This document shows positions 1-64,000 of a DNA stretch of 64,000 nt, piece after piece (positions within the stretch are counted from its first letter, which is position 1; every line of letters begins with the position of its first letter). The DNA comes from a virus. The DNA lies in IMG/VR virus record IMGVR_UViG_3300048694_000674, positions 1-64,000 of that record; one strand, given 5' to 3'. The translations under genes were made by a program, and so were the position numbers. The notes under the pieces were generated by a model. That model was not told the DNA's origin, made no database searches, and saw only the letters and a list, made by a program, of their open reading frames with translations.

Positions 1-161
1 AAATTATTTTTACCATATTTTTTTATGGCTTTATGTAATAGAGTATTTGATCCCTTTTCAGATGATTTAATATGTTGGGAAAATCTTATATATTCATTTG
101 TTATAGTTTTTCCTATGTACATTTTTTGGTTAATTTTATTTTGTATTTTATATATAATCAT
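1..161 (-). CDS. GIY-YIG homing endonuclease, N-terminal part (runs off left edge)
   Basis: Reading the minus strand from an ATG at 161-159 gives 53 uninterrupted codons to the window edge. The product begins MIIYKIQNKINQKMYIGKT and later has LLHKAIKKYGKNN. The paired IYK and YIG strands and the LHxAIKKYGK helix are typical of GIY-YIG (Seg/I-TevI-like) homing endonucleases, which cut DNA at a target site and promote their own spread. The C-terminal DNA-binding part lies outside the window. A T4-type late promoter (TATAAATA on the minus strand, plus coordinates 200-207) lies 39 bases upstream. The start is well placed but no strong ribosome site is visible. The family call is firm; integrity of the whole gene is unknown. 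Confidence 0.75.
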   Translation of the reverse strand, partial: MIIYKIQNKINQKMYIGKTITNEYIRFSQHIKSSEKGSNTLLHKAIKKYGKNN

Positions 162-199
162 AGAAGCATAACCCTTATTCTTTATGAAGTTGGATACAT

Positions 200-207
200 T
201 ATTTATA
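200..207 (-). promoter_or_regulatory. T4-type late promoter for the minus-strand GIY-YIG gene
   Basis: The minus strand reads TATAAATA here, the T4 late promoter consensus recognised by the gp55 sigma factor with the gp33 coactivator. Transcription would start about 12 bases downstream and read the endonuclease gene at 161-1. Seen directly; the function is inferred from T4. Confidence 0.5.
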
Positions 208-223
208 AAATAAGAATTTTAAT

Positions 224-325
224 ATGGGTCCAGAAACACAGAAGGAGCATCGTGAAATCGCGACTGATGCTTGGTATCAAATTACTGATAAATTTCCTAG
301 CCTGAAGGATGCTTTGGATATATAA
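224..325 (+). CDS. Short ORF, 33 aa, unknown (possible remnant)
   Basis: An ATG-started frame of 33 codons (MGPETQKEHREIATDAWYQI..., ending KDALDI) lies between the homing endonuclease and the curli cassette. Its composition is that of a normal soluble helical peptide rather than of random AT-rich sequence. Its stop codon lies inside the late promoter TATAAATA. No strong ribosome site is visible. It could be a small gene or the surviving 3' end of a larger gene interrupted when the endonuclease arrived. No function can be assigned. Confidence 0.35.
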   Translation: MGPETQKEHREIATDAWYQITDKFPSLKDALDI

Positions 326-328
326 ATA
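321..328 (+). promoter_or_regulatory. T4-type late promoter upstream of the curli cassette
   Basis: Exact TATAAATA, 26 bases before the csgF start codon. A transcript starting about 12 bases downstream would carry the ribosome site TGGAGAT just before ATG 354. This places the whole csgF-to-cyclase cassette under late control by analogy with T4. Confidence 0.6.
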
Positions 329-353
329 ATACAGTATTGTATGGAGATATGAC

Positions 354-791
354 ATGAAGAAAATGGCACTATTATTGTGTCTGTTTTCTTCTGTTTCGTT
401 TGCAAATGAAATGCAGTTCCAATTCAAGAGTCCTGCATTCTCTGGTAATGGTTATTCGTCTCATGTTCTTACAGTTGAAAATCTTGAGCAGACAAGAAAA
501 CAGAAGATCATAGACGATCAAAAGGCTGCTGCTGCTCAGGCTGCGGCAGACGCTAGAAATACAAATTTACAGAAGTTTTTGAACAATCTAGAGAGTCGTA
601 TCTATGCAACGATTTCTCAGAATATAGCTGCTCAACTGTTCAAGTCAAATGGTTCTACATCTGGTGAGTTTACAGTTGATGGAAACACTATGAATTGGTC
701 TTCAAACGGTCAGGAAGTGTCTTTACATATCACTGACCCAAATGGTAATACAACAGATGTTGTTGTTCCATATGGGAGTCTAGCATGGTAA
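354..791 (+). CDS. csgF: CsgF-like curli assembly protein
   Basis: 145 aa secreted protein. Residues 1-17 are a signal peptide (MKKMALLLCLFSSVSFA). The mature start NEMQFQFKSPAFSGNG matches the CsgF N-terminus (TMTFQFRNPNFGGNP in E. coli), the segment that plugs into the CsgG pore. A helical Ala/Gln-rich middle and a beta-rich C-terminus (FTVDGNTMNWSSNGQEVSLH...) follow, as in CsgF, which couples secretion to nucleation of curli at the cell surface. It overlaps the csgG start by 7 bases. CsgF and CsgG homologues are, to my memory, reported in marine pelagimyophages. Order and overlap support co-translation. Confidence 0.88.
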   Translation: MKKMALLLCLFSSVSFANEMQFQFKSPAFSGNGYSSHVLTVENLEQTRKQKIIDDQKAAAAQAAADARNTNLQKFLNNLESRIYATISQNIAAQLFKSNGSTSGEFTVDGNTMNWSSNGQEVSLHITDPNGNTTDVVVPYGSLAW

Positions 792-1594
792 AGTATGTTT
801 TGTTATTTGCTAGTTTGATTTTGGCTGGTTGTTCTGGTTCTAAAGCTACAAAAGAAACTATTGAAGCACAGGCTGAAGCTCCTGTGATTGTTACTCATGG
901 TAGATTCAATGAGCTTTTGAATATGACACCACCAGCTGGACCATTGATTCCGATTGCTGTTTATCGTTTTGCTGATTTGACTGGTCAACGTAAGCCATCT
1001 AATTCATTTGCGAGTTTGAGTTCGGCAGTTACACAAGGTGCTGAAGTTATATTATTGAAAGCATTACAGGATGCTGGTCATGGGAAATGGTTTCAACCAG
1101 TTGAACGTGTTGGTTTAGATAATCTTGTCAAAGAAAGACAACTGATTCGTTCACAAAGAGAATTATACGAGAAGGATCAGGCGAAACCACTGACACCTCT
1201 TATAGTAGCAGGGATTATGATTGATGGCGGCATTGTCGGGTATGATTCTGATCTGGGTACTGGTGGTGTTGGTGCTCGCTTTCTTGGAGTAGGCGCTGAT
1301 CAACAGTATAGGAAAGATGAAGTAACAGTAATGATTCGTTTGATTTCAGTTAATACTGGTGAAATATTATTATCTACTGCAGTAACAAAGAGTGTCTTTA
1401 GTACAGGTGTAAATGCTAATATGCTGAAGTTTGTTGATGCTGGTACAAAAGCAGTGGAGTTTGAGGCAGGTTCATCTATCAATGAACCGACAACGTATGC
1501 TGTAAGAATAGCTATCGAGGCAGCAGTTACTGATATGATAAAGCAAGGCGTAACAAAAAAACTCTGGGATTACAAGAAAGGAACAAAGAAATGA
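785..1594 (+). CDS. csgG: CsgG-like curli secretion channel lipoprotein
   Basis: 269 aa. A lipoprotein signal ends in the lipobox LAGC near residues 13-16, so the mature protein would be anchored in the outer membrane. The body aligns with CsgG through residues about 50-260: PIAVYRFADLTGQRKP, LKALQDAG...WFQPVERVGLDNLVKERQLIR, then GGVGARFLGVGADQQYRKDEV and VNTGEILLS, corresponding to E. coli GGVGARYFGIGADTQYQLDQI and VSTGEILSS. CsgG forms a nonameric outer-membrane pore that exports curlin subunits. Length is close to the usual 277 aa and no disruption is seen. It is followed by a curlin-like gene with a 4-base overlap, so pore and substrate are genetically coupled. Confidence 0.93.
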   Translation: MVKYVLLFASLILAGCSGSKATKETIEAQAEAPVIVTHGRFNELLNMTPPAGPLIPIAVYRFADLTGQRKPSNSFASLSSAVTQGAEVILLKALQDAGHGKWFQPVERVGLDNLVKERQLIRSQRELYEKDQAKPLTPLIVAGIMIDGGIVGYDSDLGTGGVGARFLGVGADQQYRKDEVTVMIRLISVNTGEILLSTAVTKSVFSTGVNANMLKFVDAGTKAVEFEAGSSINEPTTYAVRIAIEAAVTDMIKQGVTKKLWDYKKGTKK

Positions 1595-2265
1595 AACTGA
1601 TAGCAAGAATGATGGCGTTATTGTCATTCTTGGTTATGTTTCAATATGCAAATGCGGCGAATAATAGTATCTATGTGGATCAAATTGGTGATGGAACAAC
1701 TATATCACTAACGCAAACTGGAAGTGGAAACCAAATAGGAAGTACTGCTAAAAGATCTTCTTTTACTGGCAGTAATAATATAGTAAACGTACAACAGATT
1801 GGTAATCAGAATACTGTCGATATGACTGTCGTTGGTTCTGGTGCAACAATCACAAACACAATCACTGGTAACAATAACAAGGTTGATTTGGTTTGCGATA
1901 GTTGTACAGCATCTACGATCAATAAACAGATTACTGGTAACGGTAACGAAGTATCGATGACAAACGATGGTCTTACTAATACAAATATTGTTATTGAATC
2001 AGACAACAACAAAATCACTATGACAAATAATACGTCATCTGTTGCTGGTGTAAACAATGACATCAATATCTCTGGTGGTAATGGTAACGAAGTAACACTT
2101 GATCAAACAGGAGCAGCATCTACCGAAGGACACTTCTTCAAGTTGGTAGTTGTTGGTGCAATGAATTTATTCAATATAGGACAGGGTGGTACAGTTGACT
2201 CAAAGATCGATGCTACAGTTACTGGTTCTAGCAACACTGTTACTATCAAGTCCAACCATCAGTAA
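1591..2265 (+). CDS. Curlin-like amyloid repeat protein (CsgA/CsgB type)
   Basis: 224 aa with a signal peptide (about residues 1-22, ending YANA|AN). The mature part is built of degenerate curlin repeats with the Q-x-G-x-x-N-x-V pattern: VDQIGDGTTISLTQTGSGNQIG, VQQIGNQNTVDM, QITGNGNEVSM, GGNGNEVTLDQTG and GSSNTVTI. It is rich in N, T, G and V as expected for a stacked beta-solenoid amyloid. A Cys pair (VCDSCTAS) in the middle is unusual for curlins. It follows csgG with an ATGA overlap, so it is the likely substrate of the phage-encoded pore. The last 80 bases also encode the signal peptide of the FecR gene in another frame. Confidence 0.8.
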   Translation: MKLIARMMALLSFLVMFQYANAANNSIYVDQIGDGTTISLTQTGSGNQIGSTAKRSSFTGSNNIVNVQQIGNQNTVDMTVVGSGATITNTITGNNNKVDLVCDSCTASTINKQITGNGNEVSMTNDGLTNTNIVIESDNNKITMTNNTSSVAGVNNDINISGGNGNEVTLDQTGAASTEGHFFKLVVVGAMNLFNIGQGGTVDSKIDATVTGSSNTVTIKSNHQ

Positions 2266-3295
2266 TGCTGGCGTAGGATTAGTAACAGAACAAACTGGAC
2301 CGACTGAAATAAAAAGGCAGAACGCATTCGTTCCTAGTTCGCTCAATTCAGATGTTGAGATGAACGATACGATTACAACTGCCAATGCAAAAGCTGGTAT
2401 CACCTTCAAAGATGAGACCAAAGTTGAAATAACTGAACAAAGCAAATTAGTTATTGACAACTTCGTCTATGATGGTGAGAAGAAAGCTGGCAAGCTAGGT
2501 ATCAAGATGGCTCTTGGTACTATCAAGTATGCTTCTGGTCAGATAGCAAAGTCTGATCCGCAGCAGGTTAAGGTTGAGACTCCGACTGCAACTATTGGTG
2601 TTCGTGGTACGGATTTCTCAGGAACTGTTGATGAAACTGGTAAGTCAACAATCATCCTTCTACCTTCTTGTCCAGTAGGGTGGAAAGACATTGGGCGCGA
2701 TTGTATTACTGGTAATATTTCTGTTACTACTATTATGGGGACTATTTGGCTCACCAAACCTTTTGAATCGGTAACTGTTCAAACTGGTATGACGAAGCCA
2801 GTCTCCTCAATACTAAATCTTGATCTCAATCAGATCAATAACCTTTTGATTGTAACACCACCAAAAGGACGACCAGTAGAAGTTACTGCTGCCGCAAAGG
2901 AAATAAACTTTCTTGATCAGGATTTTCTGAAACAAGATCTACTAAAATATGATGAGCTGAATAAGAACTATTTGAGCGGAGAAGATTTTTTCAAGAATCC
3001 GTTGGCTGCTGATTACTTCCTTAGTATGCTAGACGTTACTAGATCACAGCTGCTTGGTAATGAGCTGGAACAGTATGGTAAGCTACTGCCGAAGTATGAT
3101 CCTGCTAGCGGCATTAAATATAACGTGACAGGCGAGCAGGTTGTGTTGTTCAGAGAAACTGTAAATAGTTATGCTGAAGTGAACGTAGAAACTACAAGAA
3201 TGTCTTCATTGACTTTCGATCAAGAAAACGTTGCTGTGAAGCAGCTAGTAAATGGACCTGGAACTACAACAATAACTATAAGGCAGAGTCAATGA
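2186..3295 (+). CDS. Secreted FecR-domain protein
   Basis: 369 aa from a GTG at 2186 (AGGA a few bases upstream); an ATG at 2210 is the alternative. The N-terminus is a signal peptide (LLVLATLLLSSPTISNA). Residues about 30-160 form a FecR-like beta domain: GVGLVTEQTGPTEIKRQN, TANAKAGITFKDETKVEITE, GTIKYASGQI and VETPTATIGVRGTDFSGTVD, the last being the characteristic T-P-x-A-x-x-G-V-R-G-T-x-F motif. A C-terminal helical/beta region of unknown role follows. In bacteria, secreted FecR-domain proteins are frequently encoded beside CHASE2-type cyclases, as here two genes downstream. A role as an extracytoplasmic partner of the cyclase is inference. Its signal-peptide coding region overlaps the curlin gene. 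Confidence 0.8.
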   Translation: MVQLTQRSMLQLLVLATLLLSSPTISNAGVGLVTEQTGPTEIKRQNAFVPSSLNSDVEMNDTITTANAKAGITFKDETKVEITEQSKLVIDNFVYDGEKKAGKLGIKMALGTIKYASGQIAKSDPQQVKVETPTATIGVRGTDFSGTVDETGKSTIILLPSCPVGWKDIGRDCITGNISVTTIMGTIWLTKPFESVTVQTGMTKPVSSILNLDLNQINNLLIVTPPKGRPVEVTAAAKEINFLDQDFLKQDLLKYDELNKNYLSGEDFFKNPLAADYFLSMLDVTRSQLLGNELEQYGKLLPKYDPASGIKYNVTGEQVVLFRETVNSYAEVNVETTRMSSLTFDQENVAVKQLVNGPGTTTITIRQSQ

Positions 3296-3564
3296 GAACG
3301 ATTATAGCTTTACTACTAATGACTGGATCTGTTTTTGCTCAGACAGTTAGCAATATAAACAATGCCACAGTGAATATGCAAGGAGCGAATCAGAATGTTA
3401 GTATTACTCAAACTGGTACTGGCCACAGTGCTACTGTTGATCTTCGTGGCAACAATGTCAGTTTTATCGGATCACAGAATTCCAGTAGCCCTCAAAGCTA
3501 TTCTTTTAGTGTTGACTGTGGCACTTCATGCCCTACTTCTCCCTACACTATCACTCAGTATTAA
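3292..3564 (+). CDS. Second small curlin-like secreted protein
   Basis: 90 aa. Residues 1-16 are a signal peptide (MRTIIALLLMTGSVFA). The mature protein has curlin-type stretches (NINNATVNMQGANQNVSITQTG, then TGHSATVDLRGNNVSFIG) and ends with a Cys pair (DCGTSCPTSP) that echoes the one in the larger curlin. It is much shorter than CsgA, with only about two repeats, so a nucleator (CsgB-like) or cap role is conceivable but not shown. It overlaps the FecR gene by 4 bases and lies 3 bases before the cyclase, inside the same transcription unit. Confidence 0.65.
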   Translation: MRTIIALLLMTGSVFAQTVSNINNATVNMQGANQNVSITQTGTGHSATVDLRGNNVSFIGSQNSSSPQSYSFSVDCGTSCPTSPYTITQY

Positions 3565-3567
3565 TTA

Positions 3568-5643
3568 ATGGAAAAGCTCGGTATATTACTAACAAGCACA
3601 TGGGCAGCTGTTATATCAGCATTACTGCTGGTAGCTGTTTATTTTTGGAATCCAAGCGCAGTAGAGATTCTGCGCCTAAAGACATTTGATTATCTAATTA
3701 CATCATTACCACAAAAAGAATCAAAAGAGATAGTTCTCGTTGAGTTTGGAGAAAAATCTGTACAGAAATTTGGTCAATGGCCATTCGATCGCAGAGATAT
3801 TGCTAACACAATAAAGAAGCTAAGAGAGAATGGTGCTGGAGTTATTATTGCTCCTATTTTATTTTCCGAGAAAGACAGAGCTGGTGGCGATCAGGCTCTG
3901 ATAGAAATTCTAAAGGAAAATGGAGTTGTCATTGCACAAACACCAACCACACAGACCAAAAAGCCAGATGCTGCTAGAAGAGGGTTTGCCGCTATCGGTT
4001 CTGACCCTCGTCCATGGACTTACACTTGGGATGGTGCTATCCCCCCTCTACCAGCTCTTGCAGGAGCAGCGGATGGTGTGGGATTACTCGCCACATTCAG
4101 TGAGCGTGATGGTGTTGTCCGCAGGTTGCCTATGCTTGCTAGGATTGTGGATGTTCTTTATCCATCAATTGTACTGGAAGGACTACGAGTCGCAGCTGGT
4201 GATCCCAGTTATCAAATCAAAACCAGTGAAGCAGGAATCGAGTTTGTCCGTATCCCTCAGTTCCCGCCAATCCAAACCGATGAACATGGTAGGATCTGGC
4301 TCTCGTGGAACACAAAGTTCGAAACAATTGATGCAACAGAAATTGGGTCAAAAGACTCCTATGAAAAAATCACAGAAAAAATTGTTATCTTAGGATTGAC
4401 AATTGAAGGTGTTGGAGGTATAATAGCAACTCCGATTGGCGAGAAGTGGGCGCACGAACTACAGGCTCAGGCATTACAAACTGTTATTGATGGAACTACA
4501 ATAACTCGTCTGTCATATGCAAACATAGTAGAGCTATTCCTGCTATTATCGCTCCTAGCCATGCTACTATTTCTAGTACCGAGGACATCTGTAAAGTGGA
4601 CCATTCCATTATATTCGTTCTTTGTTGCTAGTATAATCGGTAGCTCTTACTATGCATTCAGCGAATACATGCAGCTATGGGACCCAAGCTATTTAGTTCT
4701 ATCAGCTACAATCGTTTTTGGTCATTTGATTTACAATAACTTTGCTCGTGAGAACAGATTGAAACTGCAAATCAAAAAGCAGTTTGGAACTTATCTTTCT
4801 CCTGCTCTGGTTGAGAAACTACAAAAAGATCCATCGTTACTCAAACTTGGAGGAGAAACACGTGAGCTCTCAATCATGTTCACTGATGTTCGCGGTTTTA
4901 CTAGCATATCTGAGCATTATGGTGCTAACGTTCAGGGCTTAACTCAAATTATGAATCGCTATATGACAGCGATGACTGCAAAGATATTACAAAACGAAGG
5001 CACATTGGACAAGTATATTGGTGATGCTCAGATGGCATTCTGGAATGCACCACTAGATGATAAACTACATGCTAAACACGCAGTAAAGACAGCATTGGAG
5101 ATGTTAGGTGACTTGGAAAGATTTAATAACGAGATTATGGTTGAGGGTGTTCCTCCTTTCGGTATGGGTCTTGGTATTAATACGGGCAGTGTTGTGGTGG
5201 GAAACATGGGATCTTCTCAAAGATTCGATTATACTTGTCTCGGTGATTCTGTTAACCTTGCATCACGCCTTGAAGGACAGTCCAAACCATACCATGTCAA
5301 ATTAGTAATTGGTCCTAAAACATATGAGTACGTTAAGGATGAATATCTCTGTCTTGAGTTAGATTGTCTTGCTGTTAAAGGAAAAACAGAAGGCGTAAAC
5401 ATCTATACGATTGTCAACAAAAAGCCAAAGAATATTGCTGATGCTCGTTCACACAAGCTATTCATAGATGCATATCGTAAACAAAACTGGTATCTTTGTA
5501 AGGATTATGCAACCAGTTTAGAAAATTCATTTGATGGTGATATGAAAGAGTATTATCATATGATGTTAGAAAGAATAGAGGAATACAAAAGCAATCCTCT
5601 ACCTTTTGATTGGGATGGCGTTTACAGAACAAACACCAAGTAA
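3568..5643 (+). CDS. CHASE2-domain transmembrane adenylate cyclase (class III)
   Basis: 691 aa. An N-terminal membrane segment (about 8-28) precedes a periplasmic CHASE2 sensor domain (about 30-310, with FDYLITSLPQ, VEFGEKSVQKFGQWPFDRRDIA and KIVILGLTIEGVGGIIATPIG). Three further membrane helices lie at about 317-395. The C-terminal cyclase domain (about 430-620) has both metal aspartates (FTDVRGFT near 438-445 and DKYIGDAQMAFW from 480) and the transition-state Asn and Arg in VNLASR (563 and 567). The Lys of DKYIGD and the FDYT motif favour ATP over GTP, so cAMP is the predicted product. All catalytic residues appear intact. It is the last gene of the curli/FecR cassette and converges with the minus-strand gene at 5644 with no gap. 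Confidence 0.9.
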   Translation: MEKLGILLTSTWAAVISALLLVAVYFWNPSAVEILRLKTFDYLITSLPQKESKEIVLVEFGEKSVQKFGQWPFDRRDIANTIKKLRENGAGVIIAPILFSEKDRAGGDQALIEILKENGVVIAQTPTTQTKKPDAARRGFAAIGSDPRPWTYTWDGAIPPLPALAGAADGVGLLATFSERDGVVRRLPMLARIVDVLYPSIVLEGLRVAAGDPSYQIKTSEAGIEFVRIPQFPPIQTDEHGRIWLSWNTKFETIDATEIGSKDSYEKITEKIVILGLTIEGVGGIIATPIGEKWAHELQAQALQTVIDGTTITRLSYANIVELFLLLSLLAMLLFLVPRTSVKWTIPLYSFFVASIIGSSYYAFSEYMQLWDPSYLVLSATIVFGHLIYNNFARENRLKLQIKKQFGTYLSPALVEKLQKDPSLLKLGGETRELSIMFTDVRGFTSISEHYGANVQGLTQIMNRYMTAMTAKILQNEGTLDKYIGDAQMAFWNAPLDDKLHAKHAVKTALEMLGDLERFNNEIMVEGVPPFGMGLGINTGSVVVGNMGSSQRFDYTCLGDSVNLASRLEGQSKPYHVKLVIGPKTYEYVKDEYLCLELDCLAVKGKTEGVNIYTIVNKKPKNIADARSHKLFIDAYRKQNWYLCKDYATSLENSFDGDMKEYYHMMLERIEEYKSNPLPFDWDGVYRTNTK

Positions 5644-6015
5644 TTATTTTTGGTCAGGTGTATCGACGTGTTTAGCTGCGAGTTCCTTTGCAGCTTTCAC
5701 CTGTCTGTCAGCAGCCAACAATTCTTTCGCCTGTGCTGCTGAAGCAGTTTCAACGTCATGGATATGTCTTTCTGATTCGATCTCTTTACCGCGAAGTTGA
5801 AGAACGATGTTGATCTTCTGATTCAGTCTGATAAGATCGTTGTCCAACATGCGTATGCGATCGATCAGAGCAATCAAAACTCCATTTGCTTCACCAAGTA
5901 CTGGTTTGATTTCAGTTGTCGTCCACTGCCATACGAAGTAAACAAAATAACCTAGTCCTGCAGCAGCAACAATAGGAAACCCATACTTGTTGATTAGATC
6001 AGCTATCTCGCCCAT
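5644..6015 (-). CDS. Small single-span membrane protein with coiled coil
   Basis: 123 aa. One N-terminal membrane span (GFPIVAAAGLGYFVYFVWQW, residues about 13-32) is followed by an amphipathic helix (LIALIDRIRMLDNDLIRLNQKI) and a charged Ala/Glu/Lys-rich tail. It is a paralogue of the protein at 7280-7567, which has GFPIAAACAGGYFVFLTMKF and LDNRVRTMNHDVIRIDTLV at the same positions. The topology recalls small BhlA-type holin-like proteins, but a lysis role is only a guess. Four bases separate it from the DUF4337-like gene upstream. Confidence 0.6.
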   Translation of the reverse strand: MGEIADLINKYGFPIVAAAGLGYFVYFVWQWTTTEIKPVLGEANGVLIALIDRIRMLDNDLIRLNQKINIVLQLRGKEIESERHIHDVETASAAQAKELLAADRQVKAAKELAAKHVDTPDQK

Positions 6016-6018
6016 CGA

Positions 6019-6552
6019 TTAAAACCACAACCATATGCCTTGCGACATTAATGTCAAACCGACTGCCATAACACCAAAACTAGCCCAGAACATTGCTGCG
6101 CTCACAGCAACGATTGAAGCGGAAACAAGAACAATAGCCATCTGCATAGCAGAACCAGCAAATGAAATCCATGGAGACTTCTTCTTTGCTAAGTCACGTT
6201 CAGCTTCAAGAGCTGCAGCTTTTTCCATTAGTTCTTTCTTGCCTTCACCAGTAGTAGGATCTGACTCATAGCGTTTTGATGTTGCTCTGTATTTGTCAGC
6301 TTTTTCTTTATCGCCTCTAACATCTGCATCATCTGCTGCGTTATCTACGATAGTTTGCTTGATTGACTTAGCCTGATAGAAAGACCATGTATCATTTGCT
6401 TTGATAGTGTTTGTTAAAATTGTGCCACTCAGTCCATTAGCTATATAAGTATTGAATGCAAGAAATAGAGCGAATACTGAAATAACGAATCCAGCTTTGT
6501 CTTTTATTTTTGCTTCGCGTTCGCTTCTTGATAAAGGTTTTACTTCGGTCAT
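6019..6552 (-). CDS. DUF4337-like membrane protein
   Basis: 177 aa. One membrane helix lies at about 22-40 and two near the C-terminus (about 128-175), with a charged helical loop between them. The segment NDTWSFYQAKSIKQTIVDNAADDA resembles bacterial DUF4337 proteins, a family of unknown function. It lies between the two related small membrane proteins and downstream of a homing endonuclease on the same strand. The ATG start has a GGAGA ribosome site just upstream on the minus strand. The role is unknown; envelope location is predicted. Confidence 0.65.
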   Translation of the reverse strand: MTEVKPLSRSEREAKIKDKAGFVISVFALFLAFNTYIANGLSGTILTNTIKANDTWSFYQAKSIKQTIVDNAADDADVRGDKEKADKYRATSKRYESDPTTGEGKKELMEKAAALEAERDLAKKKSPWISFAGSAMQMAIVLVSASIVAVSAAMFWASFGVMAVGLTLMSQGIWLWF

Positions 6553-6564
6553 ATTGGGAATCTC

Positions 6565-7197
6565 CTATATATTTTTGTGCGTTTTTAAATGCGAAGACAT
6601 TGAATTTGATGGATATAATAAACCACAACATTTACAAGGAATTTTTGGATATTTTTTACCTTTTTGACCAATAGACATATTTAATTTACCTTGTTCTGAT
6701 TTTGGTTTTCTAAATGATTTTTTTGTTTCTTCGCTATATATAACTTTGGATCTTGATTCGGCGTTTTTTGAAACTCTAGGATCTTCTTTATTTAATCCTT
6801 TATTCCAAGGTTTTCTACCTTTACCAGCTATTGATAATTTTAATTTTGATTCAATAGTATGTAGTTTACCTTCTCTACCTTTTGTTGATTTAGATATTTT
6901 CAATTTTGTTTCTTCAGACACAGTGTATATCCTGCCACTAACACCTTCACCACCGTCAGTTTTATTATGAAGTATACCTGTTTTATTGTTTTTTCTTCCA
7001 TATTTCGCAATTAATTCCATTTCAAAGTTATGAGCTTCTTTTTCACTTATATTTTCTTTAATTATTTGTATATTATTAGGGTTTTTGGGCAATTTAACGC
7101 TATGATATTTTGACCAAGCTCTTTTTTCTTTACCTTTTCCTATGTAATATGGTGTTCCGTTTTCGCGGAGATATTGATAAACGTAATAAATATGCAT
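6565..7197 (-). CDS. GIY-YIG homing endonuclease with NUMOD-type repeats
   Basis: 210 aa from ATG 7197-7195. The frame remains open upstream to a TTG at 7215, but that TTG lies beside the GGAGGAG ribosome site, so the ATG is preferred. The N-terminal GIY-YIG fold is clear (HIYYVYQYLRENGTPYYIGKG; then AHNFEMELIAKYGR and NKTDGGEG). The C-terminal half carries NUMOD3-like DNA-binding elements (VSEETKLKISKSTKGREG) and ends in a C-x-C-C...H-x3-H zinc-finger-like motif. These enzymes cut alleles lacking the insertion. A late promoter at 7260-7267 and a hairpin at 7227-7254 lie upstream. Confidence 0.9.
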   Translation of the reverse strand: MHIYYVYQYLRENGTPYYIGKGKEKRAWSKYHSVKLPKNPNNIQIIKENISEKEAHNFEMELIAKYGRKNNKTGILHNKTDGGEGVSGRIYTVSEETKLKISKSTKGREGKLHTIESKLKLSIAGKGRKPWNKGLNKEDPRVSKNAESRSKVIYSEETKKSFRKPKSEQGKLNMSIGQKGKKYPKIPCKCCGLLYPSNSMSSHLKTHKNI

Positions 7198-7226
7198 ATG
7201 CTGATTCTCCTCCAATAAGAATTAGA

Positions 7227-7254
7227 GTAGTTGGGACTGCAGTCCGCGAACTAC
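7227..7254 (-). promoter_or_regulatory. Inverted repeat in the leader of the GIY-YIG gene
   Basis: On the minus strand, GTAGTT and AACTAC flank the perfect palindrome GGACTGCAGTCC, giving a two-part stem. It lies between the late promoter (7260-7267) and the ribosome site (7207-7213). It may be an RNA structure limiting read-through or translation. No T-run follows, so it is not a standard terminator. Confidence 0.45.
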
Positions 7255-7259
7255 AATAT

Positions 7260-7267
7260 TATTTATA
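7260..7267 (-). promoter_or_regulatory. T4-type late promoter, minus strand
   Basis: TATAAATA on the minus strand, upstream of the GIY-YIG gene and therefore of the DUF4337-like and small membrane genes that follow it. Assigned by the T4 consensus only. Confidence 0.5.
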
Positions 7268-7279
7268 ATAAGTAAGAAG

Positions 7280-7567
7280 TCAGTCACGCCTAGCGTCATT
7301 TTTACCATCGGCTCTGGCTATACGATCTACGTCTGGTTTTACACCGAGTGCATTACTAACTAAAGTATCGATACGGATAACGTCATGGTTCATTGTTCTA
7401 ACACGATTATCGAGTGCCATAATGATTCCTTTCAAACCATTTACAGAACTTGTAACACCAGCCAGAATAAACTTCATTGTAAGAAAAACAAAATAGCCAC
7501 CAGCGCATGCTGCAGCTATAGGGAAACCAACATCGGCTACTAACTTAAAAAAAGCATTGATATCCAT
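7280..7567 (-). CDS. Small single-span membrane protein, paralogue of the 5644-6015 product
   Basis: 95 aa. One membrane span (GFPIAAACAGGYFVFLTMKFIL, about 14-35) is followed by an amphipathic helix (LKGIIMALDNRVRTMNHDVIRIDTLV) and a polar tail. Span and helix match those of the 123-aa protein at 5644-6015, so the two probably arose by duplication and were later separated by the endonuclease and DUF4337-like genes. A holin-like or envelope role is possible but unsupported. It is divergent from nrdA. Confidence 0.6.
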   Translation of the reverse strand: MDINAFFKLVADVGFPIAAACAGGYFVFLTMKFILAGVTSSVNGLKGIIMALDNRVRTMNHDVIRIDTLVSNALGVKPDVDRIARADGKNDARRD

Positions 7568-7587
7568 GTTTTGATTCCTTTTTATTA

Positions 7588-7616
7588 TTGACTTTTTTTG
7601 ACATATATGGTATATT
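7588..7616 (+). promoter_or_regulatory. Sigma70-type promoter for nrdA
   Basis: TTGACT (7588-7593), 17-base spacer, TATATT (7611-7616). Start of transcription is expected near 7623, leaving a short leader with the ribosome site GGAGAAG before ATG 7640. A second TTGACA at 7598 is too close to the -10 to be used. Confidence 0.7.
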
Positions 7617-7639
7617 TAGAAGAATAAACGGAGAAGAAA

Positions 7640-9934
7640 ATGATTCAACAAATTCAGGTAACGAAACGAGATGGTGTTAAAGAGGCTCTTGATTTAAATA
7701 AATTCCACAAAGTTGTGGCTTGGGCATGTCAGGGCATCAACAATGTTTCCGAGTCTGAAATTGAATTACGTTCTCATATTCAGTTTTATAATGGTATTAA
7801 AACAAGTGACATTCAAGAAACTCTGATCAAGGCAGCTGCTGATTTGATTAGCGAAGATACTCCAGGGTATCAGTATGTTGCAGGTCGTCTGATCAACTAC
7901 CATTTAAGGAAACAAGTCTATGATTCTTACGACCCTCCTAATCTTCGCGATCACATTATCAGTGTTGTCAATAGTGGATATTATGATAAAGACATTCTCG
8001 ATTGGTATTCTTCAAACGAGTTGGATATTCTTAACAGCTTTATTGATCACAGCCGCGATTTTAATATTGCGTATGTTGGGATGGAACAGTTTCGTGGCAA
8101 ATATCTTATAAGAAACAGAGTTACCAATCAAACTTATGAAACACCACAGTTCTGCTATATGCTTATTGCTATGGTTCTGTTTCGTAACTATAAAGAAGAC
8201 AGACTAAAGTGGGTAAAGGATTTATATGATGCAACGTCTAATTTTGAAATTTCAATGCCAACTCCTATTATGGCAGGTCTACGCTCGCCTCAGAAGCAAT
8301 TCAGCTCGTGCGTTCTTATCGAGACAGATGACAGCCTTGATTCAATTTCTTCAACGGCTGCTTCAATCGTTAAGTATGTTAGTCAAAAAGCTGGTATTGG
8401 TATTGGTGCTGGTCGTATTCGTGCTCTCGGCTCTCCTATTCGCGCTGGCGATACTACACATACTGGTGTCATTCCCTTTTATAAACATTTTCAGTCTGCG
8501 GTTAAATCGTGCTCACAAGGCGGTGTCAGAGGCGGTGCAGCAACTCTTTACTACCCTATCTGGCATTTGGAAGTTGAAGATCTGTTAGTTCTAAAGAACA
8601 ACAAAGGTACAGAAGACAATCGTATCAGAGGATTAGACTACGGTGTACAATTCAATAAAGTCATGTATGAAAGACTACTGGGCGGTGGCAATATTACTCT
8701 TTTTAGCCCTAACGACGTTCCTGATCTCTATGACGTTTTCTTTACTGATACTGATAGGTTCAGGGAGCTCTACGAAAAGTATGAGAGATCAACAAAGATT
8801 AGAAAGAAGTCAATCCCTGCCATTGAGCTCTTTTCAGCTTTCATGCAAGAGCGAAAAGACACAGGACGAATTTACCTGCAAAATGTTGACCACGCAAACG
8901 ATCATGGATCCTTTATCAAAGAACTAGCGCCAATCAAGCAGTCAAACCTTTGCTGTGAAATTGATCTACCAACAAAACCACTAAAAGATATTAATGATGA
9001 GAATGGAGAAATTTCACTATGCACACTAGCTGCAATCAACTGGGGAAAAATTCGTGATACTTCTGACTTTGAGCGTCCTTGTACCCTCGCTGTTCGCGCT
9101 TTGGATGAATTGCTGGATTATCAAGAATACCCAGTACTTGCTGCTCGACTTTCAACCATGGCTCGTCGTCCTTTGGGTGTGGGGATTATTAATCTTGCTT
9201 ACTGGCTTGCTCGTAACGATCTATCTTATCAACACATCGATGCTATAGGACTTCAAAAACTTCATGAATATTCTGAAGCATGGTCTTACTATTTGATCAA
9301 GGCATCGATCGATCTTGCAAAAGAAAAAGGTGCATGCCCTAAGAGTGGAGAAACAAAGTATGGACAGGGTATCTTCCCTATTGACACATACAAAAGAGAT
9401 GTTGATGAGCTTTGTGCAGGAGTTCTAACACATAGATGGGAGGCGTTACGCGATGATGTCAAGAAATATGGTATACGAAATTCAACCCTCATGGCTCTTA
9501 TGCCATCAGAGACATCAGCGCAGATTAGTAATGCAACAAACGGTATTGAACCTCCGAGATCGCTCGTATCAGTCAAACAGAGCAAGGATGGAGTACTCAA
9601 ACAAGTTGTACCAGAAGTTAGAAAACTCAAGAAGAAGTATGATCTCCTGTGGGATCAAGCTTCACCCGAAGGCTACCTCAAGATATGTTCCATTCTACAA
9701 AAGTTCATTGATCAAGGTATCTCCGTCAACACATCATACAATCCCAAGTTCTATGAAGAAGAAAAGATCCCAATGTCTGTTATGATTGGTCACCTTTTGA
9801 TGTTCTATAAGTATGGTGGCAAACAGCTCTACTACTTCAATACTTTTGATGGTGCTGGTGAAATTGAAATGAAACAACCAGAATTACAGGCTGGCGAAAT
9901 TGATGATGAAGATTGCGAAGCATGTAAGATATGA
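7640..9934 (+). CDS. nrdA: Ribonucleoside-diphosphate reductase, large subunit (class Ia)
   Basis: 764 aa, full length. It reduces ribonucleoside diphosphates to deoxy forms together with NrdB, supplying dNTPs for phage replication. The N-terminus has an ATP-cone-like region (VTKRDGVKEALDLNKFHKVVAWAC). The active-site Cys of the thiol pair is in FSSCVLIETDDS, the Asn/Cys/Glu triad is in SNLCCEIDLPT, and the radical-transfer Tyr pair is in GGKQLYYFNT. The C-terminal shuttle thiols are DCEACKI (C-x2-C, against C-x4-C in E. coli). It has its own sigma70-type promoter and overlaps the next gene by 4 bases. A glutaredoxin that could regenerate it is encoded at 19599. Confidence 0.96.
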   Translation: MIQQIQVTKRDGVKEALDLNKFHKVVAWACQGINNVSESEIELRSHIQFYNGIKTSDIQETLIKAAADLISEDTPGYQYVAGRLINYHLRKQVYDSYDPPNLRDHIISVVNSGYYDKDILDWYSSNELDILNSFIDHSRDFNIAYVGMEQFRGKYLIRNRVTNQTYETPQFCYMLIAMVLFRNYKEDRLKWVKDLYDATSNFEISMPTPIMAGLRSPQKQFSSCVLIETDDSLDSISSTAASIVKYVSQKAGIGIGAGRIRALGSPIRAGDTTHTGVIPFYKHFQSAVKSCSQGGVRGGAATLYYPIWHLEVEDLLVLKNNKGTEDNRIRGLDYGVQFNKVMYERLLGGGNITLFSPNDVPDLYDVFFTDTDRFRELYEKYERSTKIRKKSIPAIELFSAFMQERKDTGRIYLQNVDHANDHGSFIKELAPIKQSNLCCEIDLPTKPLKDINDENGEISLCTLAAINWGKIRDTSDFERPCTLAVRALDELLDYQEYPVLAARLSTMARRPLGVGIINLAYWLARNDLSYQHIDAIGLQKLHEYSEAWSYYLIKASIDLAKEKGACPKSGETKYGQGIFPIDTYKRDVDELCAGVLTHRWEALRDDVKKYGIRNSTLMALMPSETSAQISNATNGIEPPRSLVSVKQSKDGVLKQVVPEVRKLKKKYDLLWDQASPEGYLKICSILQKFIDQGISVNTSYNPKFYEEEKIPMSVMIGHLLMFYKYGGKQLYYFNTFDGAGEIEMKQPELQAGEIDDEDCEACKI

Positions 9935-10149
9935 GTAATATAACACAATTAAATCCACCAATTCCATTGATGACGCCGAAAGGTAAAGCAATCGCACATT
10001 TCATAATTGATTATGGAATAGAAAACGATTTGATGTGGGTTTGCTTTCAAGACGATACTGGCGAATGTTGGACTTGGGAAAATGCTTATATTAGAGCAAG
10101 AATAAATGAAACTATTGGTAGATCTAAAATGAGTAAGATAGAAAAATGA
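9931..10149 (+). CDS. Small conserved phage protein between nrdA and nrdB
   Basis: 72 aa, no membrane segment. It begins MSNITQLNPPIPLMTPKGKA and contains FIIDYGIENDLMWVCFQDDTGECWTWENAYIRAR. Similar short proteins with a N-P-P-I-P...T-P-K-G-K-A start occur next to nrdB in other phages. Function unknown. It overlaps nrdA and nrdB by 4 bases each (ATGA), so the three are translationally coupled. Confidence 0.7.
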   Translation: MSNITQLNPPIPLMTPKGKAIAHFIIDYGIENDLMWVCFQDDTGECWTWENAYIRARINETIGRSKMSKIEK

Positions 10150-11246
10150 GTTATTCAGTATTTGATTCGGGAAATAAAAAAGATCACACACAGGTAAAAG
10201 CATTCTTTGATAATGCTCCGACTATTGCTCGTTATGATAAGCAGAAGTATAACTGGATTGAAAAGTTAACTGATCGTCAGCTCGGATTCTTCTGGCGTCC
10301 AGAGGAAGTTGACATATACAAAGATGCTAAAGACTTCAAGGATCTGACAAAACATGAACAACACATCTTCACCAGCAATCTCAAGCGACAAATCCTTCTT
10401 GACTCTGTGCAAGGACGAGCTCCAACAGCAGCATTTGGTCCTATTTGTTCCTTACCAGAACTGGAAACATGGATCACTACCTGGACATTTAGCGAAACAA
10501 TACACAGCAGAAGTTATACACACATCATTAGGAACATATATCCAAATCCTTCGAAAGTTTTCGATGAAATAACAGATATTGTAGAGATCATTGATTGTGC
10601 TAAAGACATCAGTATACACTATGACAACTTAATTGATTGGAATAACTCTGCTATAGCAAATCATTTAGATACAAATAACAAATACGAACATAAGAAAGCT
10701 CTATGGCTTGCACTCGTATCAGTAAACATTCTTGAAGGAGTTAGATTCTATGTATCTTTTGCATGCTCATGGGCATTTGCAGAAGTAAAGAAAATGGAAG
10801 GCAATGCCAAGATCATCAAGTTTATTGCTCGTGACGAAAACTTACATCTTGCTGGAACACAACAGTTATTGAAAGCGTTAGTTAAAGAAGATGAAGACTT
10901 TGCCAAGATTGCAGAAGAAACAAAAGATGAATGTGTAAAAATGTTTATTGATTGTGTCAATCAAGAAAAGGCATGGTCAAGTTATCTATTCAAAGACGGA
11001 TCAATGATTGGTCTGAACGCATCCTTATTGGATGAATATATAGAGTGGATTGCTAACAAACGTATGACAGCTATTGGTTTGCCTACTCCATACAAAGGTG
11101 GTTCTAATCCTTTGCCATGGACACAAAAGTGGATCTCAGGAGCTGAAGTGCAGGTAGCGCCACAGGAAACAGAAGTCCAGTCATATATAATCGGAGGAGT
11201 AAAAAAAGACGTAACAACAGATACATTCAAAGGATTCTCATTATGA
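10146..11246 (+). CDS. nrdB: Ribonucleoside-diphosphate reductase, small subunit
   Basis: 366 aa. NrdB carries the diiron-tyrosyl radical that starts catalysis in NrdA. Ligand motifs are visible: KHEQHIFTSNL, FSETIHSRSYTHII (Glu, His and the radical Tyr) and ARDENLHLAGTQQLL (Glu, His). Length and motif order are those of class Ia R2 proteins. It lies in the nrdA-x-nrdB-pstS chain with 4-base overlaps on both sides. Confidence 0.95.
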   Translation: MSYSVFDSGNKKDHTQVKAFFDNAPTIARYDKQKYNWIEKLTDRQLGFFWRPEEVDIYKDAKDFKDLTKHEQHIFTSNLKRQILLDSVQGRAPTAAFGPICSLPELETWITTWTFSETIHSRSYTHIIRNIYPNPSKVFDEITDIVEIIDCAKDISIHYDNLIDWNNSAIANHLDTNNKYEHKKALWLALVSVNILEGVRFYVSFACSWAFAEVKKMEGNAKIIKFIARDENLHLAGTQQLLKALVKEDEDFAKIAEETKDECVKMFIDCVNQEKAWSSYLFKDGSMIGLNASLLDEYIEWIANKRMTAIGLPTPYKGGSNPLPWTQKWISGAEVQVAPQETEVQSYIIGGVKKDVTTDTFKGFSL

Positions 11247-12148
11247 AAAAACTATTAGCAATTTTATTTACTATTTTCACTACATCAGTTTATGCAGCAG
11301 AAATCACAGGAGCAGGAGCAACTTTTCCATATCCTGTTTATTCAAAGTGGGCTGACTTATATAAGAAAGAAACAGGTAATACAATAAATTATCAATCGAT
11401 TGGTTCTGGCGCTGGTATCAAGCAGATTCAAGCTAAGACAGTAACATTTGGCGCTTCTGATATTCCTCTACAAGAAAAAGATCTTATTAAAGATGGATTG
11501 TTTCAGTTCCCAATGGTAATTGGTGGCAATGTCATTGTAGTAAATGTTGAAGGTGTAAAGAGTGGAGAGCTAAACATCGACGGTCCAGTTATTGCTGATA
11601 TTTTCCTCGGCAACATCAAAAAGTGGAATGATGATAAAATACAAAAACTCAATCCTTCAATAAAGTTACCAAACACAAACATTGCTGTTGTACATAGAGC
11701 TGATGGATCTGGAACAACTTACATCTTTACAAAATATCTTTCTTCAGTTTCTAAAGAATGGGAAAGTAAAGTTGGTGCAGACTCATCTATTGAATGGCCA
11801 ACAGGCGTAGGCGCTAAAGGTAATGATGGTGTTGCTGGTAATGTGGCTCAAACTAAAAATTCAATCGGCTATGTTGAATATGCATTCGCTAAACAAAGTA
11901 ATCTTGTAATTACTAAGATAAATGGCGTATCTCCATCAAAGCAAACATTTCAAACAAATGAATGGCCAATCACTTCTCCAACTTATATAATCATGTATAA
12001 AACACCTGTTGATGTAGCTGCCCAAAAAGAGGCATTTAAATTTTTTGAATGGTGCTATAACAATGGCGATAAAATAGCTGACGAATTAGATTACGTTCCT
12101 CTTTCTAAACAAGAAAAGAGTGATATTATAAAAGGATGGAACAAATGA
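11243..12148 (+). CDS. pstS: PstS-like periplasmic phosphate-binding protein
   Basis: 301 aa. A signal peptide ends near residue 18 (TTSVYA|AEITGAGATFPYPVYSKW). The segments GAGATFP, SIGSGAGIKQI, FGASDIPL, VVHRADGSGTTYIFTKYLS and GVGAKGNDGVAGNV are the phosphate-contacting loops of PstS. It captures phosphate for the host ABC transporter. Marine T4-like phages often carry it as a host-derived metabolic gene that helps infection under phosphate limitation. No phosphate-regulon box was recognised; it is coupled to nrdB and follows the nrd promoter. Confidence 0.93.
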   Translation: MKKLLAILFTIFTTSVYAAEITGAGATFPYPVYSKWADLYKKETGNTINYQSIGSGAGIKQIQAKTVTFGASDIPLQEKDLIKDGLFQFPMVIGGNVIVVNVEGVKSGELNIDGPVIADIFLGNIKKWNDDKIQKLNPSIKLPNTNIAVVHRADGSGTTYIFTKYLSSVSKEWESKVGADSSIEWPTGVGAKGNDGVAGNVAQTKNSIGYVEYAFAKQSNLVITKINGVSPSKQTFQTNEWPITSPTYIIMYKTPVDVAAQKEAFKFFEWCYNNGDKIADELDYVPLSKQEKSDIIKGWNK

Positions 12149-12315
12149 TTACATGCGAAGAATGCGAAGAAGAGTTTGAGATTGTTTGTGATACAATCGT
12201 TCAACCAGAGTTTTGTCCATTCTGTGGATCTAAGTTAGCATACGATGATTTAGATTTATGGGAAAGCTTGAGCGATGATGAAACAGATGAAGATGATGAT
12301 TTAGACGACAAATAA
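12145..12315 (+). CDS. Small zinc-ribbon protein with acidic tail
   Basis: 56 aa, too short for many gene finders. Two C-x2-C pairs (ITCEECEEEF and EFCPFCGSKL) form a zinc ribbon of the kind found in phage regulatory peptides. The tail is strongly acidic (DDETDEDDDLDDK). Its ATG overlaps the pstS stop (ATGA), so it is coupled to pstS. Function unknown; nucleic-acid or protein binding is inferred from the ribbon. Confidence 0.7.
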   Translation: MITCEECEEEFEIVCDTIVQPEFCPFCGSKLAYDDLDLWESLSDDETDEDDDLDDK

Positions 12316-12319
12316 ACCA

Positions 12320-12346
12320 CAATAAATATAGGGAGGAGGACTCCCT
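12320..12346 (+). promoter_or_regulatory. Late-promoter-like motif overlapping a ribosome-site hairpin
   Basis: AATAAATA (12320-12327) is followed by the inverted repeat AGGGAG/CTCCCT (12330-12335 and 12341-12346), whose 5-base loop GAGGA lies in the purine-rich ribosome site. ATG 12350 follows. Transcripts from upstream would fold the site into the hairpin, whereas transcripts starting about 12 bases after the late motif would lose the 5' arm. This is the control known for I-TevI in T4; here it is inferred from sequence. Confidence 0.5.
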
Positions 12347-12349
12347 GTA

Positions 12350-12757
12350 ATGTGGCTTTATGAAAATGTAGTATTTGAACAGATACCTGAGGGAATAGTT
12401 GGGTTTGTATATTGTATTACCAATCTCACCAATAGCAGGAAGTACTTGGGGAAGAAGAATTTTTACTTCTCCAAGACAAAAACTGTTAAAGGTAAAAAGA
12501 AAAGATTCAAAGTCGAATCAGATTGGCGAGATTATTATGGTTCAAACAAAGAACTCAACGCAGATGTTACTCTACTCGGTAAAGAAAACTTCAAAAGAGA
12601 AATCCTAAAACTCTGCAAGTCCAAAGGTGAATTTGGATACTACGAAGCTAAGTATCAATTTGAAAACAATGTTCTTGAGTCAGATGACTGGTATAACTCG
12701 TGGATTATGGTAAGAATTCACAAAAAACATTTGACTTTTCTCAAAAATCAGGTATAA
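12350..12757 (+). CDS. GIY-YIG-like endonuclease family protein
   Basis: 135 aa. A compact GIY-YIG-type fold: GFVYCITNLTNSRKYLGKKNF near the N-terminus, then SDWRDYYGSNKELNADVTLLGKENFKREIL and GYYEAKYQFENNVL with a conserved Glu. It belongs to a short phage family of putative endonucleases without an obvious DNA-binding extension, so it may be a free-standing nuclease rather than a homing enzyme. A ribosome-site hairpin lies directly upstream. The promoter for the following tRNA lies in its 3' end. Confidence 0.75.
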   Translation: MWLYENVVFEQIPEGIVGFVYCITNLTNSRKYLGKKNFYFSKTKTVKGKKKRFKVESDWRDYYGSNKELNADVTLLGKENFKREILKLCKSKGEFGYYEAKYQFENNVLESDDWYNSWIMVRIHKKHLTFLKNQV

Positions 12758-12758
12758 T
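12731..12758 (+). promoter_or_regulatory. Sigma70-type promoter for the tRNA/YkuK-like unit
   Basis: TTGACT (12731-12736), 16-base spacer, TATAAT (12753-12758). The -10 overlaps the stop codon of the preceding gene and the expected start is at or just before the first base of the tRNA (12767). Confidence 0.7.
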
Positions 12759-12766
12759 TATAACTT

Positions 12767-12843
12767 GCCCGTGTATTCCAATCGGTAGAGAAGGTGGACT
12801 TAAAATCCATACAGTGTCAGTTCGAGTCTGACCACGGGCACCA
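12767..12843 (+). tRNA. tRNA-Leu (anticodon UAA) with a short variable loop
   Basis: 77 nt including an encoded CCA. Acceptor GCCCGTG/CACGGGC, anticodon loop CTTAAAA (anticodon TAA) on the stem GTGGA/TCCAT, T-arm GTCAG-TTCGAGT-CTGAC, discriminator A. The variable loop is only 5 bases, whereas bacterial tRNA-Leu normally has a long variable arm. The anticodon still reads UUA. Directly behind a sigma70-type promoter. Confidence 0.85.
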
Positions 12844-12862
12844 GATAATAAATAGGTTAGTC

Positions 12863-13339
12863 ATGAAACACGAGTTCAACGTAGATGAAGTTAAAGAATT
12901 TATCCGTAACACTTCAGATGCATCCAATATTTACATTGGAGCCGATAGCGAACGCTATCGTGGTGACGACGACCAGTGGTATGCTGATTACACAGTTGCT
13001 ATCGTGGTTCATCTTGATGGCTCACGTGGATGTAAAGTATTCGGGAAAGTCACTACTGAGCGCGATTATGACAGACGACACGACCGTCCAGCGTACAGAT
13101 TGATGAATGAAGTATATAAGGCATCAGAGATGTACCTCGAACTGGCTGATGCAATTGGCGATCGTCATGCTGAAGTACATCTTGACATTAATCCTGATTA
13201 CATGCATGGTAGCTCCTGCGTTGTTACCCAAGCTATTGGTTATGTTTTGGGAACGTGTAATGTCAAGCCTATGATCAAGCCAGAAGCCTTCGCAGCAAGT
13301 TATGCTGCCGATAGATTGAAAGAAATCCTTTCTCACTGA
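12863..13339 (+). CDS. YkuK-like (DUF458) RNase H-fold protein
   Basis: 158 aa starting at ATG 12863; the frame extends upstream into the tRNA, which cannot be coding. The segments NIYIGADSERYRG, YTVAIVVHLDGSRGCKVFGKVTTERDYDRRHDRPAYRLMNEVYKA, HLDINPDYMHGSS and IGYVLGTCNVKPMIKPEAFAASYAADR match the DUF458/YkuK family, which has an RNase H-like fold with conserved Asp residues. Cellular function is not established. It sits between two tRNAs and is probably transcribed with them, so a role around RNA is conceivable. Confidence 0.8.
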   Translation: MKHEFNVDEVKEFIRNTSDASNIYIGADSERYRGDDDQWYADYTVAIVVHLDGSRGCKVFGKVTTERDYDRRHDRPAYRLMNEVYKASEMYLELADAIGDRHAEVHLDINPDYMHGSSCVVTQAIGYVLGTCNVKPMIKPEAFAASYAADRLKEILSH

Positions 13340-13346
13340 GGAATAC

Positions 13347-13423
13347 GTCCCTATAGCACAATTGGTCAGTGCCATTCGCTCATAACGGATCGGTTCCAGG
13401 TTCGAGTCCTGGTGGGGACACCA
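13347..13423 (+). tRNA. tRNA with CAU anticodon (Met or Ile2)
   Basis: 77 nt with encoded CCA. Acceptor GTCCCTA/TGGGGAC (one G-T pair), D-arm GCAC/GTGC, anticodon loop CTCATAA (CAT), T-arm CCAGG-TTCGAGT-CCTGG. The paired first base (G1-C72) argues against an initiator. Elongator Met and lysidine-modified Ile2 cannot be told apart by reading alone. Confidence 0.92.
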
Positions 13424-13462
13424 ATTATATAATATGCCTTACCCTCGTAAAAATCAGTTTAT

Positions 13463-13470
13463 TATAAATA
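13463..13470 (+). promoter_or_regulatory. T4-type late promoter for the HNH gene
   Basis: Exact TATAAATA, 22 bases before ATG 13493, with the ribosome site AGAGGAG between. Confidence 0.5.
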
Positions 13471-13492
13471 AATTGAATAGAGGAGTAAGATA

Positions 13493-14173
13493 ATGTTCTT
13501 AGAAAATAAGTATACAAAATGGTATAACGCTATAATTGATAACGCTAAAACTCAACCGCGCCAAAAGAAAAAAGGTATATATTATGAATCTCATCATATT
13601 ATGCCGAAATCATTAGGTGGTATTGAAGAAGTTCTTTTGACTGCTAAAGAACACTATATTTGTCATCTTTTATTATGCAAAATGTTTATTGGTAAAAACA
13701 AATACAAGATGGTGAATGCATTAATAAAAATGGCTTTCAGTAAAAGTAAAGGTCAACATAGGTATACTGCTAGATCTTATGATTTGGTTCGTAAATTTAT
13801 AGCTGAGAAAAATTCAGCCGAATTCAAAGGCGTTCCTAAATCTCAAAAAGCTAGAAATAATATGAAGGGTAATTCTGGTACTTGGAAAAGAACACAAGAA
13901 CATAAAGAAAGAATGATTGGTAAAAATAATCCATCTTATGGCAAAAAAGGTATATTAAATATTGCTAATGATCCAGAAATAAGAAAAAAAATTTCTGATA
14001 AAAAGAAATTTTATGACCTCAATCCTACTAAAAATATTATTTTAGGTAGAGAAAAGATGAGAAAAAATATGAAAAATAAAAAATGGTTTACTAATGGTGA
14101 AAAAGATGTATTTTCTGAAGTATGTCCTGAAGGATACTATAACGGAAGATCAAAAAATAGAAAGGTGAAATGA
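13493..14173 (+). CDS. HNH homing endonuclease with NUMOD3 motifs
   Basis: 226 aa. The N-terminal HNH core is YYESHHIMPKSLGGIEEVLLTAKEHYICHLLL, with the HH pair and downstream His of the nuclease. Motifs such as IGKNNPSYGKKG and FKGVPKSQKARNNMKG are NUMOD3-type DNA-binding repeats. It is transcribed from its own late promoter. Immediately downstream lie a basic micropeptide and a duplicated piece resembling major capsid protein gp23, a gene often targeted or flanked by such enzymes. This suggests the endonuclease moved here with flanking DNA. Confidence 0.9.
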   Translation: MFLENKYTKWYNAIIDNAKTQPRQKKKGIYYESHHIMPKSLGGIEEVLLTAKEHYICHLLLCKMFIGKNKYKMVNALIKMAFSKSKGQHRYTARSYDLVRKFIAEKNSAEFKGVPKSQKARNNMKGNSGTWKRTQEHKERMIGKNNPSYGKKGILNIANDPEIRKKISDKKKFYDLNPTKNIILGREKMRKNMKNKKWFTNGEKDVFSEVCPEGYYNGRSKNRKVK

Positions 14174-14275
14174 ATGCATGCTAGGAAAAATCGACCACGT
14201 AAAGGACGCCGTAAAGTTGGATCTGGAAAGAGGAAAGCTCGTCGTCTGAAAGGTAAGAAGAGAGGTAGGAAATGA
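14174..14275 (+). CDS. Very basic 33-aa protamine-like micropeptide
   Basis: Begins MHARKNRPRKGRRKVGSGKR and ends KGKKRGRK; 19 of 33 residues are Arg or Lys. The ATG directly follows the HNH stop and the stop overlaps the next ATG (ATGA). The codons fit a maintained reading frame, but a chance ORF is possible. If made, it would bind nucleic acid non-specifically. It is not recognisable as ribosomal protein L34 despite similar composition. Confidence 0.45.
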   Translation: MHARKNRPRKGRRKVGSGKRKARRLKGKKRGRK

Positions 14276-14639
14276 AACCAATTGATGAGAAAATGAAACC
14301 AATTGATGAGGAAATGAAACCAATTGATGAGATTACCTGGGACGACGTCTGCGGAGTTCAGATAATTACAAGTCCAACTGGTTTGATTTTCGCTGAGAAA
14401 ATGAAACCAATTGATGAGGAAATGAAACCAATTGATGAGATTACCTGGGACGACGTCTGCGGAGTTCAGATAATTACAAGTCCAACTGGTGTAATTTTCT
14501 CATTGCGTCCGAAGTACAACACACAGTCAAATACTGCTGGTGGTTTCGGTGCTGGTAACCAAGACAACGAAACATTCTACAACGAAGTCAATCCAGTTGG
14601 TACCAAAAAGTAAGAAGACAGGTAGGAAGTGAAACCAAT
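14253..14639 (+). repeat. 30-base direct repeats bracketing the gp23-like fragment
   Basis: 14253-14282 and 14610-14639 are identical in 28 of 30 bases and include the start region of the ORFs at 14272 and 14629. A further exact 16-base repeat, agttggtaccaaaaag, occurs at 14595-14610 and 14725-14740. The pattern is what insertion by recombination at short homologies, or tandem duplication, would leave. Confidence 0.75.
14272..14613 (+). pseudogene. Duplicated fragment resembling T4 major capsid protein gp23
   Basis: 113 aa open frame. The core DVCGVQIITSPTGVIFSLRPKY...ETFYNEVNP corresponds to T4 gp23 around FDICGVQPMNSPTGQVFALRAVYG...KEAF. T4 gp23 is over 500 aa, so this is only a small internal piece and cannot form a capsid subunit. 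It is preceded by a 7-residue repeat (MKPIDE plus K or E; 21 bases), and 108 bases (14287-14394) are repeated in tandem at 14395-14502. It lies between 30-base direct repeats, behind an HNH gene. It is probably debris of homing or recombination, though the frame is intact and may be translated. Confidence 0.6.
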
Positions 14640-14997
14640 AATAACTATCTGCTGCCTTCTGTTTTTAGCTGGATGCGCTACTACGGAGGCAGCAGATAAT
14701 AAGAAAATATACAGAGGAACGGCTAGTTGGTACCAAAAAGGTAAGAAAACAGCCGATGGTAAGAAGTTTGATCCGAATAAATACTCTGTAGCACATCGTA
14801 CTCTACCTTTTGGGACGATGTTGAAATTAACAAACGTGGCGAATGGAAACACTATCGAGGCGATCGTAAACGATAGAGGACCATTTGTCAAAAGCAAAGA
14901 ATTAGATGTATCACGTGGAGCTGCTCAAGCATTAGGTTTTTTCCATTCTGGGCAAGCCAAGCTGATTATCGAAGTTCTTGACAGGAGAACAAAATGA
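14629..14997 (+). CDS. rlpA: RlpA-like septal lytic transglycosylase lipoprotein
   Basis: 122 aa from a GTG behind the ribosome site AGGTAGGA. A lipoprotein signal ends in LLFLAGC. The mature part is a double-psi beta-barrel: GTASWYQKGKKTADGKKFDPNKYSVAHRTLPFGTMLKLTN and EAIVNDRGPFVKSKELDVSRGAAQALG, with the conserved NDRGPF Asp loop of RlpA, a lytic transglycosylase acting on denuded peptidoglycan. The SPOR domain of cellular RlpA is absent. It overlaps the endolysin gene by 4 bases, so the pair looks like a wall-degrading unit. Confidence 0.85.
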   Translation: MKPIITICCLLFLAGCATTEAADNKKIYRGTASWYQKGKKTADGKKFDPNKYSVAHRTLPFGTMLKLTNVANGNTIEAIVNDRGPFVKSKELDVSRGAAQALGFFHSGQAKLIIEVLDRRTK

Positions 14998-15803
14998 TTA
15001 AGTTTTTGTTAGCAGCGACTGTTTCTGTCTTTGCATTGACTGCATCGATTGGAGAAGTCAGCGCGAAGCCAAAGCAATCAGAACAACATGTTGTTGTTAA
15101 AAAGAAAAAGAAAGCTAAGAAGAAAGCCGTAAAGAAAGTTGTTGCACCAGTTGCAGCTGCAGTTGCTGCAGCTCCAGTGCTTTTATATGATGATGAAGTT
15201 CCTTCTGGTTTTCTCATGAACGATCAGATCAGAAGAAGCAAGCCAGAAACTATCGAACAGGTTATCGAACAAGCCGAAGAACCAGTAAAAACTACAAAGA
15301 CAAAAGTTGCATCAACTAAGTCAACAAAGACTAAAACAACCACAGTTGCTGTAAAAGAATCTCCTTCTTGCTGGATTTGCACCAACAAAGTAGTTGAGGA
15401 AGCAAAGAAGTGGGAAGGCAAAGATGCTCGTAGAAACAAGCAAGAACTAAAGTCGCTATTCGCTGAAAATTCAGTGCCACCAATTGATCCTACTCGTGTT
15501 CCATGGTGCGCTGCATTTGCGAATGCTATTCTGAATAGAATTGGTTATGAAACAACAAACAGCCTCCAAGCTCGTAGCTTCCTAGCATGGGGTCAGAAAA
15601 CTTGGAATCCAAGTGATGGTGATATTGTTGTGCTTGCCAGAGGAAGAAGTAAGTCAACTGGGCATGTTGGTTTCTTCCAGGGATATGAGACATGGAACGG
15701 TACTAAGTATGTAAAGGTACTTGGCGGTAATACAGACCATGGCGTACAGATTGGTTATTTTCCAGTAAACAGAGTATTAGGTTATAGAACTGCACACGCA
15801 TAA
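14994..15803 (+). CDS. Secreted endolysin (TIGR02594/CHAP-like fold)
   Basis: 269 aa. A signal peptide (about 1-24, ending EVSA|K) is followed by a Lys- and Ala-rich linker and a Thr/Lys-rich low-complexity segment to about residue 120. The C-terminal domain has VPWCAAFANAILNRIGYET, SFLAWGQKTWNPSDGDIVVLARG and STGHVGFFQGYE, the Cys and His of a CHAP/NlpC-like peptidoglycan hydrolase of the TIGR02594 type. The signal peptide implies export by the host Sec system rather than only by a holin. It overlaps rlpA; a holin candidate is encoded far away at 37690. Confidence 0.85.
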   Translation: MIKFLLAATVSVFALTASIGEVSAKPKQSEQHVVVKKKKKAKKKAVKKVVAPVAAAVAAAPVLLYDDEVPSGFLMNDQIRRSKPETIEQVIEQAEEPVKTTKTKVASTKSTKTKTTTVAVKESPSCWICTNKVVEEAKKWEGKDARRNKQELKSLFAENSVPPIDPTRVPWCAAFANAILNRIGYETTNSLQARSFLAWGQKTWNPSDGDIVVLARGRSKSTGHVGFFQGYETWNGTKYVKVLGGNTDHGVQIGYFPVNRVLGYRTAHA

Positions 15804-15822
15804 TTGACATCAAGGATTTGTT

Positions 15823-16386
15823 ATGATTGATAAAGAAGATAAAGTATCGAATATACCATCTATTGCAGATCATCACTACCTACTATTCTTTAAAGAGTTT
15901 GATGCATCTAATGCGAGCGAAGCTATTGAGTTTATAATCGCTCGCAATCTTATGAGTAAAAACACTCCCAAATTTATAAAGCTATTGATCAACTCTCCTG
16001 GTGGAGAAGTATCAGCTGCATTCTCATTGATTGATACAATGAAAGGATCGAGGATTCCGATCTATACGTATGGTCTTGGTGAGATTGCTAGTTGCGGACT
16101 TCTCACATTTATTGCTGGTGAGAAAGGTCATAGATATATAACGAGGAACACATCGATTCTTTCTCATCAGTATAGCTGGGGTTCATGGGGTAAGGAGCAT
16201 GAGCTTCATGCCAGAGTAAAAGAATTTGATAACACTCAAGCAAGAATGTTAGAGCACTACAAGAAGTGCACTGGTCTTTCTGAAAAAGATATTAAGAAAT
16301 ATTTGCTTCCACCAGAAGATGTTTGGTTGACTGCAAAAGAAGCTGTGAAGTTTGGCATTGCCGATGAAATTGTTGATTTTTATTGA
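15823..16386 (+). CDS. clpP: ClpP-like serine protease
   Basis: 187 aa. The ClpP/crotonase fold is clear: IKLLINSPGGEVSAAFSLIDTM, then YGLGEIASCGLLTFIAGE with nucleophile Ser90, TSILSHQYSWGSWG with His115, and PPEDVWLTAKEAVKFGIADEI with a candidate Asp166. In cellular ClpP the Ser is followed by Met (ASM); here it is ASC. Host ClpP pairs with ClpX or ClpA, and a phage copy might redirect degradation or process virion proteins. No Clp ATPase is encoded in the window. Confidence 0.85.
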   Translation: MIDKEDKVSNIPSIADHHYLLFFKEFDASNASEAIEFIIARNLMSKNTPKFIKLLINSPGGEVSAAFSLIDTMKGSRIPIYTYGLGEIASCGLLTFIAGEKGHRYITRNTSILSHQYSWGSWGKEHELHARVKEFDNTQARMLEHYKKCTGLSEKDIKKYLLPPEDVWLTAKEAVKFGIADEIVDFY

Positions 16387-16397
16387 GGAGAAAACAT

Positions 16398-17090
16398 ATG
16401 ATTATTAGATTTAGTGATGAAGAAGTTTTTGGTACTGACTCTCAGGAATATGAAATTCTTGTTGAAGCGGCAAATCAAGCAAAAGATGTCCCAGGAGCTG
16501 CTATTGAAATTGGAACAAGACGTGGTGGTTCCGCTAAGATGATCATGGATGCATTGCGTGGTGGTATTCCCAATCGCCCAATGTTTTGTATCGATCCGTA
16601 TGGTAATATTGAAATTGAATGTACTAATTTGAACATGACAATTCATAATCCTGATCGTGCGATCGAAGGCGATAAGATGTCTAAGGAAATCACATCACCA
16701 CAACGATTTGATTATGACAATACTATGCGTAACAGAATCATTCCTTCTTTATATTTCTATGGGTATCAGGCTGGCTTTGACTTCTCGTTCTTCTGTTTAG
16801 AGGATACAGAATTCTTCAAGCGTTACTCTGATGGTGTACCAACATACAATAATCAGAAGGAAATCGTCAATCAGTATGCGTTCGTATTCTTTGATGGTCC
16901 GCATGATAATGCAACACTTGATCTTGAGACAAAGTTCTTTTTAGAAAGAGCTCCTGTTGGTTCAGTATTTGTTTATGACGATATCTGGATGTATGATCAT
17001 GATATTATCGTCGAAGAAAAACTTTTTGCAGCTGGATTTGAGACTATCAAGAAGGGTGCCATCAAAGCGAGCTATAAAAAGGTTAGCTAA
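16398..17090 (+). CDS. Class I SAM-dependent methyltransferase-like protein
   Basis: 230 aa from ATG 16398, chosen because GAGGAG lies 7 bases upstream. The N-terminal motif AAIEIGTRRGGSAKMIMDALRG is a SAM-binding loop (G-T-R-x-G-G-S), with CIDPYGN as the next acidic strand and FVFFDGPHDNATLDLETKFFLERAPVGSVFVYDD as later strands. The layout resembles the Methyltransf_24/TylF group that methylates sugars, like the protein at 21200. Substrate unknown; a link to the heptose genes downstream is possible. Confidence 0.7.
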   Translation: MIIRFSDEEVFGTDSQEYEILVEAANQAKDVPGAAIEIGTRRGGSAKMIMDALRGGIPNRPMFCIDPYGNIEIECTNLNMTIHNPDRAIEGDKMSKEITSPQRFDYDNTMRNRIIPSLYFYGYQAGFDFSFFCLEDTEFFKRYSDGVPTYNNQKEIVNQYAFVFFDGPHDNATLDLETKFFLERAPVGSVFVYDDIWMYDHDIIVEEKLFAAGFETIKKGAIKASYKKVS

Positions 17091-17245
17091 TGTGGCGACT
17101 GTGGGCAAAAGCTCTTGGTGAAAAAGCAGGTTCTGATGATAGAGAAGCAGATAAAGTTGCTATCGTCAGAACCATTATAGTTTTATGTTACATTATAACA
17201 AATTTGTTCATTATAGCTGGTGTAATCAGGCATTGGAATGGTTGA
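17090..17245 (+). CDS. Small membrane protein, 51 aa
   Basis: MWRLWAKALGEKAGSDDREA is followed by a membrane span (AIVRTIIVLCYIITNLFIIAGVI) and a short tail. The ATG overlaps the methyltransferase stop (TAATG) and its end overlaps the next membrane gene by 8 bases. Function unknown. Confidence 0.6.
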   Translation: MWRLWAKALGEKAGSDDREADKVAIVRTIIVLCYIITNLFIIAGVIRHWNG

Positions 17246-17471
17246 TAATAAATATAACTGGGTTTGGTATTTTGAATGGATCTCAACCATCGTCCTATTG
17301 ATTGGTTGTACTCTCAATGCAATGAACATCTATCCTGCTAATATCTACTGGTGTCTTGCTGGCAACTTTGGATGGGCAGTTGTAGGTTTTGTCTGGAGAA
17401 AATGGTCATTGATAGTAATCCAAGCTGTTGTCACAGTAATATATCTCTACGGTATATACAACTCCTGGTAA
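17238..17471 (+). CDS. Small two- to three-span membrane protein
   Basis: 77 aa with hydrophobic segments FEWISTIVLLIGCTLNAM, IYWCLAGNFGWAVVGFVW and WSLIVIQAVVTVIYLYGI. The pattern is reminiscent of short membrane proteins in T4-like marine phages, with a distant look of PnuC-type permeases, but too short to be a transporter on its own. It overlaps the 51-aa membrane gene, so the two may form a pair. Confidence 0.6.
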   Translation: MVDNKYNWVWYFEWISTIVLLIGCTLNAMNIYPANIYWCLAGNFGWAVVGFVWRKWSLIVIQAVVTVIYLYGIYNSW

Positions 17472-17474
17472 AAA

Positions 17475-18155
17475 ATGATCAAAGTAAATTACGAGCATTT
17501 TTATGGATCTCAAGAAAGATACGATATCCAGCTCGTAAAGATGAAGCTTGATCAGAGTGTATTATCATCAGAAACAGAAGCACTAGAAAATGGCTGGCTA
17601 ATTCATAATAACGAATGGTATGCTTCGCGAAGTGTTCGTATAAAATTAGACGAATACAAAATGAGACATGAGTTACCAAACACCATAACATACCAGTTCA
17701 CAACATATGATCTAGAACCAATCAAAAAGATATATGAAGAGTATAAGGCATATAAAAAATTTGATGAAGACTTCGATATATTCTCAGATTCAGAAAGAGC
17801 TGTTTGGCTGATAGTAAAAGACGATGAAGTTCCTGTAGCATTCACCAAGTTTATCAGATACAATGATGGTATCGAAAGTCAATTTACTTGTTGGAATTAT
17901 CATAATCCAAAATTATCGATAGGCAAGAATATTGTTGATATGGAAGTCTGGTACGCATCGGCTTTGTTTTTAGATTACCTGTATATCGGTCAGGGATATG
18001 AGAAAGGTAGTATATACAAATCTCAATATCCAGGATTTCAGTGGTGGACTGGAACAGAATGGTCAACGAATAAAGCCAGATATAAAGAATTATGTTCTCG
18101 AGATTCAAATATAAATACAATACAAGATCTCTCAAAGACGTACAGCGATGCCTAA
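17475..18155 (+). CDS. Conserved-type phage protein, possibly acyltransferase-like
   Basis: 226 aa, soluble and rich in Tyr and Trp. The C-terminal part (LFLDYLYIGQGYEKGSIYKSQYPGFQWWTGTEWSTNKARYKELCSRDS) has a faint likeness to the C-terminal end of GNAT-fold aminoacyl-transferases, and a central segment (AVWLIVKDDEVPVAFTKFIRY) would fit a GNAT beta strand pair. This is weak evidence and no function is assigned. It overlaps the next gene by 8 bases. Confidence 0.55.
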   Translation: MIKVNYEHFYGSQERYDIQLVKMKLDQSVLSSETEALENGWLIHNNEWYASRSVRIKLDEYKMRHELPNTITYQFTTYDLEPIKKIYEEYKAYKKFDEDFDIFSDSERAVWLIVKDDEVPVAFTKFIRYNDGIESQFTCWNYHNPKLSIGKNIVDMEVWYASALFLDYLYIGQGYEKGSIYKSQYPGFQWWTGTEWSTNKARYKELCSRDSNINTIQDLSKTYSDA

Positions 18156-19356
18156 ATTTGGACAAAAACACAAACAATTGAGTGATAGTTCTCCTGAATT
18201 ACAGAAGATCAAGAACGATCCACGTTTCAAGGCACGCGTAGCTAAGATCAGCTCAACTCCAATCATTCGTGGAAAGTATGACATTCCATATCTCTGTGGA
18301 TATTCAGATGATGCAAAGAAAGTTTATTTCGATCGCCATTTAGATACCAATTTCAAAGGTCATGACCTGTCTAAGTTTCTTCGTATACATGAGCTGGCAG
18401 AAAAAGCTATCCTCGATATTTTTGGAATGAAGTATCAACAGGCTCATAAGTTCGCTTCGTATTTTGAGCGCAAAGCAGTTGAAGCTGCGGGTATTAATTG
18501 GGATGATTACTGCGATTACCTTCGTCCATTTATCAAAGACGTTTCGCACGAGAACATAAAGAAGTTTCCAAAAGATATAGATCTTACTCCATATCAGGAT
18601 GAGCATGATAAGAAAACTCTCAAGAATATTCAGAGTTCGCTGAAAGAATCTGTTTCTCTTATTGAAACAAAAATAAGTTTAGAGTATCATGACAAGTTAA
18701 ATCAAAAGCTATGGGATGGCGCAAAGATAAAACCAGAAGTAAGAGAAGTTCTTCTTAAATTTGGATATGCTTGGGCAGACTTTGCAAAGATAGACAGAAA
18801 CATAATTATGGATATCATCATGACTGGTGGTAATGCAAACTATAATTACACACCTAAGTCAGATATCGATGTTCATCTTGTCATTGATAGAAATGCATTA
18901 GGATCCAATAGAGAGTTTGTTGATGAGTATCTACAGGATAAAAAGGTCTTATGGACTCTTACCCATAAAATTAGTGTACTCGGATACTCGCTTGAACCCT
19001 ACGCACAGGATAATGGAGACAGATATCCAGCCAATCAGGGAGTCTATTCACTCCTCCGTAGTAGATGGATACAATACCCGAATCGCGGAAACTATAACTG
19101 GAAAGACGATCCAGGTCTCAAAAGGAAAGTCCTTTTCTATAAGCATCTAATTGATGAGATCATTAGAAACAAGATGGATGTTCAGTCAGTAAAAGATCTA
19201 AAGAATAAAATCAAAACGATGAGAGCTGCATCGATTGCAGCTGGTGGTGAATTTTCTTTTGAAAACTTGGTATTCAAAGAACTACGCAATCGTGGATATC
19301 TTGATAGAATAAATCGTTATGAACAAACTTTGAAAGACAAAGAACTCAGTTTGTGA
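18148..19356 (+). CDS. Nucleotidyltransferase-fold protein
   Basis: 402 aa. The centre (about residues 226-250) has MTGGNANYNYTPKSDIDVHLVID, a Pol-beta-type nucleotidyltransferase signature with the S-D-I-D metal motif and a preceding glycine-rich turn. The N-terminal half (about 1-150) holds a helical region with RIHELAEKAIL, which might bind metal. The C-terminus is basic and helical. Such domains transfer NMPs to tRNA, proteins or drugs, or act as toxins or antitoxins; the substrate here is unknown. It precedes the strong promoter at 19369. Confidence 0.65.
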   Translation: MPKFGQKHKQLSDSSPELQKIKNDPRFKARVAKISSTPIIRGKYDIPYLCGYSDDAKKVYFDRHLDTNFKGHDLSKFLRIHELAEKAILDIFGMKYQQAHKFASYFERKAVEAAGINWDDYCDYLRPFIKDVSHENIKKFPKDIDLTPYQDEHDKKTLKNIQSSLKESVSLIETKISLEYHDKLNQKLWDGAKIKPEVREVLLKFGYAWADFAKIDRNIIMDIIMTGGNANYNYTPKSDIDVHLVIDRNALGSNREFVDEYLQDKKVLWTLTHKISVLGYSLEPYAQDNGDRYPANQGVYSLLRSRWIQYPNRGNYNWKDDPGLKRKVLFYKHLIDEIIRNKMDVQSVKDLKNKIKTMRAASIAAGGEFSFENLVFKELRNRGYLDRINRYEQTLKDKELSL

Positions 19357-19368
19357 GAAATATTTTGC

Positions 19369-19397
19369 TTGACAAAAAACGCAAAAGAACGTATAAT
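19369..19397 (+). promoter_or_regulatory. Perfect sigma70-type promoter for the metabolic/heptose operon
   Basis: TTGACA (19369-19374), 17-base spacer, TATAAT (19392-19397): an exact match to consensus. The genes from 19410 to 25616 lie close together on the same strand with no evident terminator, so this is the probable main promoter of the heptose operon. Confidence 0.8.
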
Positions 19398-19409
19398 AAA
19401 AAAGTGTCA

Positions 19410-19502
19410 ATGATGCATGAGAAAACTCGTACGATATATAAGTTATATCGTGGAGGCAAATTAATCTACATAGGAGTGTTGAATAATGAATCTACTACAT
19501 AG
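19410..19502 (+). CDS. 30-aa peptide, likely remnant of a GIY-YIG gene
   Basis: Begins MMHEKTRTIYKLYRGGKLIY and continues IGVLNNESTT. IYKLY followed by LIYIG is the start of a GIY-YIG fold, but the frame stops after 30 codons, so no nuclease can be made. It is the first ORF after the consensus promoter and may act only as a leader ORF. Confidence 0.4.
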   Translation: MMHEKTRTIYKLYRGGKLIYIGVLNNESTT

Positions 19503-19602
19503 TGATCTTGAATTGATGGTTATCCATGATATGTGGATTAATGGATTTGATCCAACTATCCCAGCAGATGTCCAAGAATATTGGGAACAAAGACTATCAT
19601 GA
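19486..19602 (+). CDS. 38-aa peptide of unknown function
   Basis: Begins MNLLHSDLELMVIHDMWING and ends EYWEQRLS. It has a ribosome site (GGAG) 12 bases upstream, and its stop overlaps the glutaredoxin ATG (ATGA), which supports real translation and coupling. No family recognised. Confidence 0.5.
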   Translation: MNLLHSDLELMVIHDMWINGFDPTIPADVQEYWEQRLS

Positions 19603-19868
19603 ATCATGTAGTCATTTGGTCTAAGAAAGACTGTCCATATTGTACTCGTGCAAAGAGTGCGCTGAATGGACTAAATATACCGTTCGAAGAAAAAATGCTC
19701 GACCGAGACTTCACTAGAGAAATGCTTCTCGAATCATATCCAACAGCAAAGACTTTCCCTGTAATTGTGATTGATGGATTTTATATCGGTGGTTATACTC
19801 AGTTACAGCAAAAGCTAGACGAAGAATTCAAAGATACTCGCAGACTATTGAATGAAAACAATATCTAA
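19599..19868 (+). CDS. Glutaredoxin
   Basis: 89 aa from ATG 19599, which overlaps the upstream stop; a TTG 18 bases earlier is a less likely start. The active site is CPYC in WSKKDCPYCTRAKSAL. Later, TFPVIVIDGFYIGGYTQL contains the cis-Pro and the GGY glutathione-binding turn. It reduces disulfides with glutathione and could recycle the phage ribonucleotide reductase (nrdA at 7640), as in T4. Confidence 0.92.
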   Translation: MNHVVIWSKKDCPYCTRAKSALNGLNIPFEEKMLDRDFTREMLLESYPTAKTFPVIVIDGFYIGGYTQLQQKLDEEFKDTRRLLNENNI

Positions 19869-19885
19869 CATTATGGAGTTATATT

Positions 19886-20164
19886 ATGGGAAACTATCAA
19901 AGACAAGCAGTCATCAACGATCTAAAGCAAGCAGTATGTGAAGTTACCTTTATTAAGGTAAATGGCGAACGTCGAGTTATGAGATGTACTCTCGATTCTC
20001 GTTACATGCCACCTATGACTTTTGATCAGCAAAATCATTTAGAAGAACAGTATAAGAAGCCAGAGAACAAGGAAGTAATTGCTTGTTGGGATGTACAATC
20101 TGGTGGCTGGCGTTCATTCCGCGTAGATTCAATTCAGTATATGCAGGAAATAGACGGATACTAA
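19886..20164 (+). CDS. WYL_2 (DUF2693-like) small beta-barrel protein
   Basis: 92 aa. VCEVTFIKVNGERRVMRCTL near the start and ACWDVQSGGWRSFRVDSIQYMQ near the end match the DUF2693/WYL_2 pattern of T4-like phages, a small SH3-like barrel of unknown function. A TTATGG ribosome region precedes the ATG. Packed one base before the next gene. Confidence 0.7.
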   Translation: MGNYQRQAVINDLKQAVCEVTFIKVNGERRVMRCTLDSRYMPPMTFDQQNHLEEQYKKPENKEVIACWDVQSGGWRSFRVDSIQYMQEIDGY

Positions 20165-20165
20165 T

Positions 20166-20444
20166 ATGAAAAAGATTGTTATGGTTGATTGCATATCCCA
20201 ATTTCGTGTTAGATTTGCAATCGAAGTTGAAGATGATATTGCTCATGCATTGGATGAAGTTGTGTGTAACGAAGGTTACCTAACTGAATTTAATCAAGAA
20301 CATCTTGGATTAACTATATTTGATCATTATGAGATTACTGAGGAAGAATATCTCAAAATGTTCGATAAAGATAATGAGTATTTGAGTAACTGGACAAAAG
20401 AACAAAAATTACTTTGGATTAACAAAATACAGGAGAATGAATGA
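20166..20444 (+). CDS. Hypothetical acidic protein
   Basis: 92 aa, acidic, soluble. MKKIVMVDCISQFRVRFAIEVEDDIAHALDEVVCNEG suggests a beta-alpha start; the C-terminus is helical (EEYLKMFDKDNEYLSNWTKEQKLLWI). No family recognised. It lies in the operon between the WYL_2-like gene and the AdoMet-decarboxylase-like gene. Confidence 0.55.
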   Translation: MKKIVMVDCISQFRVRFAIEVEDDIAHALDEVVCNEGYLTEFNQEHLGLTIFDHYEITEEEYLKMFDKDNEYLSNWTKEQKLLWINKIQENE

Positions 20445-20445
20445 A

Positions 20446-20799
20446 ATGGCATACTGGGGTTATCATCTGATTCTTGACTGCGCTGGCTGTTCGCATGAAG
20501 CCATCACTAGCAATCATAACATCTATAATTTCACAAAGAAGTTGGTAAAAGACATCGATATGGTTGCTTATGGGGAACCACAAATTGTTGACTTTGGTTC
20601 TGGCAACAAGGCAGGTTATACTCTTGTTCAGTTAATCGAAACATCAAACATCTGTGCGCACTTTGTTAATGAGAATGATACAATGTATCTTGATGTGTTT
20701 AGTTGCAAGCCATTTGATGACAAGGTTGTTATTGGTCTTGTCAAAGAATACTTTGGTGCTACTTCAATTCGTCCATCTTACTTAACAAGACAGGCATAA
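20446..20799 (+). CDS. speD: S-adenosylmethionine decarboxylase-like protein (SpeD/SpeH type)
   Basis: 117 aa from ATG 20446 (AGGAG ends 10 bases upstream; an in-frame ATG at 20437 is too close to it). WGYHLILDCAGCS is the family N-terminus. LVQLIETSNICAHFVNENDTMYLDVFSCKPFD aligns with the ESHLTIHTWPE...DLFTC core of bacterial SpeH. The processing Ser, the His and the catalytic Cys are kept, but the cleavage pair Glu-Ser is Thr-Ser and the next His is Asn. The normal product, decarboxylated AdoMet, feeds spermidine synthesis. Self-cleavage in this variant is uncertain. Confidence 0.75.
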   Translation: MAYWGYHLILDCAGCSHEAITSNHNIYNFTKKLVKDIDMVAYGEPQIVDFGSGNKAGYTLVQLIETSNICAHFVNENDTMYLDVFSCKPFDDKVVIGLVKEYFGATSIRPSYLTRQA

Positions 20800-21203
20800 T
20801 GATAGTAGGATTTACTTGTGGTACTTTCGATCTTCTGCATCCAGGTCATATTGCGATGTTGAAAGATTGTAAATCTAACTGTGATAAATTGATTGTGGGG
20901 TTGCATACAGATCCTACAATCGATCGACCTGATACAAAGAACAAACCAATTCAAACTATGTTTGAGCGGTATATACAATTACAAGCAGTCAAGTATGTTG
21001 ACGAAATTATTCCTTATGATACAGAAGCTGATTTGTCTAATCTTCTTGGCGTTATAGATATCGATAGAAGATTTGTTGGTGAAGATCATATCAATGATAA
21101 ACTAACAGGACAATTAATTTGCGATCAGCGTGGTGTTGAAATTGTATTCAATGAACGATGCCATAACTGGAGCTCAACAGAATTAAGGAGTAGATTGAAA
21201 TGA
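20799..21203 (+). CDS. HxGH nucleotidyltransferase (heptose-phosphate adenylyl-/cytidylyltransferase-like)
   Basis: 134 aa. GFTCGTFDLLHPGHIAMLKDCKSNCDKLIVGLHTD carries the HxGH site of the RfaE2/TagD family; SSTELRSR near the C-terminus is the matching ISSTxIRxR-type motif. Members join a nucleotide to a sugar- or glycerol-phosphate: ADP-heptose (HldE C-terminal domain) or CDP-glycerol (TagD). Lying in one operon with GmhA-, GmhB- and HddA-like genes, it is the natural candidate for activating heptose-1-phosphate. Base specificity cannot be read. ATGA overlap with the next gene. Confidence 0.8.
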   Translation: MIVGFTCGTFDLLHPGHIAMLKDCKSNCDKLIVGLHTDPTIDRPDTKNKPIQTMFERYIQLQAVKYVDEIIPYDTEADLSNLLGVIDIDRRFVGEDHINDKLTGQLICDQRGVEIVFNERCHNWSSTELRSRLK

Positions 21204-21751
21204 ACGAGATCGATCTAACGATAAAAGGCGAAGCTAATGATCTTCCTGTAGCATATAAACTTGCACCAGCTGGACTTGCTATGGAGTTTGGTGTTGCTAA
21301 GGGATCTTCAATTAGAATTTTAGCAAATGCAAACAAAGATAGAACAATCTATGGGTTTGATTCTTTCGAAGGATTGCCTGAATCATGGAATGGTCTTGGT
21401 GTTGGACACTTTGCTTGCGATCTTCCAGAAGTTCCGAAGAATGTAACTCTTGTTCGTGGATTATTTGATGAAACTCTTCCTAAGTTTCTTGAGGAAAACG
21501 ATGAACAGGTAGCATTCATTCATATCGACTGTGATCTCTATTCATCAACTAAAACTATATTCGACAATGTAAAGAATAGAATGGTTGATGGATGTGTTAT
21601 TGTATTTGATGAGTTGCTTAACTATGGTGGCGAAACATGGAGACATCATGAATATAAAGCGTTTCAAGAGTTTTTAGAAGAAACAGGGTATCAGTATACT
21701 TGTATTGGAAAATGGGGAGCGCATCAGGCTGCGTTCAGAATCAATAAATGA
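21200..21751 (+). CDS. TylF-like SAM-dependent sugar O-methyltransferase
   Basis: 183 aa. GLAMEFGVAKGSSIRILANANKDRTIYGFDSFEGLPESW is the SAM-binding start of the TylF/MycF macrocin-O-methyltransferase family. VAFIHIDCDLYSSTKTIFDNVKNRMVDGCVIVFDELLNYGGE carries the metal- and substrate-binding acidic residues. The family methylates hydroxyls of sugars, so in this operon a methylated heptose is a plausible product. Overlaps the nucleotidyltransferase gene by 4 bases. Confidence 0.8.
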   Translation: MNEIDLTIKGEANDLPVAYKLAPAGLAMEFGVAKGSSIRILANANKDRTIYGFDSFEGLPESWNGLGVGHFACDLPEVPKNVTLVRGLFDETLPKFLEENDEQVAFIHIDCDLYSSTKTIFDNVKNRMVDGCVIVFDELLNYGGETWRHHEYKAFQEFLEETGYQYTCIGKWGAHQAAFRINK

Positions 21752-21760
21752 GGTAATATA

Positions 21761-22348
21761 ATGTCATTCGCTGATAAGTATTTTGAAGAAGTAGTAAACA
21801 TCGCAACTGATATAAACAAAGATAAGGTAGAAACACTTGTTAACACCCTCACAACAACTAGAGATATCACTGAAGGTCGCGTCTTCGTCCTTGGAGTTGG
21901 CGGTAGCGCTGGCAACGCCTCACACATGGTTAACGATTTACGCAAGCTCTGCGGAATCGAATCTTACGCGCCAACTGACAACGTATCGGAACTGTCTGCT
22001 CGAACAAACGACGAAGGCTTTGACACTGTCTTCGAAGAATATCTTAGAGTCAGTCGAATCAATTACAAAGACACGATCTTCATCCTCTCAGTAGGTGGTG
22101 GTGACGAAGAACGTAATGTATCTGTTGGTCTTATCAAGGCAATAAAATATGCTCGCGCTAAGGATGCAACTATCATTGGTATCGTTGGTAAGGAAGATGG
22201 ATATACAGCAAAAAATGCTGATGCTTGTGTAGTTGTTCCTCCAGTTGAACCTTCTCGTATTACACCACACTCGGAAGCATTCCAAGCAGTTGTTTGGCAT
22301 TGCATCGTTTCTCATCCTAACCTGCAGGTTAACAAAACCAAGTGGTAA
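21761..22348 (+). CDS. gmhA: Sedoheptulose-7-phosphate isomerase-like SIS protein (GmhA)
   Basis: 195 aa with one SIS domain. VFVLGVGGSAGNASHMVNDLRKL resembles the GmhA substrate loop (GGSAADAQH). FILSVGGGDEERNVSVGLIKAI is the second phosphosugar loop and ITPHSEAFQAVVWHCIV the C-terminal His helix. GmhA converts sedoheptulose-7-phosphate into D-glycero-D-manno-heptose-7-phosphate, the first committed step of nucleotide-heptose synthesis. The flanking nucleotidyltransferase, phosphatase and kinase genes support this specificity among SIS proteins. Confidence 0.82.
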   Translation: MSFADKYFEEVVNIATDINKDKVETLVNTLTTTRDITEGRVFVLGVGGSAGNASHMVNDLRKLCGIESYAPTDNVSELSARTNDEGFDTVFEEYLRVSRINYKDTIFILSVGGGDEERNVSVGLIKAIKYARAKDATIIGIVGKEDGYTAKNADACVVVPPVEPSRITPHSEAFQAVVWHCIVSHPNLQVNKTKW

Positions 22349-22902
22349 AAATACCATATCCTTATTATAATAACAGAGCTGTCTTTCTTGATAGAGATGG
22401 CGTCATTAATAAGCTCGTAAACCATGACGGTGTGTATACTGCGCCATGGTCCATAAATGAATTTGAAATCATCAGTGGTGCTGAATTAGCTATTGACGTT
22501 TTTAAAGAATCAGGGTATAATGTATTTGTAGTCACGAATCAACCTGATGTACATGATGGTAAGCTAGATATAAGAGATCTGGCTAATATGAATATCATCC
22601 TCAAAATGTTGGGAGTTGATAAGGTTCTTTGTTCTTTGGAACGTGGCTCAGCATGGTATAAGCCAAACAATGGAATGATTGAGACTCTTTGTAGAGAGCG
22701 AAAGATCGATCGTTCGAGCAGCTATATAATTGGGGATCGTTGGAAAGATATAGTTGCTGGTCATAAAAGCAGATTGATGACTATCTTTGTTGGTAAAGAA
22801 TATACAACACCCGAAAAATACAATCATATACAACCAGATTATATCGTTGACAATGTGTTGCATGCAGCAACATTAATTATGGAGCTAGAGAAGTATGACT
22901 AA
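22342..22902 (+). CDS. gmhB: Heptose-1,7-bisphosphate phosphatase-like HAD protein (GmhB)
   Basis: 186 aa from a GTG that overlaps the gmhA stop; no ATG precedes the catalytic motif. AVFLDRDGVINK is the HAD nucleophile motif with both Asp residues, VFVVTNQPDV is motif II, WYKPNNGMIETLCRERKID holds the motif III Lys, and YIIGDRWKDIVAGHKSRLMTIFVG is motif IV, as in GmhB. The usual Cys zinc cluster of GmhB is not evident. Predicted to remove the 7-phosphate of heptose-1,7-bisphosphate. Overlaps the transaldolase gene by 8 bases. Confidence 0.82.
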   Translation: MVKIPYPYYNNRAVFLDRDGVINKLVNHDGVYTAPWSINEFEIISGAELAIDVFKESGYNVFVVTNQPDVHDGKLDIRDLANMNIILKMLGVDKVLCSLERGSAWYKPNNGMIETLCRERKIDRSSSYIIGDRWKDIVAGHKSRLMTIFVGKEYTTPEKYNHIQPDYIVDNVLHAATLIMELEKYD

Positions 22903-23620
22903 GTTATTCGCCGATGGCGCTGATTGGAATGGGATCGTTACAGCGGCTGAAGATCCAATGATTCAAGGATTTACAACAAATCCTACATTGATGAAACAGG
23001 CTGGCGTTACAAATTACAGCGACTTCGCTACATTTGCAATTGCCTATCTTGCAAAGAGCAGACCAGAAACTTCTATCAGTCTTGAAGTGTTTGCTGATAC
23101 TGAAGAAGAAATTATTCGTCAGGCTCGTAGGATTAGCGATTGGGGTAATGTGTTTATGTACAGAGTCTATGTAAAGATTCCTGTTATGTACACTGATGGA
23201 AAGCCGACATATGACTTGATTCGTAAACTAGCCAATGAAGAAATCAATCTAAATGTCACAGCTGTGTTTACAGAAGAACAGTGTAAGAATGTTCTAGATG
23301 CACTTGATACAGAAACTCGTCATATCCTTTCTATCTTTGCTGGTAGAATCACTGACGTTGGCGCTGATGCAAAAGCATTATTCCGTACGACTCATGTCTA
23401 TCGTGAGATTCACAGAAAGCATAATGTCGAAACATTATGGGCTAGTTCCAGAGAAGCATATAACTATAAAGACGCTGAAGAAGTTAATGCTGATATTATT
23501 ACAATGACACCAGATCTAATTAAAAAGGTAAAGGGATTTGGTAAAGATTTGACACAGTTCTCATTGGAAACATGCCGTATGTTCCATGCAGACGCAGCAT
23601 CGAGTGGGTTTGAGCTATGA
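22895..23620 (+). CDS. tal: Transaldolase (TalC-like)
   Basis: 241 aa. LFADGADWNGIV...IQGFTTNPTLMKQAG is the family N-terminus, ISLEVFADTEEEIIRQAR follows, and the Schiff-base Lys is in YRVYVKIPVMYT. LNVTAVFTEEQC, SIFAGRITDVG and LWASSREAYNYKDAEEVNADIITMTPDLIKKV complete the barrel. Small transaldolases are common in T4-like cyanophages. Here, beside heptose genes, it could make sedoheptulose-7-phosphate, the GmhA substrate, rather than serve only the pentose phosphate cycle. Confidence 0.92.
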   Translation: MTKLFADGADWNGIVTAAEDPMIQGFTTNPTLMKQAGVTNYSDFATFAIAYLAKSRPETSISLEVFADTEEEIIRQARRISDWGNVFMYRVYVKIPVMYTDGKPTYDLIRKLANEEINLNVTAVFTEEQCKNVLDALDTETRHILSIFAGRITDVGADAKALFRTTHVYREIHRKHNVETLWASSREAYNYKDAEEVNADIITMTPDLIKKVKGFGKDLTQFSLETCRMFHADAASSGFEL

Positions 23621-24624
23621 GTGGATTTGCAGAAAACGAAATCAGTAAGAATGCCAATGGTGGAACAGAACTAGCAAAACGTAAACTTGCTAGTCTAATT
23701 GATCCAGAGCTCTTGAGCAATTTTCAAATTATCTGTTCCAGACCAAGAGAAATTGAAACAGACAAGATTCGTTTGTTCTGGTGTCATGATCTACCAGAAG
23801 ATCCTGAGTCAAAGAAGTTTCAGGATAAGTCTTTCAAAGACAGTTTCCACAAGTATGTGTTTATCTCTGATTGGCAGTATCAACGTTACCAACTTGTCCA
23901 TGGTATTCCTTATGATGACAAGTCTATTGTGATTGAATCAGGTATTGAACCTGCTCCATCTAATGTGTTTGATATGAAAGATGATGGAAAGATTCATATC
24001 GTCTATACATCAACACCTCAACGTGGTCTTGATATTCTTGTTCCAGTATTTGAAAAGTTAGCAGAAATTCATTCAGATATTCATCTTGATGTTTTCTCTT
24101 CGTTCAAGATTTATGGATGGGATGAAGCTGATAAACAGTTTGAACCACTTTACAATAGAATACGTAATCATCCGCAAATGACCTATCATGGTTTTGTTGC
24201 TAACGAACAACTACGCGAGCATCTAAATACCAGCCACATCTTCGCATATCCTTCTATCTGGCTTGAAACATCCTGTCGTGCTATGCTAGAAGCAATGTCA
24301 GCTGGTCTTATTTGTGTTCATCCTAACTTTGGCGCATTACCAGAAACATCTGGTGGTTTGAACATTATGTATCAGGGTGATTTCGAAGATAGGAATGCGC
24401 ATGCTAATGCATTTATTAATCATCTAAATGCATCTATTACATTTGTTCGTGATAAACAGCATGAATCGATGTCAAGGTTCAATAAACTGTTTGTTGATGG
24501 TCGGTTCAATATTGATAGAATCAAGAATCAGTGGGATATGATGCTTAATAGCTTGTTGCAGAAATATCCTACTGTTGAATCAAGAGCAATCCCTAAAAAT
24601 CAATTTGTCTATAGGACTGTCTAA
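23617..24624 (+). CDS. Glycosyltransferase, GT4-like (GT-B fold)
   Basis: 335 aa. The C-terminal half has the GT-B donor site: IHIVYTSTPQRGLDILVPVFEKLAE, MTYHGFVANEQLREHLNTSHIFAYPSIWLETSCRAMLEAMSAGLICVHPNFGALPET, with the E-x7-E type motif. The N-terminal half is an acceptor domain (NANGGTELAKRKL). It probably transfers an activated sugar, presumably the heptose made by the neighbouring enzymes; acceptor unknown. It overlaps tal by 4 bases and hddA by 1. Confidence 0.85.
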   Translation: MSGFAENEISKNANGGTELAKRKLASLIDPELLSNFQIICSRPREIETDKIRLFWCHDLPEDPESKKFQDKSFKDSFHKYVFISDWQYQRYQLVHGIPYDDKSIVIESGIEPAPSNVFDMKDDGKIHIVYTSTPQRGLDILVPVFEKLAEIHSDIHLDVFSSFKIYGWDEADKQFEPLYNRIRNHPQMTYHGFVANEQLREHLNTSHIFAYPSIWLETSCRAMLEAMSAGLICVHPNFGALPETSGGLNIMYQGDFEDRNAHANAFINHLNASITFVRDKQHESMSRFNKLFVDGRFNIDRIKNQWDMMLNSLLQKYPTVESRAIPKNQFVYRTV

Positions 24625-25616
24625 TGATTCTGACCAAAACACCTTTACGTATTAGCTTCTTCAGTGGTGGTAGTGATATGCCTTCTTTCTTTGAAAAAGA
24701 AACAGGCGCAGCTCTTTCTGTCACCATTGACAAGTACATATACGTCATGCTTCATAAGACTCCACATTTGGGAATCAAGATCATGTATGATACGATCGAA
24801 GAGTTCCCAGATCTAGAACAGATGCAGCATGCAATTACCAGAGAGAGCCTAAAACATTTTGATATTCACAGCGAAGTAACAGTTGCTTCTATTGCTGATA
24901 TTCTTTCGAAAGGTTCTGGATTAGGTTCATCCTCTGCATTTACTGTTGGTTTGGTCAACGCATTAGCAACTCCTCATAGACATATTTCAATGATGACGAG
25001 AGAATATCTCGCGCAAACAGCTTATCATATTGAACGAAATTTGTGTAATTATCCTGTAGGTAAACAGGATCAATATGCAGCTGCATATGGTGGTATGAAT
25101 ATTTTTGAATTCCATACAGACGGATCTGTTGAAACTAGACCGCTGACTTATAACGAAGCATGTTGGAATGACCTAGAAAGTAGGTTACTGCTTGTTTATT
25201 CTGGACGTGGGAGAAACGCTAACAGCATCCTTCAAAAACAGTCCGCAGCTATGTCTGATGTGGATAAGTTTAATCTGGTGAAAAGAAGTAGAGACAAAGC
25301 ATTTGTTGCTAAAAGATATCTCACACAAAACAGATTAGACGACTTCGGCGCATTACTGCACGATGCATGGGTGGATAAAAAAGAAGTAGAATCATCTATT
25401 ACAAATGAATACTTCGATGGCATCTATGAGCGAGCAAGAGAAGCTGGAGCATTGGGAGGAAAACTTCTTGGAGCTGGTGGTGGTGGATTCTTTATATTTT
25501 ATGTTCCACCAGCTGCCAAAGAGAAGGTAACGAGTGCTGTTCTAGATGGAACTTCTTGTAAAATCTATGATTTCAAGTTCGTAGAAACAGGTAGCTCCGT
25601 AGCAAGTCACTGCTAA
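24624..25616 (+). CDS. hddA: Heptose-7-phosphate kinase-like GHMP kinase (HddA)
   Basis: 330 aa. KTPLRISFFSGGSDMPSFF is the start of HddA-type GHMP kinases, SKGSGLGSSSAFTVGLVNAL the ATP-binding GHMP loop and GALGGKLLGAGGGGFFIFYV the C-terminal glycine motif. HddA phosphorylates D-glycero-D-manno-heptose-7-phosphate to the alpha-1,7-bisphosphate, between GmhA and GmhB. Other GHMP sugar kinases are possible in isolation, but the operon makes heptose the best substrate. Last gene before the promoter at 25631. Confidence 0.85.
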   Translation: MILTKTPLRISFFSGGSDMPSFFEKETGAALSVTIDKYIYVMLHKTPHLGIKIMYDTIEEFPDLEQMQHAITRESLKHFDIHSEVTVASIADILSKGSGLGSSSAFTVGLVNALATPHRHISMMTREYLAQTAYHIERNLCNYPVGKQDQYAAAYGGMNIFEFHTDGSVETRPLTYNEACWNDLESRLLLVYSGRGRNANSILQKQSAAMSDVDKFNLVKRSRDKAFVAKRYLTQNRLDDFGALLHDAWVDKKEVESSITNEYFDGIYERAREAGALGGKLLGAGGGGFFIFYVPPAAKEKVTSAVLDGTSCKIYDFKFVETGSSVASHC

Positions 25617-25630
25617 TCATAAATAATAGG

Positions 25631-25659
25631 TTGACATTTTATATCAATTAGGGTATTAT
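25631..25659 (+). promoter_or_regulatory. Sigma70-type promoter with little or no leader
   Basis: TTGACA (25631-25636), 17-base spacer, TATTAT (25654-25659). The expected start, about 25666, is at the ATG 25667 of the next gene, which would give a leaderless or nearly leaderless mRNA. An overlapping TATAAT (25657-25662) would need a 20-base spacer. Confidence 0.6.
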
Positions 25660-25666
25660 AATCTTT

Positions 25667-26065
25667 ATGGCTAAAGAAAGTAACGTGATTCAGTTTCCAT
25701 CTCGTGGCAAATCAGCCCAAGCTGTTCTCTCAGAGAAGGAAATCAGCGAGAATGTCAGTTTTATGAAGCATAATCATATCAATGAAACTCTGAATACATT
25801 GGTTCCAATGATATTCAATAACATTGAATTGGCTGGCTTTCATCTGATACCTGACGAAGATGAAGTGGACGAGAATCTAAAAGATAGTGCGCTTATGGTC
25901 GAGTCGTTACGTTCTTTGCTATGCAAGCATTATGGAATGAAGCATCCATTTCAAAAACTAGCTGAAGAAATATTCATTCCAACAAATGAGGGAGCGTTTA
26001 CTCTCTCAAAAGCATTAATAGTAGACTTCGAAGACTTCAAGGAAGAAGGGAACAGCGAAAGCTGA
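25667..26065 (+). CDS. Hypothetical phage protein
   Basis: 132 aa. It begins MAKESNVIQFPSRGKSAQ, a VIxFP-type start seen in T4-like marine phage proteins, and continues as an acidic helical protein (IFNNIELAGFHLIPDEDEVDENLKDSALMVESLRSLLCKHYG). No function recognised. First gene behind a promoter and 7 bases before the RNase H gene, so perhaps part of the replication set. Confidence 0.6.
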   Translation: MAKESNVIQFPSRGKSAQAVLSEKEISENVSFMKHNHINETLNTLVPMIFNNIELAGFHLIPDEDEVDENLKDSALMVESLRSLLCKHYGMKHPFQKLAEEIFIPTNEGAFTLSKALIVDFEDFKEEGNSES

Positions 26066-26072
26066 TTATATA

Positions 26073-26921
26073 ATGATTATCGTTGACCTGTCGCAAGTTA
26101 TGTTATCCAATCTGATGATGCAGCTGGGTAACCATACAAATGCAGAGATAGAAGAATCTATGGTTCGCCATATGGTGTTAAATTCTCTGAGATCATATAA
26201 AGTTAAATTTGGTGATGAATATGGTGAAATGGTTATCGCCTGTGATAATACCAACTACTGGCGCAAGCAGTTGTTTCCATATTACAAGGCTAACCGTAAA
26301 AAGAATCAAGAGAAGTCAGAGCTTAACTGGAAGTCAATCTTCGAATGCCTGAACAAGATTCGTCAAGAACTAAAAGATTATTTTCCATATCGAGTTATCG
26401 ATATTGAGTCAGCTGAAGCTGATGACATCATCGCAACTCTTATCAAGACGTTGAGTGGTGAAGAAAAGATTCTTATCCTGTCTGGCGATAAAGACTTTAT
26501 TCAGCTTCATGTTTATCCAAATGTTAAGCAATACGATCCTGTTCGCAAGAAATGGATCAGTAATGAAAATCCTGATAGATATCTTGAAGAGCACATTCTA
26601 AAAGGAGATTCTGGTGATGGTATACCTAACGTTCTCTCTCCTGATAATTGTTTTGTTGTTGGCGAACGGCAGAAACCATTAACGACTAAGAAGATCGATG
26701 CGTTGATTGAGTTAGGACTGCTTGGTAAATACGATCATCCTCTTGCACGTAACTATATGCGCAATAAACACTTGATTGATCTTAGTATGGTGCCAAAGGC
26801 TATTGAGGCGGCTATCATTGGTTCATATGCAAGTCAGGAACATAAAACTAGAGACAAGATGTTTAATTATTTTATTGCAAACAAACTAAAAAATCTTATG
26901 GAACATATCGGAGAATTTTGA
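26073..26921 (+). CDS. rnh: RNase H / 5'-3' flap exonuclease (T4 rnh type)
   Basis: 282 aa. FEN-1-family acidic residues are in place: MIIVDLSQ, EMVIACDNTNYWRKQLFPYYKANRK, VIDIESAEADDIIATLI, ILILSGDKDFIQL and LKGDSGDGIPNV. T4 RNase H removes lagging-strand RNA primers and flaps in cooperation with gp32. The bases before ATG 26073 are TA-rich with no strong ribosome site. Order rnh - small gene - ... - gp33 - gp59 - gp32 resembles T4 with insertions. Confidence 0.9.
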   Translation: MIIVDLSQVMLSNLMMQLGNHTNAEIEESMVRHMVLNSLRSYKVKFGDEYGEMVIACDNTNYWRKQLFPYYKANRKKNQEKSELNWKSIFECLNKIRQELKDYFPYRVIDIESAEADDIIATLIKTLSGEEKILILSGDKDFIQLHVYPNVKQYDPVRKKWISNENPDRYLEEHILKGDSGDGIPNVLSPDNCFVVGERQKPLTTKKIDALIELGLLGKYDHPLARNYMRNKHLIDLSMVPKAIEAAIIGSYASQEHKTRDKMFNYFIANKLKNLMEHIGEF

Positions 26922-27358
26922 TGGGTACAAGAATTGGTGTTGCTGAATTTCTCGAAAGTGTCAGCAAGTTAAAAAAGAAAGAAGAAAAGATCGCTGCATT
27001 GCAACATAATGATAGCTACATTCTTCGTACAATCCTGCAGGGTGCATTTGATCCACGTATTAAGTGGGCATTACCTGAAGGAGCTCCTCCATATAAAGTA
27101 AACGAACTTGTTGATCAGGAAAATGTATTGATTAAGGATGCGCGCAAGCTAGTCTATTTCGTCGAAGGTGGTAATCCTGGTATGAAACAATTAAGACGAG
27201 AAACATTGTTTGTTGAGTTTCTCGAATCATTAGCACCAGCAGATGCTAAGATGGTTATCGCTATGAAGGACAAGAAACTTCCATGGAAGGGAATCACACC
27301 AGAGTTGGTCAATGAAGCATTTCCAGGATTTATTCCAGCAGAGGAGAACAAAGCATAA
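26921..27358 (+). CDS. Hypothetical replication-region protein
   Basis: 145 aa starting at ATG 26921, overlapping the rnh stop. Helical and basic at the N-terminus (GVAEFLESVSKLKKKEEKIAAL), with QGAFDPRIKWALPEGAPPYKV and PGMKQLRRETLFVEFLESLAPADAKMVIAMKDKKLPWKGITPELVNEAFPG. The last segment is typical of a conserved family in T4-like marine phages. It occupies the position of T4 dsbA but no similarity to DsbA is evident. Function unknown. Confidence 0.65.
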   Translation: MGTRIGVAEFLESVSKLKKKEEKIAALQHNDSYILRTILQGAFDPRIKWALPEGAPPYKVNELVDQENVLIKDARKLVYFVEGGNPGMKQLRRETLFVEFLESLAPADAKMVIAMKDKKLPWKGITPELVNEAFPGFIPAEENKA

Positions 27359-27592
27359 ATGAAGAAGCGACGTTATTCAATTGAAGACAGAGATTATCTT
27401 GACGAAGAATTCGAAGTCGACACTCGAAAGATCAAAGACAAGCGCAAAGAGCGTAGATTTGAGAGAGCATTGAGAACGAAAGACATATCTGAGCTTTCCC
27501 ATGAGGATGGTTTAGATCCCGAAGACATTGAAGATGAAATTTGGGATGACGAAATAGTTGATAACACCACTCAACAGGTTTGGACACGCTAA
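27359..27592 (+). CDS. Small highly charged protein
   Basis: 77 aa: basic first half (MKKRRYSIEDRDYLDEEFEV, then RKIKDKRKERRFERALRTKD) and acidic second half (DGLDPEDIEDEIWDDEIVD). Starts one base after the preceding stop; its own stop overlaps the next ATG (TAATG). No family recognised; the charge separation suggests a nucleic-acid- or polymerase-binding peptide. Confidence 0.55.
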   Translation: MKKRRYSIEDRDYLDEEFEVDTRKIKDKRKERRFERALRTKDISELSHEDGLDPEDIEDEIWDDEIVDNTTQQVWTR

Positions 27593-27834
27593 TGCCAACT
27601 TATAAATTCCTAAATAATAGCACTGGTGAAGAGTTTGAAGACTTTATGAGTATTTCAGCTCTGGATCAGTTTCTCGAAGAGAATCCGAATATAGTGCAAC
27701 TTATTAATGGAGCTCCTTTAGTTCATTCTGGCAGAGGCTTGGGTAAACCTGATTCGGGATTCAGAGATCTGCTAAAAGATATGAAGAAAAAACATTCCCA
27801 GGGAATATCGAGGAGCAGCATTAATACTTTTTAG
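27592..27834 (+). CDS. FmdB-like small phage protein without the zinc ribbon
   Basis: 80 aa from ATG 27592 in a TAATG overlap. MPTYKFLNNSTGEEFEDFMSISALDQFLEENPNIVQLI resembles the start of FmdB-type regulators (MPTYxxxCxxCG), but the zinc cysteines are missing, as in similar proteins of T4-like marine phages. The end, GFRDLLKDMKKKHSQG, is basic. Function unknown. Confidence 0.65.
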   Translation: MPTYKFLNNSTGEEFEDFMSISALDQFLEENPNIVQLINGAPLVHSGRGLGKPDSGFRDLLKDMKKKHSQGISRSSINTF

Positions 27835-27845
27835 AAGAAGAGTTA

Positions 27846-28595
27846 ATGACAGCAAACAACAAAAGACTAACTCGTAAACAAAGACGTATCCTCCAACAGA
27901 ATGGGCATATTCAAGAAGAAAATTTTGTAAAGTTAAATTTTCGATTAAATCAAATAGAACCACTAACTGATAATCAACGTCTAACGTTTGAGAAATATCA
28001 TGACGGAAAAAACCTCCTCCTCCATGGCATTGCAGGCACTGGAAAAAGCTTCCTCTCAGTATACCTCGCTCTTCAATCCATACTATCAGATTCAAGTAGA
28101 TACAAGAAACTTATCATCGTTAGATCTGTCGTCCCAACAAGAGATATGGGATTCCTCCCAGGAAACAATAAAGAAAAATCAAAAGTATATGAAGCACCAT
28201 ATCAAGCAATCTTCACAGAACTGTTTGGTAGAGGAGATGCCTACGAATATCTCAAGCAAAAAGGTCTTGTGGATTTCATTAGCACTAGCTTCATTCGTGG
28301 TATCACTCTCAACGATTGTATTATTGTAGTTGATGAGATAGCTAACATGACGCTGCATGAGTTGGACTCTGTAATCACTCGTGTAGGTAAGAACTGCAGA
28401 ATACTATTCTGTGGCGACTTTAGGCAGTCTGACTTCACTCGCGAGCATGAACGAAATGGGTTGATTGATTTTATGAGAATCCTCAATAGAATGAAATCTT
28501 TTGAGTATGTTGATTTTACCGAGAACGATATCGTTCGCTCGGCTATGGTGAAGGAATATATTATTGCAAAGGACAGACTCAAAATCGTCGCGTAA
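27846..28595 (+). CDS. phoH: PhoH-like P-loop ATPase
   Basis: 249 aa. LTDNQRLTFEKYHDGKNLLLHGIAGTGKSFLSVYLALQ holds the Walker A motif; NDCIIVVDEIANMTLHELDSVITRVGKNCRILFCGDFRQSD holds Walker B and the sensor region. PhoH-like ATPases, related to superfamily 1 helicases, are a marker of marine T4-like phages; their role is still unclear, with RNA or phosphate metabolism proposed. The 3' end overlaps the nuclease gene by 32 bases. Confidence 0.9.
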   Translation: MTANNKRLTRKQRRILQQNGHIQEENFVKLNFRLNQIEPLTDNQRLTFEKYHDGKNLLLHGIAGTGKSFLSVYLALQSILSDSSRYKKLIIVRSVVPTRDMGFLPGNNKEKSKVYEAPYQAIFTELFGRGDAYEYLKQKGLVDFISTSFIRGITLNDCIIVVDEIANMTLHELDSVITRVGKNCRILFCGDFRQSDFTREHERNGLIDFMRILNRMKSFEYVDFTENDIVRSAMVKEYIIAKDRLKIVA

Positions 28596-29241
28596 GATCT
28601 TTACGCATAAGCTTTTCGAGTATGATGAATTACCAAGAGTAGAAATAGAAGGCAAGCGATACTATCAGTTACCCGATGGGTCGCTTGCTAAATCTGTTAC
28701 AACTGCTATTGGCGATGCATCAGACAAGACAGCATTATATGAATGGCGAAAAAAGATTGGCGAACAAGAAGCCAATAAGATTTCAACTCAAGCCGCTGTT
28801 CGTGGAACCGCATTACATTCTATCTGCGAACATTACCTATTGAACAATGAAGGTATGCCGAAGAAAGCAATGCCTTCTAATGTTTCTACATTTAAACAAA
28901 TACAATCAACAATAGACGAACACATTGATGTGGTTTATGGAATTGAAGCAAGATTGTATTCATATGACTTGAAAGCTGCTGGCACTGCCGACTGTATTGC
29001 TGAGTGGGATGGCATTCCTTCGATTATTGACTTCAAAACATCAAGAAAAGAAAAGAAAGAAGAATGGATTGAGAATTACTTCCTTCAAGCCACAACCTAT
29101 GCGATGATGGCAGAAGAACGGACTGGTTTGATTATACCTCAAATCGTTATTCTAATCGCCATCGATGATCGCCCTGAACCACAAATTTTCCGTAAGCTAA
29201 AGCTTGGCTATATCGAAAAAGTCCGCAAAATTTTCGCTTGA
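28564..29241 (+). CDS. PD-(D/E)XK exonuclease (Cas4/RecB-like)
   Basis: 225 aa from a TTG start at 28564 with AAGGAA about 8 bases upstream; no in-frame ATG precedes the domain. RGTALHSICEHYLL is the N-terminal helix motif, GTADCIAEWDGIPSIIDFKTSRKEKKEEW holds the catalytic Asp and DxK, and YFLQATTYAMM the QxxxY helix of RecB-type nucleases. Probably a DNA exonuclease for recombination or host DNA turnover. The 32-base overlap with phoH implies coupled translation. Confidence 0.82.
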   Translation: MQRTDSKSSRKIFTHKLFEYDELPRVEIEGKRYYQLPDGSLAKSVTTAIGDASDKTALYEWRKKIGEQEANKISTQAAVRGTALHSICEHYLLNNEGMPKKAMPSNVSTFKQIQSTIDEHIDVVYGIEARLYSYDLKAAGTADCIAEWDGIPSIIDFKTSRKEKKEEWIENYFLQATTYAMMAEERTGLIIPQIVILIAIDDRPEPQIFRKLKLGYIEKVRKIFA

Positions 29242-29266
29242 CTTTTTTTCGGTTTTTAGGTATAGT
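29238..29266 (+). promoter_or_regulatory. Sigma70-type promoter
   Basis: TTGACT (29238-29243), 17-base spacer, TATAGT (29261-29266). It starts at the stop codon of the nuclease gene and serves the ORF at 29295. Confidence 0.65.
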
Positions 29267-29294
29267 TATAAATTAGGGTTCGAAAGGGGAAAAA

Positions 29295-29588
29295 ATGTCA
29301 AGCTTGGCTATATTACTAAAACGTTATGGTTCCGCTCAAGGTTCTAAAACTAAAGGTTTTCCGCCTTATTACAATATTGACGCCACCACAAAATGGGCGG
29401 AATATAGTATTGACGAGCTTAAGCTTATAAAGTTAATACAAACCGCTGATTTTATTGAGAAATTTGACGCGGAAAAAGCTTTATCGGTGGTTCGGCGGAA
29501 AATTGAATATATGTATAAGCACAAAAATTTTGACCATTCGGAGGCGGTCGCCTATTATAAAAAGCTTAAACGGGCTATAAATTACTAA
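29295..29588 (+). CDS. Hypothetical basic protein with distinct composition
   Basis: 97 aa, helical and basic (LAILLKRYGSAQGSKTKGFPPYYNIDATTKWAEYSIDELKLIK...VVRRKIEYMYKHKNF). The ribosome site GAAAGGGGA precedes the ATG. The local DNA favours codons such as GCG, CGG and GCC more than neighbouring genes, as does the next ORF, suggesting recent transfer. Own promoter upstream and a hairpin terminator downstream make it a self-contained unit, typical of an early host-takeover gene. Function unknown. Confidence 0.55.
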   Translation: MSSLAILLKRYGSAQGSKTKGFPPYYNIDATTKWAEYSIDELKLIKLIQTADFIEKFDAEKALSVVRRKIEYMYKHKNFDHSEAVAYYKKLKRAINY

Positions 29589-29599
29589 GTTATTGATTT

Positions 29600-29627
29600 A
29601 AAAGGAAAATCTTCGGGTTCTCCTTTT
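29600..29627 (+). terminator. Hairpin terminator with UUCG loop
   Basis: AAAAGGAAAATC and GGTTCTCCTTTT pair, with one mismatch and one G-T pair, around a TTCG loop and are followed by T-rich sequence. It separates the 29295 gene from the next promoter. Confidence 0.6.
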
Positions 29628-29663
29628 TCTTAAGTCTTTGATTTTACAGTAAAAAGAAAATGC

Positions 29664-29692
29664 TTTACTTTTATTTAAATCGGACGTAGAAT
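29664..29692 (+). promoter_or_regulatory. Sigma70-type promoter, copy 1 of a repeated element
   Basis: TTTACT (29664-29669), 17-base spacer, TAGAAT (29687-29692), with an A-rich stretch upstream. The expected start (near 29699) falls on the second ATG of the next ORF, so a leaderless mRNA is possible. Nearly the same element recurs at 30148. Confidence 0.6.
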
Positions 29693-30757
29693 ATGAATAT
29701 GGTTGAGATTGGTTCAAACGTTACTTTAAAGGTCAAAAATCCCTATTGGGATCGCCGATCGGCTTATAGCTTCGCTATAGCTGAGTTTGAGACCTATATG
29801 GGTACGGTATTGCCTAGCCCAAAATGGGTTGGACCAGACCAGCTATGCCTTTCCACGGGCGACCCTAAGTTCCCGTTCCGTGTTATTGACAAGGTTCGAA
29901 TCTTAGGTGAGGCTATGGAGAGGCTTCCAGAGCCCGTCCAGAGCGTTTGGACGATCGCTGGGTCCAAGGTAGGGCAGAACTATATAGTTACCCGATCGGG
30001 TTCCCACTGGTCCTGCAATTGCGTCGGGTTCGGCTATAGGAGAACTTGCAGCCACGTAAACGAGGCTAAATCTTTGATTTATAACGATAATTCTAAGTCG
30101 TTGATTTCAAAGGAAGAAAAAAAATTGAAAAAAAGCGAAAAAAGTGCTTTACTTATATCCAAATCGGCGGTAGAATCTAAAAGTGAGTTGATGAAACGGG
30201 GTAATTCCGCCCCAATATATAATGAGGTTAATATGGCTAAGGTTGAGAAGCACGGCGATAAGACGAAAATCGCTATTGAGGTTATGGAACAAAATGTCAG
30301 CAAGACCTACGACGAGGTTTGTGAGCTTATCGCGAAGGCTATTGGTGTACCCGTAGCTCGCGCTCGTGTCTATTATCGTCACAAGGTAATCAATAAGCTC
30401 GCCGAGGGCTATGAGAATATGACTCGTCCTTTCCCATGGGAAGGCAAAGCTCGTACGCCCAAGACCAAGCAAGTTTCGGCTAAGAAGCTTCTTAAGGAAG
30501 TTGGTCTTAAAGCCCAAGCAAAGTCCGTTGAGGACATTGCGGCGATTAAGGAAGCCAATCTTGCTCGTCTTCGCGAAGTTTCTGCCAAGGCTAAGAAAAC
30601 TGTTCGTCGCGATTACGGCGACCGTCAAGCTCGTTCGAACGATAGCGAAGGTGTTGCTGACTTTGATCCGCAATTGGCCAAGGAAGAAATTCAATCGATT
30701 CTCCGCGATGAGCGTTTGATTGATGTCGTTCCGAAGTTCATCCGTGAGGATGCCTAA
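29693..30757 (+). CDS. SWIM zinc-finger protein with a second domain; probably two products
   Basis: 354 aa. The first half (to about 130) ends in a SWIM zinc motif, WSCNCVGFGYRRTCSH (C-x-C...C-x-H). A Lys/Ser-rich linker (about 140-175) follows. From Met181 (ATG 30233, preceded by GAGG) a second domain begins, MAKVEKHGDKTKIAIEVMEQ, with EVCELIAKAIGVPVARARVYYRHKVINKLAEGYENM. A promoter copy inside the linker (30148-30176) and an earlier in-frame ATG at 30191 mean the C-terminal domain may also be made alone. This looks like two genes joined in frame. Full-length start 29693 or 29699. Functions unknown; nucleic-acid binding is likely for the SWIM part. Confidence 0.65.
   Translation: MNMVEIGSNVTLKVKNPYWDRRSAYSFAIAEFETYMGTVLPSPKWVGPDQLCLSTGDPKFPFRVIDKVRILGEAMERLPEPVQSVWTIAGSKVGQNYIVTRSGSHWSCNCVGFGYRRTCSHVNEAKSLIYNDNSKSLISKEEKKLKKSEKSALLISKSAVESKSELMKRGNSAPIYNEVNMAKVEKHGDKTKIAIEVMEQNVSKTYDEVCELIAKAIGVPVARARVYYRHKVINKLAEGYENMTRPFPWEGKARTPKTKQVSAKKLLKEVGLKAQAKSVEDIAAIKEANLARLREVSAKAKKTVRRDYGDRQARSNDSEGVADFDPQLAKEEIQSILRDERLIDVVPKFIREDA
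30148..30176 (+). promoter_or_regulatory. Intragenic sigma70-type promoter, copy 2 of the repeated element
   Basis: TTTACT (30148-30153), 17-base spacer, TAGAAT (30171-30176). It shares most bases with the promoter at 29664, including AAATCGG and GTAGAAT. It lies inside the SWIM ORF and would express the C-terminal domain. Confidence 0.55.
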
Positions 30758-30762
30758 TGGTT

Positions 30763-30778
30763 TGGGTCTTCGGACCCA
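30763..30778 (+). terminator. UUCG hairpin after the SWIM gene, possible terminator
   Basis: TGGGTC-TTCG-GACCCA forms a 6-bp stem with the very stable UUCG loop just after the stop codon at 30757. It is followed by TTCC and a run of A rather than T, so termination is uncertain; it may instead stabilise the 3' end. Confidence 0.45.
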
Positions 30779-30794
30779 TTCCAAAAAAAAAATC

Positions 30795-30823
30795 TTTACT
30801 TATTTCTAAAACAAGCGTATGAT
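30795..30823 (+). promoter_or_regulatory. Sigma70-type promoter for the DUF932 gene
   Basis: TTTACT (30795-30800), 17-base spacer, TATGAT (30818-30823). It resembles the promoters at 29664 and 30148 around the -35 (CTTTACTTATTT). Confidence 0.65.
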
Positions 30824-30854
30824 AGATAATGTGGTCAACTGAAAGGGTAATCCA

Positions 30855-31814
30855 ATGGCTCATATGATTGAGGAAGTGAATGGTAAGGCGCAAATGGCTT
30901 ATGCTGGCGATGTTCCGTGGCATGGTCTTGGTACTCGTGTGCCGAATGATCTGACACCTGTTCAGATGCTTGATGCGGCTGGTCTCGATTGGTCCGTCGA
31001 GAAGATTCCTGCTTACGCTAAGGTAGGCGGTAAGAATGTTGCAATCGGTCAGTCGGCTCTCGTCCGTTCTTCTGATAACAAGATTCTCGACGTGGTTTCT
31101 GATGACTGGAATCCTGTCCAGAATCTCGAAGCGTTCGAGTTCTTCAATGACTTTGTCGCTGCTGGCGATATGGAAATGCATACGGCTGGTTCGCTTCGCA
31201 ATGGCCAGATCGTGTGGGGTCTTGCCAAGGTTAAGGAATCATTCGAGTTGTTCAAAGGCGACCAGATCGATTCCTATCTGCTGTTCTCCAACTTCCACAA
31301 GTACGGTCATTCGACCGATGTGCGCTTCACTCCGATACGCGTGGTCTGCAATAATACGCTGACTCTTTCGCTCAACTCCAAGGTCGAGCAAATGGCTAAG
31401 ATTAGCCATCGTCAGGTATTCAATCCTGATGACGTGAAGGGTATGCTTGGTATTGCTAACGACAAGCTTGCGAAGTACAAGGAAATGGCTTCGTTCCTCG
31501 GTTCTCGTCGTTACAGTGATGAAAACATTGTCGAGTACTTCACTCGTGTGTTCCCCGTTTCTGGTGCTAACGATAAGAAGAAGAAAGAAGTATCTAAGAA
31601 TGCTGAGCTCGCACTCGATGTTCTTGAAAACCAACCAGGAGCTGAATATGCTCCAGGTACTTGGTGGCAAGCATTCAATGCTGTTACCTATGTAACGGAC
31701 CATCTCCATGGTCGCAATGCTGACAATCGCCTCCAGTCTGCATGGTATGGTTACCATAAGAATGTGAAGGCTAAGGCTCTTGAAACTGCTGTCGAAATGG
31801 CTGAGGCTGCTTAA
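30855..31814 (+). CDS. DUF932 / TIGR03299 phage-plasmid protein
   Basis: 319 aa. PWHGLGTRVPNDLTPVQMLDAAGLDWSVEKIPAY near the N-terminus, then VVSDDWNPVQNLEAFEFFNDFVAAGDMEMHTAGSLRNGQIVWGLAKV and SNFHKYGHSTDVRFTPIRVVCNNTLTLSL, are the hallmarks of DUF932 proteins, widespread on phages and plasmids. The function is not firmly known. It has its own promoter and a good ribosome site (AAAGGGTAAT). Codon use is richer in C-ending codons than the replication genes, suggesting high expression or transfer. Confidence 0.88.
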   Translation: MAHMIEEVNGKAQMAYAGDVPWHGLGTRVPNDLTPVQMLDAAGLDWSVEKIPAYAKVGGKNVAIGQSALVRSSDNKILDVVSDDWNPVQNLEAFEFFNDFVAAGDMEMHTAGSLRNGQIVWGLAKVKESFELFKGDQIDSYLLFSNFHKYGHSTDVRFTPIRVVCNNTLTLSLNSKVEQMAKISHRQVFNPDDVKGMLGIANDKLAKYKEMASFLGSRRYSDENIVEYFTRVFPVSGANDKKKKEVSKNAELALDVLENQPGAEYAPGTWWQAFNAVTYVTDHLHGRNADNRLQSAWYGYHKNVKAKALETAVEMAEAA

Positions 31815-31844
31815 TTGCAGCCTCTCTTGTTTAGGAGATAACAG

Positions 31845-32345
31845 ATGTCTATCAATGTAGCGAAAGAAAAAGCGTTCATCAATCTTGCAATACAAGAAGG
31901 TTTATACGATAATTCTGCGCTTAATTGCTTAAAAGATCTTGCAGAATCTGGTGTGGCGCTTGCTCCATTTATTTTCGAAAAGTTGATCAGTAAGCTTATG
32001 GGCAAAAAGCAACTTCACAACGAAGCATATCGCGACTTTGATGACGATAGCGACGCAAAAACTTCTTCTTGCAGTGCATATGTCAGAGGACAAGGTTGGG
32101 TAAATTATAAAGGAGCAATTGGTAAAGCTGAGCATAAAATTGGTTATGTTCGCGCTGCAATATACAACGAGTATACCAATAAAATTGACTTTTTTCTTAT
32201 CCCGCCATCAAATAAAAATCGTTGTAATTATAATTATGCTGGTAGTATTATGTATTCATACAATATTTGCTCTCGTAAATATTCAAATGGTTTAGAAAGC
32301 TATCGAAAAGAAAATTTAAAAGAAGTTTGTGTTGATATCGCATAA
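31845..32345 (+). CDS. Hypothetical protein
   Basis: 166 aa. N-terminal helices (VAKEKAFINLAIQEGLYDNSALNCLKDLAESGVALAPFIFEKLISKLMG), then a Cys/Tyr-rich beta region (CSAYVRGQGWVNYKGAIGKAEHKIGYVRAAIYNEYTNKIDFFLIPPSNKNRCNYNYAG...YNICSRKY). AGGAGAT precedes the ATG. The C-terminal half looks like a small nuclease or toxin fold, but no catalytic motif can be named. Function unknown. Confidence 0.6.
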   Translation: MSINVAKEKAFINLAIQEGLYDNSALNCLKDLAESGVALAPFIFEKLISKLMGKKQLHNEAYRDFDDDSDAKTSSCSAYVRGQGWVNYKGAIGKAEHKIGYVRAAIYNEYTNKIDFFLIPPSNKNRCNYNYAGSIMYSYNICSRKYSNGLESYRKENLKEVCVDIA

Positions 32346-32350
32346 AATGC

Positions 32351-32379
32351 TTGACATTATCCCAGTTCTAAGCTATAAT
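32351..32379 (+). promoter_or_regulatory. Perfect sigma70-type promoter
   Basis: TTGACA (32351-32356), 17-base spacer, TATAAT (32374-32379): exact consensus, 25 bases before ATG 32405 with GGAGA between. Confidence 0.8.
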
Positions 32380-32404
32380 TCTATAATAAAAATGGAGAAT
32401 AGAT

Positions 32405-33532
32405 ATGGCTCGTCGCGCACCATTGATCGCTAAGAAAGCAAAGAAAACTCGCAGCACACGCAGCGAAAGCTATCTTGTCAATCTAAAGTATCTTGGCGAC
32501 GAGCCAATATTCAATGCACCACTTACACAGGGCGAATATAGCTCAGCATTGAATTGGTATAATTACATGTGCGAAACAAAAGACGCACGTGAGTATATCG
32601 AAACTTATCTTAAGCAGAATGGTCGAGTGGCTGAGATCAAGAAGCTCAAGCGTGTATCTGATACATGGATACCAACAACAGTTGCTTGGGTTTGTCGAAT
32701 GTTGTCTCGAGGATACAATCTTCCTGGCAATCCAAGACAATATATCGATCAACGATTGATTGAAGTTGTTGCTAAAGCAACAAAAGAAGAACAGCCAAAG
32801 GAAGAAACAGCGCAGGTTGTATCGATCCAAGATCGTATCCGCGAACGTCAGCACGATATTCTCGGCGAGATCGAAGGAATGATCGATGAATCAAATTATG
32901 AATTCAATCTTTACGATTGGTTAAAGGCGAACCAAATACCTGCTACATATTGTTCTTCGATTGTAGCGAAGTATTCACCATGCCTTTCTGAGCTCTTAGA
33001 AGCTTATGAAGGAAATGATGAACAGCTAAAAGAAGGCTATAGTCATCTCAAGAAGGCACAACTAAAAGAACTGATTGTGTTCTTCTCCAAGTTGATCGAA
33101 GACGCAGAAAAGTATGGTGATGTAGCTAAGAAGACTCGTGCACCACGTAAACCTCGTGCAGTTTCTGTTGAAAAGAAATTGAAGAATCTGAAGTATCAGA
33201 AAGAAAGTAAAGAGTATAAGATTGCATCGATCAATCCTGAAAAGATAATTGGTGCACAAGAATTATGGACGTTCAACACTAAATATAAGTTGGTAACTGT
33301 GTTTCGCGCCATCGATCGTGGTGGATTGCAAGTCAAAGGAACATCGATCATAGGTTACGACGACAAATCATCTTTCAGTAAAGGTTGTGGGCGTAAGCCT
33401 GAAATAGTACTTGACAAATTACAAAATGGCGGTAAAATAGTATTGAGGAAATTGATGGATGATCTGAAGACAGATAAACCACTTCAGATTCGAATCAATG
33501 AGAATACTATCTTGATGAAAGCGATTACTTGA
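32405..33532 (+). CDS. Hypothetical 375-aa basic protein behind a consensus promoter
   Basis: Basic N-terminus (MARRAPLIAKKAKKTRSTRS), then LKYLGDEPIFNAPLTQGEYSSALNWYNYMCETKDAREYIETYLKQN, a helical middle with an RIRERQHDILGEIEGMID segment, a basic linker (KKTRAPRKPRAVSVEKKLKNLKYQKES) and a beta-rich C-terminus (LWTFNTKYKLVTVFRAIDRGGLQVKGTSI). The style is that of a DNA-associated protein of T4-like marine phages, and I cannot name it. A further promoter lies in its 3' end. Confidence 0.6.
   Translation: MARRAPLIAKKAKKTRSTRSESYLVNLKYLGDEPIFNAPLTQGEYSSALNWYNYMCETKDAREYIETYLKQNGRVAEIKKLKRVSDTWIPTTVAWVCRMLSRGYNLPGNPRQYIDQRLIEVVAKATKEEQPKEETAQVVSIQDRIRERQHDILGEIEGMIDESNYEFNLYDWLKANQIPATYCSSIVAKYSPCLSELLEAYEGNDEQLKEGYSHLKKAQLKELIVFFSKLIEDAEKYGDVAKKTRAPRKPRAVSVEKKLKNLKYQKESKEYKIASINPEKIIGAQELWTFNTKYKLVTVFRAIDRGGLQVKGTSIIGYDDKSSFSKGCGRKPEIVLDKLQNGGKIVLRKLMDDLKTDKPLQIRINENTILMKAIT
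33411..33438 (+). promoter_or_regulatory. Sigma70-type promoter inside the 3' end of the 32405 gene
   Basis: TTGACA (33411-33416), 16-base spacer, TAAAAT (33433-33438). It would serve the genes from 33532 and possibly the tmRNA. Confidence 0.55.
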
Positions 33533-34050
33533 TGCAGGTTAATACAGATTCATCTTTCTTAACTAAAGACATGATCAAGAAGATCGAGAAAGCGCGCAAC
33601 TGTAAGTATGTGTTCGAATCTTGCTTGAAGACTGTCGATGGTGGATGGTTCAATGGTCCAGCTGCTATCTTTTATAACGAAGAGAAGCATCCAACTGGTT
33701 CTAACTATATGGCTGTCTATGTTGATGGTAGGACTCTATATCTCGCCGATGGCATTTCAGCTGTCGATAATGTGATCTATGAAGGTATTGAAGCTGAAGG
33801 CGAGGTAGTCTATTCTCGTTACCGCCATGACTTCCGCGAGCATAAGAATGGTGCATACATCGACGGCGGTCGCGATTATACTAAAGTTGGTGGCGATAAG
33901 TTCAATGACTATAATCTGGTTCAGTTCAAAGTCGTTGGTGGTAAAATTGTTTTCATCGCAAAAGACGAAAAATGCGCTGGTGGTAACTGGCGTTCACAAT
34001 GTGATGATTGGAAATGTGTTGGAGGGTGTCGAAACGAAAAGGAGAAATAG
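33532..34050 (+). CDS. Hypothetical protein, Cys-rich C-terminus
   Basis: 172 aa starting at ATG 33532, overlapping the preceding stop. A beta-rich body (NGPAAIFYNEEKHPTGSNYMAVYVDGRTLYLADGISAVDNVIYEGIEAEGEVVYSRYRHDFREH) and a Cys cluster at the end (EKCAGGNWRSQCDDWKCVGGC) that could hold zinc. No family recognised. Nothing else is evident. Confidence 0.55.
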   Translation: MQVNTDSSFLTKDMIKKIEKARNCKYVFESCLKTVDGGWFNGPAAIFYNEEKHPTGSNYMAVYVDGRTLYLADGISAVDNVIYEGIEAEGEVVYSRYRHDFREHKNGAYIDGGRDYTKVGGDKFNDYNLVQFKVVGGKIVFIAKDEKCAGGNWRSQCDDWKCVGGCRNEKEK

Positions 34051-34356
34051 ATGTTCAAACGAGTATTGCTTATAGCATCATTACTGCTGCTTCCGTCAAC
34101 AGTATATGCTCAGACTTCTTGTGGCAAGACGGAAGACATTGAGGATGTGCTAAAAGCAACTGGTTATGAACCTTTGTTGAGATCGCTAAACTCGCCGACG
34201 AACCAAGTACTGCTTTGGTTCAATAAAGACAAAAGAGTAATAGCTGTATTGGCAGCTCCTCTTACTGTCGGTAAACCAACTGAAATTTGTTTTGTCGATA
34301 GACTGGTCGAGGTACAATTAAACCTTGACTTATTACAGGAATTAATGTATCATTAG
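34051..34356 (+). CDS. Small secreted protein
   Basis: 101 aa with a clear signal peptide (MFKRVLLIASLLLLPSTVYA|Q). The mature part (TSCGKTEDIEDVLKATGYEPLLRSLNSPTNQVLLWFNKDKRVIAVLAAPL) is a small alpha/beta domain with two Cys that could form a disulfide. Similar short exported proteins occur in T4-like marine phages. Predicted periplasmic; function unknown. The ribosome site AAAGGAGA precedes the ATG. Confidence 0.65.
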   Translation: MFKRVLLIASLLLLPSTVYAQTSCGKTEDIEDVLKATGYEPLLRSLNSPTNQVLLWFNKDKRVIAVLAAPLTVGKPTEICFVDRLVEVQLNLDLLQELMYH

Positions 34357-34374
34357 AATATAGGATATCGTCTT

Positions 34375-34832
34375 CACCACAAGCACCACAGACAGAGTGA
34401 CACGTAAGATGACTGTGCATCTGAGGGTCGGGATTCTTTGCCTTGGCAACACCGAGGGTGCTTTTGATGGAGACGAATAAATAAATTGCTGAGGTCGTTG
34501 AGGCGTTCAGAATAGACGTTTCGGACGGGAGGGCAGTACTCCCCCAGTCCACCATAGATACACTGGTCGTTGGGTGCAACAGTCCTCCTATTATAAAGAG
34601 GGTATGGCAGAAGAGACTAGTATATAACTGTTAGCACTGGGCAAAGCGGTGTCTCACAGTGTATCTTTGATGGGCTGGAAATCAGGTTCGACGGGATGTA
34701 GTAAAGGTGCGAAGAGACCAAAAGCAACGTTCAGATGCAAACGATAATGCACCTATCACTCTGGCACTAGCTGCCTGAGTATGAGCTTCGGGGCTGAGCT
34801 TGGAAACAGAATCAGCCCCACAAATTCCATTT
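34375..34832 (+). ncRNA. ssrA: Circularly permuted (two-piece) tmRNA
   Basis: The acceptor piece comes first: TTTCGGAC, T-arm GGGAG-GGCAGTA-CTCCC, then CCAGTCC-A-CCA ending at 34554. After about 117 bases, the coding piece begins at 34672 with GGGCTGG, which pairs with CCAGTCC over seven positions (one G-U), followed by the tmRNA hallmark GGTTCGACGGGA. The tag frame at 34737-34778 reads ANDNAPITLALAA-stop, ending in the degradation signal ALAA. A strong hairpin (GGGGCTGA...TCAGCCCC, 34793-34822) closes the coding piece. Acceptor-before-coding order is the permuted form known from alphaproteobacteria and some cyanobacteria. tmRNA rescues stalled ribosomes with SmpB, which would have to come from the host. 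The outer ends are approximate. Confidence 0.88.
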
Positions 34833-34851
34833 ACAACAAGGAGTATATAAT

Positions 34852-35067
34852 ATGAGCGCAGCATTTGATGAATTGTTAGTAAAGTATATCGACTTGAAGA
34901 ACAAGTATGATAATCTCTCTAAGAGTCTTGGTGGCAGCACTATCTCGCTATCAGGAGCTCCCCAAACTTTCTTAACAGAACCAGCACCAGCTCCATATGT
35001 TAAGTCAGGTTATACGGTCTCAGTTAATGCCATTTCTACTGACACTGTTAAGTTACTCGATAGTTAA
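34852..35067 (+). CDS. Hypothetical 71-aa protein
   Basis: A coiled-coil-like start (MSAAFDELLVKYIDLKNKYD, NLSKSL) followed by a Ser/Pro-rich tail (LSGAPQTFLTEPAPAPYVKSGYTVSV). The ribosome site AAGGAG lies 10 bases before the ATG. It sits between the tmRNA and a tRNA. The composition suggests a small structural or scaffold-like peptide, not a known family. Confidence 0.55.
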   Translation: MSAAFDELLVKYIDLKNKYDNLSKSLGGSTISLSGAPQTFLTEPAPAPYVKSGYTVSVNAISTDTVKLLDS

Positions 35068-35075
35068 TCCATATT

Positions 35076-35152
35076 GGTCTCTTAGCTCAGTTGGATAGAG
35101 CAACAGCCTTCTAAGCTGTGGGTCATTGGTTCGAGTCCAATAGAGATCGCCA
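35076..35152 (+). tRNA. tRNA-Arg (anticodon UCU)
   Basis: 77 nt with encoded CCA. Acceptor GGTCTCT/AGAGATC (one G-T pair), D-stem GCTC/GAGC, anticodon loop CTTCTAA (TCT) on ACAGC/GCTGT, T-arm ATTGG-TTCGAGT-CCAAT, discriminator G. It reads AGA, a codon common in this AT-rich phage. Confidence 0.95.
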
Positions 35153-35167
35153 TTTCTCGGAGCGCCT

Positions 35168-35377
35168 ATGCAAACGACGAAAATAATCCGCGATATACCT
35201 TTGGGTGTATTGATGTTAGTGGTGTCCCAGTTCTTCATTTATGGAGCATTGTACCTATCGAAGTTCCCAAATGTATTCGAATTTCTTGGTATTATGTTTT
35301 GTGTATGGGCGACTGGATTTTTGACTGACTTAGGCATCCGAGTTATTAAAGGAATTGAAGTTGCTGAATCTGAGTAA
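35168..35377 (+). CDS. Small two-span membrane protein
   Basis: 69 aa: a short basic N-terminus, then spans IPLGVLMLVVSQFFIYGALYL and FLGIMFCVWATGFLTDLGI, and an acidic tail. The ribosome site CGGAG lies upstream. It overlaps the gp33-like gene at its end. Function unknown; inner-membrane location predicted. Confidence 0.6.
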   Translation: MQTTKIIRDIPLGVLMLVVSQFFIYGALYLSKFPNVFEFLGIMFCVWATGFLTDLGIRVIKGIEVAESE

Positions 35378-35585
35378 TACATTTTTTGTACAAGAAATAG
35401 AAACATTATGCCAAACAAAGAGTATCGAATATATTGATGCGGTTGTTTATTGGTGCGAAAAGAATAATGTGGAGGTAGAATATGCTGCCGCATTGATCAA
35501 AAAAGACCCAGTATTTAAATCGAAGATAGAGGTGGAAGCTGAAAATCTCAATATCCTGAAAAAGGGAGCTCGATTGCCCGTATAA
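35361..35585 (+). CDS. gp33: Late transcription coactivator, gp33-like
   Basis: 74 aa with a TTG start (35361, spaced from AAAGGA; 35355 is the alternative); the frame contains no ATG. FVQEIETLCQTKSIEYIDAVVYWCEKNNVEVEYAAALI...KSKIEVEAENLNILKKGARLPV resembles the gp33 family of T4-like marine phages in size, helical pattern and the C-terminal L-N-x-L-K-K-x-x-x-L-P end. gp33 links the sliding clamp and host RNA polymerase at late promoters. Its position before gp59 and gp32 matches T4 order, which supports the call. Confidence 0.7.
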   Translation: MLNLSNTFFVQEIETLCQTKSIEYIDAVVYWCEKNNVEVEYAAALIKKDPVFKSKIEVEAENLNILKKGARLPV

Positions 35586-35588
35586 ATA
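35581..35588 (+). promoter_or_regulatory. T4-type late promoter
   Basis: Exact TATAAATA overlapping the gp33 stop codon region, 27 bases before the HExxH gene start at 35616. A transcript starting about 12 bases downstream would include the ribosome site GGGAGA. Confidence 0.5.
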
Positions 35589-35615
35589 ATATTGGATACA
35601 ACATGGGAGATCCAA

Positions 35616-36068
35616 ATGCTATTACGAACAGCAGGTAAACCCAAAAGAGTTCCAATAAGTTTATGTAAGCAAGCCGTAAAGTGGTATGGTAAGTATCTGC
35701 TAGGCAGACTCTACCATAATATAGAGTTGAAGCTAGAGTTTGATAAGAAATCTCTAGGTCCGTATGTATATGGATGCTGTGATTGGAATGACGATAATCA
35801 CAAGGCTAGAAGCTTCACAATAACCGTTGATCCGAATCTCGGTAAAAGAAACATGCTACTCGTTATTGCCCACGAGATGGTTCATGTTAAACAATATGCC
35901 AAAGGCGAAATGAAAGACTATATCAAAATGGATAGAGTCAAATGGAAGGGTAAAGTTTATAATGAATCAATTATAGATTACTGGGAACATCCATGGGAGA
36001 TAGAGGCTCATGGTCGAGAAAAAGGTTTATACTATAAATTTCTTGAGAACGTTAAACAGAACCATTAA
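35616..36068 (+). CDS. SprT-like/HExxH putative metalloprotease
   Basis: 150 aa from ATG 35616, chosen because GGGAGA and a late promoter lie just upstream; the frame is open a little further. MLLVIAHEMVHVKQYAKGE is a zinc HExxH motif, and HPWEIEAHGREKGLYYKF supplies a downstream Glu/His likely to complete the site. The layout (SKCKQAVKWYGKYLL-like helix, TITVDPNLG strand, then HExxH) resembles small SprT/WSS1-like peptidases encoded by many phages. Substrate unknown. Inserted between gp33 and gp59 relative to T4. Confidence 0.75.
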   Translation: MLLRTAGKPKRVPISLCKQAVKWYGKYLLGRLYHNIELKLEFDKKSLGPYVYGCCDWNDDNHKARSFTITVDPNLGKRNMLLVIAHEMVHVKQYAKGEMKDYIKMDRVKWKGKVYNESIIDYWEHPWEIEAHGREKGLYYKFLENVKQNH

Positions 36069-36074
36069 TTTATT

Positions 36075-36671
36075 ATGAGTGATGATACAATGTCTGCATT
36101 TGAATGTTATAAAGAGTATATAGCTCTAAAGAACCATTTCACAAAACCATCATATAGCTACCACAAGTATAACGGTAAAACAAAACTATCTTTTCAATCT
36201 TTCGAATCAAGAAAAGATAAGATATACTTTATGAAGGTAGCCAAGCATCCTGATCCAGTCAACTACATCTTATCTAACCTGTTGGAGAATGATAAGCTAT
36301 GGATTAAGGATATCGCTTATAGTGATAGCGCCAAGCTTGTTTATCAGGATTGGCAAAAGCGTCAGCAATCGCTGATGTATATGTTTTCACAAGAATTATC
36401 TAAACTTGCCAATGACTTTGATTCGAATTTCATTAGCGAGGATAACAGCCATCCATATGTAATCAAGTTATTCCTCAGAAAAGAGATTAGCTTGGAGACA
36501 TTGGTAATGCTTGTTGATCTAGTCAAGTGCGTAAAGACTTGGAAAAACAAGTATGAATACGACCCGATTGTTGATGAGCTCTTAACTAAAATTGTGAAGT
36601 ATCGTCCTTTCCTCCAATATGATCATGATAAAGTTAAGAAAACAGTCATTGACAATTTCAGCAATCGGTAG
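36075..36671 (+). CDS. gp59: Helicase loader, gp59-like
   Basis: 198 aa. AFECYKEYIALKNHFTKPSYSYHKYNGKTKLSFQSFESRKDKIYFMKVAKH is the N-terminal HMG-like part of gp59 in T4-like marine phages (xxCYKxYLxLKxHF...YFKYxGK). The C-terminal helical part follows (SLETLVMLVDLVKCVKTWKNKYEYDPIVDELLTKIVKYRPFL). gp59 loads the gp41 helicase onto gp32-coated forks. Directly upstream of gp32, as in T4; the gp32 promoter lies in its last codons. Confidence 0.88.
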   Translation: MSDDTMSAFECYKEYIALKNHFTKPSYSYHKYNGKTKLSFQSFESRKDKIYFMKVAKHPDPVNYILSNLLENDKLWIKDIAYSDSAKLVYQDWQKRQQSLMYMFSQELSKLANDFDSNFISEDNSHPYVIKLFLRKEISLETLVMLVDLVKCVKTWKNKYEYDPIVDELLTKIVKYRPFLQYDHDKVKKTVIDNFSNR

Positions 36672-36677
36672 TATAAT
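36649..36677 (+). promoter_or_regulatory. Perfect sigma70-type promoter for gp32
   Basis: TTGACA (36649-36654), 17-base spacer, TATAAT (36672-36677): exact consensus, within the end of gp59. It leaves a leader of about 60 bases before ATG 36745, long enough for translational autocontrol of the kind known for T4 gp32. Confidence 0.8.
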
Positions 36678-36744
36678 AAATAATGTTGCGAGCTTATGCT
36701 CAACATAACTAATATGATTAATACAAACAATACGGAGAATACAA

Positions 36745-37653
36745 ATGGTAGATTTCGCAAAACTTAAAGCTATGTCTGGTAAGAAGTCACTCGAATCTCT
36801 TACTGCCGAACTTAATAAGATCAATGGTAATCAGAACGATAAGTCAAAGGATGATCGCTTCTGGTATCCTAATGTGGATAAAGCTGGCAATGGTTACGCT
36901 GTTATTCGCTTCCTCCCCGCACCAAATGAAGAAGATGTTCCGTTCATTCGCATGTTCGAACATGGTTTCAAAGGTCCATCGGGTTCATGGTATATTGAAA
37001 ACTCTCTCACAACTATCGGTAAGCAGGATCCTGTTGGCGAGTTAAACACTCAGCTCTGGAATTCTGGTCTTGAATCCGATAAGGAAGTTGCTCGTAAGCA
37101 AAAGCGTAAGCTTCACTTCGTCAGCAATATCTATGTTGTGACTGATCAACAAAATCCTGAGAATGAAGGTAAAGTCTTTCTGTTCAAGTATGGCAAGAAG
37201 GTATTCGATAAGTTGAATGAGGCTATGAATCCTCAGTTTGCTGATGAAGATCCTATGAATCCATTCGATCTTTGGTCTGGTGCTAACTTCAAGTTGAAGA
37301 TTCGCAACGTCGAAGGCTATCGTAACTATGATAAGTCTGAGTTCGCTGCAGCTGGTCCATTGTTCAATGATGATGAGGAAATGGAAGCAGTTTGGAAGAA
37401 GTGCCATTCACTTCAAGCATTCCTAGCTCCTTCTAACTTCAAGTCCTATGATGAATTGAAGGCTCGCTTGAATAAGGTTCTTGGTCTTGATGGTTCAACT
37501 CGCGCTGTTGCTAAGGTTGTTGATGAAGAACTTCCTTGGCAAAACGAAGAAGCTCCTGCTCCTGCATTGAAGGCAAAGGCAGCTCCGAAGTTTGACGAGG
37601 ATGAAGAAGAGGATGAAGATATGCTCCTCTTTGCCAAGATTGCTAATGGCTAA
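36745..37653 (+). CDS. gp32: Single-stranded DNA-binding protein gp32
   Basis: 302 aa, the normal size for the family. The N-terminal basic segment (MVDFAKLKAMSGKKSLESLT) drives cooperativity. The OB-fold core runs from about 38 to 235 (DRFWYPNVDKAGNGYAVIRFLPAPN, FEHGFKGPSGSWYIENS, KLHFVSNIYVVTDQQNPENEGKVFLFKYGKKVFDKL, NFKLKIRNVEGYRNYDKSEF). The tail is acidic (DEDEEEDEDMLLF). The Cys/His zinc cluster of T4 gp32 is missing; only one Cys (KKCH) remains. Strong promoter upstream and a terminator after the stop. Confidence 0.95.
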   Translation: MVDFAKLKAMSGKKSLESLTAELNKINGNQNDKSKDDRFWYPNVDKAGNGYAVIRFLPAPNEEDVPFIRMFEHGFKGPSGSWYIENSLTTIGKQDPVGELNTQLWNSGLESDKEVARKQKRKLHFVSNIYVVTDQQNPENEGKVFLFKYGKKVFDKLNEAMNPQFADEDPMNPFDLWSGANFKLKIRNVEGYRNYDKSEFAAAGPLFNDDEEMEAVWKKCHSLQAFLAPSNFKSYDELKARLNKVLGLDGSTRAVAKVVDEELPWQNEEAPAPALKAKAAPKFDEDEEEDEDMLLFAKIANG

Positions 37654-37661
37654 AATGAATT

Positions 37662-37688
37662 GGGGAGCTTTTCAGCTCCCCTTTTTTT
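37662..37688 (+). terminator. Intrinsic terminator after gp32
   Basis: GGGGAGCT and AGCTCCCC form an 8-bp stem with a TTTC loop, followed by seven T. It closes the rightward replication region and lies between convergent genes. Confidence 0.92.
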
Positions 37689-37689
37689 A

Positions 37690-38154
37690 TTACTTTGTAA
37701 TCTTTTCCTGAGTTCTACCATATGCGGTAACACCAAGGATAGCACCGAAGGCAAGATGAATCAATCCACCATTATCGAGTGTGATTGACTTCCATGCAAC
37801 ATATGGTAATCCTTTAATGAATACTGGCATGAACATCGAGATAATTGGGAATCCAACAAAGTCACAAAAGCAGATAAGCATATAGAGCCAACCCATTGCT
37901 GGTCTCCAATATGCTTTCATCCAATGTTCGTCTTGTTTAGCGTTCTCTTTTTCCCATTGTTGTTTCTCTAACTCAATCTTAGCAAGCTGTGCTGCTTCTG
38001 ATAGTTGTTGAGTGGGAGCAGAAGAAGAGGATGATGATGTGAATGTAGTAGTAATAGAAGCTGCAGCACCTTTTGTAGCAGGTGGAATTTGATCCATCGC
38101 AGGTTTAGCAACAACTGGCTCTACACTATCATCGACAGTTCCAAATTTAGCCAT
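37690..38154 (-). CDS. Holin-like protein (GTA_holin_3TM type)
   Basis: 154 aa. A Ser/Ala/Pro-rich N-terminus and a charged helix (AQLAKIELEKQQWEKENAKQDEHW) are followed by KAYWRPAMGWLYMLICFCDFVGFPIISMF, VFIKGLPYVAWKSITLDNGGLIHLAFGAILGVTAYGRTQEK. The W-R-P-x-x-G-W start and the G-x-x-G-x-x-x-Y-G-R end are typical of the three-span holin family found in gene transfer agents and alphaproteobacterial phages. It would make inner-membrane holes for the endolysin. Downstream of the hydrolase/tape-measure genes on the same strand, so expressed late. Confidence 0.82.
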   Translation of the reverse strand: MAKFGTVDDSVEPVVAKPAMDQIPPATKGAAASITTTFTSSSSSSAPTQQLSEAAQLAKIELEKQQWEKENAKQDEHWMKAYWRPAMGWLYMLICFCDFVGFPIISMFMPVFIKGLPYVAWKSITLDNGGLIHLAFGAILGVTAYGRTQEKITK

Positions 38155-38177
38155 GTTATTTTCCTTTTTATTATTAT

Positions 38178-39824
38178 CTAACTATGGTATAAATATAGCA
38201 ATTCAGATGATGTAGGTGGTTTATGTCCAACGACATTATTTATTTCTTGTTCGCTCTGGCTATTTTCCTCGCTATAATATGACATCTCATTATACTGGCT
38301 TTGTTGAGAGTAGTCACCAGATTGTTGTGGGCTATCATATCCACCCATCATCATTTGTGGCTGTTCTTCGACAGCTCCAAGTTGAGCAGCTGATTGTATA
38401 ATTTGAGGTAGCATCATTGCCATTGTTTGGACAGGATCTGATTGCATACCACTGTTCATTCTATCTCCTGGAACACTTGAGTGTGTTGGTTGCGAACCAG
38501 AGTACATATTTGCTACGCTTGAATATTTTGGATCTGAACCGCCAAACATACTGCGAGTAATACCAGCTGGAATAACACTATCGCCCTGTTGAAGATTGCG
38601 AATAACTGGTCCTCTACCAGATGATTTCATTTGACCTGACTTGCTGATGATTGCTTCTGGTCCAAGTTCGCCAGTAATTGCTGGACCAGTTTTTGGAACA
38701 TACATTGATCCTAACATATACGCAGGAAGTTGTTTGACATCGACGCTACCACCTTCACTTTTTGCTATAGAAAAGTGCATTGGGTCTTTTACTGATCTCC
38801 AATTCATTCCCCAACCAAGACCCCACTTTGCTGCTATTTCAGCTGTTTGTGGTGGTAGATCTGTTTGTGTTGTCCCATATGGATTCGTCGAAGGATTGAT
38901 GTCAATCGCAGCACCAAGACCATGAAAACTTAATTTAGAGGGATCAGATTTATTTGGTCTATTTGCATAACCTCCTATCGATTTAATTTTATAACCAGTT
39001 GCTTCTAGATCAGAAACAAATCCTTGAAATTTGTCGATATAATTAGCGCCAACTCTTGCAGGACCAGCAGAAGTTTTGATAATATCAAGAGGTACGTTTG
39101 TTCTTCCACCAGCTAATCTATTACCAACATCCTTAACAGCTTTTTCTCTATCTTCAGCATCTTTAGGAGCAGGAGCAGGTAATAATCCTGGAGAAGATTG
39201 TGAAACATTTACTCCACCAATCCCTTTTACTTCATTTGCTTTGATTAACATTTCATTTGCTGAGAATACAATATCATTAGCAGAGAACTCAATTATATTA
39301 CCATTTACATCTTTTACTGCATCTGATTTATTTTTATTAGCTGCATATCTTGGATCATTGATTGATGTTCCTACCATCCCACCAGTCATTCTATAAACAA
39401 AGTCATCTACCTTTGCAGCTCCTGGAATGTTTTCATTTATCCAATTTCCAATTATACTGTTTCCCGCCTTAGATTCATCAGCATCGAGGAAATGAGAAAC
39501 GCCTCCAGCAATCGCAGCTGGTATTGCAGCTATAGCTAGACCAGCCAATGCGCTTAGGATAGATGTACCACCAAACCCACCACTGCCACCTGTCTTAACA
39601 TTTTCCAACGATTTCAACATCTCAACAAGAAGATAGTTCTGTGTTTGTTGTGCGTCTATCAGTACTTTGGTAAGTTCAGTTGATTGTGATATTGCTTCAC
39701 CAACTGCAGCGATAGTTCCCTGTTCAGCAGTTGTTGGTTTTTCCTGCACCATGGTAGCATTAATACTACGGTATTTTTTCTTTTCACTGAATAATGCAGA
39801 AAATATAGTTGAGAGTAAAGCCAT
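38178..39824 (-). CDS. Virion-associated protein with M15 D-Ala-D-Ala peptidase domain
   Basis: 548 aa. Residues about 245-355 form a VanY/M15 peptidase: NYIDKFQGFVSDLEATGYKIKSIGGYANRPN, LSFHGLGAAIDINPSTNPYG (His and Asp ligands) and DPMHFSIAK (last His). A Gly/Ala segment near residues 75-110 (SILSALAGLAIAAIPAAIAGG) is hydrophobic. The C-terminal 200 residues are Gln/Ser/Met-rich and low complexity. Such enzymes cut peptide cross-links during DNA entry or lysis. Its ATG overlaps the stop of the 811-aa protein, with which it probably acts in the tail. Confidence 0.8.
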   Translation of the reverse strand: MALLSTIFSALFSEKKKYRSINATMVQEKPTTAEQGTIAAVGEAISQSTELTKVLIDAQQTQNYLLVEMLKSLENVKTGGSGGFGGTSILSALAGLAIAAIPAAIAGGVSHFLDADESKAGNSIIGNWINENIPGAAKVDDFVYRMTGGMVGTSINDPRYAANKNKSDAVKDVNGNIIEFSANDIVFSANEMLIKANEVKGIGGVNVSQSSPGLLPAPAPKDAEDREKAVKDVGNRLAGGRTNVPLDIIKTSAGPARVGANYIDKFQGFVSDLEATGYKIKSIGGYANRPNKSDPSKLSFHGLGAAIDINPSTNPYGTTQTDLPPQTAEIAAKWGLGWGMNWRSVKDPMHFSIAKSEGGSVDVKQLPAYMLGSMYVPKTGPAITGELGPEAIISKSGQMKSSGRGPVIRNLQQGDSVIPAGITRSMFGGSDPKYSSVANMYSGSQPTHSSVPGDRMNSGMQSDPVQTMAMMLPQIIQSAAQLGAVEEQPQMMMGGYDSPQQSGDYSQQSQYNEMSYYSEENSQSEQEINNVVGHKPPTSSELLYLYHS

Positions 39825-42259
39825 TATCTTCTTGCTCTACCGATGTGATGATGCAATCCCTGATATGCCGCATACCCAAGAGCAACAGTTCCGAGTATCT
39901 CGAACACACGTCTGATCATATCATCATTGCCACCATCAACAACTCCAGGCTGTTTTGGTTTTGCTGTTTTGCTTTCAACATGCTTATCCAGTTTCTTTGA
40001 GACTACTGGTTTTGGTGCTGGTTGTGAAACAGAAGGAAGACCACTGAATTGATATGGGCTTACTGATCCAAATGTTTGAACACTTGGAGAAATTGGATAT
40101 AATTGTGCTGCTGGAGTGGCTTGACCTGGACCCAGAGGTAAACCAGATACTGGATCTATCGAATAAGGTTTGTCTGTACCTTTTAATGCTCTTTCGAGAA
40201 TATCTCCCTGTTCAAATTCATATCCAAAAGCTGGTTGATAATCTTCAACATTTATTGCGCCAATTTCGTCCAAATATGCGCCAGCTCCTCTGCGAGCTTT
40301 ATATCTATTAGCAGCATCAGTTAATGAAGCGCCTCTGCCAGCTAAAATATCGCCAACCTGTTTTAAATTTTTACTTCGATCTTCAACATCTCCTGGGACT
40401 GCTTTATTAGCTTCAACGAAATCATCCCACTGTGCGCTTGCTTGACGTACTGTTTGGCCAAGCACTTGAGACATTGGAGTTAATGGTACATCGGTTAGAG
40501 TTGGAGGATTCAATCCACCACTCCAATCAGCAATTGGAATTCTAGTATCAGTAGTTGGCGAGCGAGCTGCTGCAGGTGTTGTTTGAGGAGTTGCTTGCGC
40601 TGGCGTTTGTGTAGTTGTTACTGGAGCTGTATTAGTGTTTGTTAAATTAGCTTTAACTTCTTGGTTTGTGGCTACTGTACCACCACCCATCTTAGCACTA
40701 ATTGATGTTAGTTTTGCTCCATAATCTGGATCTGTTGCATATCCAGATCTGGATTGAGCGGCAATAGCTTCATTGATATTTTTAGCAGCAATAACACCTT
40801 TATATCTTTTATCAGACATTAAAAGATTAACATAATCTGCAGCTGATTCTGTTGGATCGCTATAAGATCTGAAATTCTGTTTGGTGGTAACCATTTTACC
40901 ACCAACAAACTCTTGTGTGGTAGCACTTACAGAATTTGGACCAGAACCTTTTATTCCGAACGCATTATTTCCAACCATGCGTCTACCATATCCAGTTTCA
41001 AGTGAAGTTTGTGTTGCTCCTAGTTGAGCAATAACTTCTGGATTTGGCACGCCTTTCTCTTTTGCAGCTGCATATACAGCATTGTACATTTTATCATAAT
41101 AACTTTTTTGAGATTCTGTTGCAGGTGAAGGAGCGACGCCTGGAGTTATAGGTGTAGTTGGAGTTGGTGGAGTAATCGCTTGTGTAGCGCCTCCACCTAC
41201 TATCGGTGTTTGTGTTGAAAGATTAGGTGTTCCCTGTGGCGTTTGTATTGATGCTGCTGGACCAGTTGCTCCACTAGAAGCGCCACCACCTCCACCCATA
41301 CCGCTAGCAGTAGAAGTTGTGCTACTTTTTGAATCGATCGTTAACGTACCAACTTCAAATGTAAGTTTCTGTGCACTGAAACGTAACTCATCAGCTTTAA
41401 ATGTTATATTGTTTTTGCCACCTCTTTGTTGAGCTTCAGCTATAGCCTGAGATTGTTTCTTATTGTCGCCAAAGAAATAGTCATATCCTTTTTGACCAAG
41501 TTCACTACCAGCTATTGAACCACCAATACCACCAATGACTCCACCTGCAAGAGAACCAAATGGTCCTCCAATCATTCCCAGCGCAGCACCAGCTTCAGCT
41601 CCTGCAATACCGCCAGCTAAAGCACCACCACCAGCTGTTGCAGCTTTACCAACACTACCAGTTTGTTCATAAACATCTGATGCTTCTAATGCAGCACCAA
41701 TACCAGGAAGTAATTTTCTACCTAAAAATCCACCAATTCCTGGACCTTTGACTTTACCACCAACTCCTTTTGGCGTTTTACCACCAGCTGCAGGTTTAGC
41801 TCCACCACCAACACGACCAATTGGAATTTTATCTGTCAGATTTTTGATAGCATCTAATATACCACCACCATCTTTTGATATATTACCAATCTTTTCGGCG
41901 ATCTCAGATAGTAATGTTGATGATTGTTCCATCTCAGCCAGTTGTTCTCTGAGAATGGTATTATTATCACGTATATAATCTTGGATTGATTCGAGCTCTA
42001 ATCTAAGTTCAGCTTTATCTCGCTTATCTTCATTGTCGAGCTTCTGTTTGTCTTCTTGAAAAACCTTACGTTGTTTTTCATTATTATACGTATCAGGGAA
42101 AATGGAACTGAGAAACTTGGCATATCCAGGAAGCGTTTCCTCGATTGCTTTACCTTCTTCGTCGGTAAATCTATCCTGTTTGTCGCGATAAATGTTTCTG
42201 CCGCCAACAACACCCACAAACTCGTGACCAAGTTTATTATTCTTTTTCTTTTTAGCCAT
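39824..42259 (-). CDS. Tape-measure candidate with glucosaminidase domain
   Basis: 811 aa. Helical charged N-terminal region (about 40-130), a glycine-zipper hydrophobic segment (AGGALAGGIAGAEAGAALGM..., about 205-255), Thr/Pro/Gly-rich linkers, and a glucosaminidase (FlgJ-like) domain at about 385-530: KGVPNPEVIAQLGATQTSLETGYGRRMVGNNAFGIKG and ESAADYVNLLMSDKRYKGVI, with the catalytic Glu in SLETGYG. It lies directly downstream of gp26 and its frameshift extension, the place occupied by tape-measure genes after frameshifted tail chaperones in other tailed phages. It would cut glycan strands during DNA injection. The tape-measure role is inferred. Confidence 0.7.
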   Translation of the reverse strand: MAKKKKNNKLGHEFVGVVGGRNIYRDKQDRFTDEEGKAIEETLPGYAKFLSSIFPDTYNNEKQRKVFQEDKQKLDNEDKRDKAELRLELESIQDYIRDNNTILREQLAEMEQSSTLLSEIAEKIGNISKDGGGILDAIKNLTDKIPIGRVGGGAKPAAGGKTPKGVGGKVKGPGIGGFLGRKLLPGIGAALEASDVYEQTGSVGKAATAGGGALAGGIAGAEAGAALGMIGGPFGSLAGGVIGGIGGSIAGSELGQKGYDYFFGDNKKQSQAIAEAQQRGGKNNITFKADELRFSAQKLTFEVGTLTIDSKSSTTSTASGMGGGGGASSGATGPAASIQTPQGTPNLSTQTPIVGGGATQAITPPTPTTPITPGVAPSPATESQKSYYDKMYNAVYAAAKEKGVPNPEVIAQLGATQTSLETGYGRRMVGNNAFGIKGSGPNSVSATTQEFVGGKMVTTKQNFRSYSDPTESAADYVNLLMSDKRYKGVIAAKNINEAIAAQSRSGYATDPDYGAKLTSISAKMGGGTVATNQEVKANLTNTNTAPVTTTQTPAQATPQTTPAAARSPTTDTRIPIADWSGGLNPPTLTDVPLTPMSQVLGQTVRQASAQWDDFVEANKAVPGDVEDRSKNLKQVGDILAGRGASLTDAANRYKARRGAGAYLDEIGAINVEDYQPAFGYEFEQGDILERALKGTDKPYSIDPVSGLPLGPGQATPAAQLYPISPSVQTFGSVSPYQFSGLPSVSQPAPKPVVSKKLDKHVESKTAKPKQPGVVDGGNDDMIRRVFEILGTVALGYAAYQGLHHHIGRARR

Positions 42260-42298
42260 TTATGAGCCTGTTATTATTGAATTTATTATATTTAGTTG

Positions 42299-42481
42299 TT
42301 ACCTAGCCTGTTTTTGTTTCTCTTCCAGTTCTTTCAGATAAGCAGATAGTAACTCAACATATATGTCACGCTCAAAAACTATTAGATTCTCTATTTCAGA
42401 TAAAGACCATTTGTGGTGATGAGTCAGAGCAAAAATGGTCTTATAATAGTTGTCGAGCGTATTGTGAGTTACCGCAACGTA
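42299..42481 (-). CDS. -1 frameshift extension of gp26 (gp51-like chaperone part)
   Basis: In the -1 frame after the heptamer T-TTT-TTT (42487-42481), 60 codons run to TAA at 42301-42299, giving YVAVTHNTLDNYYKTIFALTHHH...WSLSEIENLIVFERDIYVELLSAYLKELEEKQKQAR. The frame has no ATG, GTG or TTG start, but reads as a real protein: charged, helical, with HKWSLSEIExLIVFERDIYVxLL of tail-assembly chaperone type. The fusion product would have about 298 aa. Programmed slippage is inferred, as in lambda G/GT. Confidence 0.7.
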   Translation of the reverse strand, partial: YVAVTHNTLDNYYKTIFALTHHHKWSLSEIENLIVFERDIYVELLSAYLKELEEKQKQAR

Positions 42482-43194
42482 AAAAAATCGGTTAATGCCT
42501 TCATCTCAATTGTGCGGGTATTACCAAGCGAGTTTTTGTATTCTATCTTGTAATAGAGCGAAGGTAGATTAAACATAAACTCGCGAATCTTTTCGAAGCT
42601 CTGAATATCCATCAATTCAATAAACTCAAGCATATCTTCTTCTGAAAAATCTTTGCTCTCATATACATTTTCTGAGTCATAGACCTGATCAATACATCGG
42701 ACTATCAATCTATAGAATGTTTCTTCGCCCTGTGCGCCGAGGAATGTTTTGTCATCATAGATTTCTGCTGTTGGATATCTCATAATCAAACCAGAAGTAG
42801 GTGTGATCGCAATCTTAGTATCAATCTTCTTTGGATAAACAATTGATACTTTCTTTAGATCAACTTCAAACTCATAGCTCTTTTCATCCTCTGTATCTCT
42901 GTATGATACTTTGATTGTATCGCCAATAGAAAAACCACGAAGGCGAACAAACAAATACTCCAATGCAAATAGAGATATCTTTTCAACATTGAGCGAAGGA
43001 TCAAGACAACAATTTGTTACAACCTGTTTGATTGCAGAAAGAATGTCTGTTGGTTCCTCGCTGACTTTTGCCATCAAAAGAAGCTTTTCTTCTTTGACCA
43101 ACATTGGTCGAAACATATATTGTTTCTTTTCGGGAGGGATTGCAATGTTGATTGTCGGATAATCAATTTTAGGTAACTGCATATTATACTCCAA
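42469..43194 (-). CDS. gp26: Baseplate/tail assembly protein gp26 (T4_baseplate family)
   Basis: 241 aa. KIDYPTINIAIPPEKKQYMFRPMLVKEEKLLLMAKVSEEPTDILSAIKQVVTNCC is the conserved start of the T4 gp26 baseplate-hub assembly family, followed by LEYLFVRLRGFSIGDTIKVSYRDTED and a C-terminal helical part ending FYKIEYKN...TDFFTLR. The seven-T slippery run sits three codons before the stop, so ribosomes can shift -1 into a 60-codon extension. In the minus-strand group gp4 - unknown - tube-like - gp26 - tape-measure candidate. Confidence 0.85.
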   Translation of the reverse strand: MEYNMQLPKIDYPTINIAIPPEKKQYMFRPMLVKEEKLLLMAKVSEEPTDILSAIKQVVTNCCLDPSLNVEKISLFALEYLFVRLRGFSIGDTIKVSYRDTEDEKSYEFEVDLKKVSIVYPKKIDTKIAITPTSGLIMRYPTAEIYDDKTFLGAQGEETFYRLIVRCIDQVYDSENVYESKDFSEEDMLEFIELMDIQSFEKIREFMFNLPSLYYKIEYKNSLGNTRTIEMKALTDFFTLR

Positions 43195-43206
43195 TTGTTA
43201 CATAAA

Positions 43207-43902
43207 TTATGGTTGTGGTTGACGAGTAGTTCTTACTCCACCAAGAGTTGTTTGAGTTTGAGGATCGCCGAGCACCCATTCTCTGAATGTCAATCTTGTT
43301 GTTATCTTTACTAGATTATTATGATCGCTCCAGCTGAGAGGAACGTCATTAATAGAAATCGGATAAGCTTTCAGCAATGTTGTTCTTATTGCCTCGAGTC
43401 CAGAAGTATCATATACTGTGATGTTGACAGTCGCTGCGTAATTGTCTTTGTACTCAGCTGTATAGAATGAGCCTCTCAAATTTGAATTAATATCATTGTT
43501 TATTGGTCCAAATATATTTGTTTTCGATTCATGACCATTCATACCAAAAATATAATTGAACCATGTATACCAAAACGAATATGCAAGACCAAATCTATCA
43601 CAAACAAATGTCAAATCAATATCAGTGTAGTTGGCAGAGAATGGCATTTTTTCTTGAATACCAAGACCAAGACGATTGATATCTGTTGTACGCATCGCCA
43701 TTCCAGGTATCGAAGCATTAATACAACGATATGTCAGATCACGAGATGTTTGTCTATTCGAATCGCTATTACCAGCCTGATCGTTAATTCTATAACCTGC
43801 TAACGGACCCTGAAGAAAGATGGTAACATCGTATTTGTTTGTTTGTAGTATACCATCGTCTTCAATATATGCCTTAAAACGTTCTATGTCGAAACCGTAC
43901 AT
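43207..43902 (-). CDS. Tail-tube-like baseplate protein (gp54/gp19 fold candidate)
   Basis: 231 aa. KYDVTIFLQGPLAGYR, CINASIPGMAMRTTDINRLGLGIQEKMPFSANYTDIDLTFVCDRFGLAYSFWYTWFNYIFG, YKDNYAATVNITVYDTSGLEAIRTTLLKAYPISINDVPLSWSDHNNLVKITTRLTFREW: the pattern (initial beta strand, P-G motif, F-S-x-D-L-T strand, long helix, then a kinked strand pair) is that of phage tail-tube-fold proteins. In T4 the tube-fold members near the hub are gp54 and gp48; a gp48-like gene is at 44996, so this may be the tube initiator gp54. Identity inferred. Confidence 0.65.
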   Translation of the reverse strand: MYGFDIERFKAYIEDDGILQTNKYDVTIFLQGPLAGYRINDQAGNSDSNRQTSRDLTYRCINASIPGMAMRTTDINRLGLGIQEKMPFSANYTDIDLTFVCDRFGLAYSFWYTWFNYIFGMNGHESKTNIFGPINNDINSNLRGSFYTAEYKDNYAATVNITVYDTSGLEAIRTTLLKAYPISINDVPLSWSDHNNLVKITTRLTFREWVLGDPQTQTTLGGVRTTRQPQP

Positions 43903-43905
43903 TTA

Positions 43906-44499
43906 TTACACCATTGAAAGAGAATCTTTGAATACGATAGACTTGTTTGCCTTTTGGAATCTTTCAGTCGGTAGCATTAATGCATAATCCCATTCATCTG
44001 GTGAAATGTAAATGAATGGCGAGCCAACATGCGAAAATAGATATTTTTTAACACATGGTTTGAAATATCTAAAACGACTGGCTCCGCTCAATATCTGATA
44101 AGATATCTTCAACAAAGTTGTTTTATCATACTTTTTATTATTTATTGTTGAATAAAGAGCATCCATCAGTCTAGCTCTCAACACAGGAGGCAGGTAATGG
44201 AGATTTATACCAAGGAAACTGTCGCCATAAAACTCAATTGGAAATACCAATGGGAATGTATCATAGTATGGCAAAATGTCTTTTGTTTTGGGATCATAGA
44301 CAAACATATACATTTTACCAATAGAGTTCGCTGACAATGATTGAAAACGAACAAATGGTTGTGTTGTTTGTGTTATCTTTCTGTTGTCTATTCTTTTGAC
44401 TTTGAGAGCTTGAGAACGAAACCAGTCAACAGCCTCTCTAGATCCAGCTTTGAGATCCTGAGAAGAAGCTTTTGTCAATATGTTCTGGAATACAGCCAT
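43906..44499 (-). CDS. Uncharacterised tail/neck-region protein
   Basis: 197 aa. Helical start (FQNILTKASSQDLKAGSREAVDWFRSQALKVKRI), then GKMYMFVYDPKTKDILPYYDTFPLVFPIEFYGDSFLGINLHYLPPVLRARLMDALYS and SGASRFRYFKPCVKKYLFSHVGSPFIYISPDEWDYALMLPTERFQKA. These segments recur in T4-like marine phages next to gp4 and are annotated only as structural or hypothetical, to my memory. In T4 the corresponding neighbours are gp2 and gp3, but no clear similarity supports either name. It overlaps the gp4 stop by one base. Confidence 0.6.
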   Translation of the reverse strand: MAVFQNILTKASSQDLKAGSREAVDWFRSQALKVKRIDNRKITQTTQPFVRFQSLSANSIGKMYMFVYDPKTKDILPYYDTFPLVFPIEFYGDSFLGINLHYLPPVLRARLMDALYSTINNKKYDKTTLLKISYQILSGASRFRYFKPCVKKYLFSHVGSPFIYISPDEWDYALMLPTERFQKANKSIVFKDSLSMV

Positions 44500-44942
44500 C
44501 AGAATTTTATCCCTAACTCTTTTTCGGTCATAATCATAAATTCCCAGCCTCTATCAAGACAGTACTCGCGAGCAGCTTTCCACTTAGCATCATTTACACC
44601 CCATGTCATTACCTCAGTAATATACCTTCTTGTCTTGGTATTCTGGACGACAGGAGGCTTGGTTTGCGCTGCTGGTTTTACTTCGATCAACACTGTTTTC
44701 TTTATACCTTCTTTATTTATGATTGTGGCTATAAAGTCAACAAAGTATCTATGGATTCTGTTATCGACTGGAGAACGATAAGGTATGACAACTTCTTCCG
44801 ATCCCCAGCTAACCACATTTGGGTCTTTATCAAAACGATCCATCAAAAGACATTCCCAGCGAGAGCGATAAATAATATTCGAAGGATTGCCTTTGTATTT
44901 TTGAGGATTCAGCGGTTTGAAATAACCTTTGTAAGTCGCCAT
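44499..44942 (-). CDS. gp4: Head completion protein gp4 (TnsA-like nuclease fold)
   Basis: 147 aa. YRSRWECLLMDRFDKDPNVVSWGSEEVVIPYRSPVDNRIHRYFVDFIATI...TVLIEVKP: Glu of SRWE, Asp of FVDF and the E-x-K of IEVKP form a PD-(D/E)XK site of the TnsA type, as in T4 gp4 (gp50/65 group). gp4 is needed to complete filled heads before tail joining. N-terminal MATYKGYFKPLNPQKYKGNPSNI is typical of the family. A divergent late-promoter-like motif lies upstream. Confidence 0.9.
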   Translation of the reverse strand: MATYKGYFKPLNPQKYKGNPSNIIYRSRWECLLMDRFDKDPNVVSWGSEEVVIPYRSPVDNRIHRYFVDFIATIINKEGIKKTVLIEVKPAAQTKPPVVQNTKTRRYITEVMTWGVNDAKWKAAREYCLDRGWEFMIMTEKELGIKF

Positions 44943-44959
44943 GCGTTGTAAAGACTCTC

Positions 44960-44984
44960 AATAAATAATAAAAAGATATTTATC
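44960..44984. promoter_or_regulatory. Divergent late-promoter-like pair
   Basis: Plus-strand AATAAATA (44960-44967) faces the gp48 gene and minus-strand GATAAATA (44984-44977) faces gp4. Both differ from TATAAATA at the first base only, a change tolerated in T4-like late promoters. They would drive the two tail gene clusters. Confidence 0.45.
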
Positions 44985-44995
44985 AAGGAACCAGA

Positions 44996-45904
44996 ATGCC
45001 AGTTGTAATCGATCCAGTCACAGGCGAAGCTATTAGTTCTCCTGGAGTTTCAGGTAAAAGCCCCGCATATTTCCCTTTGGATTTAGCAACGTTTGATTAT
45101 TGGATGACATTTCAATTTTATGAATATCAGATGCCTGATTTAATTTCGCAACAAATTTCAAATAGTTTAACATCTGTTGGGTTTCCCATTAGATTACCTC
45201 TACCTAACTCAATGATTGACGCTAATCATGTTGAATATTCGGCTGAAGGCATAGGATTAGCTGGAGCAGCTGCAGTTACTGCTGCTAAAGGATTATCTGG
45301 AGCAGATTTTAGTTCTGTAACAAGTCTTGGAAAAACGCTTGCTAAACCACTAATGGATACAGGATTGTATGCATTAGGATCTAAATTAGAATCAGTTTTA
45401 AATAATGCGCCTGGGAGAGCTGCTTTAGCAACAAAAGGAGTAGCTTTAAATCCTTTTTTGACAGTTTTATTTAAATCTCCTGCATTCAAAAAACATACAC
45501 TGTCATGGAAATTAACTCCATCTAATGAACCAGAATCTAGAATTCTTAATTCGATATTAACAAAATTTCGCGCTAATATGTTACCTGGGATGGCTGATGG
45601 GTTGGGTGGAGCTTTGTTAACATATCCAAACATTGTTCAAATTGACGTTAATAGTAGCAGCGAAGAATATTTTAGATATACTTTCAAACCAGCAGTAATT
45701 ACTGATGTTGCTATAGATTTTACAGCAGCGGGTCAACCATCATTTTTTGGATCAACGAAAGCTCCTACAGAAGTGTCACTTCGTCTAGAATTGATGGAAA
45801 TTGAATATTGGTTGTCAAGAGATTATGGTTTAAATCCAAATTCAGTTGGTGCTGATTTTGTCAAACAACTTATGGGTAATACAGTTGAAGAAACTCCAAG
45901 ATAA
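44996..45904 (+). CDS. gp48: Baseplate tail-tube cap, gp48-like
   Basis: 302 aa. PAYFPLDLATFDYWMTFQFYEYQMP, LPLPNSMIDANHVEYS, a small-residue helical segment (GIGLAGAAAVTAAKGLSG), NPFLTVLFKSPAFKKHTLSWKLTPSNEPESRILNSILTKFRANMLPG, and the end STKAPTEVSLRLELMEIEYWLSRDYG. The P-T-E-V-x-L-x-L-x-x-x-E-I-E-Y-W end and the KSPxFKxHxxxWKLxPxN core are typical of gp48 in T4-like marine phages, which caps the hub and starts tube growth. First gene of the plus-strand tail cluster. Confidence 0.8.
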   Translation: MPVVIDPVTGEAISSPGVSGKSPAYFPLDLATFDYWMTFQFYEYQMPDLISQQISNSLTSVGFPIRLPLPNSMIDANHVEYSAEGIGLAGAAAVTAAKGLSGADFSSVTSLGKTLAKPLMDTGLYALGSKLESVLNNAPGRAALATKGVALNPFLTVLFKSPAFKKHTLSWKLTPSNEPESRILNSILTKFRANMLPGMADGLGGALLTYPNIVQIDVNSSSEEYFRYTFKPAVITDVAIDFTAAGQPSFFGSTKAPTEVSLRLELMEIEYWLSRDYGLNPNSVGADFVKQLMGNTVEETPR

Positions 45905-45927
45905 TAACATATTAGGTTATAAAATAA

Positions 45928-46842
45928 ATGCCTGAGTCATATTTTAAAAACTTTAACACAATACAGTACGGTAACAGTACATCTAATTCAACTGTTGTTG
46001 ATATAACAGAACGTGTTGTTGTGCTTAATAATGTTCAGAAAAATCTCAATGGTTACTATCCAATGGATATTACAGATGGTAAACGTGCTGATCTTGTTTC
46101 ATATAATATGTACAAAGATCCATACGCTAGCTGGACGCTTTATCTCGCAAACGATATCGTCGACCCATACTACGAATGGTATATGACGGATCAGCAATTT
46201 AATGATTACATTGTTTCAAAGTATGGTTCTATTGCTATTGCATCACAGAAGGTCGCATTTTGGAGAAATGACTGGGTTGATAAACCAACACTATCTCCTG
46301 ACGCATATCAGGCTGAGATCTTAGGTAATCCAGAGCGTATTAAATATTGGCAAGCAAATTATAATTACAGCGGAACACCAATCGATTATTATAGAGTAAA
46401 AGAAGATTGGAAGGTAAACACAAATAAGATTGTAAAGCTGAACGTTGCAGTTGGTAGTAATACTTCATTTATTACCAATGAAGTTCTTACTATTGATTGT
46501 ACTGCTCTCAGCTATGGCTCTGGTAAAGCTCAGGTTATTTCTGCCAACTCAACAAACATAATTATCAATAATCCAGTCGGCGATTTTATTACTAATTTCT
46601 CTGCTGACCCAGTATTCAACATTGGAACAATTACTGGTCAGGAAAGTGGTGTTACCTGTAATATGACAGGAGCATCAGAGATTTATAAAAATTTGGCTGA
46701 CAATGTTGTAGCATATTGGTCGCCTGTTTATTATTATGATTATGAGAGAGAAAAAAATGAGGGTAACAAAACAATTAAAACGATCAAACCAGCTTATGTT
46801 CCAACATTTATTAATAATGTCAAATCATTGTTAGGACAATAA
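45928..46842 (+). CDS. gp53: Baseplate wedge protein gp53
   Basis: 304 aa. MPESYFKNFNTIQYGNSTSNSTVVDITERVVVLNNVQKNLNGYYPMDITDGKRADLVSYNMYKDPYASWTLYLANDIVDPYYEWYMT is the gp53 family core (with its LysM-like W-x-L-x-x-x-N motif). The C-terminal part (about 140-304) is a beta-rich extension larger than in T4 gp53 (196 aa), ending YDYEREKNEGNKTIKTIKP. gp53 clamps wedges around the hub. Ends with an ATGG overlap into the hub gene. Confidence 0.88.
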   Translation: MPESYFKNFNTIQYGNSTSNSTVVDITERVVVLNNVQKNLNGYYPMDITDGKRADLVSYNMYKDPYASWTLYLANDIVDPYYEWYMTDQQFNDYIVSKYGSIAIASQKVAFWRNDWVDKPTLSPDAYQAEILGNPERIKYWQANYNYSGTPIDYYRVKEDWKVNTNKIVKLNVAVGSNTSFITNEVLTIDCTALSYGSGKAQVISANSTNIIINNPVGDFITNFSADPVFNIGTITGQESGVTCNMTGASEIYKNLADNVVAYWSPVYYYDYEREKNEGNKTIKTIKPAYVPTFINNVKSLLGQ

Positions 46843-48080
46843 TGGCAAGTTTTAATCCTGGCGACGTTCTCATTGATAAAATACAGATAGTATCACCAAG
46901 AACCTCTTCGTGGAACTTGGCACCTAATTTTTTGTCATGCGATATATTCGAATCGATTTTTACTCCTGCAGTTCTTGCCTATATCGAAGTGCTTGATGAT
47001 AGAGATTATCTTGGTACATATGCCAAATTAGCTGGCGATGAGTTAGTAATTTTCACATTTAGAGTTCCAAATAAACAACAGGTATCATATTCATTCCATC
47101 TAAACAGCGTCAAAGATATTGTTAATGAGGGTGCAAACAAGTCAAAGGTTTATAAGCTAGAGTGTATCAGCCGCGAAGCATTGACAGGTCAGGTTAATCA
47201 TGTTCAAAAAGCATATGATGGAACAATCGATGAGATGGTACAGGATATTGTCAAAACAAAATTGAATACGAAGTTGCCACTCGATGCAGAAAAGACAAAG
47301 GGTAAAAGCAAAAGAGTTATTGTCAATCAGCCAGCGCTGCAGGTAATCGAAACACATCGCAAAGAAGCTGTTTCTGATAAGAACAAAGGTTCAAACTTTA
47401 TGTTCTGGCAAACATGGCGTGGATTTTATTTTCAATCATTAGAATATATGATGCAGAAAAACGATGTCAAAAAGTTTAAACACATTAACACAGTTGGTCA
47501 TGATATTAGAACTTCAATCGATGATAACATTCTCGCATACGAAGTAAAACAGAATATGGATGCAGCTTCGCGTATCAAAGCAGGTGTTATGAATCATCGT
47601 ATTACAACATATGATCCACATACCCATGCCTATGTTTCTCAAGACTTCAAGCCAAAAGGCGAAGAGATGACTAACTTGGGCAAAGGTATCATAACAACAT
47701 TAGCATCATTTACAGATCTGTTCTCTGATCCTTCTTATAACAAAACACATTTCAGAGTAAATAATCCAAATTTATCTGTTGGGTTAGGTAAAAGCTTTGT
47801 TCCTGAATCTATACCTTACAAACAGCTGAATATGGCACAGATGCAAGAGCAGATGTTACATTTGACAGTTATTGGAGATCCAGTATTGGAGCCAGGAAAA
47901 ACTATCAATGCTGTAATCAATAAGATTACTGGCGAAACAATATCAAATCAACAGGACACACAGGCGAGTGGTCGTTGGTTGATATCAAAAACACATCATC
48001 AAATAAGAAGAGCAAATCAATTACCTAGATATGTTATGAGTTTAGAATGTCTCAAGGGTTCATATGAGGAGAAGGTATAA
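46842..48080 (+). CDS. gp27: Baseplate hub protein, gp27-like
   Basis: 412 aa. FNPGDVLIDKIQIVSPRTSSWNLAPNFLSCDIFESIFTPAVLAYIEVLDDRDYL...FTFRVPNKQQVSYSFHLNSVKDIVNEGANKSKVYKLECISREAL resembles the tube-like domains of gp27/gpD hub proteins, with a later LHLTVIGDPVLEPGKTINAVINK segment and WLISKTHHQIRR. gp27 trimers link tube, tape measure and spike. The next gene is the OB-fold of the spike, as expected for the hub cluster. Similarity read by pattern, not search. Confidence 0.75.
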   Translation: MASFNPGDVLIDKIQIVSPRTSSWNLAPNFLSCDIFESIFTPAVLAYIEVLDDRDYLGTYAKLAGDELVIFTFRVPNKQQVSYSFHLNSVKDIVNEGANKSKVYKLECISREALTGQVNHVQKAYDGTIDEMVQDIVKTKLNTKLPLDAEKTKGKSKRVIVNQPALQVIETHRKEAVSDKNKGSNFMFWQTWRGFYFQSLEYMMQKNDVKKFKHINTVGHDIRTSIDDNILAYEVKQNMDAASRIKAGVMNHRITTYDPHTHAYVSQDFKPKGEEMTNLGKGIITTLASFTDLFSDPSYNKTHFRVNNPNLSVGLGKSFVPESIPYKQLNMAQMQEQMLHLTVIGDPVLEPGKTINAVINKITGETISNQQDTQASGRWLISKTHHQIRRANQLPRYVMSLECLKGSYEEKV

Positions 48081-48403
48081 TGACACAGAGTTCTCTTGGC
48101 AGCTATATGGAAATGTTTGTTGCGGAAGTAAGAGACATTCGAGACCCAAATCCAGGATCTGGTAAAGTTAAGTTGATGATACATGGCCATCATAATGCAG
48201 GTCCAGAACCAATCAAGGATGAAGATTTACCATGGGGGCATTGTATTGTTAACAATTCACCATCATTGAATGGTATTGGTAAAACAATCAACTATTTGCC
48301 AGGAACAACTGTTGTTGGATTTTGGTTAGATCCTGAGACAAAAAAGATTCCAGTTATTTTAGGTAGCATGCACAGAGCTGCGCTACCAGATTATGCGGAT
48401 TAA
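48080..48403 (+). CDS. gp5-type OB-fold domain protein
   Basis: 107 aa. MEMFVAEVRDIRDPNPGSGKVKLMIHGHHNAGPEPIKDEDLPWGHCIVNNSPSLNGIGKTINYLPGTTVVGFWLDPETKKIPVILGSMHRA is the N-terminal OB-fold of T4 gp5 / VgrG-type spikes (P-W-x-x-x...G-x-x-V-x-x-x-F-x-D...P-V-I-L-G). The lysozyme and needle domains of gp5 are absent from this polypeptide; the needle appears to be encoded separately at 50032. Overlaps the hub gene by 1 base. Confidence 0.82.
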   Translation: MTQSSLGSYMEMFVAEVRDIRDPNPGSGKVKLMIHGHHNAGPEPIKDEDLPWGHCIVNNSPSLNGIGKTINYLPGTTVVGFWLDPETKKIPVILGSMHRAALPDYAD

Positions 48404-48406
48404 CAA

Positions 48407-50029
48407 ATGTCAATAGATCCAAATCCAAAAGTAGGAGCGACACCTCCATCTAAAGTTGAAACTGAAGGTACAGCTCCAGACAAAAAACCAAATCCATCAG
48501 CTCCTGTTGGTCCATTACAAAAATTAAATAATCCTATTGCTGGTAAAGATGGTTATAAAATGCCGCAAGGTATTGGCGCTGATGGTACTGGTAAAGTTCC
48601 TTCTGATAGTGCATCTTTATTGTCTAAAACTGGATATACATGGGGATTGAATTCACCAGTAGGCGAACAACAAAGTTCTAATACGCCAACAGATGCGAGT
48701 GCTGTTAGAAAAGCCAAAGATGAAAAGAAAAAACAAAATCCAAAACTAGATCCAGATCAACCAACGATTGTGTCTCAAGATCTCAGTAAAAATGTACAAG
48801 ATGCATTTATGTCTGCAAATCCCCAATCACTTGGAGCTGTTCTTGTAAAAGCAATGCAGTCAATGGTTATGCTGAAGATGATGAACAAACTGACTAGCCC
48901 TGCTGGTATAAACAGTATGTCATCTGGTGGTATCGGTGGAGCTTTACAGGGAGTAGCAGGAGCTGTTGGTCTTGGATCAATGATGGGTGCATTGAATCAA
49001 GTAATGATTCCATTATCAACTTCTGGTCTATTAAATGGATCAGCAACAGATGCTCTTCATGCTGGTATGGTTGGAATGATGAATAATACAGCTGTTGGCG
49101 CATTATCTGCACAAGAGATAGCAGCTGCTCAATCAACAGTTTCGACAGTAGCATATGCTATGAATGCTATTGCTACTGGTAACGCAAGCGGAGCAGTTGA
49201 TGCTATTGCGTCTTTCGGTGGTCCTGCATTTGGATTAACACCTGGATCTCTTGCAGCAAGAATTGCTTTAGTTGGACCAAGTGGCAGAATACAATCTTCA
49301 GGTATATACAATGGTGTAAGAATTTATACGACAATAACAACATCCCCAAATCCACATCTTACAAACAATATTCCTATTCTTACGGGCGCAGAACATGTTA
49401 GTATAGCAACTGCAGCAGTTAGCGTTATTGCTGGTGGCTTGAGTGATGCTCTTGGTATCGATAATCCTGTTGGTTCTACATTAAATTTTGTTAGTAAAGC
49501 ATCTGGAACTGTTAGCGACCTGACAGCTGGTGCTGGACTTATTTCTGGCTTTCCAAATATAAATAGCTTTACTCATAATGCTTTTGGTAGTATAATCAAT
49601 AGTGGGATCGATAATATAGTTAGTTCTGGATTAAACAAAGTACTTGGTGTTCCTACTTCTGGATTGCTGGGTGCTGCGACATCATTACTACCAGCCATTG
49701 GCGGAGATATTATCAGCTCTATATCTGAAGCTCCTTTAGCTAATGTTAATAGCGGTAAGATAAATCAAGCAATGCAGAATGCTACAAAGGCATTAGCATT
49801 ATCAAGAGCTGGATATAACGTTGCTCAGAATATATTTGGAGCTTCAAGAGCAGAACAGATAGTTCAAGCAATTGACAGTTCATCAAATTTAGCTGCAGCT
49901 GTTGGTGGCGCGATTAATATGGTTACAGCTTTTGGAGATATTATCCATAGCGCTCCAGCTGAAATGCAAAATAAAATGGTGACGGCTGGAACACAATATG
50001 CTGTTGGTAATGGTTTAATAAGGTTATAA
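48407..50029 (+). CDS. Large Ala/Gly/Ser-rich tail hub-region protein
   Basis: 540 aa. Pro-rich start (SIDPNPKVGATPPSKVETEGT...), then a long small-residue region with repeated hydrophobic helices (GGIGGALQGVAGAVGLGSMMGALNQVM; ALSAQEIAAAQSTVSTVAYAMNAIATGNASGAVDAIASFGGPAFG; and similar to the end). It sits between the OB-fold and the needle genes of a split gp5. A structural role in the hub or as a carrier in the tube lumen is likely; no enzymatic motif is seen. Confidence 0.6.
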   Translation: MSIDPNPKVGATPPSKVETEGTAPDKKPNPSAPVGPLQKLNNPIAGKDGYKMPQGIGADGTGKVPSDSASLLSKTGYTWGLNSPVGEQQSSNTPTDASAVRKAKDEKKKQNPKLDPDQPTIVSQDLSKNVQDAFMSANPQSLGAVLVKAMQSMVMLKMMNKLTSPAGINSMSSGGIGGALQGVAGAVGLGSMMGALNQVMIPLSTSGLLNGSATDALHAGMVGMMNNTAVGALSAQEIAAAQSTVSTVAYAMNAIATGNASGAVDAIASFGGPAFGLTPGSLAARIALVGPSGRIQSSGIYNGVRIYTTITTSPNPHLTNNIPILTGAEHVSIATAAVSVIAGGLSDALGIDNPVGSTLNFVSKASGTVSDLTAGAGLISGFPNINSFTHNAFGSIINSGIDNIVSSGLNKVLGVPTSGLLGAATSLLPAIGGDIISSISEAPLANVNSGKINQAMQNATKALALSRAGYNVAQNIFGASRAEQIVQAIDSSSNLAAAVGGAINMVTAFGDIIHSAPAEMQNKMVTAGTQYAVGNGLIRL

Positions 50030-50031
50030 AA

Positions 50032-50712
50032 ATGTCAGCACCAAATACTCCAAATAAAGCAGCAGACGATCAACCAACTCCAGGAAAATTTGGATTAGTT
50101 CAGATTGAATCTGGTCTCACAAATTTAATTGTGCAGTCTCATGATGTTGAAAATGGCATTCATGAATTTCTTGCCAAAATGCATAATGATGGCACTTGGT
50201 CAACACATACCAAGGATGCGAATGGTTCTATTACCGATATAAACCATGGCGCATATAAAAGTTCTTCTCAAGCACAGCATGAAGATGTTATGGCTCATGA
50301 TCAAAAACGTGTCGGAGGTGGATCTGCGGAACATATTGAAAATGGTAAAGATGAACAGGTTGGAAATTCCAAAACATCATCCGTTGATGGACCTACATTA
50401 GAAAATCTATCTGATTCTAAGAAAACACTTAGCTCTGGTGGTGATGGTCATCAGTTTATGAAAGGCGACCAGACGTTTACTGTCGATGAGGGTGGTGTTC
50501 ATTTCGAAGTTGCGAAAGACTTCTCAATTATAAGTAAAGGTAATGCAGTTCAAATTAATACTGATAACGAGTTTTATCTCAATTCAGGTGGCAGAGTTGG
50601 TATTATTGCCGATCTCAGTATTACTTTAACATGTGGTACTTCTCAAATTATCATGGAGCCTAATAAAATCACAATAACGGCTGCTGATATAGAATTCATA
50701 AAGGCGACCTAA
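50032..50712 (+). CDS. Tail spike needle (gp5 C-terminal/VgrG beta-helix-like)
   Basis: 226 aa. After a short N-terminal part (FGLVQIESGLTNLIVQSHDVENGIHEF), the C-terminal half reads as a beta-helix: DGHQFMKGDQTFTVDEGGVHFEVAKDFSIISKGNAVQINTDNEFYLNSGGRVGIIADLSITLTCGTSQIIMEPNKITITAADIEF. The T-C-G-x-S-x-I-x-x-x-P-x-x-I-x-I motif is typical of gp5/VgrG needles. The PAAR tip gene follows 4 bases later. Confidence 0.8.
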   Translation: MSAPNTPNKAADDQPTPGKFGLVQIESGLTNLIVQSHDVENGIHEFLAKMHNDGTWSTHTKDANGSITDINHGAYKSSSQAQHEDVMAHDQKRVGGGSAEHIENGKDEQVGNSKTSSVDGPTLENLSDSKKTLSSGGDGHQFMKGDQTFTVDEGGVHFEVAKDFSIISKGNAVQINTDNEFYLNSGGRVGIIADLSITLTCGTSQIIMEPNKITITAADIEFIKAT

Positions 50713-50716
50713 ATAT

Positions 50717-51004
50717 ATGGCTATCTGTCACAGAAATGGAGATGCAAGAGCTTGTGGTGCTACGACAGTTGTGTCGGGGCAGGATTTTGTTAAAGTAGAT
50801 GGTCAACTTTGGGCGGTAAATGGTGATCCAAATACAGATGGAGATGGTAATCTAATTACTTCTCATAGTTGGTTGAGGATAAACGGTAAGGGTATTATTG
50901 TTAATGGAGACAGTGCAAATCCAGATGATATTTGTTTTATAGCTGGTGGTGCACATTGTAATCCTTCTGCTAGTTCTGGTGATGATTTAATTAACGTATC
51001 ATAA
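50717..51004 (+). CDS. PAAR-type spike tip protein
   Basis: 95 aa. MAICHRNGDARACGATTVVSGQDFVKVDGQLWAVNGDPNTDGDGNLITSHSWLRINGKGIIVNGDSANPDDICFIAGGAHCNPSASSGDDLINV. Short beta repeats with metal-capable Cys and His residues (ACGAT, ICFIAGGAHC) fit a PAAR-like cone that sharpens the spike. The adjacent needle gene strongly supports the role. Confidence 0.8.
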   Translation: MAICHRNGDARACGATTVVSGQDFVKVDGQLWAVNGDPNTDGDGNLITSHSWLRINGKGIIVNGDSANPDDICFIAGGAHCNPSASSGDDLINVS

Positions 51005-51018
51005 AAAAGAGAAAATAA

Positions 51019-51441
51019 ATGGCATCAAGAGCGGACGCGATAACCCAACTACAAAAGAAAGTCGATACATATTCTGACTTTCCAAATAGCTTTGCAAAGC
51101 ACCCAATCACTAATGAGTTGGTCGTTATAAAGAACGAAGCAAGTCTCCGACAGGCATTTAAAAACCTTATTATGACAAACATCGGCGAGCGTCCATTTAA
51201 TCCTTTCTTTGGCTCTAATATATCAAGAACACTGTTCGAGCCATACGATCCATTCGTTCGCGAAGATATTATTCGCTATGTTACAGATGCTGCCAAATCA
51301 TTCGAATCAAGAATCAATGTGCTTGGTGTTGATGTGAAAGATGTTCCAGACAAAAACGGAATGACAGTTAACATTGTTTTTTCAATAATAAATAATCCAG
51401 AACCTGTAGCTTTTAGCATTTTCCTCAAGAGAGTCAGATAA
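51019..51441 (+). CDS. gp25: Baseplate wedge protein gp25
   Basis: 140 aa. HPITNELVVIKNEASLRQAFKNLIMTNIGERPFNPFFGSNISRTLFEPYDPFVREDIIRYVTDAAKSFESRINVLGVDV is the conserved gp25/GpW core (the x-I-x-x-N-I-x-x-R-x-x-x-P-x-x-G-x-x-x motif with the ERPFNPFFG knot). It forms the inner wedge with gp6 and gp53 and nucleates the sheath. Its stop is directly followed by the gp6 ATG. Confidence 0.93.
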   Translation: MASRADAITQLQKKVDTYSDFPNSFAKHPITNELVVIKNEASLRQAFKNLIMTNIGERPFNPFFGSNISRTLFEPYDPFVREDIIRYVTDAAKSFESRINVLGVDVKDVPDKNGMTVNIVFSIINNPEPVAFSIFLKRVR

Positions 51442-53247
51442 ATGGCGAATACATCTGTAACCTTAACCTCACTAGATTTTGATACTCTTAAGCAGAGCTT
51501 TCAAAACTATCTGACAAGTCAATCAGCATTCAAGGATTACAACTTTACTGGCTCTAACATGAACGTCCTTCTGGATGTTATGTCATACAACTCATATCTC
51601 AATGCGTTCTATTTAAATATGGTTGCGTCAGAAATGTTTCTTGACTCAGCTCAGAAGTATGATTCTATTGTATCGCATGCTAAAGAATTAAACTACGTTC
51701 CTCGTTCTAATCAATCAGCTGTTGCTAACGTTAGTTTTACATTTACTTCGCTCGCAGGACCACCAACATTTACTGTACCAAAGGGCGCTCAGTTTAGTGG
51801 TCAGAATTCTAACGGATCGTTTCTATTTACGACCAACATTGCGCAGAACTATAACTCGCTATCTTCTACATTCTCGGTAAACAATCTAAGAATCTATGAA
51901 GGGTTCTATATCGATGACGTATTTGTTATGGATTATACGATCGATTCACAGAAGTTTATTCTTAGCAATCCGAAAATTGATACTGATAGTTTGACCGTCA
52001 CTGTTATTGAAAGTGGCGCTAATACTATATTTACTCGTGTTGATACACTGTATAATCTTTCAAATACATCGAATGTTTATTTCCTGCAAGGCGCACAAAA
52101 CAATCAGTATGAAATTGTATTCGGCGACGGTATTCTTGGTCGTGTTCCAGATAATCTTGCTACGATTGTTGCTAATTATCGTGTTACCAATGGTTCAGAT
52201 GCGCAGGGGGTTTCATCATTCCAGTTAGTACAAAACCTGAATGGCACACCTTCTAATATTACAACAATATCAGCATCAACTGGTGGCGCGAATGCTGAGT
52301 CAGTTGAATCAGTACGAAAGTCTGCCCCAAGATATTTCGCAACACAGCAAAGAGCTGTTGCTTCTGATGATTACTCTTCGCTTGTATTAGCTAAGTTCGG
52401 CGGTCAGATCGCAGACGTTAGCGTATACGGCGGAGAAACAGCAGAACCAAAACAATATGGTCGTGTTATCGTAACATTGAAGCCAGCTGGTGGAACAATC
52501 GCTGCAGACTATGTAAAGAACTCAGTATCTAATTATTTGTCAAGTTATATTTCATTACCTACACGTGTTATTATTGCTGATCCAGAATACATATATGTTG
52601 GTGTTAACTCAGTTGTACAATACAACGTTACTGCAACAACCAAGACATCTTCTGAAATTGTTCTAGCAATTCGTAATAACATTTCTGCATTTAGCACTGC
52701 TACTCTTGAGCAATTCAATAGCGATTTCCGTTATAGTAAGTTCACAGCTGCTATCGATAATAGCAACGAAAGTATCACAAGTAATGATACAGATATTACA
52801 CTTATCAAGAGAATAGCTCCTCTTCTCAATTATTCTACATCATTCACATTGTACTTTAATAACCCAGCAAGTCAAGAATCCACAGGTTCATATAGTTATA
52901 CGCCAACAACAAAGTTCTACGATGAGCCTGTAATAACTTCATCAGCATTTACATATGTTGATTCGAATGATAAAAAATGGCCACTCAGTTATATTAGAGA
53001 CGATAACTTTGGCAACCTCGTAGTTTACACTACAGTCAATGGCGTATTTACTGTGCTGACTACTTTGGGTACAGTTGATTATGCAACAGGTTATGTGAAT
53101 ATTAAAGACCTAAAAGTTTCTTCATATAGTAATCATATCTCGATTTATATGAAGCCAGAAAACAAAGACATTCTTGCTAACAAAAACAAAATTATTTTGA
53201 TCGATTTGAATGACGTTAATGTATCTGTAATACCCACTCAAAAGTAA
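51442..53247 (+). CDS. gp6: Baseplate wedge protein gp6 (gpJ family)
   Basis: 601 aa, the usual gp6 size. SLDFDTLKQSFQNYLTSQSAFKDYNFTGSNMNVLLDVMSYNSYLNAFYLNMVASEMFLDSAQKYDSIVSHAKELNYVPRSNQSAVANV is the family N-terminus. The gpJ-like middle includes NGSDAQGVSSFQL, ESVESVRKSAPRYFATQQRAVASDDYSSLVLAKFGGQIADVSVYGGE. gp6 dimers link neighbouring wedges into a ring. Follows gp25 without a gap. Confidence 0.94.
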   Translation: MANTSVTLTSLDFDTLKQSFQNYLTSQSAFKDYNFTGSNMNVLLDVMSYNSYLNAFYLNMVASEMFLDSAQKYDSIVSHAKELNYVPRSNQSAVANVSFTFTSLAGPPTFTVPKGAQFSGQNSNGSFLFTTNIAQNYNSLSSTFSVNNLRIYEGFYIDDVFVMDYTIDSQKFILSNPKIDTDSLTVTVIESGANTIFTRVDTLYNLSNTSNVYFLQGAQNNQYEIVFGDGILGRVPDNLATIVANYRVTNGSDAQGVSSFQLVQNLNGTPSNITTISASTGGANAESVESVRKSAPRYFATQQRAVASDDYSSLVLAKFGGQIADVSVYGGETAEPKQYGRVIVTLKPAGGTIAADYVKNSVSNYLSSYISLPTRVIIADPEYIYVGVNSVVQYNVTATTKTSSEIVLAIRNNISAFSTATLEQFNSDFRYSKFTAAIDNSNESITSNDTDITLIKRIAPLLNYSTSFTLYFNNPASQESTGSYSYTPTTKFYDEPVITSSAFTYVDSNDKKWPLSYIRDDNFGNLVVYTTVNGVFTVLTTLGTVDYATGYVNIKDLKVSSYSNHISIYMKPENKDILANKNKIILIDLNDVNVSVIPTQK

Positions 53248-53252
53248 AATAA

Positions 53253-55469
53253 ATGCAATTTAATATTGAAAAGAAAATATCAAATTTTGTCGAAAGCCAG
53301 TTTCCACAGTTCTATTTGGAAGATGGCCAAACATTTGTATTATTCGTCAAGGCATATTATGAGTGGCTAGAATCAGAAGGTCAGGCTGTTAATCAATCTC
53401 GTTCTCTTTTTGATCTTAGAGATATTGATAATACTCTCGATAGCTTTCTAGAACACTTTCAGAAGAAATATCTTTATGGTGTTCCTTTCAACGTTATCAT
53501 CAATAAAAGATTTTTGCTGAAACACATTCTTGACGTTTATCGTTCAAAAGGTTCTATTCAGTGTTATAAGCTGTTGTTCAAGCTTATCTACAATCAGGAC
53601 GTTGAAGTATACTTACCTGGTTATGATCTACTCAAGCCATCAGATGGTACATGGGTATTACCAGAATATCTCGAAGTAACAAACTCACCAGTACTAAAGA
53701 ATTATGTTGGTAAACAGATCGTTGGTATCTCATCGAACACTACAGCTGTTGTTGAGAATTATATTCAACAACCAATTAATGAAAACATATCAGCTTCTCT
53801 TATTATTTCAAACATTCTTCCTCGTGGTGGTGCATTTAACGTTGGCGAAGAAGTAATATTATCTACTGATACTGGTAATGCGAATATCGTCTTTACTGCA
53901 CCAAGAGTCGTTGGATCATTAGATAGCTTGAAGATCATTAATGGTGGTCAAAACTTTGCTGTTGGCGACATCATTAAGCTTGTTCATAGAGACCTAACAA
54001 ATAACGCAGTTGTTTCATATGGCGTAGATGGACTACTACGTGTAACAGGATTACAAAGACAACTTGGAGCTGTCAACTTCAATATCATCGATGGTGGTTT
54101 TGGATATGACGAAAATAACAAAGTATTTATTTATCGTGGTGATGGTGACACAACAGGAACAGGCGCTTCTTTTCAGATAGGCAGTCTTTCATATAATCAA
54201 TCACTAAAACATAATACTGATATTATCGCCGACTATGCCAATCTACAATTCAACGTAGCTGCATATAACTTCCCTGCTAATGTAACTGCAAATAGTATTT
54301 CGCTTATACAAAATGCATTGGCGTTCACGAACACAACATATGGTACGCTTGCAACTCTAAACAATGTGTTTACTGGGAATAATTATACACAAACGCCATT
54401 TGTTTTTGTTCGTTCTATTCAGGATTCAAGACTACCACTAGAAGGTAGCATTAGCTATACAACATCCTCTAATACGATAACAGGAACAAGCACTAGCTTT
54501 ACTTCTTATTTCGCAAATGGTGATGTTATTTGTTTACAGGCTGACTCTTCGAATAACTTGACAAGAGAATATCATATTATTAGAAATGTTATTAGTGATA
54601 CGAATATACTTCTTTATGGACATCCTACATATAACTCTGTAGCTAATGCATTTGTAAGAACAGCTCCTGTTGCATTGCCTTCTAATTTTGCTTTATATGA
54701 AGCGCCAATGTTCAGAGCGGATGGGAAAATAAACGGCGAAGATGAAATAATCTATAGCGATCCATCGAGCGGTAACAGTATTATTGCCACAACAACAGCC
54801 TATAATTCTGGTAAAGGATATGTTCAGGACGAAATAGTTCAAGCATATCTTTATTCTGGGTTAGCGCCAATAACGATAAACACTGGTGGATCAATGTACA
54901 TAAACAATGATCCTCTTGTAATTTCTGGTGGTGATTATACAACACCTGCATCTGGTTATGTAACAACTGATTCTTCTGGCGTTATTACTTCTGCGATTTT
55001 AAATTATAGTGGTTCTGGTTATAAGTCAATGCCAACAATATCTGTTAAATCAAGAACAGGTTCTGGCGCTGTATTAGAATCGTCAATCCTGGAATATAAT
55101 ACACAGAGTAAAGTGCTCGGTAAAGTAACAAAAAGAGGCGTTGGTATTGGTCAGGGATACTGGTCAACAACTCGTGGGTTCTTAAATTCTGACAAGTATA
55201 TTCAGGACAGTTATTTTTATCAGGATTTTTCTTATCAAATTAGAGTTGCCTCAACACTCGATAAATATAAGGAGATTCTTTATAACACCTTCCATACAGC
55301 TGGTACAGAATTGTTTGGTCAGTTTTATGATGTTATATTAGACGCTTCTATTGGTAAAATTAATTATGAAATGTCGTCAGCAATAGTTGCAACATTGATT
55401 ACTGTTGATACTAATAACCTTACTGCTGACAACGCTATTTCACCATCTGCGGACTCAGGATTGTTTTAA
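53253..55469 (+). CDS. Baseplate wedge-region protein (gp7-position)
   Basis: 738 aa. The N-terminus, FVESQFPQFYLEDGQTFVLFVKAYYEWLESEGQAVNQSRSLFDLRDIDNTLDSFLEHFQKKYLYGVPF...KRFLLKHILDVYRSKGSIQCYKLLFKLIYNQDVEVYLPGYDLLKPSDGTWV, is conserved beside gp6 in T4-like marine phages. The rest is beta-rich with Gly-Asn-Ser repeats. By position it takes the place of T4 gp7, but no clear similarity to gp7 is visible. Structural role in the wedge or fibre network. Confidence 0.7.
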   Translation: MQFNIEKKISNFVESQFPQFYLEDGQTFVLFVKAYYEWLESEGQAVNQSRSLFDLRDIDNTLDSFLEHFQKKYLYGVPFNVIINKRFLLKHILDVYRSKGSIQCYKLLFKLIYNQDVEVYLPGYDLLKPSDGTWVLPEYLEVTNSPVLKNYVGKQIVGISSNTTAVVENYIQQPINENISASLIISNILPRGGAFNVGEEVILSTDTGNANIVFTAPRVVGSLDSLKIINGGQNFAVGDIIKLVHRDLTNNAVVSYGVDGLLRVTGLQRQLGAVNFNIIDGGFGYDENNKVFIYRGDGDTTGTGASFQIGSLSYNQSLKHNTDIIADYANLQFNVAAYNFPANVTANSISLIQNALAFTNTTYGTLATLNNVFTGNNYTQTPFVFVRSIQDSRLPLEGSISYTTSSNTITGTSTSFTSYFANGDVICLQADSSNNLTREYHIIRNVISDTNILLYGHPTYNSVANAFVRTAPVALPSNFALYEAPMFRADGKINGEDEIIYSDPSSGNSIIATTTAYNSGKGYVQDEIVQAYLYSGLAPITINTGGSMYINNDPLVISGGDYTTPASGYVTTDSSGVITSAILNYSGSGYKSMPTISVKSRTGSGAVLESSILEYNTQSKVLGKVTKRGVGIGQGYWSTTRGFLNSDKYIQDSYFYQDFSYQIRVASTLDKYKEILYNTFHTAGTELFGQFYDVILDASIGKINYEMSSAIVATLITVDTNNLTADNAISPSADSGLF

Positions 55470-55484
55470 ATTGGAGAAATTTTC

Positions 55485-57614
55485 TTGTCACAAGTTATAA
55501 TCAATATTGGTAATGCTCCAAACGATGGAACAGGCGACGCTCTTCGCACAGCATTTGATAAGACAAACCAAAATTTTACAGATCTTTATGACACAATTAG
55601 CACAGTTACTAATGGTCTTGTCAATAGTTCGCAACTTTCTGCCAATCTAAGTAATTATCAAACTACTGCTGGTTTATCTGCTAACGTCGCAAAGCTTACT
55701 GCCAATACAACAACATTTGTTGGGTCAGTATCTGCAGCTAACGTTGTGTCTAATGCCCAACTCACTGCCAATCTCACAAATTATGCTCTATTATCAAATG
55801 CCAATTTTACAGCTAATGTTAATGTGACTGGTAGCGCAAATCTTAGCTTAGATCTTAATGTCGGTAGAAACCTGACTGTGGCTGGTAATCTTACAGTTAG
55901 TGGTAATACCTTCATTGTTGGTGCGAACAATCTAATCGTTCAAGACGCTGTTATTTCTCTTCATACAGCAGCCAATCTTGCTCCTCTTGTTTCAAATGAT
56001 GGTAAACTTGTTGGTGTTGCGTTCCATTATTATGATAGTTCAGATAAACAGGGTCTCCTGTCGCTCAATCAATCAAATGCATTCTTAACTTATTATAAAA
56101 CATCATCAGATGCATCTGTTGGTGATCCAGTAGGAAACACATTAGGAACAATTCAAGCTGATACATTCTATGCTGGTAATGGTTCTGTTTATGCAACAGT
56201 AAATTCTACAATTTATTCTGGAACTGCTAATAACGTAACATATGTAGGTAATGTAACTGCTGCTAACGTTGTATCGAATAATCAACTACAAGCTAATCTT
56301 GGTAACTACCAGACGACTGCAGGATTGAATACGAATATTGCTGCCTATCTTCCATTGTATAATGGTATAGTTAATGCAGCTTCTATCAATGTTGGTTCTT
56401 CATTTATTGCCAATAGTACACAAGTATCTCTTTCTAGCACACCACTATCAGCCAATGGTTCTAATGGAACTTCTGGTTATGTGCTGACTTCCAATGGTTC
56501 CACTGGCTCTCCATATTGGCAGTCGATGGGTTCTGTTGGTGTCAATACTTCTGCTCAGTATACTTGGACAAATACTATATTCTATGCCAACAATATACAA
56601 GTGCTTGGTAACAATAGTCTAATCGTTAATGCTGGTGCAAAAATTATTGACTCTGTTGGTTCTCAAGGTACTGCTGGGCAGGTTCTTACATCAAATGGTG
56701 CAGGTAATGTTTATTGGGCAGCTGCGGCTGCTGGTGTAAACTCAGCAGCCCAGTATACTTGGACCAATACTCATACATTCTCAAATACAGTAACCATCAA
56801 TAACAATCTATATGCTAATGTTGTAAATGCTACATCATATAATACTGGTACGATCTATGGCACAACGCTTGGTGGTTTCTTAGCTAATACTACATTTATG
56901 GGTATTGGTAACTCTGCTACTAACGTTGCGATCAACACAACAGCAATTTCGATCGGTGGTGGCGCTGCGACACTGAATAGCACAGTATATACTGGCACAT
57001 CAAATAATGCATCATATCTTGGCGGTAGTTTAAACTTTTCAGCTAACTCTTCTCAGCTTACTTTAAATACAATACCTTTTTCTGCTAATGGTGGAAAGGG
57101 TAGCGCTGGGCAGGTTCTTACATCAAATGGTTCTACTGGTTCACCATATTGGTCAACAATATCGACTAACGTTTCAGCTCAATATGCATGGACCAATACA
57201 CAAACATTTTCTAACACAGTAACATTCAGCGCAAATATTGACCTGAGCGGTAGCACTATTCAAAACTACCAGGAATATGCTAACGGTTATGTCAATACAG
57301 GAACTGCTATTACTGTTTCAGCTAATAGTAATATCGTAAGATATACACTAACAAATAATTGTACAATTACACTGCCTTCTGGGCAGCCTACTGGCACAAA
57401 TGCTATGAAGAGTATTGTTGTTATGTTAAAACAAGATGCGACTGGCGGTCGTACTATGGCATTTGCTGCTCCATCTGGTCAATCAATCAAATATAATAAT
57501 TCTGCAACTCAGCCAGCAGTGGTTAGTGATGCAAATAAAGTTACAATTTATGTTTGTCAGAAATACGACGGCGATACGGCATGGTACATTTCATTATCGT
57601 ACATCGATGCGTAG
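55485..57614 (+). CDS. Repeat-rich tail fibre/baseplate structural protein
   Basis: 709 aa from a TTG start behind GGAGAAAT. The first 35 residues (INIGNAPNDGTGDALRTAFDKTNQNFTDLY) form a module shared with the gene at 57653 and common in phage fibre proteins. The body is built of Asn/Thr/Ser-rich beta repeats, including SAQYTWTNT three times and GQVLTSNG/GYVLTSNG repeats, ending in a C-terminal beta domain (ITLPSGQPTGTNAMKSIVVMLKQDATGGRTMAF). Likely a trimeric fibre or fibre-attachment protein. Confidence 0.75.
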   Translation: MSQVIINIGNAPNDGTGDALRTAFDKTNQNFTDLYDTISTVTNGLVNSSQLSANLSNYQTTAGLSANVAKLTANTTTFVGSVSAANVVSNAQLTANLTNYALLSNANFTANVNVTGSANLSLDLNVGRNLTVAGNLTVSGNTFIVGANNLIVQDAVISLHTAANLAPLVSNDGKLVGVAFHYYDSSDKQGLLSLNQSNAFLTYYKTSSDASVGDPVGNTLGTIQADTFYAGNGSVYATVNSTIYSGTANNVTYVGNVTAANVVSNNQLQANLGNYQTTAGLNTNIAAYLPLYNGIVNAASINVGSSFIANSTQVSLSSTPLSANGSNGTSGYVLTSNGSTGSPYWQSMGSVGVNTSAQYTWTNTIFYANNIQVLGNNSLIVNAGAKIIDSVGSQGTAGQVLTSNGAGNVYWAAAAAGVNSAAQYTWTNTHTFSNTVTINNNLYANVVNATSYNTGTIYGTTLGGFLANTTFMGIGNSATNVAINTTAISIGGGAATLNSTVYTGTSNNASYLGGSLNFSANSSQLTLNTIPFSANGGKGSAGQVLTSNGSTGSPYWSTISTNVSAQYAWTNTQTFSNTVTFSANIDLSGSTIQNYQEYANGYVNTGTAITVSANSNIVRYTLTNNCTITLPSGQPTGTNAMKSIVVMLKQDATGGRTMAFAAPSGQSIKYNNSATQPAVVSDANKVTIYVCQKYDGDTAWYISLSYIDA

Positions 57615-57618
57615 CTCT

Positions 57619-57626
57619 GATAAATA
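57619..57626 (+). promoter_or_regulatory. Late-promoter-like motif
   Basis: GATAAATA, one base from the TATAAATA consensus, in the gap before the TTG-started gene at 57653. Confidence 0.35.
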
Positions 57627-57652
57627 TCGATAAAGTATAGCGGAGAAATTAG

Positions 57653-58039
57653 TTGGCACTACAGACTGTTAATATTGGTTCTGCACCTAATGATGGAACT
57701 GGCGATCCGCTGCGTACAGCATTCGATAAGTCGAATCAAAATTTTATTGAGCTTTATTCAAATATGATTGTTGCTAATACAGCAAAATCAGCTAATGGAT
57801 ATGTTTGGCTTTCTAATAATGTATTAATACAATGGGGAACTGTACTAGCTAATACTACAACAGGTAATGCTACATTTTCGGCTGCATTCCCAAATGGATG
57901 TGAATCGGTTACACTTTCTGTTATTGGTTCAGCTAATGTTGCTTACCAATCAACAGCACCGAATACTACTGTTGCGACAATCAGAACTAGCTCGACAACA
58001 ACTGCTATCAGCGTAAATTACATTGCTGTAGGATATTAA
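57653..58039 (+). CDS. Short fibre-type protein sharing the N-terminal module of the 55485 protein
   Basis: 128 aa from a TTG start, with the same GGAGAAATT leader as the 55485 gene. VNIGSAPNDGTGDPLRTAFDKSNQNFIELY repeats the N-terminal module of that protein almost exactly. The C-terminal 85 residues are a small beta domain (VWLSNNVLIQWGTVLANTTTGNATFSAAFPNGCESVTLSVIG). It may be a short tail fibre tip or collar that docks to the same partner. Confidence 0.7.
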   Translation: MALQTVNIGSAPNDGTGDPLRTAFDKSNQNFIELYSNMIVANTAKSANGYVWLSNNVLIQWGTVLANTTTGNATFSAAFPNGCESVTLSVIGSANVAYQSTAPNTTVATIRTSSTTTAISVNYIAVGY

Positions 58040-58048
58040 GGAACTAAG

Positions 58049-59599
58049 ATGGGCGAATTTTTACCGAGTTATAAAAAGGCAATTATTGACGAGTTGATCA
58101 CGAGTATTGCATCAAATACTTCGCAGTATTACTCGTTCGCTTCGAATCCTGTTCCTTTCATTGGTCCAGTTCCTCCAATTACAAATACAGAATATAGCAC
58201 TACATTTACTAACAACTGGCAAATGATTTTCGGTAAAAGACTTACTAGCTCAGATTTGTCTCCTATGATTATCAATAATCAATGGGCTGCTAATACTGTT
58301 TATGCCATGTACGATAATACCAATTCTCAATATTCAACAACAAATAGTAGCTTTTATGTGATTACTCCTCCCGCAGTTTATGGTGGAGCATATGAAGTTT
58401 ACAAGTGTCTTAATAATGCAAACAACTTGCCATCAACAGTATTACCATCACAGAAATCGCCGCCATCTTCATTTACAACATCTGATGGATATATTTGGAA
58501 GTATATGACTTCAATTCCTGCAGCAACATATGGTAAATTTGCTGTTGACAAATATGCTCCTCTATCGATTAATGCTACCTCTGTTGCAGTTGCATATAAT
58601 TACAGCGGTGTAGATGTTGTTATGATTAATAGCGGCGGTTCAGGCTATATTTCAGTTGCTAATGGTGTTGTTCAGGGCAAATCAAACTCTACATATATTC
58701 AAATTCAAACTGCAAATACTTCTGGTGTTAACGATTTCTATACAAAGAATGCCATTTACTTTGAGAATCCAGGATCATCTACATCCCAGCTAAGAAGAAT
58801 TGTAAAGTATGAGTCTGTTCTTGGTGCTAATTATGTTACTGTCGACACACCTCTTGATCTTACTAAAATTACTGCTGGTGGTACATTATACACTATTTCT
58901 CCTGCTGTTGTCTTTAACACAGATGGGGTTGTTGACCCAAAAGGTTATACAGTAATTAATACTGAAAACTATTCTATCGCCAACGTTGTTATTATTGAAC
59001 CTGGATATGGTGTATCTTGGGCTAATGTATCAATTCAAAGTAATACTAGCTATGGAACTGGTGCTAATGTTTATGCGATTGTGCCACCTCCAGGCGGTCA
59101 TGGTTCTAATCCAACATCAGAATTAAATGTTACTGCTTATGGTATAGCTTTCCATTATGCTAACAGCGAGTTAAGCACAATCCCAACAAATGTTACCTAT
59201 AATAAAATTGGATTGTTAAAGAATCCATTCGAAAGTAATACATCTGGTGGTAAAACATTAACTCCATATTCAGCAACTACATTCAATTGTATTTTTAATG
59301 CTAACGTTTCTCCTGCTCTGACATTTAGTGTTGGTGAAGTTGTTACAGGAGGTACTAGTGGAGCTTTGGGAACTGTAGCATTTTCAAACTCTACAGTTGT
59401 ATATCTGACAGGCGACAAGAACTTTATCGATAGCGAATATATTGTTTCAGCGAACGGAACAGCGACTACACAGATATCGATAAATAGTAGAGGTCAAATA
59501 TACACAAAAGATTTAACTCCACTTTATGTACAAAACATTACTAATGTGACTCGCGACCCACTCAATTCAGAGTCATTTAAATTTATAATTCAGGTATAA
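58049..59599 (+). CDS. gp8: Baseplate wedge protein gp8
   Basis: 516 aa. FLPSYKKAIIDELITSIASNTSQYYSFASNPVPFIGPVPPITNTEYSTTFTNNWQMIFGKRLTSSDLSPMIINNQWAANTVYAMYDNT and YEVYKCLNNANNLPSTVLPSQKSPPSSFTTSDGYIWKYMTSIPAATYGKFAV are the gp8 core, with the Y-x-V-Y-K-C-L and DGYxWKYM motifs. It is longer than T4 gp8 (334 aa) through extra C-terminal beta domains. gp8 dimers sit at the wedge periphery. Confidence 0.9.
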   Translation: MGEFLPSYKKAIIDELITSIASNTSQYYSFASNPVPFIGPVPPITNTEYSTTFTNNWQMIFGKRLTSSDLSPMIINNQWAANTVYAMYDNTNSQYSTTNSSFYVITPPAVYGGAYEVYKCLNNANNLPSTVLPSQKSPPSSFTTSDGYIWKYMTSIPAATYGKFAVDKYAPLSINATSVAVAYNYSGVDVVMINSGGSGYISVANGVVQGKSNSTYIQIQTANTSGVNDFYTKNAIYFENPGSSTSQLRRIVKYESVLGANYVTVDTPLDLTKITAGGTLYTISPAVVFNTDGVVDPKGYTVINTENYSIANVVIIEPGYGVSWANVSIQSNTSYGTGANVYAIVPPPGGHGSNPTSELNVTAYGIAFHYANSELSTIPTNVTYNKIGLLKNPFESNTSGGKTLTPYSATTFNCIFNANVSPALTFSVGEVVTGGTSGALGTVAFSNSTVVYLTGDKNFIDSEYIVSANGTATTQISINSRGQIYTKDLTPLYVQNITNVTRDPLNSESFKFIIQV

Positions 59600-59611
59600 C
59601 AGGAACCAGAA

Positions 59612-62600
59612 ATGCCAATTAAAACTGATCTAAACGTATCACCTTTCTTTGATGATTATAAGGCTAATAGCGAATACTATCGTATTCTGTTTAGACCATC
59701 AGTTCCTGTACAGGCAAGAGAGCTTACTCAAGTTCAATCTATGATGCAGAATCAGATTGAACAATTCGCTTCTAACTTCGCATATAAGAGTGGTGATATT
59801 GTAAAAGACTGCAGTATCGTTGATATTCCTATTATGCCTTATCTTCGTTTAGACGATTTTCAAACAAACGGCGCATCATTCGATGTTTTTTCACTCGTCA
59901 ACACACAGGTTATTAGTGCTAGTTCTAACTTGGCAGCTCGTGTTGTTGTTGCAAATAGTGGTCTAGCTTCAAACTATCCAAATACAAATGTTGTTTATGT
60001 TACATATGGTAGCGTGGGTCAGGCTGTAGGCGCTAATGGCGAACTTATTTTCTCTAATAATGACACATTTACCTTCAGAAAACTGCCATTGACAGGTAAC
60101 GATACGATTGATATCATTGCTGTCGTTAATGCCTATGCAAATGCGACAGCAAACACATATACAACTGGTAATGCGCATGCTATCACAGTAAGCTCTGGTA
60201 TTGTTTATCTGAACGGTCAGTTTGTTACAATCAATAGCCCAATTACTGGGCTCGTTAATAACTTTGGTGTATATGCTGGTAACAACGTTGTTGGCTTCGA
60301 ACTGAATGAATCAATCGTAACAGAAAATCAGGATACATCGCTACTTGATAATGCTCTTGGATATTCAAACGAAAATGCTCCTGGCGCATGGAGATTGAAG
60401 CTCAATGCTTCTATTGCTTCTTATGATCCAGGTTCGGCTCCAAACAATTTCGTTTCGTTTGCCAACTATAACTTCGGCAAGTATGTAGCGAAACAACCTA
60501 TTATCGATGTTAATGCAACCGTTGGGACAGCGATATCAAAAACTCTCTATGAAACATCTGGTAATTATGTTCTAAATCCGTTTACTCTTGACACAGTAAC
60601 AAATACAGGCGACCCAAACAGAGCTCCATCAAATGCTAATACAGTATTGGGTAGAGTGAGCACTGGTGTTGGATATGCTCAGGGTAACAGAATTGAGTTT
60701 TTTGCAACTCAGTATATTAATATGCGTCGTGGTGTTGATACGCTTGTTAAAAAAGAACAACAGATTTCATTTGCCTATGGTGGCTATTATATTCTAACTG
60801 AAGTTGCTGGCGGTTTTGCTTTCGCAAATGCTCAAACTGTCAATCTTTACGATCAACCACAAAAAGCAGTTACAAGCTATAAATTCTCATCATTAACACC
60901 AGCTGGTAATATTATTGGTACTGCTTCTGTAAGATCATTCATACAGGCTAGTGGTACTCCTGGAACAAATACAGCTCAGTATTATCTTCACGTATTCAAC
61001 ATTCAAATGAATAGTGGATATAACACTTCTGATATTAAATCAGTTTATTATGATGGACCTTCATTTAAGGGTGTTGGTGACGTAAAATCAAATGGATTGG
61101 TTGGAACAAATACGAAAGACTTACTCTTTTCATTCGGTTCCAGAGGATTGAAGAATCTAAAAGATTCAGCTAATAACAATAATACTCAATACACATACCG
61201 TACAAGCAAAACATCTACTATGAATTCTAGTGGTGTTGTTGTTATCAATCCAATTGCCACATCACAGCCAGGAGGTACAGATATCCTCCCGTTCGGCAGC
61301 GGTATTACTCTGACAGATACAGAAGCTGCAACAATCGATTTGATTGTCACAGCAAATGCTGATTCTTCTGCGTTATCTGGTACAGTAACAACATACACTG
61401 GTAATACATTAGTTCTTGGTTCTGGTACTTCGTTCACAACCAAGTTTGCTATCGGCGATCAGATTAAGGTACAAAACAGCAGCGCAAACGCTGTCAGAAC
61501 AGTTGTTGGTATCGTAGACAATACACATCTAAATGTTGATGCAGTATTTGGTGACGGCGCTTCTGGCAAAACATTCTACAAGGCGTATATTGCTGGTAAA
61601 ATTATTCCGCTAATTCAAAACCCACAGTATGGACCAGCTGGTAATGTAACAATTGCTGCAGCTAATACTACTGCATTTACAATCAATAGCGGACAGTTCC
61701 CAAGTGGCACAGTTGCTGTCGATGTTGTTTATAACGTATTGAGAACTGTTACATCACCAGCCAAGAAAGAAATTAAAAAGAACAGACTGGTAAAAATTAA
61801 TACTGCGACAAATGCTGGTGGAACAAAAGGACCATGGAGTTTAGGTTTCAGTGACATCCATCAGATCCGCGCTGTATATGGTTCTAACACAGGTTCTTAT
61901 GCTATCAGTGGTGATGGTATTGCTGATATCACATCGAGCTTTGTTTTCGATACAGGTCAGAAAGACACTCATTATGATATCGGTAAGTTATATGTAAAGG
62001 GTGGATATGACTCAACGACATATCCATTGCTGCTTGTTGAGCTTGACTATTTCTCACCAAACACATCAACTGGTTGCGGTTTCTTTACAGTAGAATCATA
62101 TAACATTGACGATGCCAATACGGGTAATACCACAGCTATTCAAACCAAGGATATCCCTCTTTATATTGATGAAAAGGGTAATAAGATTTGGTTGAGAGAT
62201 TATGTTGATTTCAGAACACCTGCAACAAATACTGCTAATAATACTGGCAATATTTCTGTCTATTACGATAACGTATCTCAATCTTGGTTAGCAAACACTT
62301 CTGAGCTAACAACTGCAGTAAGTTATGCTACTGTAAATCCATCAAGCACTCTAGCATTCAACATCCCATCAGGTGGTTTGAATGTTCCTGCTTATGGCGA
62401 AAATTTCCAATCTGATTATACAATTTATCTTGGAAGAAGAGATCTTGTTTATGTATCTCCGCAAAACAATGGCACACTTTATGTCAAGGAAGGCGTTTCC
62501 TCTGAAACTCCACAACAACCATTGTTCCCAGATAACGGTATGGCTCTGAGTGTATTCAATATTCCTCCATATCCTTCATTATCAACAGATCAGATTGACG

Positions 62601-63550
62601 AAGATCAAGCTACAAACAGAACATCTATCAATCTAATTAGAGATACATCTACTGCGATATCAACTAGCTTAGTAACAAATAGACGTTACACAATGCAAGA
62701 CATTGGTAAGCTAGATAATCGTATTACGAATCTTGAATACTACACACAGTTAAGTTTGCTACAACAGAAAGTTAACAATCTAACAATTACTGATTCAAAC
62801 GGTCTAAATCGATTCAAAAACGGTATTTTTGTTGAATCTTTCAATGACTTCCAGAAAAGCGATGTTTCTAATCCAGAATATAAATTTGCTATCGATTTTG
62901 CTAACGCAAAAGGTCGCCCAAGATTCTTTACTGAAACAATTGAATTGGTATATAATGGCGCTGGTTCTGCTAACGTTCAACAGACTGGTAACTTTATCAC
63001 ATTACCATATACAGAAATCAATCTTGTAACTCAGCCATATGCAACAAAATATAGAGCTCCTGCGCATGCTGCAAGAGCATGGTTTGGTCATATCGATTTG
63101 TTCCCATCATATAGCGCTGACGTAGATACTAAGAATACAGCATCTGTAAATATGACTAATGATAATGCAAAACCATATCAAGACTTTGCTCAAACACCAT
63201 TTGCAACAACATATGGCACACCAAGAACCACAACATCAACAACTTCTAGTACAGTTACAACAGGTTCAGTTGAAAATATCACTCAGACAAAAACAGTTGA
63301 TAGATATATTGATAGCACAGTTGTTGTTCCAGGAACTACACAAACTCAAAATATATACATAAGTCTTCCTGGAGGAGGCACAGGTGTAGATTATCAAGCT
63401 ACTTTCAATAGTTGGATTAATGGAGATGTTGCTGTTCCTTTACAATATGTACAGGGTGGATTGCCAAATCAGGGGTTTGGACCAGGAGCTGTAATTGGTA
63501 ATGTGACTGTTAATGAACCAACTCGTATAGTTGAAGACGGATTAAATTGA
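59612..63550 (+). CDS. Large structural protein (DUF4815-like, gp10-position)
   Basis: 1312 aa. The start, MPIKTDLNVSPFFDDYKANSEYYRILFRPSVPVQARELTQVQSMMQNQIEQFASNFAYKSGDIVKDCSI, is the DUF4815-type N-terminus present in T4-like marine phage baseplate proteins. The rest is a chain of beta domains (Gly/Asn/Thr-rich) and a helical segment near 1020-1070 (LDNRITNLEYYTQLSLLQQKVNNLTI), with a Thr/Ser-rich tail. Probably a peripheral wedge or fibre-bearing protein. Ribosome site AGGAACC precedes the ATG. Confidence 0.75.
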   Translation: MPIKTDLNVSPFFDDYKANSEYYRILFRPSVPVQARELTQVQSMMQNQIEQFASNFAYKSGDIVKDCSIVDIPIMPYLRLDDFQTNGASFDVFSLVNTQVISASSNLAARVVVANSGLASNYPNTNVVYVTYGSVGQAVGANGELIFSNNDTFTFRKLPLTGNDTIDIIAVVNAYANATANTYTTGNAHAITVSSGIVYLNGQFVTINSPITGLVNNFGVYAGNNVVGFELNESIVTENQDTSLLDNALGYSNENAPGAWRLKLNASIASYDPGSAPNNFVSFANYNFGKYVAKQPIIDVNATVGTAISKTLYETSGNYVLNPFTLDTVTNTGDPNRAPSNANTVLGRVSTGVGYAQGNRIEFFATQYINMRRGVDTLVKKEQQISFAYGGYYILTEVAGGFAFANAQTVNLYDQPQKAVTSYKFSSLTPAGNIIGTASVRSFIQASGTPGTNTAQYYLHVFNIQMNSGYNTSDIKSVYYDGPSFKGVGDVKSNGLVGTNTKDLLFSFGSRGLKNLKDSANNNNTQYTYRTSKTSTMNSSGVVVINPIATSQPGGTDILPFGSGITLTDTEAATIDLIVTANADSSALSGTVTTYTGNTLVLGSGTSFTTKFAIGDQIKVQNSSANAVRTVVGIVDNTHLNVDAVFGDGASGKTFYKAYIAGKIIPLIQNPQYGPAGNVTIAAANTTAFTINSGQFPSGTVAVDVVYNVLRTVTSPAKKEIKKNRLVKINTATNAGGTKGPWSLGFSDIHQIRAVYGSNTGSYAISGDGIADITSSFVFDTGQKDTHYDIGKLYVKGGYDSTTYPLLLVELDYFSPNTSTGCGFFTVESYNIDDANTGNTTAIQTKDIPLYIDEKGNKIWLRDYVDFRTPATNTANNTGNISVYYDNVSQSWLANTSELTTAVSYATVNPSSTLAFNIPSGGLNVPAYGENFQSDYTIYLGRRDLVYVSPQNNGTLYVKEGVSSETPQQPLFPDNGMALSVFNIPPYPSLSTDQIDEDQATNRTSINLIRDTSTAISTSLVTNRRYTMQDIGKLDNRITNLEYYTQLSLLQQKVNNLTITDSNGLNRFKNGIFVESFNDFQKSDVSNPEYKFAIDFANAKGRPRFFTETIELVYNGAGSANVQQTGNFITLPYTEINLVTQPYATKYRAPAHAARAWFGHIDLFPSYSADVDTKNTASVNMTNDNAKPYQDFAQTPFATTYGTPRTTTSTTSSTVTTGSVENITQTKTVDRYIDSTVVVPGTTQTQNIYISLPGGGTGVDYQATFNSWINGDVAVPLQYVQGGLPNQGFGPGAVIGNVTVNEPTRIVEDGLN

Positions 63551-63566
63551 TTTTAGGAGAAATACT

Positions 63567-64000
63567 TTGGCTGAGTTAAATACTACAACTACTACTCAAA
63601 CTTCTACAACAGCGCAAGATGTTACTAATTTAGTAGTTAGTACACAAACCAGCACACAAACTGTTGGCAATTATGTAACAGATGTATCAATAAATCCATA
63701 CATCAAGTCTCAAACCATTTATTTTTCTGCATACAATCTACGTCCAGGGCAAACGATCCATGCGTTTTTTGACAAAGTTTTAGTTGATCAATATTGCGCT
63801 CCAGGCGATCCTAGCAACCCATCAGTAGATAGTAATGGTTTAAAAACATTTCCTCTAACAGCAGCATTTGGTTCTCCTCTTGTTGTTGACAGTAAAGGAC
63901 GTCTTGCTGGCGCTTTCACAATTCCTGAAGGAATGTTCAAAACAGGAGATAGAACATTCGAATTAGCTGATGCTGATAATCTAGCAGCAGCTGCAGACGC
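63567..64000 (+). CDS. Tail/baseplate structural protein, N-terminal part (runs off right edge)
   Basis: At least 144 codons from a TTG start with AGGAGA 7 bases upstream, the same TTG arrangement as at 55485 and 57653. The product begins MAELNTTTTTQTSTTAQDVT and continues VVSTQTSTQTVGNYVTDVSINPYIKSQTIYFSAYNLRPGQTIHAFFDKVLVDQYC...FGSPLVVDSKGRLAGAFTIPEGMFKTGDRTFELAD. The NPYIKSQxIYFxAxxLRPxTxxxAFFD pattern occurs in baseplate structural proteins of T4-like marine phages. Incomplete here. Confidence 0.7.
   Translation, partial: MAELNTTTTTQTSTTAQDVTNLVVSTQTSTQTVGNYVTDVSINPYIKSQTIYFSAYNLRPGQTIHAFFDKVLVDQYCAPGDPSNPSVDSNGLKTFPLTAAFGSPLVVDSKGRLAGAFTIPEGMFKTGDRTFELADADNLAAAAD

Follow-up and report, generated by a model that had tools for sequence, protein, structure and literature searches.

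Does a T4-like phage carry a working two-piece tmRNA gene and, if so, whose partners does the RNA work with? The window analyzed here, 64,000 nucleotides long, opens a virus record of 141,393 bases, and a preliminary description had placed a circularly permuted tmRNA with its own tag at 34375-34832. We find, from sequence comparison, that this T4-like phage very likely has a working tmRNA gene of circularly permuted layout, whose tagging would depend on the host. It is not a new kind of gene, as two-piece tmRNAs are known from phage Melnitz (2022) and from dozens of other phages. Because such genes have already been published and are present in at least five phage isolate records in our RF04321 search, a two-piece tmRNA in a phage is less remarkable than was first supposed. 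Two features of the locus, the lack of room for pseudoknot PK1 and a duplicated acceptor junction, are both unreported in the literature that could be searched.

Identification and anatomy of the gene

With cmscan, the permuted model RF04321 (tmRNA_permuted; curated cut-off 47 bits) matches 34493-34778 at 81.5 bits (E 4.9e-14). The alphaproteobacterial model RF01849 (alpha_tmRNA; curated cut-off 50 bits), proposed earlier as a check, matches 34458-34822 at 71 bits (E 2.4e-17) over model positions 1-355 with gaps, as against 195-313 bits for most of the bacterial matches listed. Both scores lie above their cut-offs and the neighboring genes are T4-like, in agreement with the original assignment. 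ARAGORN, the other check proposed, missed the gene and listed only three tRNAs, and the case suggests that phage tmRNAs are undercounted in ARAGORN-based surveys. A DNA search against annotated phages found nothing, and the Rfam models for miRNAs and snoRNAs that match in the tmRNA region score below their cut-offs. The gene proper occupies about 34488-34822 (+ strand); the span first delimited contains it, but 34375-34487 is mostly a separate hairpin (34368-34476) and a promoter-like box.

The acceptor piece (34488-34554, +) comes first, its probable 5' end being placed by the conserved GCTGAGG that lies 4-5 nt after ATAAATA in relatives. It comprises the 3' strands of P2 (34493-34496 and 34516-34522, +), a T-arm with a perfect stem (GGGAG-GGCAGTA-CTCCC, 34527-34543, +) and the acceptor 3' strand CCAGTCC (34544-34550, +), followed by A and then by CCA at 34552-34554. 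The 117-nt IVS (34555-34671, +) is predicted, from an inverted repeat and from its size and conserved ends in relatives, to be excised at maturation; its ends, GATACACTG and CAGTGTATC, pair and so lengthen the acceptor stem. The coding piece (34672-34822, +, its 3' end a prediction) opens with GGGCTGG (34672-34678), which pairs with CCAGTCC over seven bases, as had been noted, with a G.U at position 3. It continues with the D-region GGTTCGAC, the 5' strands of P2 (34693-34699 and 34716-34719, +), the tag frame (34737-34778, +) and a 3' H-type pseudoknot (34783-34819, +), the latter with a main stem GGGGCTGA/TCAGCCCC and a second stem GAGC/GCTT (or AGCT/AGCT). The tag frame runs from the Ala resume codon, GCA at 34737, to TGA and reads ANDNAPITLALAA-stop, with the ALAA ending described before.

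The RNA resembles alphaproteobacterial tmRNA (RF01849, Caulobacter type) in its permuted order, its GGCRGTA T-loop (GGCAGTA or GGCGGTA is the usual form among the alphaproteobacteria parsed), its G3.U70, its ANDN tag start and the AACAGAA of its 3' structure. G3.U70 is the alanine identity pair. Unlike alphaproteobacterial tmRNA, the window gene has an IVS of 117 nt, compared with a bacterial median of 36, and the D-region GGTTCGAC, compared with GGATCGAC in nearly all parseable bacteria. The D-region difference is not clade-wide, three phage relatives carrying GGATCGAC.

Pairing was counted in 12 phage loci from viral contigs and isolates. Of 84 acceptor-stem cells, 83 are paired, and all 12 loci have G3.U70; the T-stem (60/60), inner P2 (82/84) and outer P2 (48/48) are similarly paired. 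A lack of pairing support for the pseudoknots had been named, together with a lack of processed RNAs, as grounds for rejecting the tmRNA; the main stem of the 3' pseudoknot is paired in 84 of 84 cells and all 7 pairs show two-sided changes. The pairs of the second stem were picked as the best for each sequence, so this helix is inflated and provides softer evidence. At acceptor pairs 4-6 the window is an outlier, with C-G, T-A and G-C in place of the usual G-C, G-C and C-G, and is still paired. Given compensatory pairing of this strength, the gene is very probably a working one.

Leader hairpin and promoter region

Upstream of the gene lies an inverted repeat that looks like a second acceptor junction (34368-34476, +). 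It is laid out as CGTCTTC-A-CCA-CAAGCACC ... GGTGCTTTTGAT-GGAGACG, with all seven acceptor-like pairs present, but it is devoid of a T-arm, D-region and tag, and A3-U70 replaces G3.U70. When the acceptor/CCA/IVS junction is modeled as a profile built from the other phages, excluding the window, the window's true junction scores best (46.0 bits) and the leader hairpin comes second (37.1 bits); in 20 random genomes the highest score is 20.2 bits. The hairpin is found in one phage species only, represented also by a second contig (L015) that is 99.99% identical. Nearly all relatives have, at the position of the hairpin, TTGACA or a near match, then 17 nt, then a -10 element that overlaps ATAAATA. 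The window keeps a T4-late-promoter-like box, AATAAATA (34476-34483, +), identified by comparison of upstream regions, which lies 4 nt before GCTGAGG at the same spacing as in relatives. The TTGACA -35 is missing, as it is in one relative (L248), and expression could therefore be weaker than in relatives. T4 late promoters are expected on the gene strand, just before genes. Across the genome, ATAAATA-type boxes are mostly on the + strand, as are most genes, and are often found just ahead of genes.

We consider the leader hairpin most likely to be what is left of a second tmRNA junction, one that arrived by duplication or recombination. An alternative that concerns the hairpin alone, and is compatible with a functional tmRNA, is that it belongs to the gene, as a second processing junction that would set the 5' end of the acceptor piece on upstream transcripts and so replace the gene's own lost promoter. 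The retention of CCA, TTTGATGG and the seven acceptor-like pairs where relatives have their TTGACA -35 speaks for this possibility, but the hairpin lacks a T-arm that RNase P or RNase Z could recognize, has lost G3.U70 and is known from a single phage species, and we regard the idea as unlikely. Slightly less likely again is that the hairpin is a working tmRNA-type junction, cut by the same enzymes that would excise the IVS. Were this the case, the upstream mRNA would end in ...CGTCTTCACCA, the acceptor piece would start at GGAGACG and tmRNA output would be tied to upstream transcription. To our knowledge no other precursor carries two permuted acceptor junctions, and in this one they would go with a tmRNA that naturally has no PK1. 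The duplicated junction is a testable case for the rearrangement or processing of a permuted RNA gene.

Pattern searches for further leader junctions gave several candidates that we rejected. An exact 18-mer of the hairpin in contig L048 is a chance match inside an apparently protein-coding stretch. Nine pattern matches in genome contigs include no alphaproteobacterial tmRNA; one, in L055 (Aquificaceae), is tmRNA-like and the others that were read are apparent chance matches. A stricter junction pattern gave zero matches. The pattern GATGG...TGAGGTCGTTGAG picked out two tmRNA loci among 81 checkable matches and, since GATGG falls in the promoter region in both, these searches did not turn up a leader junction in any further phage. 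As a terminator, the hairpin is at best a weak match.

A tmRNA without PK1

The 5' end of the coding piece lies 65 nt from the resume codon in the window and 63-66 nt from it in 15 phage loci, a set that includes three loci (L187, L230 and L248) found by a pattern that does not involve this stretch. The corresponding distance is 83-91 nt in 55 alphaproteobacteria, counted strictly on unambiguous tag starts. With only 63-66 nt available ahead of the resume codon, PK1 does not fit. In all 12 phage loci tried, a simple placement search could not fit an H-type pseudoknot into the stretch that separates P2 from the tag, whereas the same search could place one in 21 of 30 bacteria, although few of these exceed shuffled sequences and they are individually weak.

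The absence of PK1, otherwise almost universal and present in nearly all tmRNAs of a 2005 survey (PMC1168896), is a point against a functional tmRNA. In E. coli, however, tagging is still efficient when single-stranded RNA takes the place of PK1 (PMC4236655), which indicates that a PK1-less tmRNA can work. A phage clade with a two-piece tmRNA without PK1 is a natural counterpart to this dispensability in E. coli (PMC4236655). At about 218 nt in total, the window RNA also falls short of 250 nt, the smallest size that the 2005 survey gave for a tmRNA with a tag (PMC1168896).

Tag, host dependence and proposed working

The tags of relatives keep the ANDN start and the LAA end, and other phage tags read ANDNAPVAMALAA, ANDNAPISYALAA, ANDNAPLVMALAA and ANDNAPIENRLAA. 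A tag of the form ANDNAP..LAA, a pattern that matches the window, was found in none of 385 sampled alphaproteobacterial genomes. Set against the sampled alphaproteobacteria, the tag looks phage-lineage-specific. This bears on the earlier suggestion of a possibly altered tag, but the LAA end is ordinary. The suggestion that the RNA points to the host lineage holds only in part: the RNA is indeed of alphaproteobacterial type, but so is that of Melnitz, a T4-like marine phage with a two-piece tmRNA that infects a methylotroph outside Alphaproteobacteria (PMC9004378). Since type and host disagree in Melnitz, tmRNA type is no reliable host marker.

SmpB (PF01668) was not found anywhere in the 141,393 bases of the record, which may be incomplete, in a search whose controls were positive in 10 of 14 genomes. 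The phage RNA therefore most likely relies on the host for SmpB, AlaRS and proteases, and the proposal that the phage takes over ribosome rescue is not borne out, a host partner being needed.

We propose the following sequence of events, in which all steps after folding are modeled on established tmRNA biology. Folding of the precursor would bring the acceptor strands into pairing, and host tRNA-processing enzymes would then excise the 117-nt IVS to leave two RNAs, one of about 67 nt and one of about 151 nt, that stay joined through the acceptor stem and P2. Host AlaRS would charge the RNA with alanine by way of G3.U70, and host SmpB and EF-Tu would carry it to ribosomes stuck on broken mRNAs. 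There the ribosome would switch to GCA at 34737, append (A)ANDNAPITLALAA and release a product destined for host proteases. Judging from the ATAAATA promoter box and from read-through, expression is probably late, and the benefit to the phage may be that ribosomes are kept free while nucleases fragment mRNA.

The absence of SmpB from the phage record would also fit an inhibitor or decoy, a phage RNA that would occupy host SmpB or the ribosome and so shut down trans-translation in the host, as has been proposed for the tag-less tmRNA of mycobacteriophage DS6A. Phage RNAs that possibly titrate SmpB are known for the form that consists of the tRNA-like domain only (PMC4131195, PMC11915505). That form has no tag frame, however, and the window's is intact. 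The window and 14 relatives alike have kept an undamaged tag frame, resume context, stop and LAA end, none of which a decoy would need, and we consider this explanation very improbable.

Phage context and related loci

The T4-like genes in the window include those for baseplate wedge proteins, gp59, gp32 and a gp33-like coactivator, and the baseplate proteins have relatives at 31-38% identity in DLP_6, Cr30, phiM12, HTVC008M, Mosig and Melnitz. The tmRNA is followed by a 71-aa ORF, tRNA-Arg(TCT) (35076-35152, +), a 69-aa ORF, the gp33-like late-transcription coactivator (35355-35585, +), an HExxH protein, gp59 (at 36075) and gp32 (at 36745). The HExxH protein (158 aa, 35592-36068; AHEMVHVKQ) is a putative zinc metallopeptidase that also adjoins gp33 in three relatives, at 52-72% identity.

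SsrA lies upstream of gp33 and gp59 in Melnitz and Mosig as well, and this shared place suggests that the tmRNA is probably an old resident rather than a recent capture. In a quick tree with weak support, the phage tmRNA sequences group together, apart from bacteria. That the gene is instead a functionless passenger, a recent host gene fragment or a decaying leftover of, for example, an integration site, is least probable of all: tmRNA genes are common integration sites and the upstream junction-like hairpin resembles a leftover, but both pieces are complete, two-sided changes preserve pairing across divergent phages, the place next to gp33 is common to Melnitz and Mosig, and the tmRNA core is 84% identical to the nearest phage, as against 68% to the nearest bacterium among those compared.

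Close counterparts of the window gene are those of Melnitz and the Pelagibacter phage Mosig, which it resembles in being T4-like, permuted, of alphaproteobacterial type, upstream of gp33/gp59 and equipped with an intact degradation tag (PMC9004378). The CCACCA...TGATGG junction of Melnitz is also conserved. In the Methylophilales phage Melnitz, more sequence separates the 5' end from the resume codon than the 65 nt of the window, and its authors describe a glutamine riboswitch downstream of the gene (PMC9004378); the glnA RNA motif gave no match at E<=5 in 34300-34900 and none above cut-off in the window. ARAGORN had suggested 53 two-piece phage tmRNAs, 50 of them from marine or aquatic samples (PMC9004378), and Nawrocki et al. 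listed 79 bacteriophage tmRNAs and built RF04321 (PMC11915505). Phage-encoded tmRNAs are likewise found in the mycobacteriophages Bxz1, Cali and Wildcat and in Bacillus phage G (PMC4131195); the window gene differs from these in being permuted and of another lineage.

In contrast to the permuted genes below, the tmRNAs of Bxz1, Cali, Wildcat and phage G are one-piece. Our searches turned up several other observations on phage loci. RF04321 finds permuted tmRNAs in HTVC008M (NC_020484.1, 145161-145370), DLP_6 (KU682439.2, 102838-103059) and RHph_I1_18 (MN988519.1, 15520-15713), and the gene is unannotated in the HTVC008M and DLP_6 stretches viewed. Over its full length the IVS is 93% identical between L002 and L005 and 89% identical between L009 and L010, though the tags differ, which suggests either exchange of IVS segments or constraint on an RNA that would be discarded. 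In Melnitz (MZ577097.1; L027, 1584-1748), a 54-codon ORF (MFKWLSKTRLVVITRDYF...) begins in the tmRNA IVS, behind a GGAG that resembles a ribosome-binding site, and continues into the coding piece. It would be unusual for an IVS to encode protein. Another 141-kb phage record (G014, 65444-65626; L050) matches the permuted model at 57.8 bits, with a D-region GGTTTCGAC, and belongs to a different lineage.
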